The position numbers and the translations under genes were made by a program. A model generated the notes under the pieces. The model was not told the DNA's origin and did no database searches. It saw only the letters and a list, made by a program, of their open reading frames with translations. Source: Apoderus coryli (Eukaryota; Arthropoda; Insecta; Coleoptera; Attelabidae). Taken from it: a stretch of DNA of 64,000 nucleotides. Location: positions 29,899,715 to 29,963,714 of the forward strand of contig OU452200.1 of assembly GCA_911728435.2 (NCBI GenBank). Direction: 5' to 3'. Below are positions 1 through 64,000 of this stretch, piece after piece (position 1 is the first letter of the stretch; the number at the start of each line of letters is the position of its first letter).

Positions 1-238
1 TCACTTCCCGGTTTGTAACCTGGTGGCAGAAGATTTGTTGGAATATTCGCTGTTGGTGGATTAACACCAGCTGCTTTGAAGCCAGGTGGTAGAAGATTTG
101 CAGGAATATTTGAACTGAATATGTCAACTTTACTCTCAGTGGTGCTCGGTGCGGAAGTTGTAGAGCGCAATTTGTAGCCCGGTGGAAGGAAAGCGCTTAT
201 ATCTACCGGAACCGCTGATTGAATTAGTGGATCAACTC
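1..238 (-). CDS. LLPPGYK-repeat protein, exon continuing off the left edge
   Basis: Most 3' exon visible of the minus-strand host gene. The acceptor is a tag just right of position 238. The first two bases complete a Gly codon with the last base of the exon at 2769-2954, so phase is kept. It translates to about 79 residues with three copies of the family motif: DISAFLPPGYK, IPANLLPPGFK and IPTNLLPPGYK, separated by Thr/Ser/Pro linkers. There is no stop before the window edge, so the C-terminus lies outside. The motif copies here are the closest to one another in the gene, which suggests recent internal duplication. The motif and phase are seen in the sequence; function is unknown to me. Confidence 0.75.
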
Positions 239-1239
239 CTACGATAACAAAATTATATTAATAGATGCTTCAGATCACTGGTAAAATTTATAACATTAAT
301 TAACTAACTATTCTATAAATTCACTGCTGGTTATTGCACTGTGTATCACCGAACATATAACGGCAGGAGCCTGTTATACGAGGGCTACACTGAAACGTTA
401 AATTTTGTAGACAAGACGAAATTTAAAAGTAATAAAACTATAACGGTGTTTAAAATTACATGGTTTCAATATATTTTTTGTTGTTTGTTTAAGGGATTTT
501 GATAAATGTGGCACTTCAAATAAATAAACAAGATTCTTATAAGTTATTATAGATCAATAGCTTGTAGTAGGTACCTATAGTTCCATAAAGTGTGAGACAA
601 AAGGTGTTGAATTGATTAGTAATTATTATAAGTAATAAGGAATTTTGAGCTTCATAACAAAATAGGTGTGTATTTACAGGGTTTGAAACGATTTTTAAGA
701 GGAAATGATAGAAAACACTTTGTGATTAAAGGAAATTGAAATATTTAATATACATTACATTAACGACTTACAGTTTAGGTTAATTTAATTTAATTTTAAT
801 ACTCATAAAACTTACACTCGTTGGACTAAAATTTTGACAGGTGTTACTTTATGGAACTGAAAACTGAGTTTTTTAAATATTTTGGCAATTGAGCTTGAGC
901 TAATTTACTCTATATATTTTTCGGTATTTTTGTAAAATACTTTATTTAAATAATAAATCAAAATCTTACAATAAACACCAAACGTTTTTATTTCTATAAC
1001 AATGTGTGTTTGGCAAAGGCTGTCTAACTGTTTTGATTAATTAAGTACCTACACAAAACACAGCAGCAAAATGGAGCAGTATATGTAGACACGCATCTAA
1101 TTTATGGACAACAGACGGTAATTGTGTGAAAGCAATTAAACCGACCCACGCGACGTTTACCCCACCCAAGAATTTTTCATAGGGGTTGATTGTAGCTTAC
1201 GAGAAACAGGTAAAAAGACAAGTTGAAAAAGAAGCTAAT
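239..1239. other. Intron sequence, no gene seen
   Basis: AT-rich intron between two exons of the LLPPGYK gene. I see no coherent reading frame, tRNA or transposase. A short GC-rich patch near 1141-1165 contains ACGCGACG, which recurs at about 8195, 28700 and in the palindrome at 61113-61275. Confidence 0.5.
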
Positions 1240-1560
1240 TTCTCATTTTAGGCAGTTTTTTGAGGCATCGTTGTGGAAAGCGCCCCCCAGACGAGTGAGG
1301 AACCCTCAGTTAGAGGAAGAAACTCTTGATAAGATTACTGAAAATTCCTCTAATAATGTAAGGAAGTTCAAGTTAATGTGACAATTTGGGTTGTTCATGT
1401 AAAAGTTAGTTACGCTAATAAACAATGACATACGCAAGGTTTTGTTCGCGGACGAGGCGAGCTCTACTCGAGATCGTGTAATAAATTCCCATAATTTGCA
1501 TATCTGGCATGAAGAAAACCCCTATGCAATGGTACAGACAAATTATACACAAAGATTTAT
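1240..1560 (+). pseudogene. DD41D-type (DUF4817) transposase relic
   Basis: The stretch 1442-1560 reads FADEASSTRDRVINSHNLHI and then HEENPYAMVQTN. This matches the block around the first catalytic Asp of the DUF4817/DDE_3 Tc1/mariner transposases, whose usual form is FTDEATFTRDG followed by HVWADENPHA. Upstream, about 1255-1440, a broken frame with at least two stops seems to continue the same protein. The relic ends abruptly where the ribozyme-bearing repeat begins. No inverted terminal repeat was found. Non-functional. Confidence 0.6.
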
Positions 1561-1775
1561 TTTATTTACGAATTGCTTGTTACATAAAGTAACAAGCCTT
1601 TTAGTTATGTTGGAAATTTGTTTCACACTACCATGCTTTCACCAGACGGGACGTTTCGTTGATCCATAACTCATCAGTGGTGATCGGCAAGCAGTGTGAC
1701 CCAAATTTCCAACATTTACGAAGAGCTTATACTAGCACGAGAGATGACTGACAAAGAGATGTTTTTGGCGACATC
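1561..1775 (-). repeat. Hammerhead-ribozyme repeat, copy B
   Basis: Member of the ribozyme-bearing repeat family, read on the minus strand. From its 5' side it has a GATGTCGCCAAAAACAT head end near 1760-1775, an ACTAGCACGAGAGATG-type spacer (plus-strand sense, about 1731-1747), the ribozyme at 1612-1710, and a 3' hairpin CTTGTTAC / GTAACAAG near 1574-1597. It shares nearly all of the ribozyme, spacer and 3' hairpin with the copy at 42915-43149. It sits between a transposase relic and a non-LTR relic. Confidence 0.75.
1612..1710 (-). ncRNA. Hammerhead self-cleaving ribozyme (type I), copy B
   Basis: Read on the minus strand. Core CTGATGA is at 1677-1671, followed by stem II (GTT/AAC plus one A-C mismatch, loop TGGAT) and then GAAA. 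Stem III is ACG/CGT with loop TCC, and the cleavage triplet GTC precedes TGGT. Stem I pairs ACCA with TGGT next to the core. After an asymmetric internal loop it continues with TCACACT/AGTGTGA and GGAAATTTG/CAAATTTCC (the outermost bases at 1612 and 1710). All invariant core bases of hammerheads are present. The stem I internal loop and loop II could make the tertiary contact that known fast hammerheads use; that last point is inference. Confidence 0.85.
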
Positions 1776-1789
1776 AATCAATTCAGAAT

Positions 1790-2060
1790 ATTTGCCAAGA
1801 GTCGAACAGAGCACTGGGGTTCGTGGTAAGATCAACAAGGGAATTTCATAATAGAGATTTCGTATATACATAGAATTACCAAACATATATCGATAAACTT
1901 GAGCAGGTTCAGCGTAAGTTTTTAAAGTACATTTCGTACAAGACCATAACGAAGTCTTAAACCGTTTTGGTTTGCAGTCGTTGCGGTGTCGAAGAGTGTG
2001 TGCTTCTTAAATATTTGTAAGAACACCGTTTTTGATAAATAATGTCGTCTATTATTATTA
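1790..2060 (+). pseudogene. Non-LTR retrotransposon relic, C-terminal part of reverse transcriptase ORF
   Basis: In shifting frames this reads SNRALGFVVRSTREFHNRDF, then KLEQVQRKFLKYISYK, then LNRFGLQSLRCRRVCA. These are the familiar post-catalytic blocks of insect jockey/CR1-like reverse transcriptase ORFs (LGF..R..REF, LE.VQ.KFL, L..L..RR). Stops and frame changes interrupt it. It lies between the two oppositely oriented ribozyme repeats at 1561-1775 and 2150-2420. Confidence 0.55.
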
Positions 2061-2149
2061 TTATATTATTATTTTATTTTAAATTGATCAACTCCATGCT
2101 GAAATGCCCTCGCCTCTTACAGTCAAGCTCAATGTACCACTGGCACATA

Positions 2150-2420
2150 CAAGGAACTCACTGAACTCACACGCAGTGGATATAGTGAATTGTTGTTCAC
2201 TCGGCATATTACCAACAGAAACTAGATGTCGCCAAACACATACTTTTACATCTCTGTACTGTGTGGGGTATATACCACAGTATTTAGAGAGTTTGGCTGT
2301 CAACTACCGACCGATCACCACTGATGAGTCGTGGATCGAGGAAACGGTCGTCTGGTTAAAGTATCGTAGTTGGCAGACAAACTCGTGAAATCAAGTCTTG
2401 TTTCGTTAAACGAGCCCATT
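2150..2420 (+). repeat. Hammerhead-ribozyme repeat, copy D (divergent, with head module)
   Basis: Most complete plus-strand copy. The head module at about 2170-2250 contains CAGTGGATATAGTGAATTG and ACTAGATGTCGCC. The ribozyme is at 2291-2382. A 3' hairpin at about 2396-2414 pairs CTTGTTT with AAACGAG. Compared with copies A and B, the outer stem I and the 3' hairpin differ in sequence but keep pairing. The head module also occurs, without a ribozyme, at about 16430-16535 on the minus strand. Confidence 0.7.
2291..2382 (+). ncRNA. Hammerhead self-cleaving ribozyme (type I), copy D
   Basis: CTGATGA is at 2321-2327 and GAAA at 2341-2344; predicted cleavage is after C2352 in GTC. Stem II reads TCG/CGA with the closing pair changed to G-G. 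Stem III is ACG/CGT with a 2-nt loop, or AC/GT with a 4-nt loop. Inner stem I is ACCA/TGGT. The outer stem I pairs 2291-2307 (GTTTGGCTGTCAACTAC) with 2366-2382 (GTAGTTGGCAGACAAAC), with two mismatches in 17. That sequence differs from copies A and B, so pairing was kept while sequence changed. The G-G pair in stem II may weaken activity. Confidence 0.75.
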
Positions 2421-2768
2421 TGAAATAAATTATAGTTTAATTTAAAAATAAGTTTTGTTGTATTTTGTTTAAATTGTTCAAGATATGTATATGTATTCCA
2501 TATATATTTTGTGTGTTTTCATTTGTGAAATAACACCATTCGAGCTTTAAAAAAATTCCAAATAATTTTTCACTCATGCGTGTTTTCTTTGCAAATTATA
2601 TGAAACACACAATCGTAAAAAGTTATCGATAATTTTAAAGCTACTGTCGTATTATCCCCAGTAGAAATGGAAGTACATCCAATATAGTGTATTCTGCTGT
2701 AGATTCGTTGATATTTCCATTTGATTATTATAAGAAAAGATTAGAAATATCTTGTTTCCGGTTCATAC
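2421..2768. other. Intron sequence, nothing recognised
   Basis: AT-rich segment between ribozyme repeat D and the exon ending at 2769. No coding block or repeat with a partner in the window was seen. The exon's donor gtatga (minus strand) lies at 2768-2763. Confidence 0.5.
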
Positions 2769-2954
2769 CTTTAGTTTTTTCCGATGCCTTCTTGTAGCCT
2801 GGTGGAAGTAATGCACTGATATCTTCAACTGGTTTAGCAATAGCTGATATATTAACAGCTTTAGGTTCACTAGGAAGTTTGTATCCTGGGGGTAATAAAG
2901 AACTTGGCACTTGTTCAATTGGTTTGAGTTTACTGGCTATGTTGTTACTGTCAT
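2769..2954 (-). CDS. LLPPGYK-repeat protein, internal exon
   Basis: Minus-strand exon of 186 bp with acceptor tttacag right of 2954 and donor G|gtatga left of 2769. Phase is 1 in and 1 out, as for its neighbours. It encodes about 61 residues with two motif copies, VPSSLLPPGYKL and EDISALLPPGYKK, spaced by about 30 residues rich in Lys, Pro, Ala and Ile. The shared phase of this exon, the one at 3017-3244 and the one ending at 238 fits multiplication by exon duplication; that is inference. Confidence 0.8.
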
Positions 2955-3016
2955 CTGTAAATCAATTTTATTTATAATTTTAAATTACCTACTAATCTTT
3001 ATCATTTGCATTTAAC

Positions 3017-3244
3017 CTTTTGGTTTTGAGGTAGTTGTTTTTGGTAATTTATATCCTGGTGGTAAAAATTTGGAAATATTATCTTCTTTTATTTTCGGTT
3101 CTTTAGTCTCAGAATTTTTAATTTTGGTTTTGGCTAAAATTTCCTCTAAAAGCTTAGAATTATTTGGTGTTTCTGCTTTTTCCGTAGTATATCCTGACGG
3201 AAGGAAGGCACTAATATCGTCTTTAATAATTACTGTCGGTTTAC
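3017..3244 (-). CDS. LLPPGYK-repeat protein, internal exon
   Basis: Minus-strand exon of 228 bp, acceptor tttgcag right of 3244. The donor left of 3017 is weak (G|gttaaa), but phase is correct on both sides. It carries two degenerate motif copies, DDISAFLPSGYT and DNISKFLPPGYKL, about 50 residues apart, with a Lys/Glu/Asn-rich linker. The intron to the next exon is only 62 bp, typical of short insect introns. Confidence 0.78.
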
Positions 3245-4102
3245 CTGCAAAAAATAATAATCATAAATAGGTATTGTGAATTATTAATTAGTAGGTATCG
3301 AAGAACTTATTATATTAGATAACATTAACTTGAAATTGAAGGCTGCCATACCGAAATTTACAACACGGTTAAATTCCCAATAAATGAGCAGCTGTTTCAG
3401 CAACAAAATGTCTTTTTGATTTTGCCTTCAATGCCATGAAAAATGTAATTTTCAACGCCAGTTTTAAAACTGAATATTTCATTTACTAAACTGGGTGCAG
3501 ATATCTGGTTACTTTATCCGTTGTATTTTTAAAAAGATCCGACTTTGAGTTTTGATTCCATCTACTCGTTTATTTATTACGAGTCATACATATTATAGAC
3601 TTCGACCCTGTCAAAAACAGCATTGTCGACAGGAAACTGATTTATGATGCCGGTAAACTTGGGATTCTCCCAAAAAGTTGTCTTGCGGTTTACAAGTTTC
3701 AAAGACCTGCATGATAAACTTTTATCACATGCAACACGAAGCTCAAAGGTTAATTAATACAAAACAAAAAGAACTTTTGCACGAACGAAGATAAGAGACC
3801 TTTGCAGGAATATTTTTAAATGGGCTTGGCCTCAAAATTTGATTTTACTATTTAGTTGTGTTTGGGCTGGGGCTGTCCTGAGTGATTTCGCAGTGAAGCG
3901 TTTTCTGCTCATTCGTAAACAATTTCGTACTGAATTTGCTAGGACTCACTATTTACGTTGTATATACAGGGTGTTTCAGAAAGACATGGCCAAATTGCTA
4001 GAGGTGATAGAACTGCTTAAAATAAGGAAGGCTTCTTCGGCAAAAATTTATATAACAAGCTATAAGTGTTGTAGTGAAAAAAAAACCAAAATTAATTCTT
4101 AC
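3245..4102. other. Intron sequence with one solo inverted-repeat end
   Basis: Mostly AT-rich intron. TATACAGGGTGTTTC near 3965-3979 is the typical outer end of DD41D-type inverted-repeat elements; no matching right end was found. Around 3600-3680 a short frame reads DFDPVKNSIVDRKLIYDAG, coherent but not recognised. Confidence 0.4.
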
Positions 4103-4471
4103 TATGTTTAAATTCACCAGATGTTTGGGAATGAGGTTGGTCATCTTGAAGAAACTCCAATTCACTCAACGACTTGTCGTTTGTACTGCCAGGTTTCTTA
4201 CTGCTTTGATATTTAGGTTTAAATCCAGGTGGAAGCAATGCTGATAAGTCATCTTGTTTTATATTTTCGAAAACTCGTTTTGGTTTCTTTGTAGATGTTG
4301 GTCTGTTCGCAGGTGAAAATTTTCGAATGTGTACTAGAGGATAAGGTGCTTTTGTTGTAGTTGTTGTACTAGTGGTTGATGACGAGATTTCCTCTACAGT
4401 TGTCATATCAGCTTTTTCAGGAATTGTCTCCTCAATAACTGTAATGTTATTGTCTTCGTGTTTGAATCCAC
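4103..4471 (-). CDS. LLPPGYK-repeat protein, internal exon with first motif copy
   Basis: Minus-strand exon with acceptor tttgtttag right of 4471. Two donors fit the phase: gtaaga at 4102 (better consensus) or gtgaat at 4117, which would shorten the exon to 4118. It encodes roughly 120 residues: GGFKHEDNNITVIEE, a Thr/Ser run (SSSTTSTTTTTK), a basic stretch, then the first motif copy DDLSALLPPGFKPK and a Ser/Gln-rich tail. The sequon NIT may be glycosylated if the protein is secreted. The intron upstream of this exon is 9.2 kb and packed with transposon remains. Confidence 0.78.
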
Positions 4472-5585
4472 CTAAACAAATACAGATAACCGTTTACGTC
4501 GGTGGTATTTTGAAATTATTATACAACTGGAAGGCTTGTTTATTTATAGACATACAAAGATTTGACACCGAAACAACAACAATGTTACTGATAACAGGTC
4601 ATGATCATCAGATAATGGCTTAAGAATATTAAATTCAATTTATTCAGCAACTCGGTTGATAAATATAACTGACTAAAACTAATATTAAGAATCTAATAAA
4701 TGGGCTAAAGTAAAAATATGGTATTGAAAAATGCCATTCGTGTAAATAGTAAAGCATAAATTATTTATAAGATCAGAAGGCAGAAGTTAACCCGCAATAA
4801 AATAAGAAATGTTAAATTTCCTTGGCTATATTCCTGTATAAAATCAATGGTATATATTTTCTAAAAGAACACTCCCTTAGTACTCTTTAGAATAAAATGA
4901 TGCGAGCAAGTGGCTTAAAGATACCAAACTCATATATTTTTATGGGTCTCGATATCTGTTTATCGTCAACAAAATGGGAAAGCACAGGCTATTTTCCTTG
5001 CCTCTAGAGCGGTATATTGGGATAGAATGGATCTTTTATAATGATGTACTTACATATAATGGGTTTATAGAAATAAATAGGGAATTTCGAAAGGAATCCT
5101 TACAATAACTACAAAATGAAATATAGTTCCAGTTTTATGGGTTTTTAGATTCATATTAATTATTTGATAAAAAGTAGGAGTAATTTGTGGAATAGCAGAC
5201 AAAATTACCTAAACAAACAGAACAATCCAAAACTCAATGTCAACTCCACAAATACTTATTTAACAACCTTTTAATAAAGAGTCTTTTTGGAACTAAGTAG
5301 TTTTGGTCTAAGCTATTATCAGCTTAAAATAAAAGGCAAAAACAAGAGTGTCCAAAGGCTTTTTTATGTATTATTTTGTGGATACTTGATTTTTTTTTAA
5401 GTATGTAGAACATCTGATGTATGGTCTTGCAATGCTTTAGAAGCTAGAACATTATACCATGAAATATTTACTAATCGTTCTATTCTATTCCAAATCAGAG
5501 GACATTTCAACGGGTTGACCAACGTCTAAGGGTGAATTGATTCCAGTTAATAAATTGAATTAAAAGGATTTCATGTCCGTAAATA
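4472..5585. other. Intron sequence, nothing recognised
   Basis: AT-rich stretch with no convincing reading frame, structural RNA or paired repeat, ending at the foldback element that starts near 5586. Confidence 0.5.
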
Positions 5586-6365
5586 TAATAAATGAAAAAT
5601 ACTTTAATGGCGCATAGCGGACTAAAATGCTGGTTTTACCTACACAAGGAATTTTGTTTAATTTAGCAGGGCCGCAGTCTAATTCAATAGAACCAGACCG
5701 AGGCATGGGTCGACAGATACTGACGAATTCGTTTCGCTCTTGTTATGAGCTCGTCAGAGTACCATAGTCGTTGCCCATCTACAAATATCAGCCTGCATTT
5801 AAGCACAAAAGGATACACAACAGTAGATACATGTAAACCCGTATCATCTACATGTACATAGTAATGCATATCCCAGACCATGCAGAGGCCGAACAAACTC
5901 AATGTATAGGTAAAACCAGTCGTATAAATAGAAATAAAAATAGCATGAACACAAAACGCTAGCAGGAGACCATTTTATCCTTCTTCCAGCATCTCCCAAA
6001 TATTTGGGTTTCAGCAATGCTCGGACGGTGGTCTCCAAGCGTTCTGTCGTCGATGTTTTGGCCTCTATATGGTATGGGATATGCATTACTATGTACATGT
6101 AGATGATACGGGTTTACATGTGTCTACTGTTGTGTATCCTATTGTGCTTAAATGCAGGCTGATATTTGTAGATGGGCAACGACTATGGTACTCTGACGAG
6201 CTCATAACAAGAGCGAAACAAATTCGTCAGTATCTGCCGACCCATGTCTCGGTCTGGTTCTATTGAATTCGACTGGGGCCCTGCTAAATTAAACAAAATT
6301 CCTTGTGTAGGTAAAACCAGCATTTTAGTCCGCTTTGCCATTAAATTATTTTTCATTTGTTAATA
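5586..6365. repeat. Foldback element with ~290-bp inverted arms
   Basis: The left arm (about 5586-5890) is repeated inverted at about 6060-6365 with only scattered mismatches; the spacer is about 170 bp. Outer ends pair AATGAAAAATA with its complement. Subterminal landmarks are GCGGACTAAAATGCTGG and ACCTACACAAGGAATTTTG. A shorter relative with the same arms lies at 49149-49410. There is no transposase inside; reading frames across the arms are mirror images of each other and not genes. Probably a non-autonomous foldback DNA transposon. Confidence 0.8.
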
Positions 6366-6384
6366 AGTTGTCATCATAAGATGG

Positions 6385-7215
6385 CTACACAGACCGATCC
6401 TCGAGCCGTAAAACTTTGTCACAAAAATCACACACCCAATCACCACTATTCACCGGCTGTTGTAGGTGCGCTGCCCCGTCGATGTGTTCACTCTCCTTTC
6501 GATGCTGTCTCTTTGCATCCTCATGTCGTGAACGCTGCTCTTCAAAAACTGGATGACCCTCATAAATGGTACGCCTAAATCTCGGTCGGTCGTTCGCGAT
6601 CTGCTCCCAGTTGCTCTTCACAACATCTAAGCCACACTTCTCCATGTTGATCTTAAGCACATCCTTGTACCTCTTTTGCTGCCCTCTCTGATTTCGTGAG
6701 CCGCCTTTACGCTGTGAATAAAGGATTCTCTTTGGGAGGCGTTCCGTTGACATGCGGATTACGTGGCTAGTCCATTGCAGCTTGTGCCTCACAATCATCG
6801 TCTCAATGCTAGTTGATTCAGCTTCCTCCAGAACGCTGATGTTTGTTCGTCGGTCCTGCCAAGAATTCTTCTAAGACATCGTGGATGGTACCTCTCTAAG
6901 GTTTTTAAATGCCTCCGATAAGTGGTCCAAGACTCACAGCTATACGTAAGAGTAGGAACTACAATAACATTATACACTAGCATTTTTGTTTGAACGTCGA
7001 TGTTATGATTATCGAAGACTCTCGTCCTCAGTCGGCCAAAAGATTCGCGAGAATGCTGCCGAGGTAAGAGAAACTCTCGATGTTCTGAAGTCTCTCTCCG
7101 TTAACTCGAATATGTGGTGGGACAGCCAAACTGTTTGGTGCAGGCTGGTAGAGAATCGTTATTATCGTGAAGGAGTCGAAGTATCCGGATGAATTTCTGG
7201 GGAGATCCGTTGAGC
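6385..7215 (-). pseudogene. Non-LTR retrotransposon relic, 3' end of reverse transcriptase ORF
   Basis: Read right to left in at least three frames. 7215-7020 contains VNGERLQNIESFSYLGSI, the block after the RT palm. 6983-6795 contains TLTYSCESWTTYRRHLKTLE and HPRCLRRILG. 6800-6500 contains LQWTSHVIRMSTERLPKRIL, GQQKRYKDVLK and ENDRPRFRR-like text. This order (SYLGS, Y.CE.W, R.L..I, W.GHV.RM...P) is the C-terminal third of ORF2 in widespread insect LINEs. The YADD catalytic part is missing and several frameshifts separate the blocks, so it is dead. Confidence 0.75.
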
Positions 7216-7284
7216 TGCCAATAAGTACTATCATCATAATATTACGAAAGTTTGAAAAAAAAGTCATGATGTTGGTCTGGAACG

Positions 7285-7790
7285 GACAGTAGGTACCTTG
7301 CAATTAGCGGAAAGTATTCTGAATCCTGTAGGTGGTACACTTTCAACGAGCACACTCGCAAATTATCAACACATTTTAATACGCTGAAAACAATAGTACA
7401 TAAACTTATTGGAGAACAGCTGTTATATCCATTTTATTTGCAAAAATTGGTTGAAGTCCTGAATATTATCCCCGGAGAATGCAGTTTGCAAACTGGTTAT
7501 TGGGTCAACAGCAAAATAATCTACCTACACTTCATTTGCACAATTATTTTTACGGATGAAGCAGGGTTTACCAAAAATGGCATCATAAATTTACATAACA
7601 CATGCATGGGCTGATGAAAATCCTCATGCTACTATGGTTTCGCGTAATCAACATCAGTTCCAATCAATCAATATCTGGACAGGAGTCATTGGTATTTTTG
7701 GGCCATTGGTATTGATGGTACGAATGGACAACTTTATTTTGACATCCTCCAATAATAGATCCATGAACAGGCAAACTTAATCACTCGTAG
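7285..7790 (+). pseudogene. DD41D-type (DUF4817) transposase relic
   Basis: Around 7550-7740 broken frames give FTDEAGFTKNG, then AWADENPHATMVSRNQHQF, then SINIWTGVIG. These are the block around the first catalytic Asp and the following W.G block of the DUF4817/DDE_3 transposase family. Upstream text (7290-7550) is probably the HTH region but too decayed to align by eye. No inverted repeats were identified. Confidence 0.6.
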
Positions 7791-8342
7791 ATATTAAATA
7801 AGAAATGTTGAGTTATTTTTTATGAATAAATTTACAAATTCGATCGAACAGGCAGTGGAAAGTATTCGGGTGGTATAATTAAGGGAAAAGTTTCTAAAAC
7901 TCAAATAATCATCAACATAAAAATATGAAAACTTTCCGTATCACCCCTTTTAAAATTTATTAGATCAGAGGATACAATAAGTACTTTCCCCAAGGAAGCT
8001 TCGTTAAGGAATTTTAATTATCCTTAATTATATACCTATTACTGTCGTCTTGAAAGTTTCTACGGAAACAATGCTTATAACAAGTCAAACTTTGAAACAA
8101 ATCCCCAAGTTTCGGGGTGAAATTTGTCAGTGAAATGTTTGAAGTATTTTCGAGTGTATGTAGAATGATTTTATAGCTTAAGCAGAAAAGCAACGACGCG
8201 ACGTGTGTGTATTTATGAGATTTCCCATGACAACGACTATTGGAAGTTTAATTAGATACTACATAATGAAGCTCTATTGTCTAACACCGCCTTCTAAAAG
8301 CAACCCAAATATGGAAAGATGAATTTTACATGTAATAATATA

Positions 8343-9146
8343 CAGGGTGTTTCTTAAAGAAAGGGAAATACTGAAAGTGTAGATTCATTTTAATGGCTTG
8401 GCTGCTTCATAAAGATATTTAAAGCAATATCGACCCAACAAACAAAACTAAACAAAATTTTTAGAACAACTGCTTGTGGCTCCGCAAAAGGAAGTTATCG
8501 TACGGGTTTCAAACCGTAGAGGATTAAGTACCCGCCACTCTCAGCTGGTGAATATTGCACAAAGACTCAACCCTATCGTTACATTCCTGTAGAAAATTTA
8601 CTATCGCAAAATTCTTGAAATCACAACATCCACATTTACCGATGAGGCAATATTTACAAGGCGGGATTAGTTTAATTATAAAAAGAACCACTTATGGGAC
8701 TCATAAAATCCCTTTGCTCTGAAGGAGCGAAGATTAATGAATAACTAATGTTTGGTGTGAGTACTTTCGGATTTTTTGGTTGGTCCGTTTAGACTACCTC
8801 CATATTTAATGTTTTTGGAACAAAACCTTAATGCACTGCTTGAATTTGTACTAATAGATCTGAGACTATCAATGTGGTTTATCTAAAATGGGGCTCCTCC
8901 TCATTTTCAATTATGTGTTGTATTTTAAAATGTTGTAAATTTCTTTAACGTTCTAGATTGTTAACATTGTGTTTCCCTGTCCTCTCAATAGATAATGAAC
9001 ATATTTAATTTGTTCTTTTGATTTTTGTGTCTGAATAGGCATTATAATAATAATTCAATTACCATTTTTTGATGAAATTAGCTTCTAAACTGCTAATTCA
9101 GAAACCGGGTTTCTGCCAGAAATAAAGACAAGAAATCTACAGCCTG
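8343..9146 (+). mobile_element. Decayed DD41D-type transposon with TA duplication
   Basis: The outer ends CAGGGTGTTTC (8343) and its degenerate inverse AGCCTG (ending 9146) are each flanked by TA. Inside, 8630-8930 read in shifted frames as FTDEAIFTRR, NHLWDS.NPFALKE and NGAPPHF: first-Asp block, second block and the second-Asp (QDGAPPHF) block with Asp altered to Asn. Several stops occur. The region after the second Asp is deleted. About 804 bp remain, against about 2.1 kb for the intact relative at 54779-56863. Confidence 0.6.
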
Positions 9147-9527
9147 TATATTTTGAGAAGTGTCATAGTACACTAAACATTAAATACTTTAAATGTAGTG
9201 GTAAACCAAATTTGAGTTACTTTGTATGAGGTTCTTATTACTATCAACTATTATTATTATCTCAAGAAATAATTGCAGCATCGAATTGTTTTCTTTAGAA
9301 AAATTAATTAATATTACCAACTCCAAAAACAACAAAAAATGAAGGAATTCCAAGTTCTTTGCTCTAACTAGTGCAACAATAACTTGTATCAAATTTGCGA
9401 ATTTAGGGTAGTTCTTACGTCAATAAATCTAAAAATTATTTATTGAACAATAGAAAAAGATTGAGCTACATGAAGTTCTATTGTGGATGCTACTTTTTTA
9501 TTTACAACGCATATATAGAGTGCTTTT

Positions 9528-9735
9528 TTTTAGCAAAAACTGCTCGATTTGCTATTGAAAGGAAACTTTAAAACCACTGTTGGTTGAATTTTGTGTAGCA
9601 TCCCTTCACGACAGTCACCGATATTTTATAATATTTAAATGTCACCCCCGCCTTGTGACACATCATCACAACCAACAATGGTTTTAAAGTTCCTCCTCAA
9701 AACAAAATCGAGGTGTTTTTGCCAAAAATCGTGTC
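9528..9735. repeat. Short inverted-repeat element (MITE-like)
   Basis: Left text near 9530-9600 (ACTTTAAAACCACTGTTGGTT) recurs inverted near 9665-9735 (AACCAACAATGGTTTTAAAGT), with CTCGATTT outside on both arms. Overall about 210 bp with arms of about 70 bp. No coding content; parent transposon not identified. Confidence 0.6.
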
Positions 9736-9739
9736 TACT

Positions 9740-10876
9740 TCAGATGACGCGTTATTCTGGATGGCACATTTTAAAATTAAACCATCATTGCAACATAGAA
9801 ACGAATGAGTAAGACTGCATTCTCAAGCTATTGTGTGTCGCGTTTCAATTCAACATAGTGGCCTTTCTTGCTCTCAACCCTGTGCAATGTGCCGCTTGAT
9901 GAATCAGTAAGTTGTAATGTCTGTCGAAATTAATAACTTGTCAAAATTAAGTGAAGAATGTGTGTTAATATGAATTTGACAATGTACTGCTACTGTTTGA
10001 GCAAAGCGTGGCTATTCCGAAGAAAAAGACGCACCCTTTTGTTACTGGAAAAAATTAACGAACATTATTATGAGTTATAAATAAGTTTATATTATTTTAG
10101 GCTATAATTTAAGCAATTAGCAAAATCATAAAACGGGTAGGCTATTAAAATGAAAATGGTCTCGTAAAGATTTTTACGAGCAGCTTTAAAACCATATAAG
10201 AAGTAAATCGTTTCTAAATAATGTGTATGTGTGCAATGGTATAATGTTGCCTGCATTTACCAAATTGCTCCTCATTTAATAAATAACAGCAGATAACTCA
10301 TAACCAGAAATCAAATACGTATAGATCCCGCTCCTCTTAGATATGGATTACCTACTTCAATTCAATTTTAGCTAGTCCAATATATTTTAGGCTATGCTCC
10401 CAGCAATGTATATGCAGCATAGAAATAGTAAGTACCTACTTATATTGTGTACCAGAATTCGCTGGTAGTTTATAATTTCAAAAGAAATAACATCCTTAGG
10501 GATGCACGATGTTTTTCGATACATCGATACAAAGGCACGAAATATCAAATTATTATTTCTCATAATTAATATGTACATCGTAATAAATAGTAGAGTTGAT
10601 GAAATTTTATCACAAAATGGTAAATTTGTAGATTTTAAAAGTTTTGCTCATTACTATATCCTAATATAATATAATATTTATACAACTGTATAGTTTTTCC
10701 AAAGTTAATTTGAAATATATAAATTTAACGATTCTACAGGGGCTATCCGTTCCCAGGCCTCTTTACATTATAAAAGGGCATCGAATGCAGCGTTTTTTGA
10801 TACATTTCTCCCTCGTATCATCGACATATAATAAATCATGCCTGCCAAAGGATACCGACAGTAATAAAAATAACTA
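9740..10876. other. Intron sequence; possible TATA-like motif
   Basis: No gene recognised. TATAAAAGGG near 10768 on the plus strand resembles a TATA box, but no open reading frame with support follows, and it lies inside the 9.2-kb intron of the minus-strand host gene. Confidence 0.35.
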
Positions 10877-11210
10877 CAGTGACTGAAAAAGGAATTGTGT
10901 TATTGATTAATCGAAAAAAAAAAAATAATTTGCAAATAACTATATGAATCAAACAAATAATTTTTGGCAACGTGTTATTTTCTCCGATTAATCTAAATAT
11001 AATCGGATGGACATCATATGGTATGGCGAAGACTTAATGTGGAATTTAAACAAGAAAATTTGTGTCCGACAGTAAAACACGGTGGCAGAATGTTGTAACC
11101 ATGATTTGTTCAATAGTTTTTAGTATATTCATAAAATGAAAGAAGATCTATCAAATTAGATAATAATTTTTAATAAAACCACAAGTGGATGAAACTTTTT
11201 GCAGTCACTG
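10877..11210 (+). mobile_element. Internally deleted Tc1-like transposon
   Basis: The ends CAGTGACTG(A/C)AAAAG are inverted at 10877 and 11210 and flanked by TA on both sides (10875-10876, 11211-11212). Internally, 10960-11095 read in two frames as NFWQRVIFSD, WYGEDLMWNLNKK and then LCPTVKHGG. This is the Tc1 pattern around the first catalytic Asp (VIFSDES..., VWR.P.E, PTVKHGGG.VMVW). The rest of the transposase is deleted. Confidence 0.7.
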
Positions 11211-11410
11211 TATACAGTGACAGTGTATAGGAATGGCCGTGTCGGACGGCCAGTCCATATACGACACGGAACACGTTGGGAGCCTAAGCATCAAGATTTA
11301 TATGAGCAAAGCCAGCGTCTTCTTTTAAATATTTATCATCAGTTAAGGTTTGAATATAATGAAGTGATGAATACACATATTATAAAATTTTTACGTTCTA
11401 TAGAAAATGT
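11211..11410 (+). other. Unrecognised coherent open frame, candidate exon
   Basis: A plus-strand frame directly right of the Tc1 remnant stays open for about 70 codons, with GC content above its surroundings. It reads YRNGRVGRPVHIRHGTRWEP, later QSQRLLLNIYHQLRFEYNEV and FLRSIENVTD before TAA. The stop is immediately followed by GTGAGT, a strong splice-donor string. The apparent upstream acceptor (TTTTTGCAG) is actually the Tc1 inverted repeat. I recognise no family. It could be a displaced transposon exon or chance. Confidence 0.25.
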
Positions 11411-11420
11411 CACTGACTAA

Positions 11421-13693
11421 GTGAGTAAAATTTGTTGCAAGTTTATAATATCGGAAGCATATTATTATTAATGTATCTACTTATTTGCATAACAAGTATT
11501 AACAATAGTATTAATTATTATAAAGGTATGTTACTTGCTGTTCGGACACGGACAAGGTACGTGTGCATCTATGTCTAAACTTCTAAAAACAAAAACTTTT
11601 TCAGCGTAGGTTTATATGTTGCCGTGATGAAGCGGCAAGGAAAAATACAGTATACTGTTATACAAATGAACATACAATTGTTAATACCTAAAGGATTTAT
11701 AAAATATCGTAGGACATGTTATGTATGAAAAGTTAAAAGGGTGCGCCTATGGACGGCTACGGTCGGTATTGACATTACAAAGGGATATTGAGTTGTGGTT
11801 TTTTTAAATCATTTTAAATTAAAATTAGAAAGACTATACTGATTTGGAGAGAAATTAAATTTATTCTTAATAGAACGGTATTTTTCAAAAAGAGACTATT
11901 GAAATGTAGGATTAGTTAAAAGTAGAGACTGCATTTTATTTTATTTTTTAAATGCAAAGAACAAAGTAGGAAATAGAAGATTAATAGAAGTAAATTGTAA
12001 ATTAATAAAAAAAATAATGAATGCGTCCTGCATACATTTCATTTTGATTATTTGTTGTGGAATGGTGGAGAGTAAATATATTTTTACGTATAAAAAACAG
12101 TACACTGATACAATATTCTCTAAAGGCGGAGTAACCTATTTATTATTCTACATGGATCCTCTATAAACGTTCTGCCTTTTACGACCCATCTAATGTAAGA
12201 TTACGATAAGTCGTTACAAAAATATAAAAAGAAATAGGCGACGTTTCAAAATTCACTTTACTAAATAAAAGCAGGATTCTAGATGATTGTCTCTATATTC
12301 GAAAAAATCTACTAACCGAAAAGCTAAAAATGTCTACAAGAAAATTTGAATAATAATTTTTTTTATTTTCAAAAGTTAACATTACAGAAAAAACAATATA
12401 CAAATATTGAAAATAAATGCGGAAAAACCACTGAAACCAACAGTCTGTGGTTTGTGCGTGGCTGGATCCGAAGGTTTATTTTCAATATCACCAACACTTA
12501 AATAAATAATTCTAGTATCAAAAAAATAAAAAAATAAAGCACTCTAAAGATAACACTTCCGGCCACTGGCCAACTTGTACATGAAAACTGGTACATATAA
12601 ACATGACTCAAAAAATTATAACAATCCAAATATTCAAAATAGATTGTATATGTGATAATTTCTGCTAGTCAATTGGCACCCATATTTATCTTAAAATTCT
12701 TATTATGTAGTATGTTATCTTTTGGTCACAAATTCAAGATACTAACATCAAATTATGGTACGCACGATACTATTATGCCAGTAACAATGAATTATTATGA
12801 GTTTTATGCTAAATTATTAAATAATCGACATTCAACATTATATAAACAACATAATTATTTAGCAGTAATTTTAATTTTCTTGCTTCTTATCTATTTTTAA
12901 GGCTGTTCATTGAGATATTTAACACAAACCATTTTCGTCTTAGTTACCGCTCATTCCGTGATTTTGTGATGATTTAAATGATAGCCAAAACATATGCACA
13001 TAGTTTCGTACATGTAAAATCAAAATTCTAAACATCTTATGGTGGGTCTTGCTAAGTAAGGGTTTTAAGCCCAATCCTTACCATTGATTTTTTAGATTCA
13101 TATCAATTTGTTTCAAAGGAACCTACGCCTTAACATAAAATAAAAAAAATTATTAGGCACATTTAAAACAAATGTTCTGTTGACTACCTACGTGAATATG
13201 AATGTTTTGGTCTTTCGTCCGAAGGGTTACAGGTTACTGTTAGAACAATCGGAGGCTAGGCAAAGATATTCGCGATGTAGCCTATATCACAATAATTATT
13301 ATTTAGTGTAACAACTTGTACAACATCTACTTGTCGCATATTAACATGTTTGTTTTTGCTCTTGACACTAACATTTCTAATGAAAAAAAATTTTTTTTTC
13401 CTCCAGAATAGGTATGATATCGATCCATAAATCTTCAGAAATTATTCAACTTAAAAACGCGAAATGTTAACTTTCTTTCATCCAAAGTACGTTTTTTATT
13501 TATAATATATAAAACAAATTTCCTAAAACATTTTTATTTAGAAAGATATTTTAGTTAGGTATATAGAAATGTCTTTGTATGTATAGTGTGATGTGGTGAA
13601 TAAATACGCGTGATATCACTGAATCGTATAAAATTTTCTGTGACTATCAAAAAATAACTATAAGATGTGACTTAGGAAATATAAACAACTTAC
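11421..13693. other. Intron sequence, nothing recognised
   Basis: AT-rich interval within the 9.2-kb intron. Open frames present are short, Ile/Leu/Phe/Tyr-rich translations typical of AT-rich noncoding DNA. No structural RNA, transposase block or paired inverted repeat was noticed. Confidence 0.45.
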
Positions 13694-13973
13694 CTGAAAG
13701 TAGTCCACTGGATAAATCCGATTGTACTCGATCTAGTTTGTCTGTTAGGCTTTCCGTTGATGTTCTTATTTTATTAGTAATTTGTTGTGAGGTGGTTAAA
13801 TCGTCTTCTGTTGTAGATTGATTTTTACTCATATCACCCGAAATAGTGTCGGTGGTTTCTTCTTCGGAATCATCTTCATCTGAAGATTCATTCAAAAGCT
13901 TGTGTCTTTCTCTTTGTTCGACAACTGATGATGGTAGATATCGAGCTCCTGATACACTTCTACTAGTTTGTAC
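13694..13973 (-). CDS. LLPPGYK-repeat gene, acidic internal exon
   Basis: Minus-strand exon of 280 bp, acceptor ttggtttcag right of 13973, donor gtaagt left of 13694 (strong). It enters in phase 0 after the exon at 18842-19234 and leaves in phase 1, matching the next exon at 4471. It encodes about 93 residues: VQTSRSVSGARYLPSSVVEQ, an acidic block (SSDEDDSEEETTD), then a Thr/Ser/Gln-rich and coil-prone stretch (TSTESLTDKLDRVQSDLSSG). No LLPPGYK motif. The phase match on both sides is the main support. Confidence 0.75.
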
Positions 13974-14519
13974 CTGAAACCAAATATGCAATTTAAAACA
14001 GGCTTTTTATAGGCTCTATGAACCTAAACGAACAATTAAAGAAAATTTAGTTGGTGATGTTATTTTTTTTTTCTTCATCATCATCATATTAACATAATTA
14101 TTTTATTGAAAACTATACAAAATGCGTATAGGGAATATTTATATGTTTAATTTGTCAGGTGCTATCGAAATGAAATCTCAAATATAGGCTGAACCATAAA
14201 ACATAAGTTTGATATGCCGCACTTTTTTGATACAACCTGTATAATAGGTACTATTGTGCCACAATACTAAAGCATCGAAAAAAAGTAAAAAAATCTAAGT
14301 AGTTTTCTTGTAGCTCGTTATTCAACCTGTATATATGTAACAAAAGTTTCAGGAATACCACAAACATAATTATTAAACAGAAAATTAGAAGACATTGCCA
14401 GCTGCTTCAACGATTTGGAGTTAAATGAATAAATAGCGAAGCTGATAAATTTGTATTATTTGAACGGGGTGTCTCCGCCAGCAATAACTGGGATATATTT
14501 ATATAAGCAAATTAATATA

Positions 14520-15027
14520 AAAATCGGTTGTGTCACCGCAAAACTTTCCCGCCAAGTTATAATATAATCAAAAATATATGACCGATATATGATATACTCG
14601 TATTGTATTTTAAATGTAACATTATATACGTTCCAACTACTATTTTAAACGCAATTTTTTCGAGAATTATAGGGGCAAATATCAAATATGCGCTGTAAAG
14701 CAGATAAAAAATACTTTAAAATGATGTATCAGTCGACCCCTTCTGATATATGAAAATTTAGTGGTTGTGTCCACTCCTATCACATGGCTTAAGCGATTTC
14801 AACTAAAATCTAATGGCTTCATTCTAGGACTGCCCCAAACTCATATACCAAAATTTAGCTCAATGGGTTAAAGCGTTTGGGAGCTATCGTGGGAGAAACA
14901 CATACACACAGATAGACAGACTTCCATCTGGAAATGGTCTTACTCGTCTCAGGGAACTTCAAAATTATATTCGTCTTTATCTCAATTTTTTTAGCGCGTT
15001 CACAATATCACCTGTCCGGAAAGTAAA
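14520..15027. repeat. Dispersed repeat, copy 1 (partner at 28771-29533)
   Basis: It starts AAAATCGGTTGTGTC..CAAAACTTTCCCG and ends with TTAGCGCGTTCACAATA..GGAAAGTAAAA. Long blocks are shared with 28771-29533: CCATCTGGAAATGGTCTTA, GGGAACTTCAAAAT, and TTTAGCTCAA..GGTT. Weak inverted ends (ACTTTCC / GGAAAGT) suggest a DNA transposon; there is no coding content. The second copy carries an extra tRNA-like insert. Confidence 0.65.
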
Positions 15028-15996
15028 AAGCGCGGCGTAGGTGAATCATATCTCAATAGAGGTTAGACCGTTAATATATTTTTAAGATGGCAGAACTTTC
15101 GATTATAGCAGCAGTAGACGCATATTTGCATATTTTTAATATATAATTATTAATATTTTTAGTATTAATATTTTTAGAATTCTAGGGCAACATTTTAGAT
15201 ATGATTATACATAATGCTCTCATATATCTGAAAGTCTAACCATACAGGCTGATTGGTGGTCGATGGTACAATAGACGTTTTGAGAAAACTAAGTATGGCA
15301 TATGGTCATAATTTCATAAGAAATTTTCGTCTTATTTTTGGTCGTAGATTCTACACTCAAAGGGTGGGAAATATCACAATATCATAGTTTTCCCAAAACT
15401 TCTAATGTACAATCACTCTGTAAGTGGTTTTCGAGATGTTGAAAATTTAAAATTTTTCTAAACTATAAAATTTATTGTGTTCCACCTTAGTTGACCATGA
15501 CCCATTATATACAAACTCAAAGTTTGACCTTCAATGCATGAATTTATTTGTCGTTCGGAACAAATCAATTACACGCACAACATAGATTATTTATATTTGT
15601 TTGCCAATGCAATCAAATTTGATTAGGAACTTATGTTTTGCCGTTGGACAAAACAATTCTCGAACTGAGGTATACTGATTAAAAATTTATTTCGTCAAAG
15701 GCTATATTATGTATTTTATTGTTGAAAAAGTTGTAACAGCTCGCTGAAAATAAATGTCGAATTACCAATCTCGGAATTTTAAGAAATTTATCAGTATGGT
15801 GTACCATGTAACGACTGTCTATTGCCATTTAATATCGGAACTCAATTGAATTGGTATTATGCAAACAAGTTAAATTGTCAATGTTCCGAAAACTATAAAT
15901 TTTTGGAGTATGAAGCATTTATAATCTTGTCTAGATTTAGTAAGTTGCTCTTTCAAAAAACTAAATAAATTCGTAATTATCCACTCAATTTCAATT
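15028..15996. other. Intron sequence, nothing recognised
   Basis: AT-rich interval between two repeats. No gene, tRNA or transposase block seen. Confidence 0.45.
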
Positions 15997-17066
15997 TCCA
16001 GGGAGGAAATTTCGCCTAACTTTCAAGCTCGATATTTTTGGATCCAGACCAAATATCAACCTTCGGTTTTCACGGGCTGACAGATTGCCTTTTTGTGAAA
16101 AACACTGAAATTTAAAAAAAAAATCAGCTTTGAAATTCTTTTTTATATAGGGTTTTAAAAAGTCCATGATTTTGATTCCAATTTTGAATGTGTGTAACGT
16201 TCTGACAAAAGTTTTTTAATTTTGTTTCTATTATGCGCCTTTTTAATCAATGATCTTCTGCAAAAAATGTGATTTTTCGAAATTTATATAGGTACCTGCC
16301 TTAGTTTAAAAAATATCGATATTTTTCTTCTTATTGGTAAACTTTGTTAGCAATTGTCATATCTTTCGGTTTGTGTATTTATTGCGATTAAAAATATCGA
16401 ATACCTCAATGATATGCTGTACAGTGGCGTGCGAATAAAAATTAATAAAAGAATATGTTGGCGACATCTAGTTTCTGTTGATAATATGTCAATTGAACAA
16501 CAATTCACTATATCGACTGCGCGGGAGGCAACTGATAATAAATGTACATTATGCATATTTATTATATAATTAAGTCTTGTTAAAAAAGCTCATTTCCAAC
16601 AATTAATATTAATGCCATTGAAAAGCTTAAAATATTCCGAATTTGTTATCATCTGCTGATTTTACTTGTCTTTTTACTCCAACAAAATCATTTTACTGTC
16701 AACAGATAACTATACTTATTATTAATTAAGATTTTTTAGTTTACGTTGTTCATTTCTTAACTTTTAGTTTACTTTGTTGTTTAATTTCAGTTTGCTAAGT
16801 TTTTTAGTGCACTTTGTCTAGGTAGTTCACTAATTATGATTCGTTTTACTTAGGTATCTACCTAACTTTTGTTTGTTTTTTTAATTTAATAAAAATGAAT
16901 AGCAACACTTTTTGTATTTTGTCGTGTGTTTTGCATTAAGTTAACATACAAAGGATTGTCTTTCACAAAAAGGCAATCTGCCAGCCCGTGAAAGCCGGAG
17001 GTTGATATTTGGTCAGGTTCCAAAAATATCGAGCTTGAAAAGTAGGCGAAATTTTCCTTGCTCGAA
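15997..17066. mobile_element. Non-autonomous element with ~110-bp inverted ends
   Basis: The left arm at about 15997-16110 contains AATTTCGCCTA, TCAAGCTCGATATTTTTGGA, ACCAAATATCAACC and CAGATTGCCTTTTTGTGAAA. All recur in inverse order and complement at about 16952-17066 with few changes. The interior (about 840 bp) holds a ribozyme-family head module at about 16430-16535 and otherwise AT-rich sequence with no transposase. It sits in the intron between the host exons at 13973 and 18842. Confidence 0.65.
16430..16535 (-). repeat. Head module of the ribozyme repeat family, no ribozyme
   Basis: Read on the minus strand it contains CGCAGTCGATATAGTGAATTG and then CAACAGAAACTAGATGTCGCC. These match the head of ribozyme repeat D at 2170-2250. 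Sequence after GTCGCCAACAT diverges, so the ribozyme part is absent. Both strands carry overlapping open frames here, which are incidental. Confidence 0.6.
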
Positions 17067-17479
17067 AGGAATTGTCCAGCTCTTTATGTCTTTAATTAAA
17101 TGATTCAGAAAATTTTAAAGCAAATTTTAAAAATTAAAGGTGGTGATTGCTGGCGGAAACTGAAAAGTAGTAGGTATATCGTCAGATTTAGCCTTTATAA
17201 CTTTGCATAAGTATAACAAAAAACGAGGAATTCGAATCTTTTGCCAAAATATTATTTTTATTAAAATAATTTTCGTACATTTTGTTACTTTAAAAAACTT
17301 CCTTTGGGCAACTAGATTTTTTCTAAGACTATTTTATTTTTCTCGAGTTTATCTACAAAATTTGCTGTAGTCTATTGAAACCTTTTGGACTTTCTGCTAA
17401 AAATCATGAAATATTCCAAAAGCATTCCTGGTCAGTTTTTCGCTATTTTTGTGTTAAATAAATATTAGTTTCACAAAAC

Positions 17480-17592
17480 CATTACCACTGATGAGCTGTG
17501 GATCAACGAAACGGCCCTTCTGGTGAAAGTATGGTAGTGTGACACAAATTTCAAACATAACTAAAAGTCTTGTTATTTTATGTAACAAGCAT
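17480..17592 (+). ncRNA. Degenerate hammerhead ribozyme, copy C, with 3' hairpin
   Basis: CTGATGA is at 17488-17494, then stem II GCTG/CAAC (one C-A mismatch), loop TGGAT, GAAA, and TGGT after the cleavage position. The triplet before cleavage reads TTC instead of GTC, and stem III ACG/CTT has lost a pair, so cleavage is doubtful. The 5' outer stem I is missing: the left neighbour differs from copies A and B. The 3' arm AGTGTGA..CAAATTTC and the terminal hairpin near 17569-17590 (CTTGTTA / TGTAACAAG) are kept. Confidence 0.65.
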
Positions 17593-17602
17593 TTTATATC
17601 TT

Positions 17603-18535
17603 ACGTCATTTCAATAAGTCCGTAGGATGACACTTAGATGGCGTTACTAAATTTTGTTCCATGATTTTTATTTAGTACTAACCTTCGAACGATACGTGGA
17701 TAAATTTGACAGCAATCTGAATAATGATTCGTGAGGAATAGCATTTTGTCTGAAGCAATTTTTGTTATTGAAAAAAAAAATGGAAAAAAGTGAATTTTGA
17801 AAGAGTTTTGATAAAGCATTGCTCTGCTCCATCCAAACAAATGGTAGAGAAGTGGATTGCTGAATTTAAACGTGGTCGTACCAGCACAAATGATGCAGAG
17901 CGAGTGGACGCCCAAATGAGGCTGTTATTCCAGAAAACGTAAAAAAATTCAGAAATTGGTTATGAACAATGCACAAGCTAGCTGACATTGTAAAGATATC
18001 AGTTGGTTGTGTTTTTACCATTTTCACGACTATTTGGGTATGCGAATTGATGCTTCAGAGAAGTATTTGGCGCTGTTAAACCGCAATAAAATGGAATTCT
18101 ATCGTCGATATGTGACAATGGATGAAACATATGGCTTCACTATTACACACCAGAATCCAAACGACAGTCAGCTGAGTAGACAGCAATTGACGAACCGAAT
18201 CCAAAGCGAGCAAAGACGCAACAGTCGGCCGGAAGGTGATGGCGATGCGAACGGAATAATATTCATCGAGTACCTCCAAAAAGGAACCACCATCAACAGC
18301 GACTATTACTGTGTACTTTTGGATCGATTGAAGGCTGAAATCGCAAAGAAACGGCCACATTTACAAAGACAATGTTACAAATCGATGAAAACTATGGCAA
18401 AATTGAATGAATTGGGCTTCGAATTGCTTACCCACCCACCGTTTTCTCCAGATTCAGCCCCCAGTGACTTTTTCCTGTTTTCAGATATCAAGAGAATGCT
18501 TGCTGGAAAGAAATGTAAGTCCAATGACGGCTAAC
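17603..18535 (+). pseudogene. Mariner (DD34D) transposase relic
   Basis: The left inverted repeat contains GTCATTTCAATAAGTCCGTAGG (17605). Frames then give EKWIAEFKRGR (HTH2 region), YVTMDETYGFTITHQNPND (first Asp), GIIFIEYLQKG, DRLKAEIAKKRPHLQ, SMKTMAKLNELGFELL and PFSPDSAPSDFFLFSD (third Asp). The HQDNAPC block with the second Asp is deleted at about 18370, part of the N-terminus is missing, and there are multiple frameshifts. The longest open piece is 18007-18534. The right inverted repeat was not found. The same terminal sequence occurs at 40843. Confidence 0.8.
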
Positions 18536-18841
18536 TTTCAACATGATATATAGAATTTTTTACATTTTAGCTGAAACATCCTGTGGTCCTAGAAAAAGTT
18601 CAAGAACCACAAAGTAGTGTTTGTAGAAATATATAGGGGAGACGCAAAAAAAGCACAAATAGCTTTTAGGTAGGCTTCCTTAAGACATGGAAATTGAACA
18701 TGCATATACCAGCATATAAAAATATTTAAGATTTTCTAAAAATCTGTGGCTAATAGACTAGTTTCTGAAGCCAAACACAAAAAAAAAAATAAAATTGATA
18801 TTTACATGAGAATCAAACTTTAGTATTTTAATGCTACTTAC

Positions 18842-19234
18842 AGATGCAACTACGATCCATGATTCCGTTGAATTGTCATCGTTAACAATCATTGTTGACA
18901 TTGTTGAAGGTGATGGGACAACTGACTCTGTACTTGAAGGAGTTGTGAACGGAGTTATGGTGTTATTTATTACAGTTTTACTAGTGACAACTGATACTAT
19001 AACTTCTGGTTTAACATCACTGGTCCAGTTAAATGTTAAATCATTTCTATTTGGTTCGCTGTTAAGTTTGGCTGTTTCACTCAATGATACTGTATGTGAA
19101 GGTTTTGTAGATGTTTGTGGAAGTTGTGGTACCGGTACAGAGTGTGTAATAGTTGTGATATCGTCTGAAGAATTTTCGTGGACAGCATATATGTGTTCTG
19201 ATGAATTCAGTTTATTGTTGACATATGAATCAGT
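18842..19234 (-). CDS. LLPPGYK-repeat gene, Thr/Ser-rich exon
   Basis: Minus-strand exon of 393 bp (131 codons, phase 0 to 0), acceptor atttccag right of 19234, donor gtaagt left of 18842. The translation begins TDSYVNNKLNSSEHIYAVHE, has a Pro/Thr/Ser segment (TPFTTPSSTESVVPSPST) and ends STESWIVVAS. N-glycosylation sequons (NNT, NST) and the Thr/Ser density are mucin-like, which would suit an extracellular protein; no signal peptide or membrane segment is visible in the exons found. A plus-strand open frame over the same bases is a shadow. Confidence 0.78.
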
Positions 19235-19516
19235 CTGGAAATTGAAACATTAGAATTATTGTTTTGATTCCTAAATGGTTTCTTTTGAGTCACACACAAA
19301 AAGGCAAATACGCCCCAAAATACTACTATGATTACATAGCACCCGCTATAATACATATGAATAGGATATTTTTTGAAAACCTACTTAATTAGTGTCCGAA
19401 ACTATCCATATAAAAATAGTCAATCATCTGTTTAAATTATGATTTATATTTGAAATTTATAAATTTGAGTTTCCTTTTATTCAGTTTTTTAAAGATTTAC
19501 AAACTATACTACATAC

Positions 19517-20547
19517 CTTATTTGCTGGAAGATCATCATATTCTTCCTCATCTTCATCGTCAATATACTCATCATTTTGTATATCATTATCATCACTGTT
19601 TTGATGCCCTTCCTCAGATTCTTCCAAATAATCTGTAGGCGAGGGTGTGTCTTCACTATCATAATCCCTATCATCATTTGGCAGTGGTTGTGAATTACTT
19701 TTGTTAGAATTGCTTTGATCTTTTACACTTTCTTGAATTACTTCTACATTATTCTTTGCATCATTCAATTCCTCATTGGCATTGATAGGTTCTTCTAATA
19801 ATGAATCAAAATCCACACTCTGCTTCCGAGAATTTGGCACCTTTTTTAAACCAAATACATTGGATTTCGGAGATATTGAAGCTGCTTTTAGTTTTTGTGG
19901 TTGTTTTGTTGTACTATAAACTTCACCGTTATTATCCACAAAATAATCATTTACCCGAGTATTTGAGGCATCTTGTGCACTTGGTGCAAAAATTCTCGTC
20001 CTATGACTCAAGAAGTTTGATCTTTTGTCATCCTGTTGTCCTCCAAATGCATTTGACGTAACCTCGCGTGTTTTTGTTCCAAAATTACTAGGTGCTCTAA
20101 AGGCTTGTTGCTGCGGAGGTATCTCTAAAGGATCATTTAATGTTACCTGACCCAAAAACGTTTCAGTTTGAGATGGGTGGTGCGAGTGCGTTTGAGAAAA
20201 CAAATGTGAATAGTTAGGTCGAATCGTTGAGGGTGATGCTAGTTGCTTTGAAGGTCTAAATCCAACTGGACTATTAACTATGCGATTCTGAAATCGTTGG
20301 TTAGAACTAGATGTAGGAGCGTTATTACGTTGAAACTGTGGAAGTGATTGCTGTAAATGAATTGGGAAATCCGATGTTTGGAGATCTCTGTTTTGATAGT
20401 AGGGATCAAATGTTTGGAAACCATTTCGTGTTTGGAATCCTGTAGGTGTTTGACGGAACGGAATGATTTCTGATGGATTTACGTAATCTTGTTGATCTTG
20501 TTGATAGTACTCATTACCACCTGGTGCTGTTAACAGGTATTCTTGTC
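19517..20547 (-). CDS. LLPPGYK-repeat gene, large Gln/Ser-rich and acidic exon
   Basis: Largest exon of the gene, 1031 bp on the minus strand. The acceptor ctttacag lies right of 20547 and the donor gtatgt left of 19517. It opens with the last two bases of a split Gly codon (GQEYLLTAPG) and ends at a whole codon (LPANK), in phase with the next exon. About 343 residues: Gln/Asn/Tyr/Phe-rich text with repeated QTR.GFQTF-type phrases, a His/Gln/Pro-rich middle, FVDNNGEVYSTTKQPQK, and an Asp/Glu-rich end (YIDDEDEEEYDDL). No catalytic domain, membrane segment or cysteine cluster is visible. It looks like an intrinsically disordered extracellular or matrix protein, which is inference from composition. 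An upstream exon must exist because the frame enters in mid-codon; it was not found within the window. Confidence 0.8.
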
Positions 20548-20778
20548 CTGTAAAGAAAATAAAATATTTGAGCTTAAAGCTTAGCATAGTAGACATACGT
20601 ACACAGTAAATGATAAGAAGTTATTTGAAATTAAAACAATATTTTTTTATACAGGGTGTAGGTTTTATAATCAATGGCGTAGTCAAGAAGGAATTTCCTT
20701 TCATCAGTAAGTAATAATGTAAGCATCACCTAAAAATGCAGTTGATATTTAGTTTTCTTTTCTTGAGCCTTATTACTT

Positions 20779-21176
20779 CAATATTTAGATTTGAAACTTC
20801 TTGGGATGAGGCTCACAAATTATACACAGGTTAAATAACGACTTGTTATTTAATGTGAAAACATTTTGTTAATAAACAACGTTTCGGAAACGCACATCTT
20901 CAGGTAATATTCATGCAAAAATCGTCTAGTGGACAAGTAGTGTTTTTTTGGTTTGTATTATACTGTTTTTACAGTTACAAAAACAGTATAATACAAAAGA
21001 AAACACTACTTGTCCACTAGACGATTTTTGTATGAATATTACCTGTAGAAGGCAACAGATGTGCGTTGCCGAAACGTTGTTTTTTAACAAAATGTTTTGA
21101 CATTAAATAACAAGTCGTTATTTAACCTGTGTGTAATTTGTGAGCCTCATCCCAAGAAGTTTCAAATATAAATATT
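20779..21176. repeat. Foldback repeat, ~190-bp arms, 8-bp loop
   Basis: The left arm 20779-20970 is repeated inverted at 20979-21176 with small differences and a loop ACAGTTAC. Arms contain CTTGGGATGAGGCTCACAAA, GTTATTTAA, and CCTGAAGATGTGCG..CCGAAACGTTG (read on the minus strand on the left arm). That last motif pair, CTGAAGA followed by CGAAACG, resembles terminal sequences of Penelope-like elements in animals; recognition is by memory and uncertain. Confidence 0.7.
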
Positions 21177-23149
21177 AAAAATGCAGTGCCGTGTACTCAA
21201 TTCTAGGGGGATAGGTAGTAAATTTTACTACTTAAAGACAAAATACTTTCAAAAAATTGAGTTTTCCTAGTAATCACGTGGTTCAAGTTTAAATTCGATT
21301 AAATCTTGTTCTACAACGCCTGAGGATCTTGGACTATAGCATTTGTATAATCATCTAATTTATTCTAAAATGTTGTTTACTTGAATGAAGTAATCATAAA
21401 AATATTGACTTTCTTGTAGAAAAACGTCAACATTTTCACAAAAAAAAAATTAGTAAAAAAAAGATAAAAGCAATTCTAATAGAAGTAGGTTTAGGTATCG
21501 GAAATTCTTAACAAAGTCCCTTTAAATTTTATAGGGAATCTGAAAAAAATGTGTTTATTCCATTTAAAATAACGAAGTAGATGGTATAATCGGAAGTAAT
21601 ATAAACCCGGAAATCGTACATCAATATACAACCTTCGCGATAATATCGAATCCCTAAGTTTCAGAAACATACCTTTTGTTGTTTCCCAGAACTTTGAATA
21701 GGCCACTCAGGATGAATCACCCTGTAGGTATGTATGGCTTTTTGCACAGTATTATTCAAATTCAAATTTACAATTCAATAATTTTTTTTGTGTAGTACCG
21801 TTTTCGGCAACTTTGTCAAACCGCTATTAATGCCCCTTGAGATTTTTCTTTTAACGCAAAGCACTATTTTAAATTAAATTTCTTCTATTCTCTATAATTC
21901 TGACCAATTTTATAACTTGTGATATTTTCACTATTGTCATAGATTTCGTCATTAGTTCATAAATAACGATATTCGCATTCAAAAAGAATTTTAATATATT
22001 GCAGATATTGAGGAAGTAGTCTATTTTAAGAATTTTTAACAGCGTGGCTGTAAAAAGCTAAAGTTCACGTAAAGGTTAACCATAATTTCTAAATATGCCC
22101 CTTAAAGTATATTACAGATTGCAAAAATCTCTCCAATATTAATTACCTAACAGGAACAAACTGAAGAACTAGATGGCAATCATAAGTTGTACTAAATCAA
22201 AAGGTTGTTCGTTGTATTATCCATTGAACGTATATTTGAAAAGGTATACATAGACCCCACTGAACATATAAAAGAAGGAAGCCATTATCCATCTCATAGC
22301 TGAGAAAAATCGCACCACCGGCACCGCCCCACAGCGTACATACAGCAAAACGACTATATTGTCGGCACTTAGAAGTAGAAAAGTTTGAGCTCCGTTACCT
22401 TCATTACAGCTATAGAGCGTATGTATGTGTAAAAACCACCCAGGCCAGCGGATTCATAGACTGCTAAGAATATGCACATATCAGCATACACTCGTACTTT
22501 TTCCCCCAGAAGATCTATTCTCTTGGGGTTTCTGTCTTTTAATACCGTGTTTACTATAGTTATATTTGCGTATTATATTCATGTTTTGTGTTAACGTTGA
22601 AAGACGTTGTACTCTATAATACACGTTATAATATGCATCCCATCGTTATTATAAATCATATTATAAGATTTGTATAAACTACAAAAATACCTACATATAA
22701 GGTATGTATGACAAGTAAGCCGTATTAGAACATAATATTATATTTTATTATTATATGTAATGGTCCGTCTCTATGGATATGCACAGGGAGAGCCTACCAT
22801 ATATAGGGTAAGGCTAACAAATTTAACGATACCTGATAACAATAGAACAGGACTTAGACAAGAAACAAGGGTTATTATATGTACACCAAGAATGGGCAGT
22901 AACACGACCGCGAACTTTAATTCTTATAATGGCGAGTTTAAATCTTTCATCGCATTATTTAGTCACTGCACGTGTACAGATTTAGCGGTGTCGGTTCACA
23001 GTTAATTTGATAGTGGACACTAGCCATACATGAAAACCGAATACACAAATTTGGAGGCCAAATGTATGTAACCACAGTTTTTACCACCCAATCTACCCAT
23101 CATTGTTATTACATTTCAAAAGTATTTCAGATTAATCATATGTATTTCA
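21177..23149. other. Intergenic or far-upstream intron sequence
   Basis: No gene recognised. AATCACCCTGTA near 21716-21727 is the right outer end typical of DD41D-type elements, with no matching left end (TACAGGGTG near 20654 is followed by different sequence). An open frame at 22760-23005 (MVRLYGYAQGEPTIYRVRLT) has no recognisable relatives and is probably chance. Confidence 0.4.
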
Positions 23150-24100
23150 GAAATAATTAATAATCATGCGAATTATAGTATCGTCGTCCCATTGATAACG
23201 TTCTGCTAAACTATATCTACTTTATTCAGCCACTTATCCAAAATCACATCATCCCGATTTGGGTCAAATGTCGGCACTAAAATTTCGTCCCCTGCACGAA
23301 AGACCGACGTACGCATTTTTAAATCGCTTACTTGTTTTCTTAAACGTTTTATTGTCGGTTTCCGCGTTGATCTGGTATCAGTAGTAATATCCCTAGGATA
23401 TTGATAATAGACGAGATAATTTTATGACAATCGAAAGCTCGTTCCTTAAATATTCCCCAAATATATTTGTGACTGTAGGTTGTATTTCTGGGAATTTTTT
23501 CTTTGATTAGCGCATTTATACTTTGAACATTCGCATTGCCAAAACGTGACATTTTGAAATTTATTTGGAATGAAGTTGTCAAACTTAATAGTGTTGTCAT
23601 AGTGATTGATAATTGCACTGAATGCAATTATCAGTGTAATGTTGACATGATTGGGTGAAATTGTTTCATATGCCACAAAATGACAAAATTTGATTGGTTG
23701 TCAAAAATTTTTCAGAAGAACGAGAACTCGAATTCGAACTAGCACTATCACTTTCCGAGGTCGAGGATTGACGTTTTTGGACCCTTTTGCCCGTTGTAGT
23801 TTCTTTCGTTTTAAATATCCCCATGACGTACAATAAAAGAAATTAACGATAACAACAAAAAAAATAGTTCTAATTTGGCTTTATTATATCCCACCGCTGC
23901 TTTGTAAGGATAATAACAGTAAATTCAACTAAAACCCGATAATAATGCAAATAATTGAATTTAATCCGATCAGTACAACAGCTTTTTTCTATAATCGACT
24001 ATTCTCTAAGAACGTAATGACTTACTAACTGAAAGATCACTTCTCTTTCGGCATCCAAATTGAAACATTCAGCCTTTTTTAAAATCTCAGTCGTTGACAT
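23150..24100 (-). pseudogene. Retrotransposon gag-like relic, interrupted
   Basis: Minus-strand pieces in order: MSTTEILKKAECFNLDAERE (from 24100, ending at a possible donor GTAAGT); a Ser-rich basic piece near 23830-23700 (GKRVQKRQSSTSESDSASS); and 23345-23160 reading KRLRKQVSDLKMRTS, DEILVPTFDPNRDDVILDKW, LNKVD and, after a frameshift, ERYQWDD. The last resembles the LTR-retrotransposon gag block (P.FDP......W...V). Between them 23680-23370 carries MSRFGNANVQSINALIKEKI and YSHKYIWGIFKERAF, which resembles the N-terminus of Crypton/ZMYM-like tyrosine recombinases and may be a separate insertion. Stops and frame changes show it is inactive. Confidence 0.4.
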
Positions 24101-25269
24101 GTTTAGAGAGTGTTAACACAAACAAAAACTAAACAGAAAGTGCAGTGCCTTCACTGTTTAGGAATCTTGTGTCATATGATATAATTATTGAAATATAACT
24201 AATAACATTAACTTAAAATAAACAGGTTGCAGGTCATCGAATAGTACAATGCCCTTTCTATACTAAAAATATTACAACATAAATTTGTTGGAAAATCATG
24301 TATATAGGTATTTAAAATCATATTCTATGTGAAAATATATTGTGTATTGTGTGGGTTTGTTGAGGAAAATGTGCTGGAATATGGTTGTGAAGAAATACCA
24401 ACCTCCCCCCAATTTGTTTGCCGGTACGGCTTTGTGGACAACTACTTATGAAATCATACTTATACCTCCATTACATTTATGAACTGATTGGAGGATTATG
24501 TTATGCGTTAATAATTAAAATTAGTATCACGCCTCATCTTAGATACCGGTATACGCCAACGAACCGTAATCAATATGTACTAGATCAAGCATGAATATTG
24601 TGTTAATAATAGCTAAACGTACCAACGTAGGTAATTAATCTTGTGGAGTTATGCGTATAAATCTAACTAATTATACATGGTGACCACCCAGAATATCCCT
24701 TAGTTTACTTCGATATAAATTTTGTTAAATTCAGTAGCAGTCTTATTACTCGTATAATTGGATGATTTCATTGATGAGATTTAGTCGAGATTCCACAATC
24801 ATAAAGCCACATTGTCATCGATCAACATTTTTGTAAAATTTGGTAGCAGTATTGACGTTTTACAGCTCAAAAATAATCTTAATCTTAATTGGTGATGTCC
24901 AATTTCCATGTCCTTGTACTTATACAATACCATCGCATTACTTTGCCAAATCCAACTGTTTGCAAAATTGCACCATCATTAAGAATAGTAGACCTAAATA
25001 GAATATTATACCACAATTTTTAAATCAGAAATTGTCAGGAAAAAATGAAACTTTTATTTTATTCCTAATGTTCGCATCATTAGCGTGGCACGTTATATTC
25101 TTTCAAAAATGTTTGTTGTGTGTTTGTTACCATTAGAATAGATTATCTGCATACATACATTTAGCATAATTTTAGTGTAGCCTTTCTTTGGAATACAAAC
25201 AAATAAATTAACCGTTTTATCATTAGCGTAGATAATTTATTTAATCATTAGCTTGGATCCACGATCCAT
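24101..25269. other. No gene seen
   Basis: AT-rich DNA without recognisable coding blocks or paired repeats. Confidence 0.45.
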
Positions 25270-25900
25270 GAGCAGCGGAGAAGAGAAAAAATTAAAAATG
25301 ATCATGAGATGTACAAATCCGAACAAATAAAAACACCTAAGGTATGAAGCAGCGAAAGATAAAGGATTGGTCAAATCTATTAACAATTTTACATCAAGGG
25401 AAAAATGAACTAAAAGAAAAAAATGGAAGGAATGGTCAAATTGATACAGAAAAAAGCAAAAGCTCTATATTATTAATGTATGTCAACTGTTACAAGGCAG
25501 AAAAGTAGCACATAAAAACCATTCCAATGAGAACCGCTAGTTAAGAAAATTAGTCCATGAAAATAATACGCCACGATGCCAGTTAGAGCGATACAAAAAA
25601 TATATTATAGAATAAAGTACCATGAAAAAAGAGTTAGATAACTTTACTCTTGACAGCAATCTAAAGGCAATTACTAAAAATTTTGTGATTCCACCGGAGG
25701 TGAAAAGAAAAGTTCTTTTCGGAAAAGTAATCAACCATGAACTTTCTAATGGCTTTAAAAAATCAGAGATAATAAATCAAAGCAAGCATTTACCAAATTT
25801 GTAAAAGAGAAGTTCTGAATGTAGCATTCGGATTTCTACTGTTTCGATTATTTAAAGCTAATGAGAACAGAAGTGAAACTACTAGTTTCGACATAAAAAA
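25270..25900 (+). pseudogene. Unrecognised Lys/Glu-rich relic
   Basis: Plus-strand text in shifting frames is Lys/Glu/Arg-rich over 600 bp (RREKIKNDHEMYKSEQIKTP; later an open frame 25622-25804 with PPEVKRKVLFGKVINHELSN). The density of charged codons and the persistence across frames suggest a decayed protein, probably from a transposable element. I cannot assign a family. Confidence 0.3.
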
Positions 25901-26033
25901 GAGACAAACCCTATAGATTATATTAGGAAATTGTTGTTTCTTTTATCTGATGAAAACTCAAGACTTTGTCCCAGTAAAAAAGACACAATAAGCAGAGGAA
26001 AGTATAACGACAAAATAGTATATTGTGCAACGA

Positions 26034-26082
26034 ACATGAAATGACGTATATTTCCTACGAGTAGGAAATGGTCATTTCATGT
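26034..26082. repeat. Short imperfect palindrome
   Basis: ACATGAAATGAC and TTTCCTAC on the left are mirrored by GTAGGAAA and GTCATTTCATGT on the right, with small interruptions. About 49 bp. Function unknown; possibly a MITE remnant. Confidence 0.5.
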
Positions 26083-26689
26083 GAGTTTCACACTAGACAT
26101 TTTCTACGGCAGTTTTAATTCTTTTGAATAAATTAAACATCATAATTTTTAGGAAAGTATTTGTTTTTCGAAAGTTGCCTGTACTCGCCCTGTTGGAGTA
26201 AGCCTAAATACGATGAGTTAACAGTATTAAATTCACTAGGTGGTGTTAAACTATATTCACTATCATTATCACTGTTTTTCATTATATAAATGGCTTTGAA
26301 ACCTTGGAAACAATTTAATAATAATAATAAACTGTCAATTTGGTTTAATTGTATTGTCGGCGTTGCTATGGTGATTTCTCATAACCGATGCTACTTTTGT
26401 CATTACCAGGAAATTCACCCGTGCATTTTTAATTATTTCCCACTAATTGCCTAGCACACACATTCGACAGTTTAATTTTCGTTTTTGTGTTTGTAGATAC
26501 AGTGTCTGAGTCTCTTGTCAGTTAAAGAATGGAACCACGTGAGCTATGTTTTACAAATGTTAAAAATATTGCTTTCGGTAAATCCTCTATGACGAAATCA
26601 AGGGCATATTTTGGGTTTGAAACGATTGAGAGTCAAATCTGATACAAAAGATTGACTTTCCAATAAAAAGATCGGCTTCCTCTCGTGAT

Positions 26690-26800
26690 CAACTTCAATT
26701 CAAGTTGTTGAGCATGATGAAAGAGACAAAGTCAGCAATGATGCAGAGCTATCGAAATGTGTCATAACAGGTGATTAAGTGTGGGTTTATGGATATAATA
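26690..26800 (+). pseudogene. Mariner transposase fragment
   Basis: About 110 bp reads ERDKVSNDAELSKCVITGD, stop, VWVYGYN. This is the block ending at the first catalytic Asp of mariner transposases (VITGDE.WVYGYD), with Glu changed to a stop. No ends identified. Confidence 0.55.
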
Positions 26801-27257
26801 TAATATGTCAGAACTAACAATTCTTTGAATATCTAAATGCTACATAATAACAGTTATATTTAGGTTTTCGCTGAAATAAATATTTCACTTACATTCTATG
26901 GAATAGTAGTTTCCTATTACACTCTGATAGAAAAGAAAGATTTATTCTTTAATACCGTGTTAAGAAAGTTTTCAGCTATTTCGCACACAATGATCAATTG
27001 TAATTTAATATAGTATAGGTAGCAAATTACCCGTAAAATTGAGCGAAAATCAATACAATGTATTGTTGAGAATCGTAAAGAATTTCAATTACTTACAAAT
27101 ATGTTTATGGTTTCCTGGTCATCATATAATCATTACAGTTATAATGGACTATTATAAGTGTTTACTTTATATATTACTTTTATGACAATAATAACAAAGC
27201 AGTGGTGCTTCGTGCTGCTAAAATCTACTGTAGACTTATTTAAATATTCAGTGTTTC

Positions 27258-27347
27258 AACCGATTCTATTGTAAATATTAGACCACGAAAAATCCCCGGC
27301 ATTTCGGGTTTATCGGTTTCATCATGAACTCTAAGAAAAATTTAAAT
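27258..27347 (+). repeat. Left member of a ~85-bp inverted pair
   Basis: Contains TCCCCGGCATTTCGGGTTTA and TCGGTTTCATCATGA. The complement lies at 30231-30322, 3 kb away, with CTTTCGGCTTTA in place of ATTTCGGGTTTA. These could be the terminal repeats of one 3-kb element or two independent solo repeats. Confidence 0.55.
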
Positions 27348-28770
27348 GCACCACAAAATAGATTCCAGTCTGTTATCTTACACCAGGTAATAATGTATCC
27401 ACTCTAATCGCTCCCTAATATGAACCCAACCCCATAAGCTATATTTAATTTGATTGTGTTAATATTGCTTTAATTCTTGATGTTTTTTAGTTTTGTTAGA
27501 TCAAGTCGGTAACCCCAACCTATGCACATGGTTTTTCGCCTCCAAACAGTACAGCAGGCAATCAGCATTTCCTTGCCACCATTATTTTTTATTTTATTTC
27601 TCGAATAAGAAACAATTATTAAAATGCTACCATTTTTCGTTTATAAAATTCGGCAAAGAACGTTTTTTGAAGTGCACCGCACCAATTTTTGCCTTCATGT
27701 AAAAGCCAAATATTTTAATAACCAGGAGAGATAGAGACATTAGTTTCTGGGATATTAAAGACATATTATTTGGGATTAGGGCCACAAAGCTAGGAGTTTT
27801 TACTGTTTACTTGCCATGCCTACACCTTAAACTAAAACTGCTAACATTCACATAAAAAGTTATAGGGTGCCCGAAAAAAATATATATATATTATATATTT
27901 TCTTTTGGAAGTTTGTATTTTTGCCGAAATGGGGTTTTACTTTTTCCTATAAATTCTCTATTAGTCCGTATAAATTCGGTATTTTAACGATTAATTTATT
28001 GCACTACTGTAAACATAATTCTAATACAAGCAAGATCAACATTTTACGAATGATTATGTTAAAGTTTCGATTAACATTCATTATTATACAGGATATTCAA
28101 AATTCTGAAAGTGCTATATATTTGCACGCAGCTCGATAAAAGAGTCGTCGGTTGTCTTAGACCTTTCGAAGCGAATGAGGAAATATAAATTACAAATTAC
28201 TAACAATTATCATTTTACTAATTTAACAACAATACTTAAATTCTCTAAATTTTTTGTAAATTCAATACAATTTTAAAACAATGCAAACCCCACAATGTAA
28301 TCTTCTATAATCAACTCAAACTAAAAATATTTTACTGATCCTATAGCTACTTACAAAAATAATAACTAAAATGAGGTATTTTTCAGTTGCTCATCAATTT
28401 AAACATAATATGTGAATTAAACCATTTTTTTTTGGAAATTCGATAAACTTTATTGTAAAAATAATTCTGTGTAGATAATTTGTATGCTACTGACCGTGGA
28501 TCTCACGTGTGGGACGGGGGCATAATAGTGAAAATACAATAAATACACTAACATATCTCTTTGACCGTTTTAAATTTATTGTGCATTAACGTATAAATCG
28601 GCCTTTAATACACTAAAACAATCAGTTTTGAAACAAATAACATCTAGCAAAAGTTTTATAGTCTCTAGCAGAAAAATAACTTAAAGCCCGATGACCAGCC
28701 GACGCGACGGTGAAAACATACACATAAACTGGTTCAATTTAATATTGAAGATACCCGTATGTACACATTA
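27348..28770. other. No gene seen
   Basis: AT-rich interval. TATAGGGTGCCCG near 27861 and TATACAGGATATTC near 28086 look like transposon ends but do not pair convincingly. Open frames are Phe/Ile/Lys-rich and not gene-like. Confidence 0.4.
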
Positions 28771-29533
28771 AAAAAAATCGGTTGTGTCGCCCCAAAACTT
28801 TCCCGTCATTATATAATATAATCAAAAGTATATGACCTGCGTAACGAAAATGAATTTTAATAATAATTATTATAATTGTATTATTTTCATTCATTCCAAC
28901 AAACTAACGTAACAAACTACCTACTTTATTCAAAAATTAAAAAAAAATATTGCCAGAGCTGGTATTCGAACCCATAACCTTCCGCATGCGAAGCGAACGC
29001 TCTATCAATGTGTTAAAGTACTCAATTACTTCATATTATAATCTTATAAGAATTTAGATTCCAACTACCAAACTGGTGAAATTTTAACCCGTTTACTGCC
29101 GATAAATCTTATAAGAGTCAAGCCCATAAATATGTGAGCCAGTGCCGCGGTGAAACGCAATTTTCTCGAGATTATGGGCTCAAAAGTGATCTATCGCTGT
29201 AAAGCAGATAAAAAATGCTTTAAAATGTTGTATCACTTGTCCCCTACTGCTATTTGAAAATTTAGTGGTTGTGTCCTTTCCTATTACAGAGCTTAAGCGA
29301 TTTCAACCAAAAACTAATGGGTTCATCCTAGGACTCTCCCAAACTCATATACCAAAATTTAGCTCAATTGGTTCATGCGTTTGGGCGCTATCGTGGAAGA
29401 ATACACACAGACAGACTGCCATCTGGAAATGGTCTTAATCGTCTCAGGGAACTTCAAAATGGTTATTTCCGTCTTTATATCTCAAAGTTTTTTTAGCGCG
29501 TTCACAATACTTTCCATGTGCGGGAAAGTAAAA
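28771..29533. repeat. Dispersed repeat, copy 2, with tRNA-like insert
   Basis: Shares its start (AATCGGTTGTGTCGCCCCAA, AACTTTCCCG) and its long 3' part (CCATCTGGAAATGGTCTTA, TAGCGCGTTCACAATA) with 14520-15027. It is longer by about 250 bp, mainly the segment holding the tRNA-like sequence at 28951-29022. No coding content. Confidence 0.65.
28951..29022 (-). repeat. tRNA-Ala-like sequence (SINE head or tRNA relic)
   Basis: Read on the minus strand it has ATAGAGCG (D-arm end), an anticodon arm TTCGC-TTCGCAT-GCGGA (5 pairs including one G-U, anticodon CGC), and a B box GGTTCGAATACC. The acceptor stem does not pair (GAGTACT against CTCTGGC) and the T stem is reduced to about three pairs, so it is not a functional tRNA. 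An A-rich run lies at its 3' side in that orientation. A tRNA-derived SINE piece is the likeliest reading. Confidence 0.55.
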
Positions 29534-30230
29534 GGTAAATAATTAGGCCTGGGACAGATTGCTATTTAAAATGCATCACAGACGCACAAACACTCAAATG
29601 AATGAAAATAAGCCATATAATTTGTTCAAAAGCCTCTGTGCCGCTTGTTTTATTTACATCATGAACGTAGAAATATTCAAATTAGGTTTAGCACTGAATA
29701 GATAATGTCAATATACTGAAAGCATAAATCGGATTTTTTTTTCATTACAGATATACGTTGAAGCATTTTATACCTGCTTGTATATATTCCTCATGACTGA
29801 TGTTTCTATTGAAATTTATTGAAATGTGTCTGAGCGAAAAAATAAAAATTTGTCTTCGGTGAATTTATTTTTAAATCAAAGTTTATACATCGATGTCATA
29901 TGAGGTTGTTTGTTTTCTTCACGAAGCAGGGGCGGCTGGTGCATGAGAGCTGCAGAACCACCAAAAATTATTAGTATGTTAATAATACTTACTACTACTA
30001 CTAGAACCAGTGGGTCAACATGCAATTTTATATTGATAGAATATTGCAAAACTTTGGTCCCATTATAGGTACGAAAGAAACGGTACAAATATCCGAATGA
30101 GTGAACATAATGAACGTCGCGAATAGCCTTTACTATTCTTCAAATTAAAGCAACATTTACACAATCAAATTGAATACACCTTATTAGGTTCGGTTAATAT
30201 TAGATTAGATTCGATAAATATACCTATTCA
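29534..30230. other. No gene seen
   Basis: AT-rich interval between the second dispersed repeat and the right member of the 85-bp inverted pair. The short minus-strand frame at 29876-30088 has no recognisable feature. Confidence 0.4.
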
Positions 30231-30322
30231 TTTAAATTACCTCTTAGTGATCATGATGAAACCGATAAAGCCGAAAGGCCGGGGATTTTCCGTGGTTTAA
30301 TAAATTTTACAATCGACTTGCC
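30231..30322 (-). repeat. Right member of a ~85-bp inverted pair
   Basis: Inverted counterpart of 27258-27347; see that entry. Contains TCATGATGAAACCGATAAAG and GGCCGGGGATTTTCCGTGG. Confidence 0.55.
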
Positions 30323-30370
30323 CAATATTTAGATAACTCTACTTAAAATGTCTATTTCATGTCGTTTTTT

Positions 30371-30608
30371 TCTTTTTTTATAATTATCATCTTTTCTACG
30401 TTTCGATAGACTTAGCTATCTTCTTCAGGAAGACATGTTTTTGGACTTGATGACAACACAAGACAAATTATTTATTTTTCAGTACCTATAAATCGTCAAG
30501 TTAGGTTTGGGTAAAAAAAATAATTTTTAATTTTAAATGCCTTGTGTTGTCATCAAAACCATCTCTATCGAAACGTTGAAAAGATAATAATGATAAAAAA
30601 AAGAAGAA
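30371..30608. repeat. Inverted repeat with CGAAACG motifs
   Basis: The left arm (30371-30462: TTATCATCTTTTCTACGTTTC, GATGACAACACAAG) pairs with the right arm (30541-30608: CTTGTGTTGTCATC, CGAAACGTTGAAAAGATAAT). The left arm has an extra 35-bp piece carrying CTTCTTCAGGAAG. It shares with 20779-21176 the pairing of a CTGAAGA-like motif and CGAAACG. Confidence 0.55.
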
Positions 30609-31237
30609 ATAAACAATTTTAAATACCTAAATATATGGTATAAATGGTTTAACTTCATCCCCAAGAAAACAAAGACAAAACTAATAAAAAAGTAGGTTTT
30701 TAAAGGAATGTCTAAAGAAAGACCGATGTATTAGATTTTATCTTAGAGGTATATCATGAAATATTAATCGTACTACAAAATACTAAGCATTTGGCGGTAA
30801 TAACGGATGAAGCGAAAGGTGTTTGTTTCTGCGATGTCTCAGTTAGTATTTAGGTATCTACAGCACCTCTAGTTTTTAGCGAACCACCACTGGTACAAAG
30901 TAGTAATTTTATTCATGAATTTATGTATACAGATACGGATTATATAGTTACTTACCCTTTATGGTAAGGCATCCTATTTGGGCGATAAAATATGTTATTC
31001 AGGGTATCTTAAATAGCGTGTACTACTGTTGCTATCTCCAAAACTGTAGATAGGTAAGTTAAATTAAAGAAAACTTGAAAAACCATAAGATAAGTTATAT
31101 GCTGCATACTGAAATTGCTATAGAAACTATACCCTCCTACTCTATTTTTGGAAAATAGTGACTACTGTGGCTGGCGTAGCACTAGCCCTTCTCTTTTGGC
31201 TCTGTTTCCCAATTGGCTTAATGTATGGTTGCTTTAA
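30609..31237. other. No gene seen
   Basis: Sequence upstream of the truncated Gypsy pol. It does not read as reverse transcriptase in any frame, so the element's 5' part is absent rather than frameshifted. Confidence 0.45.
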
Positions 31238-33541
31238 TTATACTACCTATATATGGACGATCTTATTGTGATTGGATGCTCGGAAAAGCATCATCTTGGA
31301 AATTTACGTAAAGTTTTTAATACATGCAGAAAATATTGTTTAAAACTGAATCCACAAAAATGCAATTTCTTTAGAAAAGACGTCACATATCTAGGTCACA
31401 AAATCACCGATAAAGGAATTCTACCGGACGATAGTAAATATGACACTATAAACAATTACCCGACACCACAGACAGCTGACGAGGTTAAACGATTCGTAGC
31501 ATTTTGTAACTATTATCGCAGGTTTATACCGCATTTTGCAGCGGTCACTCAACCATTAAATAGACTAGTCAGGAAAAATGTTAAATTTGAATGGTCTAGT
31601 GAATGCCAACATTCCTTTGAAATATTAAAAAATGCCCTAAAATCTCCAACTATTTTAAAATACCCAGATTTTACAAAACAGTTTGTACTTTCGACAGATG
31701 CATCTAACGACGCATGTGGTGCAGTTCTGTCACAAGAATTTGACGGACAGGAACTGCCTATAGCTTATGCATCGAGAACCTTTACTAAAGGTGAGTCGCA
31801 TAAGCCTATAATTTTAAAAGAGCTTTCGGCTATTCATTGGGCCATAAAATATTTTAGATGTTATCTCTACGGTCAGAAATTCTTAGTGAAAACTGATCAC
31901 AGACCTCTAGTTTACCTTTTTTCCATGAAAGATCCTTCATCAAAACTAACGAGAATGCGACTTGACTTAGAAGAGTATGACTTTGATATTGAATTTATAA
32001 AAGGTAAGGATAATGTAGGACCGGATGCCTTATCTAGGATAAATATAAAAAACTTGAAACAAATCGAAAATAATTGTGACCAAATTTTAGCAATTACCAG
32101 ATCACAATATAAAAAAGTAACTAAAGCTCCTACATTAATAAGTAATGATTCTTCTGTAGTTAAACCTAAAGTATTTGAAAGCATGAATAATTACGAAGTA
32201 TTAAAAATCCCACTATTAAGATTTGAACTTAGGCCTAATGTTATTGTGGTATATATTTATAATAAAAGGAAAATATGCGCGCAGAGTAGATTCTCTATCA
32301 CTAACAATAATATTTCATTAGTGAAATTATTATCAGAGCTTGAAAAGATAGCCGGGGATAAGAAAATCTACTCCATGAGATTAAATGTAGAAGATAGAAT
32401 ATTTACGAGGTGCACCGTAAATGAATTTAAACATGTGGGTCAAAAACTTTTTAGAAAGTTAAATATAATACTTTGCCAGTCTCCCAAACTAATAGTAGAT
32501 CGTAAAGAAAAGCTTGCATTAATTGAAAAATATCATAACGATCCATTACTAGGAGGCCATAGTGGTCAAAAGCGTACTTTTAAAAAATTAAAATCAAATT
32601 TTAGGTGGAAAAATATGTCCAAGGACGTAGCTAACTATATCAAAAAATGTGAAAAATGTCAAGTTAATAAAGCTCAAATAAGCCATACTGAGCCTTTAAA
32701 AATAACGCCAACTCCTCAAAGGGCATTTGATATAGTCAGCATCGATACCATCGGACCTTTTACAAAATCTGACCACGGTAATGTGTACGCTGCAACTTTA
32801 CAGTGTGAGCTAACCAAATATGTTATCATTATACCTATACCAAACAAAGAAGCATCTACATTGGCTAAAGCTATTGTGGAAAATTTCATTCTGGTATACG
32901 GACCCGTGAGAGAAATTAGGACCGATATGGGCACCGAATACAGAAATGAAACGTTTTCCAATATTACAAAAATTCTGAAAATGGAACACAAAATGTCTAC
33001 TCCTTATCACAGTCAGTCTATCGGTGGTTGTGAACGCAGTCACAGAACACTTAATGAGTATCTTCGAACATATATCAATGCTTCACATACAGATTGGGAT
33101 ATTTGGAGCAGATATTTTGCATTCTGTTACAATACTACACCTAGTACATATCACAACTATACTCCTTTCGAGTTAGTCTTCGCCAAGAAAGCCTGTTTAC
33201 CAGAATTATTTGATGGAACACGCGTAGATCCATTATACAATATAGACGCTTACTATGAGGAAACACGGTATAGGTTGCAGCTTGCACAAAAGCGAGCTAA
33301 AGAATACTTAGACGATGCCAAGAGAAAACGTAAAATTCTACTTGATGCAAATGCAAAAGAGTTGTCGTTAAAACCAGGCGATCTAGTTTTGTTGTCTAAC
33401 GAAGATCGGCATAAACTAGACTCTTGGTTCGACGGACCATTTGAGGTTGTGTCAGTAGAAAACCCGAATTGTACTATTAAAGACAACAAGGGGAAACAGT
33501 ATACAATTCATAAAAACCGTTGTAAAATTTTTTTTAGGTAA
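31238..33541 (+). CDS. Ty3/Gypsy retrotransposon pol, 5'-truncated at the YMDD motif
   Basis: Open frame of 762 codons from ATG at 31253. The frame is open from 31238, so the ATG is the Met of YMDD and not a true start. Order (residues from 31253): RT catalytic YMDDLIVIG and thumb to about 75; RNase H about 130-265 (FVLSTDASNDACGAVLSQ, with LVKTDHRPL); integrase zinc finger about 420-475 (H...H...CEKCQ); integrase core with Asp498, Asp558 and Glu594 (D-35-E spacing); GPF-type C-terminal module (WFDGPFEVV) near 735. Upstream RT fingers and palm, protease and gag are missing. No stop or frameshift in 2.3 kb indicates a young insertion. No env or chromodomain follows. It cannot make a complete polyprotein, but its integrase reads as intact. 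Confidence 0.9.
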   Translation, partial: LYYLYMDDLIVIGCSEKHHLGNLRKVFNTCRKYCLKLNPQKCNFFRKDVTYLGHKITDKGILPDDSKYDTINNYPTPQTADEVKRFVAFCNYYRRFIPHFAAVTQPLNRLVRKNVKFEWSSECQHSFEILKNALKSPTILKYPDFTKQFVLSTDASNDACGAVLSQEFDGQELPIAYASRTFTKGESHKPIILKELSAIHWAIKYFRCYLYGQKFLVKTDHRPLVYLFSMKDPSSKLTRMRLDLEEYDFDIEFIKGKDNVGPDALSRINIKNLKQIENNCDQILAITRSQYKKVTKAPTLISNDSSVVKPKVFESMNNYEVLKIPLLRFELRPNVIVVYIYNKRKICAQSRFSITNNNISLVKLLSELEKIAGDKKIYSMRLNVEDRIFTRCTVNEFKHVGQKLFRKLNIILCQSPKLIVDRKEKLALIEKYHNDPLLGGHSGQKRTFKKLKSNFRWKNMSKDVANYIKKCEKCQVNKAQISHTEPLKITPTPQRAFDIVSIDTIGPFTKSDHGNVYAATLQCELTKYVIIIPIPNKEASTLAKAIVENFILVYGPVREIRTDMGTEYRNETFSNITKILKMEHKMSTPYHSQSIGGCERSHRTLNEYLRTYINASHTDWDIWSRYFAFCYNTTPSTYHNYTPFELVFAKKACLPELFDGTRVDPLYNIDAYYEETRYRLQLAQKRAKEYLDDAKRKRKILLDANAKELSLKPGDLVLLSNEDRHKLDSWFDGPFEVVSVENPNCTIKDNKGKQYTIHKNRCKIFFR

Positions 33542-34100
33542 GGTGGTGAAAGTGGACACAGTGTATATTTTATGAAATAAACAATGTTTTTATTTAATTT
33601 AGTGAGAATTTAGAATTTGTAATATTGCTACTATATCGTTAATTATGTTTAGGTAAAATTATAATATAGAGACGTCTCCTATTACAAAAAATATGCATGC
33701 ATGCAAAGTGAAGAATTTATTGTTAGTCTAGTTATAGGTAGTTACTTATGGTATTAATTAATCGGTATATTATATTTCGAGTTTAAGTCTAGTTATAAGG
33801 GGTCAAATAAAATATAAAATCATAACACTTTACTAAACATGTGCCTACATTTCAAATATAATAGTACTACTTGATCAGCAATTTATGGTTTCCAAATTAT
33901 TTGTATTTTGTTTAGAATTTGCAGTAGTATCAGTTGGCAATTATTATTCTTTTGATTCTGTTGAAATGCCCTTCACAAGTGGCCATAGTGAAGGACATTT
34001 TCTCGGAAAGGGAAGGTGTAGAACCTAACTTAGAACACCCTGTAAAGGAAGGTAATAATTGCTTAGGTGTTACTTAACTTCCGGATATTAATAATTACAT
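33542..34100 (+). other. 3' untranslated region and possible LTR start of the Gypsy element
   Basis: Non-coding after the pol stop. The purine tract TCGGAAAGGGAAGG (34003-34016) directly before TGTAGAACC looks like a polypurine tract followed by an LTR start with TG. No second LTR exists upstream (the 5' end is truncated), so the LTR end could not be set. Confidence 0.35.
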
Positions 34101-37100
34101 TACATTTTGAATACTCATGACAAATTAATGTCGACTAATATAACATAGGTAAATCAGGTGATTATAATAAATCACTAACTTGCAAAATACACCAATTATT
34201 GTAATACTTTTTGATTAGGAATTCATTCAATAAAATGTGGTTAAAGTGTTAACAACACGAGTTTTAATTAACATCCCTATCCAATACTACAAATGTTTTT
34301 AGCTGATATTTAAAATTATTCAAGAAATATCGTCATAGTTTGGCCACAGCATATCATTTTGGCACTTAACTGACCAAATGCAGAGTAGAAGGTTTTGCAA
34401 AAACATTCTTTCGTCGTTACTCACAATTATTTATTATTATTTGACGATTTATTTCTGTCTCAGTACATTTTATTCTGTACACGGTTTTGTAAATTTAGTT
34501 GAAATTATTGTGCCTTTCTCAGATGAATGTTTTACGCAAAATAAGTGCCCAACTATGGCGATTTTTCTTGAATAATTTTAAATATCAGGTAATAACACTA
34601 AAAACTTGTTAAAATTTAACAATAAAAAATCCTGAGCCATATTTAAAAAAACCAAGTTGATGATGGTTTTTCAAAAACAAAACGTCGTAGTGAAAATTTG
34701 TGACCTCTGTATTTTTCTCCGACAAAAGTGACAATAAGTGCTTTTAATTATTTTATATCTGTAAAAATAATGAAATAAAAACTAAAATCGCAGAAAAACC
34801 GTTTTTCAAAAAATTCTCAAAAACGGCTATTGTGAATTTACTTTAGAAAACACCATTTAACAGGTGTTTAAATTTTCTCTAAGTTAGCCGACATTGTAAC
34901 TCCTACCGTTTTCAAGATTCCAATGCTATCCCATTCTTATCTTGGGCACAGTGTATATAATATACTTACTTATACACATATTTGACGACTGTATGTATGT
35001 AATGAATTCTTTCAAATCACTCGGACACGACAAAAGCCAATTTAAATTTTTTTTAACATTGTTACGACGCTGTATTGATTCAATCAACCGCATTTTGCTT
35101 TCATATCATGTAATGGATATGCCTTTTATTAAGATATATATTTTTTGATATCTCTGTACTACGTTAATGGAATTAGAAATTGCTCTAATTTTAAAATCAA
35201 TTTTAAGAAAAACTCTCGATGTCCATTGATGTGATTATGTTATTTCAATGTTATTAATATTAGTTTCCAAGTTGTGACCAAAATACCCTGATAATTAAAA
35301 AAACGCTATTTTGCTATTGTTGTTGTGAAACAAACCCCATTTATAGAAAAAAAATACAACTCCTCTCGAGTACGAAAAGGGATATCAAGCATATTTTGAA
35401 TGAGAAAAATGCACCTCTTTAAGTTCTATCATATCGATTCTATACATAATCCACGTACGGCTTTTCGTTTAGAAGTTTTTAACTTTACAACCATACAAAA
35501 AAAATCTTCATATACGCCGATGGTCACTAAAACAAAAGAGACCGATTATTTCTGAAACTTAATTTTCTAAGAAAAAATTATCCAAATAGCTTAACGCGTG
35601 GGAATAAAGTTGGTGTGGTCAAGGTTTGGAAAAGTTGTTTCTCTTTTTCAAGCGAATAAAATATTAAATAATTGAAATTATTATAGAGTTTTATTTAATA
35701 GAAGCTAGCGAAGTAAAACAATTTGTGTAATATAGAATTCTGCTAAAACTGGTTTACTTTGATGACATCAACTAAATTAACACAGAATCGCATAAGATAA
35801 AAAGTGAATTAAAAAATTACGGTGAAGATCAATAAATCACGAACACAACCTCCCATTTTTTTCAGATATAATCGAATGCTTTTAACTATCTGTTGCTAAT
35901 ACGTTAACAAAGCTTAGAGTCTTCTCATCGTGTTAAAGATTTATTTTAAACATTAATTGCTAATTTTCATTGTTGGTCAACTTATTATGTTTTTTATCAC
36001 ATTTTTCCCAATTCCATTTTTATATAACGATTGACCTAGTATTTGCACACTACATATTTTATAGAAGCAGTAGTAAACATGCACAAATCTTTTTCAAGTT
36101 TTAGAATTACATTTTCTTTGTTTACATAGTCAACTGGACTCGATCCAAATTCTTTTTTTATTTTAGTTTCGGATATTGTTTTCCCAGACCTGTCTCACTA
36201 ACTTTAAGAGTTTCTGGTTCGGTTTAAGGTTTATAAATACAATTATATACATAAAGTTGTGGCGAATTTTTATTTAATTATTTATATAAGGCTTGGACTT
36301 ATCAAGATAAGTGGTTGGTCATATTCATAGTTCAGCCATAGAAATATTTCAGTAGTTATTCCTGTGAACTAAATGAGGATCTACCAGACGCGTGACTTAG
36401 CGATGACCGGCACCACAATGGAGAAGGGCTGGGATCTACGATGTTATAAAACTGGGCGCCACAATGATTTAGTTTTACATCTCAAAGTCACGTATACCAT
36501 TCGCTGACCTTAAATCATGAAATCGATCTAGCGATTACTTGATCCTATAGGTACTAGAGGAATAACCATTTACATAGCCTACCTATCCGAGCATACACTA
36601 ACCCTTCACAAGCAAACACCAATAAAACTCCAAGAACAAATTTACATATATATTGTCAAATTCGGCACTAAATGAAATCCAAAATTATGAACAACTCAAG
36701 GTCGAAACAGAGGTTTGATATCGTTATATAAAATATCAGATATTATTATTAAAAATTACAAACGGTCATTAATAGGTCTCTACTAAATAAATATAAACAC
36801 AACCTATTTCAGTAAATGAGATCCAAATTGCATACTAAAAATTTAGTGACAGTACAGATCACGGTGAACCTGGGTTAATTCCTAGCAAGATAATAAAACT
36901 GCATAATCGAAATTAACTAAGATACCGCGATACAGAGTCAGTGAATAAATCATAACAGTTAACATGTAAGTATAAACAATATATATATAAAATCGAGTTC
37001 CATTATGCGATAAGAGATGTAGAAATAATTAGCAATTCGATAAGAATATATCCTTCAGTGATCGCAGAAACCATTCACTATAGTAGTGAACCTATCATAA

Positions 37101-38383
37101 CTCCTAGCGATAAAGTAACAACGCGCATGATCGAAACTAAAACAGGTCACCACGTCACATTCATATCAAACGCGGAACAAGGGACGTTCTCTGTATACCT
37201 AACGTGCGCACGGTAAGCTTACAACGGTCAAAGCACGTCACTAATCTTAACCGTTGATTGAAATATTTAATTTTCAATCAACGTCTTAACTCAGTAAATG
37301 AAATTCCATTACGCATGAGCAGACCTCATCGTCATTTAACTAGTCACCTTTAAATATATTTCGTCAAATAAAAAGTGTTGGCTGAAGGCCGAATTCAAAC
37401 TAATATGCCACTTAAGTTACTAAATCAGAAAAAGAAAACACTATACATATTGAGTTAAACACTTACAGTTTGGCTGCTCTGATACCTTACTCTGATATTA
37501 TCGGGCGTATAAAAGCTCGGAACACAAGACATCATGTCAACGAATGACTTCAATAACAAAACGGTAGGTTTACGCGGCAGGCGGAAGAACCTCTCCAAAG
37601 CATTGGGGATGATAGTTTTGTCCGTGGATAGCATAAACCATCGAACAATGGCTATACTGATTAAATACAGCAGCATCAAAACCAGGTTCGATAACTGGCT
37701 AACAAATCGAAGATGTTAAACTATACGGAAAAACCCTAAAAGGAAAATACTTTTAATGCTCAAAATATTTGAGTATATGAGGGCTACCAACCTTTTGTCA
37801 GAGAATTGTTCTCTTCACAAAAATTTTGACAAAAATGCTCCACTAAAAAGTTGTCGTATTTAATACAGAGCTTAAGCGCGTGGCTGAAATAAAAATTTAC
37901 CCAAATAAGGACCGTAAAAAGATCAGTAATTGATTGCACTACTCACGTGTTTCTGAAGCGAAACTTATTCCTGCTTGCAGCAGACGGGAATTCAGCAAAA
38001 CTACTCCAAACAACTTTCAACTACTACTCTGAACTCTTCCCAACGCTAATCGGTCTAGAAACTTCCCCAAAAAGGGTTCAAAGTTATAATTCCAAATAAC
38101 TTTGAAGAACAAAAAGGCGGCCTTCTGTCACGCACAGCAACGTCAGAACGCAAAATTCCCAACAAATAGGGACACCCTACGAACAATGGATCGATACCTA
38201 CAAATCCAATATCGATTCCAAAATGCAATCCCTAAATGCAATCATTATTCAGTGCTACGCCTCTGTCGTAACCCAGTACGACAGTCTGCATTTATATACT
38301 ACTAACACTCGTTATATATACGAATATAGTTTTGCTGGAATTTACAAACATCTGCACCCGCTGAAACCATCTCTGAATCATAT
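34101..38383. other. Long stretch without a recognised gene
   Basis: AT-rich and mostly featureless. Around 37500-37530 TATAAAAG is followed about 25 bp later by ATG and an open frame (37534-37719, MSTNDFNNKTVGLRGRRKNL) with a GTAGGT donor-like string at 37563. This could be a promoter in an LTR or a small exon. GGGCGCCACAATG near 36451 also has an LTR-retrotransposon feel. Neither could be confirmed. Confidence 0.3.
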
Positions 38384-39245
38384 TCAGGGTAGCTTCAGTT
38401 CTAGAAGAAGCGATTCTTTAAAACTTGATCTGGATATTTTGACCAGAACATCAGCATTTGCTTGAAACTCTACCCCCTCCTCCTCCAGTCCTGTCAGCAG
38501 GTCGCCCACCAGAAGTGACCACAAAAAGGGGGAAAGCACCTCACCCTGTTTGCAGCCTCTTGAGACCCTATATCTAACAGTTTCATCCAGTGGACAGGTG
38601 ATGATTCTGTTTCTTAGCATGGAATCAATCCAACCATTTATAGCTGTGTGTGATCCTATGGATTTCGGTATTGCATGAAATGCTCCTTCTGTGTCAAGAA
38701 ATACGGTCACCTAGTATCTTTATTATTAAGGGACTGGGATTTTCCCGACTAGGTTGTTAAGTGCTAGATCTGTTGATTTGCCCAGTTGATAGGCATATTG
38801 GTGAGAACTTAGGGGACGTACGCTGAGTATGTCCCTTCTGTGGTTATCCAGCACTTTTTCCAGACCTTTTAGCAGAAAAGATGTTAGATTTATTGGTTTA
38901 GGATGAGGGTCTGTAAGGCCCACTTTGGTATATATATTATCCTAACCGTTTTCCAACCGGACAGTACATAGTTCCATGCCAGTATCCAGCCCGTTTGGAT
39001 CACGGCTGGACAGATTCCATCTTCACCAAGAGATTTAAATGGCTGGAAAAATTTCACAGCACATTCCACCCCAAGTAGTTTGATAACATTTTTGGCTACA
39101 TGTCACTCACTACTTTCTGGGCGCCTTTCGTCCTCAAAGCTGGCAAGACATATGTTGTCAAGACTCGAACTTCCAGGAAAGTGGTTTTCCATTAAAATCT
39201 CTAAAGTTTCTTTCATACAGTTCGTAAAGGTTCCGTCAGTCTTTT
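38384..39245 (-). pseudogene. Non-LTR (jockey/R1-like) reverse transcriptase relic
   Basis: Minus-strand blocks in order: ETLEILMENHFPGSSSLDNI (39210-39150), FKSLGEDGICPAVIQTGW (39035-38980), PINLTSFLLKGLEKVLD and SHQYAYQLGKSTDLALNNLV (38890-38740), VFLDTEGAFHAIPKSI (38705-38655), and RGCKQGEVLSPFLWSLLVGD (38565-38505). These are the ordered RT motifs: GPDGI, PISLTSFLLK, QHAYQ.GKST, FLDIEGAFD, RGCPQGGVLSP. The catalytic YADD reads as NADV, and two stops or frame changes interrupt it. It is inactive. Confidence 0.85.
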
Positions 39246-40842
39246 ACTGTACAGCAGGGTCCAAAATTAAAGCACTGCGACCTGAAGATTAATTGTGCCA
39301 CGTAGCAAGGTTTAATGTGGCTCTTAAAATGAGAGGAAGGCTCAAATCATCCCATGTGATGTGGTGTGGAGTTTTTTTAAAGGTATATTTGTTTGTAATT
39401 GTATCAAATTAATGATAATATGAAATAGAGAAACATAGAGACCTCATATACTCGTATCTAATAGCCGTTTATGTTGTGCAATATTTTACTGGTGATGCTA
39501 TAAAATAAGTACGGTAGAGATAAAATGTATTTCAAAAATGTATTATGGAAACGTAATAATAAAGTTTGTCTATGATATATGATTTTCAAAAATAGGCAAT
39601 AGTATGTGAGTAATGGCTAACAACCTCAGATGTTTAATAATGCATAACCGTATATACGCTATTTCTCAGGTTTCAGATCGCTGAATAATCTGGAAGATGA
39701 ACGAAAACGTGGGTTGGTGAAATACACAAGAACATACAACCAGATCGGGATGATGATAATCGGTTTTTGTTTAGTTTTTTTGTTTATTTCTGGAAGGAAA
39801 CAATGAGGAAATGGAGATATAAATCAAATGGAAATAAAAGAAATTGTCAATGCGCTTTTGTGGAAACAAGAAGAGAAAGTTTATTGGATAGAAATTCCGC
39901 ATTATACGTGAGGATGTTTTATATCATAAATAATAAATCATAAAAAACTATTAGGATATTACATTTTATAAATAACATTTCGATACATAAATCTCAAACA
40001 AAATTATGCAAGTCATTAAGTTAGAATTAACTGAATGTGCTGCCAAACTAAAGCAAAGGCTGGTAAGCCTAACAAAAAGTGTTCTACGGCTGTTAGAAGA
40101 AAAGCGAAGCATACATTAATTTGGAAGGAATCCAAAACAATGCATAAAACTTCGATTCGTGCAATACATAGTTCCAACATTCTTCATGTTTAAATTATAC
40201 GAGGGACGTGCATCAAGTGTATTTCTATTCAAAGTTGTGAGCGATATTATCGACTCTCCCGACATACTCTCTTTAATCTCGTACGCCTAATAATGGAGTA
40301 AATTTTTACTTGCCTGCCGGGTGTACCAATCTATTGCTGTTTTCTGCACTATATGTGATGTGTTCTATCTGTGACTCGGTGAGCAATGATGTTGATGTAT
40401 TTTATACTAACACTCAACAAATTAAAAGCGTGTTTTTTGGATATATCTACGTACTTTTGTTAATTAATATTTAGCTTATTTTCTTCACCAGTCTGTTAAA
40501 TATTTTGTTTCCTCATTTTTATTCTGCAACCTGGATATGTGTGTTTGTATTGGTCTTGTCTTGTAATCGGAAGATTTTTCTTCTGTCTGAACAGCAGATG
40601 TATCCTGAATATATAAATATAATAATAGGGGATAATTTGACAAACTACAAACGACACAATGGCCGTAATATCCAGCACGTAATATTGTATTGTAATTTTA
40701 AATGTACAGAAAAATAGCCCCCAGTTGTGTCCACGCAAATCATCTTCAGTCAAGTAACCATGTTTTGACTTGAAGATGGTCATGCCTACCATGCTTATAC
40801 ATCAATTTATTGCACGTGGTTTCTAGTGAATTTATATTAACA
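39246..40842. other. No gene seen
   Basis: AT-rich interval. Short open frames on both strands at 40496-40792 mirror each other and show no family feature. Confidence 0.4.
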
Positions 40843-40960
40843 GGTCATTCAATAAGTCCGTAGGCTAAGTAAGAAAAAAACAAAATTTTGATTTTATTAT
40901 TCAACATAGTTGCCTTCGAGGGCAATACAAATTTTGTGTATGAGACCCCATCTTTGGGAA
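40843..40960 (-). mobile_element. Solo mariner end with C-terminal codons
   Basis: It begins with the terminal repeat GGTCATTCAATAAGTCCGTAGG, shared with the mariner relic starting at 17603. On the minus strand 40937-40908 reads CIALEGNYVE and stop, the typical mariner transposase C-terminus. The remainder of the element is gone. Confidence 0.7.
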
Positions 40961-42262
40961 TTTCTTGAACGTGTGTCAAATAAGTCCGCTACACTATTTG
41001 TTTTATTTTGTCAATCATATTTAACCCAATCGTAGTCAAAATCTATTACGTGAACAAATATTTTGACGCGTCCTCGTAACGTACAATCGATTGTATGTAT
41101 AATTGGAAATCAATATTAAATTCATCGATTTAGTATCATCATTCATTTATTTTAAATTCCTTATACTGGTGAGGCGATGCGTGTATTTAATAAAAAAATT
41201 ACCAACGAACTCTGTTACGGCTACATGTGCGAACAACGAATAATAGACATTCTTTCATTCTTTTTCATATCTCCATACTACGGAATTAAAGATTGGAAGT
41301 ATACCAAATTTTCCTGAAATCGATTCAATTTAATTCCGAATATACGTACAAGTATAAAAGTATACTCACTGTCGTTTTGGAAGTAAATTGGCAGAAAGAA
41401 CCTAATAAATTTGTACCCGTAAGAAAAATGGTAATTTTGTCGGGATTTCCAATTTGTGACTAGTTAGTTAGGACTGCTGAAATGGTCTGTATAAAAAGTC
41501 GCTGAAATTAAATTAACATAGGATAGAGATGCATTTTTATTATCTTCTAAATGTAGTGAATAAAGTCGGCTGTAATTTCACCCTTGAATTACGAAATCGT
41601 CTTTCATTACGCAGTAAAAATAAAAAACTTTAGAATTGTTCAGCGAATTGTGATCAGTTTGCTAAATAATTAATAGATAATGATAATAAATAAATTTTCT
41701 ACCGTCGTCGTTTGACTGATTAGTGATTACTGATCATTTAACGTAGTAAAACTATCGAAATATATTATTAAGTCAAACTCAACTTACTCTATAACGATGT
41801 GTGCCGAAATCTATGTATTACTGCTTAGCTTTTTAATACACTAGGGTGTATTTATTTGGAATATATCAAATAATTAAAACTAAAATGTCTATATGGGTCA
41901 ATAAATTATTAAAGGGTTTCTTTGAGAACTCCTAACATACGAAGTTGAAATATTTAAACATATCAAAACTAATGTATGAATTTATCAATATTCACAAAAA
42001 TTTATAGAATCACAGTCAAAAATATTCATCTCAATTGCTAAATTGCAAGTCACAAAAATGAATAATGTGATAGGTATTTATTTTTTTCTACTCCTGTTTT
42101 GTTAAGCTGTCTATTGCAAAACTGTTAACGGGACATGTAAATTCAATCTTACATAAGTGTTATGTAATGATCACCAAAGTGTTACGTTTTCTTCTGTGTT
42201 AAGTATTTCTGCTTAAATTTTAATTCTGAAATGGATTCTGATTCTGCAAAGTCGTAGAAAAA
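40961..42262. other. No gene seen
   Basis: AT-rich interval with no recognised coding block, structural RNA or repeat. Confidence 0.4.
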
Positions 42263-42358
42263 GTATAGTACATAACTCGAGCTGTAAATAATTTTCCATG
42301 CTCGAGACTAGTCTCTCGCATGTAAAATATAATTTACAGCACATGTTATGTAATATAC
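42263..42358. repeat. 96-bp near-palindrome without a loop
   Basis: Two 48-bp arms meet at GAGACTAGTCTC. Paired blocks are GTATAGTACATAAC / GTTATGTAATATAC, GAGCTGTAAAT / ATTTACAGCAC and CATGCTCGAGAC / GTCTCTCGCATG. Imperfect, probably a foldback MITE. Confidence 0.65.
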
Positions 42359-42914
42359 TATTACAATATGTCAAACATTAAAAATCTAAGAATTTCCAAA
42401 GTGAGCATGTGAAAACTCCTTGATTTTGATAGGTTATGATTATACTGCCACTCCAAATTAGAGTCTATTTATATTTTGTCCAAAGGCTGAGGAGATTCAG
42501 CGTACTACTCTATTATTGAACTGTATTTTAAATTAAATGGCCAGAGTACAGAGTACTATCTCGCCAAACATTGCAGATGTAATTCTAAATATAATAGCTC
42601 TAGATACAAGGAGCATTCAGAATTGATGATTCATAAGATGTTTAACAGCTGTCTATCTCTTGGCTTTGATAGATTGATTGATAATAGTTATTTACGTAAT
42701 TAGTGGGATATGGACATTATTAACGCACACAACATAATTCCTACCCCACGTATTACATACAAAATTTTATATACAAATGTTTTTAGTACTAGAAAATACA
42801 TAGGTATTTCAATTCAACGTATTGTTAATAATATTGACTGAGAAGACAAGGTACCGGTGACCATATTTTCCGACCATAGCAACAAAGACAAACAAAGCCG
42901 TGTAAATAAAATAA
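42359..42914. other. No gene seen
   Basis: AT-rich interval leading to ribozyme repeat A; nothing recognised. Confidence 0.4.
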
Positions 42915-43149
42915 ATTCATGAATTGCTTGTTGCATAAGGTTACAAGACTTTCATTTATGATTGAAATTTGTTTCACACTACCATTTCGCACTACCAGAC
43001 GGGCCGTTTCGTTGATCCACAACTCATCAGTGGTGATCGGCAGGCAGTGTGACCCAAATTTCCAACATTTACGAAGAGCTTATACTAGCACGAGAGATGC
43101 ATAACAAAGGGAAAGTCTTGTTACTTTATGTAACAAGCAATTCATGAAT
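42915..43149 (-). repeat. Hammerhead-ribozyme repeat, copy A, bounded by its own inverted 3' hairpin
   Basis: 235-bp unit whose two ends are inverted copies of TTCATGAATTGCTTGTT plus the hairpin CTTGTTAC..GTAACAAG and ACTTTC (about 36 bp). The minus-strand ribozyme lies at 42964-43062. Relative to copy B the spacer (ACTAGCACGAGAGATG, plus sense) is the same, but the head module is replaced by an inverted copy of the 3' end. Such a structure can arise by foldback or twin-primed reverse transcription, or it may be a true terminal-inverted-repeat element; the sequence alone does not decide. Confidence 0.75.
42964..43062 (-). ncRNA. Hammerhead self-cleaving ribozyme (type I), copy A, best preserved
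   Basis: Minus strand. CTGATGA (43030-43024), stem II GTTG/CAAC with loop TGGAT (4 pairs), GAAA (43010-43007), stem III ACG/CGT with loop GCC, GTC ending at 42998, then TGGT. Predicted cleavage falls between 42998 and 42997. Inner stem I is ACCA/TGGT, then a large internal loop, then TCACACT/AGTGTGA and GAAATTTG/CAAATTTC. All bases required by the hammerhead core are present with correct topology, so activity is expected. Very short stem III is a known trait of hammerheads in animal retroelements, which may cleave better as dimers. Confidence 0.88.
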
Positions 43150-43194
43150 AAAACCTCTCGCAAGGGATTCGGGCGTATCTAGTGTTGGCAATAG

Positions 43195-43270
43195 GATATG
43201 ATGGAGAACTGTGTTTCACCGGCCATAGTGCCTGCTCACACTAGATGTCGCCAAAAACATATCTTTGTAT
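43195..43270 (+). repeat. Possible head fragment of the ribozyme repeat family
   Basis: CACTAGATGTCGCCAAAAAC followed by ATATCTTTGTATC matches the junction between head module and spacer in copies B and D. It is on the plus strand, opposite to ribozyme A next to it. Sequence left of it is only weakly similar to the head. Confidence 0.45.
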
Positions 43271-43308
43271 CAAAAATAATTTAGTTCTGTTATCAAAACT
43301 GTCAAAGT

Positions 43309-44080
43309 TAAATGAGTTCAAGCGAAGACAACTTCCCTTCGGACATTGAAAATGCAGCTTCAAGTGTTATTTTAAATCTGGTGCCAGACAAATTACAAGA
43401 AAAATACCAGCTGGCTTATGATCGTTACGAGAAATGGTGTAGATAAAAGAATGTTGGAAACATGAGTAGTGAAAAAGCACTATTAGTATATTTTAACGAG
43501 ATATGCAAGACACAGAAGCCTTCATCCCTATTCTACGTTAAAAACAGAATTTCATCAAGAAACACGTACATTTTTTTTAAAGGTGAAATAACAAATAACC
43601 AGAGTTTTAACAAATGCGGACGATGAGAGATATTTGTGCATTAAGGTAGGTAAGACACTTGTGTAAATTATAAAAAGGTGTATTCATTATGGTTATATTG
43701 ATCTTTTGTTTGGCTGGCGTATGTCGGCGGCAATAGCTAACAAATATGTTGGTAGAAGAATATGCTATCAAATCACTATACCAAATACCAAAACAAAAGT
43801 GTCTATCCATCTGGATATATTGACGGCGTGAATCTAGTTGAAGTCGTCAGAAATTACGTTAAATTGAGACCTAAAAATTGCGACCATAACCGATTTTTTG
43901 TTGGATAGGACTGACAAATGCACACAACAACCAATTGATATAAATACTATTGGTAGTGTGCCAAAATTAATTGCCCAATTTGTTGAATTGCCTAATCTAA
44001 GGAAGTACACTGGACATTGCTTTTGAAGATATTTAACCACACTTTTGGCTGATATTGCGGCAGATCTTTTAACTATAAAT
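43309..44080 (+). pseudogene. Crypton-like tyrosine recombinase relic
   Basis: Starts at an ATG near 43312 (MSSSEDNFPSDIENAASSVI), then LVPDKLQEKYQLAYDRYEKW, stop, NVGNMSSEKALLVYFNEICK, KPSSLFY. Later blocks are LTNADDERYLCIKV, TIPNTKTKV, INTIGSVPKLIAQFVELPN and KYTGHCF, stop, RYLTTLLADIAADLLTI. The order matches the Crypton/KIAA1958-like tyrosine recombinases of insects, including the H-x-x-R box (GHCFRR), where the first Arg is now a stop. The region of the first catalytic Arg is lost. Numerous stops and frameshifts make it inactive. Confidence 0.8.
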
Positions 44081-44186
44081 ATACCGTAGGTTATATCGAA
44101 ATTTCTGCTGAAAATAAAATACGAACAGTAATGAAAATTTTGGGAAAATATTGAAAATATTCAAAAAATCAAAATATACCTATGTA

Positions 44187-44309
44187 ATTATTCTAGCAAA
44201 TCGTTGGGCATTTCAGCATCTGGTATTAAACTTCTCCATCGTTCGTAAATTTCTTCCTCCGGATTTCTTTTTCTATTTTTGGGAACAAATAACAATCGCT
44301 CAGGGTCAG
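44187..44309 (-). other. Unrecognised C-terminal exon-like frame
   Basis: The minus strand reads FRPDPERLLFVPKNRKRNPE, EEIYERWRSLIPDAEMPNDL and LE before a stop. The amino-acid mix is protein-like and unlike surrounding AT-rich noise, and the upstream CTCTAGTTCAG could serve as an acceptor. It may be the terminal exon of a host or transposon gene; no upstream exon was found and I know no family. Confidence 0.3.
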
Positions 44310-47261
44310 GTCTGAACTAGAGCGTGGGTCTAATATCGAAGCCCGTACAATATAACTCTTATTGTAAAGAGTAAGTGAATTATGTATCCTAAACTACATA
44401 TGAAATAAATTCTGGCTAAATTTTACCACACTAGTGCAGTAATGTATTCAAAAACGCACTAGTGCGGTAATGTACGTCATTATGGCATTCACAATAATGC
44501 CAAAGCGTAGATGCCTATTACAAAACAGTCGTAGATAAACATTTTTTCATGAACTAACTAAGCTAACTTCTACACTACATTTACTCGTAATGTAATTTGG
44601 CAGTATTGATTTGGGTTCTAAATTTTCTCAAAATGTCCCTCCTTAAGATAAATAAATCTATTGGAAATTATTTTTTTTTAAATTCTTAAAATTCATGCTT
44701 GGTTGAGAAATGTATTTGTATTTGTTGTTCTTTTTATTGCAGCACTTCTCTTGGTCTTCTTCTTAATTTGTACAAACACGGCAAAAATAGTAAACAATCT
44801 CCAATCAGTTCAGATTTAGAGTTATTTCTCGTTATGTTAAGGTATGATATTATTTTGAAATACATGACTACATTCAACAACTTGATTTTACTTTTAATAT
44901 ATCTATGATATCACCCAAACACACCTAACAGCTTATAGGCGGGCATATGAAAAAAAAAACAGCTAATAACTGGTTGGTTTTATTAACGACCCGTTTTTAA
45001 TTTATTGTTGATTTGTTATCTGGATGTTTGACTGGAATTTTTAGTACTACCAGTTAGCAAATTTTAAATTTATGTCCGCTAAAATTGTTCTTTTTTGTTT
45101 CAATAATAAATATTTTTGTACTCTGTATATAAGTAAATTAATGGATGTTACAAGAAAAGTAATTAAAAATATGCCTATACAAATAATGTACCACTAGTCA
45201 TTTTAATCTTAGATTAATAAAATAGAATATACATTTTTTGTTTGGTTCATTAAAAAACTCATAAAAGTAATAAATCGTTACTAAGTAAAGAAGTATTAAA
45301 CCTTAGATGAATCAAGTATAATAAAGCGTGCATGCAAAAAGTGAATTACAGTTACTATAAGATTGGTTTTACATAAGTAAGACCTATCGTAAGTCTAACA
45401 AAATAGGCAATTTTACAAGATAGCAGTAGAGGCTTTTTAGTATTTGCAGTAAGCCAGTACAATTGTTAAATTGGGTTGGATAAAATAATCAGATGCCAGA
45501 GAAACAAATGTACCTATATAGAATAATAGACCAGGTAACATCCGCAAATTATTCTTATAGTAATCGAAATTTATCTATAAATGAATAAATAAATAGAAAT
45601 ATTTCCAAATTGAAGGTATTAAAAAGAACATGGAGACATTGACAAATATGGAAAATATATATTTGCCCTTTGAGGTTAGTTCATTAGAGTTTTGTTTCAC
45701 AGATGGCATGAATGAAAGATGCAACATGACGGCCGCGAATAATATCAAGCTGTCAACAGATGTTTCTATTGCCTGTCGGCTGAGGCACGCGAAAGTCACC
45801 TCGGTTCTCAAGCGATCATTCGACTCAAAACGAAGGGCTATTTTAAATTTAATAAGGCATGTATTTGGCTGGACGTTTCAGTGGTTTTAAACTTGCGAAA
45901 TTTGTTATAAATACCTATTTAGACAATAAATTAAATGTTTAGTGCACAAGGGCGACAACATAAGATTATGCTGCTGCAACGTAAAACATTAGGTACATTG
46001 TTGTGTTTATTACCAATCATCAAACCTATAATACATTACGATTTTACTTTATCTTTGGTATTAAAATATTAGTGTCAGTAATGTATTATCAATTTATTTT
46101 TCTTTATTCTTTCGCTGTGTACTGGAATATATATGGCCCACTTGCAGCAGATGAATGCAATAGACTTTCAAAAATATTATATGGTTATAATGTGGTCACG
46201 CTTCAGTTTAATTGCAATATAATTCATACTGAGGCTCAAATTCTTTGTTTAGGTAAAGCCACAAAATATGTATAACCGGTAACCGCGCTCAAAGAGGCTG
46301 ACAGGATGATCAGCGAAACGTTATTATTGTTTCTATAACATCGGTTGCCTGTGGAAGTTTTATGTCTAAAATAAAAAATTAATGAAAACGTGGTATTAAG
46401 GCTAGTGATTTATTGATAGTATGAAAAAATTTATGAACACAAAAATCGTGGATTTTGAAAAATTACATGCATTAATAAAATAAAGCCCCAAATATTTATT
46501 TAGTGATCAATACACATTATAAACCAACCTACTCCTGATAATGAATGTTAGAAGAATTGGCTTTTATGTTTGTTTGCATGGTTATATGTGAAAACTTAAT
46601 ACATATAAGAGGAGCTTTTAAGTAAATTGCTTTTTGTAACAGCTTTGTAATACAATAGAATCTAATACAAAAAATGCCGAAAACACATAAAAAAAACCTC
46701 TATAAATCTAATAGTTGCTGTAAAACATTGATTGATTAAATGATTGTTTGTTGCGGTTATATTAGTTTTTAATTTGATTTTTAGGTATAAAAACATTATC
46801 TACCTTTAAGGATTAAAATTTTAAACAGTAAAATGTAACAAAGGAATTACAAAATTGATTTAGATTTAGATTTCGATGATAATATATCCTAAAGAAAGAA
46901 TATACAATTATATATTGAGCTCCATCCGATAGATTTGTTTAGAAGTAGGCAATTGGGAAAGTAATAATTTGACGAAAGGTTTTATTTACTTAATATGCGG
47001 AGCTTGCGATTATCAACCAAGGACAAGAAAATGCCGTTCAATATCATTATAGTTTAATTTGAGCACTTTCCCAGCTAGTCTGGGGTGAAATAAAAAAAGA
47101 AAGGGTTCCACCAAACCATTTTGCAACTATGATCACTATCTCGATCACAGTGTGTACCCTGTGGGACACGGACGGTTCACAACAGAAATCCCTGAGTTGA
47201 AATAATTCATACTCGTTAGCGAGTGAATGTTGTATGATGATGAACATAATAGACGGCTATA
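44310..47261. other. Mostly featureless; one unexplained open frame
   Basis: Two direct copies of CACTAGTGC(A/G)GTAATGTA occur near 44431 and 44457. An open frame at 45630-45890 contains NERCNMTAANNIKLSTDVSI and RHAKVTSVLKRSFDSKRRAI, with higher GC than its flanks; not recognised, possibly an exon or relic. CAGCGAAACGTTATTATTG near 46310 resembles the CGAAACG motif of the foldback repeats. Confidence 0.3.
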
Positions 47262-48066
47262 CCGGGTGCTCTATTTATCTCCTTATATCTTAAAAAAAAG
47301 GGTACATTTTTCGGAAAAAAGGTCAAATAAAAGTTGTATGCTATTGTGGGGCAAATGCAGTGGTAGTATCCACTTGCGAATTTGACAAGCATTTCAATAA
47401 ATAAATAGAAACATAGATTTTTTATTACAGAATCGTATTCTACAGAAAAAAACAAATAACTTTTGTTAACAATATTTTTTTATTCCGATTGAAATAATAT
47501 CATTTTTTACAACATTTATTTGCTATTACACGAAAGAAAAAGGTCTCGACAAAACCTTGAAATTTATTATAATAAATGCTCAAAATGATGACTTCCAACT
47601 TCAATGCACTTATCAATTTGCTTTATGAAGGATTCCTGACTCTGAATAATATTCTCTCTGGTCACATTTCTGCAAGCATTTATAATTCGTTCCATCATAT
47701 TTTCCGGTGTAGTTGGGACGTTCTGATAGGCAACTTCTTTAATACCTCCCCATAAAAGAAATCGAGGGGCGTTAAATCAGGTGACGTAGCAGGCCACACA
47801 ACAGCGCTATCTCTTCCAATCCATCGCTCAGGGTATTTATTCATGATCTAACACTTCACGCGAAATTCTGGAATAATATCGGAAACAAAAAAATTTATTA
47901 ACAAAAGTTATTTGATTTTTTTTATGTAGACTCCGATTCGGTAATGAAAAATATATGTTTCCATTAAGAAAAAACGAGTTGACCTTGAGATAGCCTTTAA
48001 ACTTTTTTTCCGAAAAAGTTCCGTTTTTAAGATATAAGGCTGTCTCAAGATAAATGGACCACCTGG
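47262..48066 (-). mobile_element. Decayed DD41D-type transposon with ~240-bp inverted ends
   Basis: The ends CCGGGTGCTC..ATTTATCT (47262) and ..ATAAATGGACCACCTGG (to 48066) are inverted and flanked by TA. Homology between arms continues about 240 bp through ATAACTTTTGTTAA near 47457 and 47898. The core 47580-47850 on the minus strand gives RWIGRDSAVVWPATSPDLTP and LDFF, then frameshifted remnants of the C-terminus (QNVPT, HFEHLL-like). These match the third-Asp block of the intact transposase at 55348-56421. The rest of the gene is deleted. Confidence 0.75.
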
Positions 48067-49148
48067 TATACAACAGGAGTAGGAAAAATATTATAAAAAA
48101 AATAATAATAAACATATTCACAATTAATAAAGCTGTAGATAATAAATTCTTGTTGTTATTGTTGTTCTGTCTTGTTATCTCTTAAAATGTTAAAATAAAA
48201 TCTGTTTGCTTACTTCGTCCAAGCCACTAATTTTCAATTCGTGTAACACCAAAATATACTTAAATGCAGCCTTTAATTTGGGTGTTATATTAATGATCGT
48301 AATACTGCTATAGTGTATCATTACCACAATTTTAGTATTTCCTATCGGATATTATTAACGCATAGTAAACCATAATCAAATCTGTCTACCATTAGTCATA
48401 TTCAGTTACAATAAAGATGACAACATAGATAGAGCTTTATGTTGTTCTATGAATATTCACGATCTACGCGTACTACTTTAATGCGTATGTCATGTTATTA
48501 TAAAGGGTGTTCTATGTACGTTGGATACTTATTTTAAATATATTCAAAATAAGCTTGTACAATTAGATTGATATGTAGGTATTATGACACATATCTTTTA
48601 TATTTTATCGAATAACTCAATCTTCATGATGAACTGGGTTGGTTGAGCTTTCAATTTTTTTCTAATTAAATATCGCAAATCTAAGTCTAGCTTCAGCTCG
48701 AAAGGAACACAGCACATGTTGCGCTGTTTCATTATACTCCAAGCACAAGAGTCGTTCAGAAATAGGTATGACTATTCAAATGACAGTGACCGGATTACTA
48801 TTCTGTCTAGTCTAAATCTAGCACAGCTAACCAGGAACACAATACAGTTACGCTGTTTCATACTAGTCAAGCCAAAAGAGTGGTTCAGAACTTTCTGAAA
48901 TATACACGGACATGATTCTTGAAACGCGATATGAACCGATTTATAATAATGTTCTTACGTTCTATACTACAGTTCAGATCATGTCCAACAGCTGCCTGGT
49001 TGTTCATTTTGTTATACGAGTATTAATAAAGTACTTCCAAATGTACCAAGCCTGGATGATTTGGCCTAAAGTTCTGAGCTTTTGCCGTCTTCCAAGTATA
49101 ATGTACGAGTATCTATTTGACGGTCCTGAACATTATAGCCATTATGAA
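48067..49148. other. No gene; imperfect tandem duplication at 48690-48900
   Basis: A block with GGAACACAGCACATGTTGCG, CTGTTTCAT and GAGTCGTTCAGAA is repeated about 125 bp downstream as GGAACACAATACAGTTACG, CTGTTTCAT and GAGTGGTTCAGAA. The rest of the interval is AT-rich and unrecognised. Confidence 0.4.
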
Positions 49149-49410
49149 ACATAATTTCGTAGCATAGCGGACAAAATGACTGGCTGTACCTCCACAAGGA
49201 ATTTTGTTTAATTTAGCAAAGCCTCGTCAGAGTACCATACTCTGACCAGCTCATAATAAGAGCGAAACGAATTCGTCAGTATCTGTCAACCCATGGCTCG
49301 CTCTGGTTCTACTGAATTCGACTGAGGCCCTGCTAAATTTAACAAAATTCGTTGTGTAGGTAAAGCCAGTCATTTTGTCCGCTATGCCACGAAATTATTT
49401 TTCATTTATA
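49149..49410. repeat. Short foldback relative of the element at 5586-6365
   Basis: It carries the same subterminal text, GCATAGCGGACAAAATGACTGG..AAGGAATTTTG on the left and its inverse on the right. It folds around GTCAGAGTACCATACTCTGA, with the interior largely deleted. About 260 bp. Confidence 0.7.
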
Positions 49411-50312
49411 TTTACACAAATTCAATTTATAATTAAGCCTATTGCGGGTTCTGATCCGAGGAATTCTGCTTCATCTCTGTGATTCTTTTTTCATGTTAGA
49501 GTAAGATTATTTGGTTTTCTAATATTTCACAATTCTACACTGTTGTTGATGTGGAAATTAATAAGCATATGTCCTCTTCGAGTTTTGGCTACTAGAAAAT
49601 ATTTTAATTAACATTTGTTCACAGAGAACATGTGCAATCAACCTAATTGATGAGTAGAGTAATATTGAAAGATACGGTTTACCACCTCACCAAAACCTCG
49701 ACGCGCTAAGACTGTTAACAATCTTCTGTCAATACGGACTAGTTCTTCAAATCCTAAAGAATTTCCTGTGCAACTTTTTTCTCATTCAAGCTAACTATTA
49801 GCTATTAGGATTAAAAAAATTTCTAGCTAAAGTCGTCACTCTATATTAAGTAGAAAACTTTCAAACATTACGCGACGACTTGCCTATGTATTCTTTTTTA
49901 AAAGATAAATCAACCTAATAATAAGGTAACTTCTATTAAAGTTGGTTTTGAGTTTCGGAAAATAAATTGTCCTTCGATCTGAGAAACACACTGTAGATAA
50001 AACTTTTCTGAAATACATTGGTTTTATATTATACATAGTACTTCTAAAAGTTTCGACACTTTATCTAGAGATAATGCTATATACAAATGCCATAAATAGG
50101 ATGGCAGACGTCCAGATAGTGCTGGACATGCCCGCCTTTTTAATCAAGTTTGTAATGGGCGGCTAGTTTTTTTTTTGCTCTGGCTTTCTGCCCAAATGGT
50201 TTAAAAACACCTTCTCAACTTTACTGAGAAGAAGTCCTTTGGATTCTCTCGTGTAGTGTGGGAATTTCAACTAATCGAATTGTCAGAAGAATACACAAAT
50301 ATAATACTCATA
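49411..50312. other. No gene seen
   Basis: AT-rich interval. The only landmark is the TA at 50311-50312, the target duplication of the next mariner. Confidence 0.45.
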
Positions 50313-51644
50313 CGAGGTCTGTTCAAAAAGTACCCGGAATTCTCATTTTTCTAAAAAAATATTTATTTATTCGTCTACATCTATATGGTCCCCTTCAAAG
50401 TAATCCCCCCTAGATATAATACACTTATGCCAGCGTTTTTTCCAGTCTTCGAAACACCCTGATAGTCACTTTTTGTAATGCTCTGTAGCACTCTCAGCGA
50501 TTCTGCCTTTATCTCTTCAATCGAAGAAAAACGCTGTCCTTTCATGGGTCTCTTCAACTTTGGGAACAGGAAAAAATCACACGGAGCGATATCTGGTGAA
50601 TAAGGAGGTTGGGGCATGATTAAAGTCTTGTTTTTAGCCAAAAAATCACGAATAAGCAACGATGAATGAGCAGGTGCGTTATCGTGGTGCAAAACCCATG
50701 AATTGTTTTTCCATAAATCGGGGCGTTTTTTTCGAATTGCTTCACGCAAACGTCGCATTACTTCAAGGTAATACTCCTTATTGACGGTTTGACCTTTTGG
50801 CAAGAATTCTTTATGCACTATGCCATTATAATCGAAGAAAACAGTAAGCAAAACCTTGACATTTGATCGAACTTGACGTGCTTTTTTCACTCTTGGTGAC
50901 GTTGAGTGCTTCCACGTGGACGATTGTGCTTTTGTTTCGACATCATAACCGTACACCCATGTTTCATCACCAGTTATGACCCTTTCAAGTAAATTTGGAT
51001 CGTCGTTGATGTCGTTTAACAGCTCCTGAGCGATGGTAATGCGTTTGTTTTTTTGATCAAAATTCAGCAATTTTGGAACGAATTTTGCTGCCACTCGTTT
51101 CATGCCCAAAACCTTAGAAAAAATATGATGGCATGAGCCAACTGATATGCCAACTTCATCAGCAACTTCTCTAATTGTGATTCGGCGATCATCCATAATC
51201 ATTTTTTCCACTTTTCCCACATTTTCATCGATTATTGACGTGCTGGGTCGACCGGAGCGTTAGTCGTCTTCAACGTCTTCGCGGTCATCTTGGAAACGCT
51301 TATACCACTCGTAAACACTTGTTTTTTTCATAGCAGACTCACCGTAGGCTCTCTGTAACATTTCGCACACTTGGTTACACTTTATTTCATTTTTCACGCA
51401 AAATTTAATACAAATTCTTTGACTCTTCAATTCTTCCATTGTTTAAACTAACAAAAATCGCCGAGCTCAAAAAAACACGTCTACACCAGCCGCTACAAGA
51501 CAGAATGTAAACAATGAATACAGCTGAAAATTTCACCATACATTAGGGACATGTGTACCAACACAATACAAAAAAAATTTTGACCACCGGACTCTCCAGA
51601 CGCGCGCAATTCAAAAATTCCGGGAACTTTTTGAACAGACCTCG
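50313..51644 (-). mobile_element. Mariner transposon, nearly complete
   Basis: 1332 bp, TA duplication on both sides (50311-50312, 51645-51646). The terminal inverted repeats begin CGAGGTCTGTTCAAAAAGT and match for about 28-30 bp with one or two differences. Carries one transposase gene on the minus strand. Subfamily not assigned by eye. Confidence 0.92.
50367..51439 (-). pseudogene. Mariner DD34D transposase, one stop and one frameshift
   Basis: Encodes the cut-and-paste transposase of the surrounding element. Start ATG at 51439 (MEELKSQRICIKFC). N-terminal HTH (KTSVYEWYKRFQDDREDVED), then an in-frame TAA near 51260 before RSGRPSTSI. The remaining frame is open for 279 codons: second HTH (REVADEVGISVGSCHHI), first Asp (VITGDETWVYGYD), second Asp (HHDNAPAHSS), third Asp (PPYSPDIAPCDFFLF). 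Thirty-four residues separate the last two. Near 50460 a single-base deletion in a G run shifts the last 30 or so codons. All three catalytic Asp remain. Only two lesions suggest recent activity. Confidence 0.88.
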
Positions 51645-52157
51645 TATTTTTAGTACTAAATAGATTTATTATTCCAATTTGTCACGTTTTTCTACTAAAC
51701 ATTCTCTTTTGCATCCTATGTGCTCCTTTTAGGTCACTGCGGTCTCCATAAATTGAGAAATTAGTGCTAGTAATTAGATCGGCACATTACATTAAATTAA
51801 TTATCTGTGATGGTAATTATTTACTGTTGTTCCAAAACTTAAAAGGTGTACAGATTTGGTACATAATCGCTTATTAGCTAATGGGAATTAATTGGTAGTC
51901 TATAATTATAGAATAGAATCTTCGTTAGGAAAGCACGTAAGTATTTATTTTGGTATTTTTTATACTGTAACAAAGTTTGTTGTATATGATATGAAAAGAA
52001 TAAACTAAAAAATCTTGTTATTTGCGAATGGACAAAAAGATGTATTACCACTTTTTTCAATTCACAATAACCATTATTTGAGGTCCACTACGTACGACGA
52101 CTTTTGTTTATCAATTTATAGAAAGCCCTGTGTGAAGGTCAATTTTATCTCTTTATA
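51645..52157. other. Spacer between two mariners
   Basis: AT-rich, nothing recognised. Confidence 0.45.
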
Positions 52158-53431
52158 CGAGGGTTGCCTTTTATATTTCGGGATTAGAGAACAAAAACAA
52201 ATATTAATCATCGAAAATCACATTATTGTTTTTAAAAATATTCCCCACTTTTGCATGCGTTTGAACCAATTGTCGAAGCACTTTTGCCACCCTGATTGAG
52301 GTATCTCAAAAACATGCATTCTGAATGCAGCAACCGCTTCTTCAGGTGTCGAAAAACGTTGACCTCTCAGTTTGTTTTTTACGTACGGGAATAAAAAGAA
52401 GCCAATCGGTGCCAAGTCAGGACTATACGGCGGATGACTGATCAAATCGATGTTTTGGGTACTCAAAAATGCAGTTGTGTGAACCGATGTGTGAGAGCTC
52501 GCATTGTCGCGGTGAAGAGTGATCCGTCTTCGGCGTTTGGTTTCTGATTTCTTGGAAGACAAATGGACAAATGGTTGTGTACCACTCAGAATTGACTGTT
52601 ATGCGTTGTTCTAGTGGTACGGTTGCGACATGTCCAGTTTTTCCGGAAGAACAGGCGACCATTTGCTTGGAAGTGCTTCGTGCGCGAACAGCTTTTGTTG
52701 GATTTGGCTCATCTTGAAACACCCATACAGTCGACTGCTGTTTACTTTCGAGCTCATATGCGTAAATCCACGATTCATCACCTGTCACGATGTCATAGAC
52801 GTGTTTCGAAGCAACGTGATTGTATTTTTTGAGCATTTCTTTCGACCAATCGACACGAGCCTTTTTTTGAGCGATTAACAAATTATGTGGGATCCAACGC
52901 GAACAAATTTTTTTGACAGTCAAATGTTTAGGCAATATTGAATGTATTCTGGTACCACTAATGCCTAAGATTGTCTCAATCTCTTGATAGGTCACATGAC
53001 GATCTTGCAATATCAGTTTCGTGTACAGCACAATGGTTTTCGGAACAACAATTGATTTTGGATGACCTTCACGAAATTCATCTTGGAGTGAACTACGACC
53101 ACGATTGAATTCACCATACCATCGATAAACACTGGTCCTTGATGGAGCTTCATCGCCAAAAATTGAATTAAGTTCATCCATGCACTGTTGCTGAGTTAAT
53201 CCACGTCGAAAGTTGTAAAAAATAATCGTTGAAAATGTTCACGATTTAATTCCATTTTTGGGCCGAGATGAATATTTTAAGTTACTGCGTAAACAACACA
53301 AATAGCGCTCGTATGTCAAAACGTTCTGAGTACGTATAACCTCAAAAATGTCCAACGTTACGATAGAGCTGTCAGTGGCCAGATTGCCACACCAGGGTTG
53401 CCAAATCCCGAAATATAAAAGGCAACCCTCG
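52158..53431 (-). mobile_element. Mariner transposon, sister copy 1, catalytic Asp lost
   Basis: 1274 bp with TA duplications and 28-bp perfect inverted repeats beginning CGAGGGTTGCCTTTTATATT. The minus-strand transposase has at least two frameshifts: one a few codons after the start (about 53232) and one near 52560. It reads MDELNSIFGDEAPSRTSVYR with HTH, first Asp VTGDESWIYAYE, second Asp HRDNASSH, and third-Asp block YSPDLAPIGFFLF, where the catalytic Asp is Gly. The nearly identical element at 58195 keeps Asp (APNDFF). Inactive. Confidence 0.9.
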
Positions 53432-53589
53432 TATTATCCATTATGTACAGTTATATTATTAGAGACCTAGAGACTTGCTACCAAACCATCCTGCGTCGTA
53501 TTTGTCAATTGAAGGAAAAGGAACGCCTGGCACATGGAGAAATGTGTTCTACGCCAGTTTGGCCATCAATTCGTTACACTAGTTGATTG

Positions 53590-53730
53590 TTGGAAGCCCT
53601 ACTATTACTTTCTCTGACACATTGCAGAATTGCATACACCTCTGCTTCAAATAGGTACAGTAGCGCTCTCTCCGAGGCATAACTTTTCTCTGCTCCAACT
53701 CCGTCGATAAATCATAGTTCTATGCGTATG
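53590..53730 (-). pseudogene. Non-LTR retrotransposon RNase H fragment
   Basis: The minus strand reads FIDGVGAEKSYASERALLYL and FEAEVYAILQCVRES, which matches the RNase H module of I/R1-type LINEs (TDGSK..GVGAG...., FQAEVYAIL.C). Short, no ends found. Confidence 0.55.
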
Positions 53731-53850
53731 AGCTCGAAACTAAACAGCCGTCATATGTATAGGTTTTTGAACACGAGCCAAATCCAAACAAATTTGTTCG
53801 TGGACAATGCACTTCAAAGCAAAAGAAGATGGCGGCGTCGCCATCGTATT
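53724..53850 (+). pseudogene. Mariner transposase fragment
   Basis: The plus strand reads YAYELETKQPSYVYRFLNTS and QIQTNLFVDNALQSKRR. It aligns to the YAYEPESKQQSTVWVFQDEP block just after the first Asp in the neighbouring mariners, heavily diverged. Confidence 0.45.
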
Positions 53851-54135
53851 ATTTGAGCAAAGATGAATATTTAATTCTGAATGATAACGTTTGGTTTGGA
53901 ATAAATCCATGCACAAAAAAAAATAAATAAGTAGGTAAGTAATTCGAAAATTGTTATAAACGCATGCAGATGTGTATTGAATTTCATTGATAATATTTTG
54001 AAATTATTATTTAAAAAAAATATAGCTAGCATACTACCCATATTTCATTTTTCATTGAGAATTGTCCAATCTTAGCACAAAATATGAAGATTGGATCCAA
54101 AACACTTAAAAAACATATGCCCCCTTATCGTGATA

Positions 54136-54467
54136 CAGGGTGTTTTATTATACATATTCCCAAATGATTTTAGCCCATTGTTTGGCACCTTAAATGTTTC
54201 AATTGTTAGGATATACTAAATATTCACGATTGGAATTAACACATTTTATCAAAAAGTTAAATTATGAATGGTGCTCAAGTGAAATAAGCTGTAAATATAA
54301 AATTAGTTATTTTCAACATTACATTTAAACACAAATAACTGATATTTACGTAGGAAGTAACGAAAATTCTAAAAAAAACACGCTGAAATTTGTATTACGG
54401 CCGTGGCATAGAATTTAGAGTAAGTATCTCCAATTACTATAAGACCAATTTTTAATGAAACGTCCTG
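54136..54467. repeat. MITE-like element with CAGG ends
   Basis: The ends CAGGGTGTTTTA (54136) and AAACGTCCTG (to 54467) are inverted and flanked by TA. 332 bp without coding blocks. The ends resemble the DD41D-type elements here; it may be a deletion derivative. Confidence 0.45.
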
Positions 54468-54778
54468 TATATGTTTCATTTGGCTACAATGCAGCCTCTG
54501 AAGCTAATACATTTTTATTATATTTTGTGTGTGAATAGCCAATATATTTATCGAAGACGTTTTATTATCTATTTTCTTATACAAGAGAGGATGCTAAAGA
54601 CAAGCAGTTGTCAGATATCTAACGTATTTATTTCAATATTTCAACGAAGCTTATAAATTTTTCTATCCTCTCCCACACACCAAATATTTATGACAATATT
54701 TTATCAATATCTAAGATGTCTTCTACCTACTCCTATCATTTTTTACAAATTATTTTAGTTTATAATGGACGAGATATA

Positions 54779-56863
54779 CAGGGTGGTCCAACGAAAAGTT
54801 TGCACCTAGCTTTTCTCTTTTTTTTGTAGTCGAATGCGAAAATGCTCGGACACGTCGATTTTGCTTTTGAGGGGGACACATTTTAAACATATTTTTCGAT
54901 CTGCGCCTTTAACCCCCTAGCGGGGGTGAGTAACAACCCTAAAATTTTAAATGGAAAGAGGGGTCTAATGACATATCATTTGAAAGGACACAAAATTGTC
55001 TTTCTAATGATACCCTATTTGTCGAATTTTACTAAAACAGTTAATACGAAAACGACTTTAAAGACATTAAGCCGATAATTTTGGTATTAATGAGAAATAC
55101 AAATAAGTTTTAATTATTACGACTGAAAACAACTACAATCATTTCTAAATTATTTACTTTGAAGAAAAACGGGATTTCAAAAACACTATCTTATTTATCA
55201 GAACTAAATTCCTCACTAATCGTTTGCGTTTTTTGTTGAAATAAAAACTGCAGATACGTGTAGGAAAAGAATTTACACCGTTTATTTTAGTCTTTTCATT
55301 GATTCAGTTTGGTTGCTTCTCAAGTTATTTTACTTTTACCGTACAAAATGATTTATTCCATTCTAGAACGAGTTGAAATTGTTAAACTTTATTTTCAAAA
55401 TAATAGTAGTGCTAGACTTACGGCTCGCTTATTTAATGAGAGACATCCCGATAAAAATGTGAATGATGTGTACGTTGGCAAGTTAGTTAAAAAGTTTGTA
55501 GATACCGGATCTGTCTGTAATGTAAAACACCAGCCGCAGAAACCGATCAGAAATGAAGCTGTGGAAGTCGCTGTTTTAGGGCATGTTGAAATGGATCATA
55601 GTCAAAGTACCCGTCAACTAGCTGAAGCCTCAGGTGTCTCCCGTTCGTCCATAATACGAATTTTAAAAGCGTACAAATTTCATCCGTACAAAATCAAATT
55701 AGTACAGGAACTAAATGAGGATGATCCTGATAGAAGGCTGCAATTTTGTGAAGCAATGAGCCAGCGTTTAATTGAAGATCCGCAATTATTATTTAACATT
55801 TGTTTTTCCGACGAATGCACATTTTATTTGAATGGAGCTGTAAATAGGCACAATTGCCGTTACTGGGATGACAGTAACCCACATTTATTCCGTGAGGTTC
55901 ATACCCAGTATCCTCAAAAAATAAACGTCTGGTGTGGCATATTAGGAAATCATATTATAGGACCACTTTTTATTCCTGGAAATTTAACTGGTGAAGTGTA
56001 CCTAAACATGCTTGAAGACACAATTGATCCTTTAATAACACAAATAATAGAAGATGACCAAAATCATACTGCTGATCGGCTTTATTTCCAGCAAGATGGA
56101 GCACCTCCGCACTATGTGGCTCCTGTAAGACAGTTCTTAGATGACCGGTTCCCTGGACGGTGGATTGGAAGGAGGGGCCCAATTGAATGGCCTGCCAGGT
56201 CACCGGATTTATCGCCTTTAGACTTTTTTCTTTGGGGGCACTTAAAAAATAAATGTTTTGCCACGAAGCCCGAGTCCATAGAAGATCTTCGCCAACGCAT
56301 TACAGAAGAGTGCAGAAACATAACACCTGATATGCTACAAAATGTTAGAAATAGATTTGAACAAAATCTGTATTATTGTATGGAATCAAATGGGTCACAT
56401 TTTCAACATTTGTTAATGTAACGTTTTAATAAATCAATTTAACAGCTTGTTTACTTTTTTTACAAAGCAATGTTAAAACTAACAAACATTGGAATGTACT
56501 AACGATTGCAGGTGTTTTCACTCGCAATAATTAAAACTTATTTGTATTTCTCATTAATACCAAAATTATCGGCTTAATGTCTTTAAAGTCGTTTTCGTAT
56601 TAACTGTTTTAGTAAAATTCGACAAATAGGGTATCATTAGAAAGACAATTTTGTGTCCTTTCAAATGATATGTCATTAGACCCCTCTTTCCATTTAAAAT
56701 TTTAGGGTTGTTACTCACCCCCGCTAGGGGGTTAAAGGCGCAGATCGAAAAATATGTTTAAAATGTGTCCCTCAAAAGCAAAATCGACGTGTCCGAGCAT
56801 TTTCGCATTCGACTACAAAAAAAAGAGAAAAGCTAGGTGCAAACTTTTCGTTGGACCACCCTG
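54779..56863 (+). mobile_element. Intact DD41D Tc1/mariner-superfamily transposon with long inverted repeats
   Basis: 2085 bp, TA duplication at 54777-54778 and 56864-56865. Terminal inverted repeats start CAGGGTGGTCCAACGAAAAG and continue inward for about 365 bp (54779-55144 and 56499-56863) with very few mismatches. This is far longer than the ~28 bp of typical mariners. One uninterrupted transposase gene lies between. The near identity of the repeats and the open gene indicate a recent insertion. The spacing fits the DD41D (rosa/Visitor-like) group; assignment is from the motif count alone. Confidence 0.93.
55348..56421 (+). CDS. DD41D transposase (DUF4817 + DDE_3), intact
   Basis: 357 residues. 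The ATG at 55348 (CAAAATGAT context, MIYSILERVEIVKLYFQNNS) is preferred over the upstream one at 55309, because family alignments begin near the HTH and the extra 13 residues are hydrophobic noise. Domains: first HTH with the DUF4817 signature about residues 5-65 (LTARLFNERHP, VYVGKLVKKF); second HTH about 80-115 (STRQLAEASGVSRSSIIRIL); DDE domain with Asp155 (CFSDECTFYLNG), Asp250 (QQDGAPPHY) and Asp292 (SPDLSPLDFFLWG). Forty-one residues separate the last two. The WPARSPDLSP and LKNK blocks are complete. No stop or frameshift. It should bind the element's inverted repeats and cut at TA targets; that is family knowledge. Possibly still active. Confidence 0.93.
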   Translation: MIYSILERVEIVKLYFQNNSSARLTARLFNERHPDKNVNDVYVGKLVKKFVDTGSVCNVKHQPQKPIRNEAVEVAVLGHVEMDHSQSTRQLAEASGVSRSSIIRILKAYKFHPYKIKLVQELNEDDPDRRLQFCEAMSQRLIEDPQLLFNICFSDECTFYLNGAVNRHNCRYWDDSNPHLFREVHTQYPQKINVWCGILGNHIIGPLFIPGNLTGEVYLNMLEDTIDPLITQIIEDDQNHTADRLYFQQDGAPPHYVAPVRQFLDDRFPGRWIGRRGPIEWPARSPDLSPLDFFLWGHLKNKCFATKPESIEDLRQRITEECRNITPDMLQNVRNRFEQNLYYCMESNGSHFQHLLM

Positions 56864-56865
56864 TA

Positions 56866-57529
56866 CGTGTGTACATGTATTAACACTTCTTGTAGTTATT
56901 CTAAATTAGTGTACCTATACTCAAAAATTTTGTATATGGTAGTCTTCGTAGCTTTTGTCTCATAAAACATTGCTATTATTTGATGGACCAATATGCTATA
57001 ATCTATGTAGAAACTCATATTATATGCTAGATTCTGTACAATGAATAACGTCACATTACTAATAAATAAATAGTTAATTGAATTTTTCGAATATAAAGAC
57101 TTATACAGTCTACAAAAATTGATAGAAGTAAGGTTACGTTAAGAATCAGTCGATTGGTCTATGTTTACATTATTATATTGTAACACGCGGTCTAAATTAA
57201 TCAGTGCGTATTGAGCTTAATTAAAACAGTTTTTTTTATAGAAGGGTCAGTGATAAGTATGTATAAATATATCGTCTAAATTTTGTGTAAGTTACAATAC
57301 CGATTAAAATGTTAGTAAAATAAAGTAATTTGTTGGATTCTTTGACGGTGGTTAAAATTGCAGGATTCCTATAGGCATACTAATTTGGTTCTATTTTTGC
57401 CTTCTTTTTATAAAACTAGTAGTTATAGTACAAGAATACAATGATCAATTCTATGAGTAGTTTTTCTAAAATCCGTATAGAGGACCTGTCCAAGATCTTC
57501 CAGAGCCAAACAAACCTGTACACAATATA
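56866..57529. other. No gene seen
   Basis: AT-rich flank of the DD41D element; nothing recognised. Confidence 0.4.
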
Positions 57530-57930
57530 CAACAAAATTTGTGATGCTGGAATGGCCCGACATAAAGGATATAATATGTTATCATATATTGACCTGCGTA
57601 CTTAGTTATACAAGAACTATCCCCATACATTAACACGGGCGTAATTCTAGCAATCTTCCACCCCCGGACAAGTGGCGGACGTCAGAATTAAATTGAAAAT
57701 ATATACAGTAATGGGTCACACAAAACACCAATGTAATCCCTCACCAGAAAGCTGGTAATGCCATAGGTACCCGTCGACGTCGTTAACTTATTTTTGAGTT
57801 TCTTATCTGCACGAATGACATCTATATCAGAGATAACACCCAAATCGATCAAATCTGCATTGCCATACGTAGCATCGGCAACCGATAATCATGAGAAAAT
57901 TGTTAAAAAAGTTGTCGAATGTGTCGACGA
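57530..57930 (-). pseudogene. Non-LTR reverse transcriptase relic (N-terminal RT blocks)
   Basis: The minus strand gives KKLKNKLTTSTGTYGITSFL, VRDYIGVLCDPLLYIFSI, WKIARITPVLMYGDSSCITK and YAGQYMITYYIL. This is the order L..K..GPDGI.SFL.K, ..PL..IFN.SL, W...I.P..K.GD.....YRPI of LINE reverse transcriptases. One frameshift and several substitutions occur (GPDG became GTYG). Inactive. Confidence 0.7.
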
Positions 57931-58194
57931 TTTCCTATGAGCCTGTATAAACAGCCTCATTATCAACCAGGTATACGTGTGCTGTTCATATTGCCATGAA
58001 TACAAGACCACCACCTGCTAGGATCTTCCTTGATCGAAGCCTCGCAATTCCTTTTAATGTTACTTATAGCCCCCTATTGTAATGTAACGGAAAATGTCAA
58101 ATCAGAGAGCAACTCAAAAATTCTTCAGAACTACCCCACCTTAAGCAGGATATTTACAGTTTTCAGATTACTACAGCAATCCACCTTTCATATA

Positions 58195-59453
58195 CGAGGG
58201 TTGCCTTTTATATTTCGGGATTAGAGAACAAAAACAAATATTAATCATGGAAAATCACTTTATTGTTTTTCAAAATATTCCCCATGAAGATCTATACACT
58301 TTTGCATGCGTTTGAACCAATTGTCGAAGCACTTTTGCCACTCTGATTGAGGTATCTCCAAAATATGCAATCTGAATGCAGCAACTGCTTCTTCAGGTGT
58401 CGAAAAACGTTGACCTCTCAGTTTGTTTTTTACGTACGGGAATAAAAAGAAGTCATTCGGTGCCAAGTCAGGACTATACGGCGGATGACTCAACAAATGC
58501 TCTGGGTGCTCAAAAATGCAGTTGTTTGAGCCGATGTGTGAGAGCTCGCATTGTCGTGGTGAAGAGTGAACCGTCTTCGGCGGATGGTTTTCCTGATTTC
58601 TTGGAAGACAACTGGCAAACAAATGGTTGTGTACCACTCAGAAATGACTGTTCTGCGTTGTTCTAGGGGTACGGTTGCGGCATGCCCAGTTTTCTCGAAA
58701 AGACAGGCGACCATTTGCTTGGAAGTGCTTCGTGCGCGAACTACTTTTGTTGGATTTGGCTCATCTTGAAACACCCATACAGTCGACTGCTGTTTACTTT
58801 CGGGCTCATACGCGTAAATCCACGATTCATCACCTGTCACGATGTAATAGACGTGTTTCGAAGCAAAGCGATCGTATTTTTTGAGCATTTCTTTCGACCA
58901 ATCGACACGAGCCTTTTTTTGAGCGATTGACAAATTGTGTGGGATCCAACGCGAACAAATTTTTTTGACAGTCAAATGTTTATGCAATATTGAATGTATG
59001 CTGGTACTATTAATGCCTAAGGTTGTCTCAATCTCTTGATAGGTCACATGACGATCTTGCAATATCAGTTCGCGCACAGCATCAATGGCTTTCGGAAAAC
59101 AACTGATTTTGGACGACCTTTACGAAATTCGTCTTGGAGTGAACTAAGACCACGATTGAATTCACCATCACCTCATCGCCAAAAATTGAATTGAGTTCAT
59201 CCCTGCACTGTTGCTGAGTTAATCCACGTCGAAAGTTGTAAAAAATAATCGCACGAAAATGTTCACGATTTAATTCCATTTTTGGGCCGAGATGAATCTT
59301 TTAAGTTACTGTAAACAACACAAATAACGCTCGCATGTCAAAACGTTCTGAGTACGTATAACCTCAAAAATGTCCAACTTTACGATAGAGCTGTCAGTTG
59401 CCAGATTGCAACACCAGGGTTGCCAAATCCCGAAATATAAAAGGCCACCCTCG
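58195..59453 (-). mobile_element. Mariner transposon, sister copy 2, HTH deletion and frameshifts
   Basis: 1259 bp with TA duplications (58193-58194, 59454-59455) and inverted repeats as in 52158-53431, with one change in the right repeat (GGCCACC for GGCAACC). The minus-strand transposase starts at 59279 (MELNREHFRAIIFYNFRRGL) without the early frameshift of copy 1. It has lost about 28 bp encoding TSVYRWYGEF in the HTH, has a further frameshift near 59080 and a 4-bp deletion near 58495. All three catalytic Asp are kept (VTGDESW, HHDNASSH, APNDFF). Confidence 0.9.
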
Positions 59454-59455
59454 TA

Positions 59456-61112
59456 TAATTACTATATTTATTCATGTTGGATGTTCGAGTGCATAATGTC
59501 TTCGAATACGTTTGAAGAGTATTACAAAAATAAGATCAAAATAACCAGCAGAGTAAAAGATAAATTCTTTTGACCCTTTTATAGGGCAAACGAATTTGTC
59601 AGCTACGAGAAAATAAATAAAACGTATCTGCTGTTTTAGATTTGCATAAACTAAAAAAATTATTCGTTTTCTACCGACTTTGTGGCGTGAAAGAGATAAA
59701 ATGTATTCAAATTTATTCCATCAGAAGAATAGCAAAAATATTAAATGACAATTATTTCCCTATTTAGTGTTAATTAAAACGAAAAGAGATGAAATATAAT
59801 TTAATTTAAATCAAAAAAGTTTTTTTTTACTTTTATTTTTATGATAATTTAGAAACCGTTGTCGTTTGCGCTTATAAACGGTCTTGTTGTGTTGTTTGCT
59901 CTGATTACGATAAAAATAATTGAAGCGTAAATACAGCAAGGACATTTTCACGGTTATGGCAGAAATCTTTTAATGTCTAAGTACACTGCAAATACGAAAG
60001 AATTTTGTTTCTTGACATTGTAGTTGTAAAAGAAATAAAATCCTAATTTTGTCCGCTTCTAAGTACTATATTATTTGCATTCAAAATTTGCATTGAAAAC
60101 TGTTACATTCAAATAATTAAATTTAACATACATTAATAATTAACGTCATGAAAAGTAACTCTAATTAACACCTATCAATTATTACATTAAAGGTATTCTA
60201 AATCTAACTGACCTAACAACATAATCAGCTTCAATTCTAAATCATTTTGTGTGTATGTCGTAGTAAAGTATTTAAACACTCGGAGAGGGTACAGTGGCGG
60301 AGAAATATTTGTGTTTAAGCTATATGCCGCCAGTCGATTTATTTAAAACTCATATCTTTAGAGATCATCCCAAAAGATCAGAGATAATCAAAACTGAATA
60401 ACATTTGGTTCGTTCGTTATAAGACGATTTGGACTTTGTCAAATATATCTTATTTTTTCTTTTGGCACCTCTAGGATGATTTAGACTTACTTGGAAATAG
60501 TCTTTTGACGACAAATAATGTCGTTTTCACTGCAGCCTCACGAACTTATTGTGAACTAGACCTATGGCTAGTATAGGATGGCGTAACGTTGCAATATAAT
60601 CGATTATCACGTTCAAAGTTTAGGAAAGTTTTTAACAGTGCTTTGGTTTGCGTTCACCATTGTCCGGTACGTAATAAAATCTAGTCAGCTACTAGTGAAA
60701 GAGAGTCCTAAATTATCATAATAATAATAAGCATTTAGTCCCAACAGGTTAAACCCACTTACAGGAAATTCAATAAATACATTTTCGAATTAATTGAAAT
60801 GAGATACATATCAAATCAAGAGGAAAAAACAAACAAAAAAGCAACCAAATAAATACGTTACAAAACAAAACAATAAAAAAACTGATTAAATATTTCGGAA
60901 AAAAAATTAACTCACTCTGTCCAAGTATACTTTAAATTCTTAAAATAAATAAAATAAATAAACACTATTGACATTAAATACTACAAAAATAAATGCAATC
61001 AATATCAGTTCAATATTAAATAATAATCACTATCCATTAAATAAACTATCAGTAATAGCTGACAAAGTTGAGCCATGAATATCAAAATCACGACAACACC
61101 GATTGAAAATGT
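59456..61112. other. No gene seen
   Basis: AT-rich interval. A short run at 59470-59570 is open on the plus strand but begins inside the mariner inverted repeat and is not gene-like. No structural RNA found. Confidence 0.4.
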
Positions 61113-61275
61113 CACACATAAAGTAAACAGGACTTTGTAACAAAATATTAGTCCTGGCTGGGCCCACAGTGAACGTCGCGTCGCGTCGATTAAGCTAATC
61201 GACGCGACGCGACGTTCACTGTGGGCCCAGCCAGGACTAATATTTTGTTACAAAGTCCTGTTTACTTTATGTGTG
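61113..61275. repeat. Perfect palindrome: 80-bp arms, 3-bp loop
   Basis: Positions x and 122388-x are complementary from 61113 to 61192, with loop AGC at 61193-61195. I checked pairs at the centre, at 61141/61247, at 61151/61237 and at the outer end, and saw no mismatch on reading both arms. The inner 40 bp is GC-rich (GGCTGGGCCCACAGTGAACG, TCGCGTCGCGTCG) within AT-rich flanks. Arms carry no gene. Confidence 0.92.
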
Positions 61276-61307
61276 TTCAACTACGGTATAGCATACCGTA
61301 GTTGAAC
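61275..61307. repeat. Second perfect hairpin, 15-bp arms, same AGC loop
   Basis: GTTCAACTACGGTAT, AGC, ATACCGTAGTTGAAC. It abuts the large palindrome (sharing base 61275) and has the same 3-base loop sequence. Confidence 0.9.
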
Positions 61308-61394
61308 TGGTCTTTCATAAACAATGAGAAGTTTCACTCTATACTTTAAATATTTTAAAAGCTGTAGTTTCAATATCAATGGCAAAGCGAACCC

Positions 61395-61600
61395 AACAGT
61401 TAAGTATAGGATAAGGTGTTGTAGTCGCCGACACTGAATACTATACATTGACTACAAAAGGGAGTCCAATTTACCTTGTGCTCACTCCAATTATATGCAA
61501 TTAACGTGTTAATGGCAGATTTATCGTGGATTAGAGTCTCATCCAGACAAACAAATGGACGTACATGCTTTCTCGAACAATAGAGAACGGCACACTGGGA
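61395..61600 (-). other. Possible transposase-like coding remnant
   Basis: The minus strand reads RKHVRPFVCLDETLIHDKSA, INTLIAYNWSEHKVNW and CIVFSVGDYNTLSYT before a stop. RPFVCLDET resembles the first-Asp block of some DDE transposases, but the match is short. Lies beside the palindromes. Confidence 0.3.
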
Positions 61601-62399
61601 ATACAGACTACATATGTAATGTATTTACAGAGTGGCTTAATATAGGACGTTAAAGCATATTAATTACTTACAATAAATGTTAGTTTCTATACCTATGTTT
61701 GTTGTCACATAAAACGATTTAAACTCATTATTTGGAATTTTGCTAATAGATAAAGTTTTACGTGTAACAATAATATACACTAGTATAGCAATAACAGACT
61801 TAAACTTAGATTAGTTTTAACTTACTTAGTTACGAACAATTTGCTAAGTATTAAGTATTCAATGTGAATATACGTAAAATAAAATTGATAATCGCAAACT
61901 GAGCAATATCCATTCTCAAAATGTATCGCAAGTTCATAACAAGGGAGCTGATACCGAAAGGTCAACTCCACATTTTTTAAAACAATAAAATAGTTTTGGT
62001 CTCTGCCAAAGTTACAAAGGGAATAAAACTTACTAAATGATTTTTAAGATCTCTCTTTCATGGACAATTTTGAATTAAGCTTATAAATTTCTTGATTGCT
62101 GCTTTTAGCAAATCTCATTCTTAAAGAAAAGCATTGTTAGAAGCAAAAGCTACAGCAAATATGAATAAAACCATGTATAGGAATACCGAATTTACCATAA
62201 GTTTAGCATTTGCTCTAATAAAACTGAAGGTACGTCAGTAGTAGACTTCGTGTGTATGAAGCAGCATCTAAATTGTGAATTATGTTTTTAAATCAAATTA
62301 GAGCAGAGAAATATTACAAAAAAACGAGTAGAAACATTACCAGGTGATTAGAGAAAGCTCTTCCGTATTAGTGAGGAAAATGACACCACCCAAACAAAT

Positions 62400-62960
62400 T
62401 AAAGTTTTTTTAAGGCACATTTCTATCCTGGTTACCAAAATAGTTTTGGTGAAGTCATTGGAATAAGACAAAGCATTGTGTCAAAAACAATTACTGAAGT
62501 GACAAATAAAATAATGGATTAAATTTCCATGTTCCGCGGAAGAAATTAGAGAAGGGGAAGTTTCGCAAGAAAGATATAGTTTTCCTAGTGTAGTAGGAGC
62601 ACTGGATTGTACACATGTGCGAATTCGGAAAACTTGGGACTATGGAGACGAATATATAAACAGAGAATGCTTTGGAAGCTTAAATGTCCAGGCAACTAGT
62701 GATTCCTTGGATAGATTTACAAGTGTAGATGTGCAATGGTCTGGATCCACTCGACAGCAGAATATGGAAAAAATCCAACGTATGTTCAGTCATGCGCCGC
62801 AATACAGGAAATGGTGTACTTCTAGCAGGTGAGGGTTACGGATCGTGAACGATTTGCTACAGAGCAAAAGCATTACATTATTAATTCAACACGAAGAAAG
62901 TGCTTTTGCCACTACCTTCTACCTCGCAGCGTTTGATTTTGCTTTTATATTTTACATGAA
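62400..62960 (+). pseudogene. PIF/Harbinger (HARBI1-like) transposase relic
   Basis: Blocks in order with frameshifts: YQNSFGEVIGIRQSIVSKTI and TEVTNKIMD (N-terminal HTH), then LDCTHVRIRKTWDYGDEYIN (first-Asp block, cf. IDCTHV.I..P....E.YINRK), CFGSLNVQATSDSLDRFTSV and DVQWSGSTR (second block with DV.WPGS.HDS), and GEGYGS-like text at 62827. At least three frameshifts or stops. The longest open part is 62617-62832. Ends not found. Confidence 0.8.
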
Positions 62961-64000
62961 GCAATTGCTTCTGTTTTACTCATCAGACCCAATACTTTTC
63001 TAAAGGCTTTTAAAATCGTCTATGTTTATAATATATAATAATAATACTAATAATAAAATAAATGGTCTTTATTTTTAACTATATGAAAACATTCTTAGAA
63101 TTAAGCTGTTGAATTTTGCGGAACTGCAAAACTGTTAAAGCGCAAACTAAGATCATGCAACTCAAATCTCAGCAAAAGAATATCGAAATACTCCGGTATA
63201 TGAAATATAATGAATTTATAAATCAAGTAAACGTTGATATAATGCAAGTATATCCAGCATTAGGTATTTTATTAAGAAGTAGTAATATTAATTTGATAAT
63301 ATTAGCTTAGATGCGGATGGATCGATTATTTTACTAGAATAACTTTATGTTCATAATCAATATAATCTTTGAATGATACATAAATTTAATCGTAAAAAAG
63401 GATGCAAGTTGAACGTTATCCAGCCACCCTCGCAGCTGCATCACTTCCGTATCCCAAAAATTTGACTGAGTCTGTATTAGGTGATCAGAAATTCTTTGAT
63501 TGATCCATGCTCAAGAATAGCTCTAAATAAAAAAGAAAAAAATGTTTTTGGTTTCGTTGATATAAACTAAACCATTAAAAAAATTGTTGAAACCTTATTA
63601 TCTAAGCTTGCTCAACAAGAGTTTAAAGTTTAATAGCCCACAATTCGTATAATACAGAAATTGATTATTAAAGTAATTGATATTGATTACATCTAAATAA
63701 TTTGAATAAAATTAACCGCATCTTAATACGATGTGATTGATGGACTTCACAATCGTTTCTAGTGAACTTAAAGGAAATTATGAGTTATTGAATGTGGTCA
63801 TTTAAATAAACGCAATATATCGGTCGGCACGTCAAAAATATTCTTATGAAGCAATATGAAACTTTCAGGATTTCGTCTCTACATCTTTGCATTGACTACT
63901 GATCAGCTGTTTAATAAGATTATCTATATAATAACCGATAATTCAGAGAGCTGATATCAAGTCCGATAGAAAATTGTACCACGGAAGATCATCATGCCGT
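62961..64000. other. No gene seen
   Basis: AT-rich right edge of the window. The small open frame at 63116-63310 shows no family feature. Confidence 0.4.

Follow-up and report, generated by a model that had tools for sequence, protein, structure and literature searches.

The DNA of Apoderus coryli analysed here (64,000 nucleotides, hereafter the window) contains at 43 kb a hammerhead ribozyme motif embedded in a short repeat, and this raises the question of what kind of element the repeat belongs to and which enzyme inserts it into the genome. For animal retrozymes, the Discussion of a 2020 paper names LINEs or Penelope elements as candidate movers (PMC7229834), and the relevant part of a 2024 review still names the same two (PMC11722881).

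The hammerhead motif

An earlier note made from the sequence had described a type I hammerhead on the minus strand from 43062 to 42964, and its core bases and three stems read as it described them. The motif comprises CTGATGA (43030-43024), a stem II of GTTG/CAAC with the loop TGGAT, followed by GAAA, a stem III of 3 bp (ACG-GCC-CGT) and a stem I built of ACCA/TGGT, TCACACT/AGTGTGA and GAAATTTG/CAAATTTC. From the sequence and the alignment, CTGANGA, GAAA and NUH come in the order expected of type I hammerheads, with three stems and an open stem I. The predicted cleavage point comes after the GTC, between 42998 and 42997 on the minus strand. The Rfam search that had been proposed as a check gave a mixed answer: the hammerhead model RF00163 gives minus 43036-42992 a score of 28.5 bits (E 3.1e-5 in a search of 271 bp), but this is below the curated cut-off of 34 bits, and the scan of the 64-kb window at gathering thresholds was empty. 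The 43-kb motif was also absent from a scan of the 64 kb that listed matches up to E 10. Two relatives elsewhere in the genome exceed the cut-off, with 37.4 and 34.4 bits among the 73 candidates that were scored out of 52198, and their sequences read as members of the same retrozyme families.

The second copy of the motif is present at 1612-1710, where the note had placed it, and the window contains two further copies beyond these (2163-2430 and 17481-17597, both on the plus strand). Folding energy lies far below that of shuffled sequences for the 43-kb copy (z -4.8) as well as for the 1612-1710 copy (z -7.1); the nested minimum-energy fold is a rival pairing and not the three-way junction. 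In an alignment with 24 other copies, most of which have TGGTGAAAGCATGG or a near form of it in the internal loop of stem I, the 43-kb copy is slightly decayed and has TGGTAGTGCGAAATGG there. The parts of these copies are collected in Table 1.

Table 1. Retrozyme copies of the window and their parts, in window positions
Feature	Position	Strand	Evidence
Type I hammerhead core	42992..43036	minus	RF00163 28.5 bits, under the cut-off of 34; sequence
Left arm of the insertion: from E1 through the terminal hairpin and the ribozyme into the head	42915..43099 (right limit approximate)	minus	segment maps and sequence
Terminal hairpin, directly before E1 (E1 at about 42915)	42926..42949	minus	sequence
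Right arm, opposite orientation: unit tail and head, ending at E2 (about 43268)	43112..43268	plus	segment maps
Second A-type copy, with the hammerhead at 1612-1710	1561..1775	minus	sequence and segment map
Diverged B2-type copy	2163..2430	plus	RF00163 22.4 bits, E 0.01
Ribozyme of the B2-type copy; stem II has a G-G mismatch at its base	2315-2358	plus	
Fragment from the head of a B2-type copy, with its end at E2	16446..16528	minus	segment map
Partial A-type copy, GTC damaged to TTC	17481..17597	plus	

Other repeats and frames were observed in the window. A second hammerhead-like family (CTGACGAGCTC..GAGCGAAACGAATTCGTC) lies in palindromic repeats at 5586-6362 and 49144-49405, and also at L102:870; two of its copies face outward at 5757 (minus) and 6193 (plus), the 49-kb copy is degenerate, and the scores against Rfam HH9 are 20.1 and 17.7 bits for a cut-off of 52. 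Long palindromes at 20777-21179 and 61113-61275 attract sub-threshold microRNA models, one pair of arms matching over 80 nt at 100% with 3 nt between them and the other over 123 nt at 95%. Two like copies about 6 kb apart, 52154-53437 and 58191-59459, with pieces that are 83-98% identical, contain frames that we take to be mariner-like. Finally, a host-like frame at 19481-20620 (minus) has two relatives among the matches listed, both from bruchid beetles.

The repeat is a metazoan-type retrozyme

That the motif sits in a small dispersed repeat, as had been noted, was confirmed at the scale of the genome (428 Mb, 129 contigs). When the 241 bp of 42910-43150 were searched against the genome, 93 stretches matched, with scores computed for 40 of the 2363 first-look candidates, and the core 17-mer of a sister subfamily, CTGATGAGTCGTGGATC, occurs at 2448 sites (1223 + 1225) of the 428 Mb, with 0 for its backward control. 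This count is that of the sister subfamily and not of the 43-kb copy's own version, which has TT instead of TC. A census of neighbours among the first 100 listed of the 2448 sites yielded 30 pairs less than 1 kb apart; 14 of the 15 close direct pairs are spaced by 331-341 bp and one by 476, a spacing of about 336 bp, and the unit measures 336 bp in subfamily B1 (L051) and 333 bp in B2 (L053). The head module and terminal hairpin of the earlier note both exist, but as parts of this one unit of about 336 bp, and the coordinates that it gave cover the ribozyme stem only, the whole two-armed insertion being 42915-43268.

No frame of at least 130 aa is found across 42915-43268; reverse transcriptase and GIY-YIG are not encoded there, so the element is not itself a member of the Penelope-like group. 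It is a metazoan-type retrozyme, with a non-coding unit of about 336 bp (within the 170-400 bp of the class), a type I hammerhead, direct tandem copies and thousands of copies in all. Retrozymes also have target duplications of more than 4 bp, and here exact duplications of at least 8 bp flank 36 of the 82 insertions that we mapped, against 2 of 82 in a control made with the flanks of different insertions. The suggestion of an undescribed repeat can apply to the family only; its class, the metazoan retrozyme, is already published (PMC7229834).

Subfamilies A, B1 and B2 can be distinguished, and both main copies of the window belong to A. With helices named by hand, 33 stem pairs are kept between B1 and B2 (21 are unchanged, 1 differs on a single side and 11 differ on both), and 35 between A and B1, of which 2 are changed on both sides. 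An earlier alignment gave 7 double-changed pairs versus 1.3 in shuffles, with 2-6 in slid structures and much of the signal coming from one diverged row. The stem-loop III of B1 and B2 is palindromic (ACGGCCGT). In amphibians, hammerheads that combine a weak stem III with a palindromic loop are described as working best as dimers (PMC7229834), and this may apply to the present ones too. In two of the samples defined below, the core is intact at 21 of the 24 loci taken consecutively and at 28 of the 38 found by similarity, counts that are not used as evidence since the consecutive loci were picked by half the core. The exact core pattern has one match in viral contigs, with no surrounding hammerhead and taken as chance, and a longer core has no match in bacterial and archaeal contigs.

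Two-armed insertions and two preferred ends

The 82 mapped insertions come from four samples: 39 from 38 loci found by similarity to 42910-43150, 24 from 24 loci at consecutive 17-mer sites on contig C1 (443,558-5,305,590), 15 from 12 loci with at least 2 sites, and 4 from the window. The similarity sample is somewhat biased toward the shape of its query and the multi-site sample toward multi-copy insertions, and blocks shorter than 100 bp, or at most 60 bp from a locus end, were left out of the end map. In 38 of the 82, the insertion is made of two arms placed head-to-head, with the RNA 3' sides outward; the other 44 show a single arm at the sensitivity used. The same orientation is found in the 17-mer census, where the close inverted pairs (first 100 of 2448 sites) are 15 outward and 0 inward.

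The outer RNA-3' ends fall at two places in the unit. Among 120 such ends, 69 are at E1 and 43 at E2, with 8 elsewhere, the E1 and E2 windows together spanning about 48 of the 336 unit positions. E1 is situated after the terminal hairpin (AACAAGCAATTC, then TTAAATAAAG) and E2 after the head (ACATCTCTTTCTCA, then ATC), at a distance of about 155-180 nt in the unit. The two-armed insertions (n=38) are divided into 28 with E1/E2 ends, 1 with E1/E1, 1 with E2/E2 and 8 with one end unassigned; the outer ends therefore differ in 28 of the 30 resolved cases. In the consecutive sample, 9 of 24 insertions are two-armed and 7 of these are E1/E2, and in two loci (L067 and L084) a short inverted E2 piece was also seen by eye. 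A rule by which start sites would follow a hairpin was considered and rejected: the stability before E1 is in the top 2% in A and B1, but E1 of B2 stands at 17% and E2 at 18-38%. A recombinase-like coding remnant (from 43313) was likewise rejected as a partner of the repeat, its apparent lead-in head being the E2 end of the insertion, so that the remnant is flank. Broken frames adjoin the insertion there, at 43313-43600 (plus), and presumably resemble a tyrosine-recombinase-type protein.

Target duplications of at least 8 bp are found in 22 of the 28 E1/E2 insertions and in 0 of the 4 window insertions, the one at 42915-43268 having 7 bp. Among those of at least 10 bp (n=29), 12 bp is the commonest length (11 of 29), and their A+T content is 88%, versus 65% for the loci.

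Inverted arms with target duplications are also what a fold-back DNA transposon, or a MITE carrying the hammerhead by chance, would leave. However, a MITE has two like terminal inverted repeats of fixed length, and here the outer ends differ (E1 vs E2), one-armed copies are frequent, and the 112 arms starting at E1 or E2 range from 17 to 1239 nt, with more than 340 nt in 40 of them and tandem units inside arms. Such a transposon is hardly credible.

LINE twin priming likewise leaves 5' parts inverted, with target duplications in a similar size range, so that a LINE moving the retrozyme would account for both the arms and the duplications. In that case the second start should lie at varied internal sites, whereas it is at the fixed site E2, and the Penelope elements of the same genome share the signature, as detailed below. 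We consider it very improbable that a LINE is the mover.

Arms, joints and the nature of the template

Of the 112 arms, 92 extend as far as the point where the ribozyme would cut (following unit position 261 or 262), and 0 of these 92 end within 4 nt of it. Because most loci were found via the core, read-through was recounted on 42 arms whose partner arm carries the core, and all 24 that reach the cut site pass through it. This means that the template was not a linear monomer cut by the ribozyme; it must have been either a circle or a multimer left uncut.

A Penelope enzyme could have copied, from two sides, the uncut linear multimer of a genomic tandem array, with circles and ribozyme activity irrelevant to mobility. 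Tandem arrays exist in the genome, the read-through fits this template as well as a circle, and the anole Penelope enzyme uses unprocessed RNA, ribozyme mutants inserting equally well in vitro (PMC11167929). Against it, the ribozyme stems covary between subfamilies, which points to a kept RNA function, though not to a role in insertion. We judge the linear multimer unlikely.

The two arms of an insertion are alike. Their identity has a median of 97.9% in 18 insertions (those of the 28 E1/E2 insertions with both arms and an alignment of at least 60 nt), and the best match of an arm is its own partner in 11 of the 18; 139 comparisons between insertions, which mix subfamilies, have a median of 75.8%. 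In L051 the arms are 100% identical over 675 nt; L051 and L052 share 99.3% identity over 700 nt, which shows that recent copies resemble each other in any case.

The joints between arms were analysed in the 28 E1/E2 insertions only. In 24 of them the joint links unit positions more than 15 nt apart and is non-palindromic, and 18 of the 28 have an overlap of 1-6 nt as judged from BLAST ends. Non-palindromic joints argue against one cDNA folding back and copying itself, the self-priming route proposed for rotifer Penelope in the relevant part of PMC3846280. Self-priming does explain head-to-head inverted arms, and near-palindromic joints occur in 4 of the 28 retrozyme insertions as well as in two Penelope loci, but the 24 distant joints and the differing outer ends (28 of 30) oppose it. 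We hold it to be improbable and, if the joint mapping is right, refuted as a general route here.

Penelope-like elements of the same genome

Neighbouring GIY-YIG pairs less than 6 kb apart are outward in 18 of 18 cases (150 of 1260 candidate places scored). One such palindromic Penelope-like element, L087, has arms that are 99.6% identical, with frames of 752 and 734 aa, the longer one containing RVT_1 and GIY-YIG. Close to both outer ends of L087 lies a minimal hammerhead (CTGAGGA...GAAACGCGCGTC). Among the 120 matches listed for the L087 protein, the best named relatives are in longhorn beetles and Tribolium, and lacewing, springtail and mosquitoes are also named. L088 has the same palindromic shape, and the frame tested had no Pfam match.

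Ten palindromes were examined for their ends. By script, 7 of the 10 have an extra 30-35 nt at exactly one end (the other has 0-4), with duplications measuring 10-13 bp; in L103/L104 the same pattern was seen by eye, making 8 of 10, and L097/L098 and L099/L100 gave no clear ends. Two of the palindromes were read through, and their joint is nearly palindromic, a form compatible with either self-priming or a shared template end. As an observation in its own right, head-to-head Penelope-like palindromes with a one-sided tail of 30-35 nt and minimal hammerheads near the ends were recorded at L087, L088, L089-L096 and L101-L104.

In rotifers, too, Penelope copies are described as having a tail on one side (PMC3846280). 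When purified, the Penelope enzyme of the anole both cuts and extends the two strands, its RNA has two start sites, the tail is the stretch between them, and the hammerhead is dispensable for insertion in vitro (PMC11167929). The retrozyme insertions match the Penelope copies of the genome in their architecture, with inverted pairs outward in 15 of 15 and 18 of 18 cases, respectively, and two-site ends. This shared rule, with two start sites that are both used per insertion, is the main evidence on the mover, and it suggests that Penelope machinery moves the retrozyme.

Several findings count against this reading. E1 and E2 are about 155-180 nt apart, versus 30-35 nt for the Penelope sites; the joints of two Penelope palindromes are near-palindromic; 10 of the 38 two-armed insertions lack the E1/E2 combination, and a single arm is seen in 44 of the 82; and retrozyme units compared with two Penelope loci gave nothing better than E 0.17 in these two. 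The dispensable anole hammerhead also counts against the mechanism set out below.

A proposed two-site mechanism

The scars show outer ends that cluster at two sites, with most two-armed insertions carrying one of each, together with outward-facing arms, target duplications, likeness between arms and read-through of the cut site. We find it fairly probable that they arise when a Penelope-like enzyme starts cDNA synthesis on both strands of a staggered break, using two sites on a single retrozyme RNA that is probably a circle. By analogy with known retrozymes, a multimeric transcript would cleave itself and be ligated into a circle. The Penelope-like protein would then make a staggered break in AT-rich DNA, leaving 3' overhangs of about 12 nt. 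These would be set on the same RNA, one at E1 (following the terminal hairpin) and one at E2 (following the head). Copying would proceed from both overhangs, often for more than one round, and the cDNAs would be joined head-to-head, producing two arms with their RNA 3' sides outward and a target duplication. In this scheme the circularity, the Penelope enzyme and the ribozyme activity are the parts that we infer.

A broader proposal, to which we give an even chance, is that retrotransposition of the Penelope class is two-handed, both 3' overhangs of one staggered break being set on two fixed sites of a single RNA and copied at the same time, that retrozymes exploit this as RNA circles made by the ribozyme, and that the scars record rolling-circle reverse transcription from both sides. 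The scars favour Penelope as the mover of retrozymes, and they suggest how it may act, with two start sites, one per target strand. The two-site model also bears on why Penelope copies are inverted, an arrangement earlier attributed to self-priming in the part of PMC3846280 that treats it.

Comparison with known systems

Metazoan retrozymes with type I hammerheads, tandem units and a suspected mobilisation by Penelope are published, in the relevant sections of PMC7229834 and PMC7761336. The present element is like the metazoan non-LTR retrozymes treated in those sections of PMC7229834 in its type I hammerhead, its unit length (170-400 bp there), its tandem copies, its AT-richness, its target duplications, its thousands of copies and the presence of Penelope in the same genome. 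The head-to-head two-armed insertions and two preferred ends set it apart from what these sections describe; a word search of PMC7229834 found no occurrence of 'inverted'. A search of open-licence PubMed Central found no report of head-to-head two-site retrozyme insertions, which is not proof of absence.

With the Penelope-like elements that have minimal hammerheads and pseudo-LTRs, as described in the relevant parts of PMC3846280 and in PMC11167929, the retrozyme shares outward head-to-head copies, target duplications, a hammerhead and two reverse-transcription start sites, the tail at one end of Penelope copies being 30-40 nt. Unlike these elements, which encode RVT_1 and GIY-YIG, the retrozyme codes for nothing, and its ends are about 155-180 nt apart in the unit. 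Finally, the pDo500 satellite of Dolichopoda cave crickets (PMC2837043, PMC2808323) is similar in that a hammerhead lies in an insect repeat, but it is a satellite family of another insect order.
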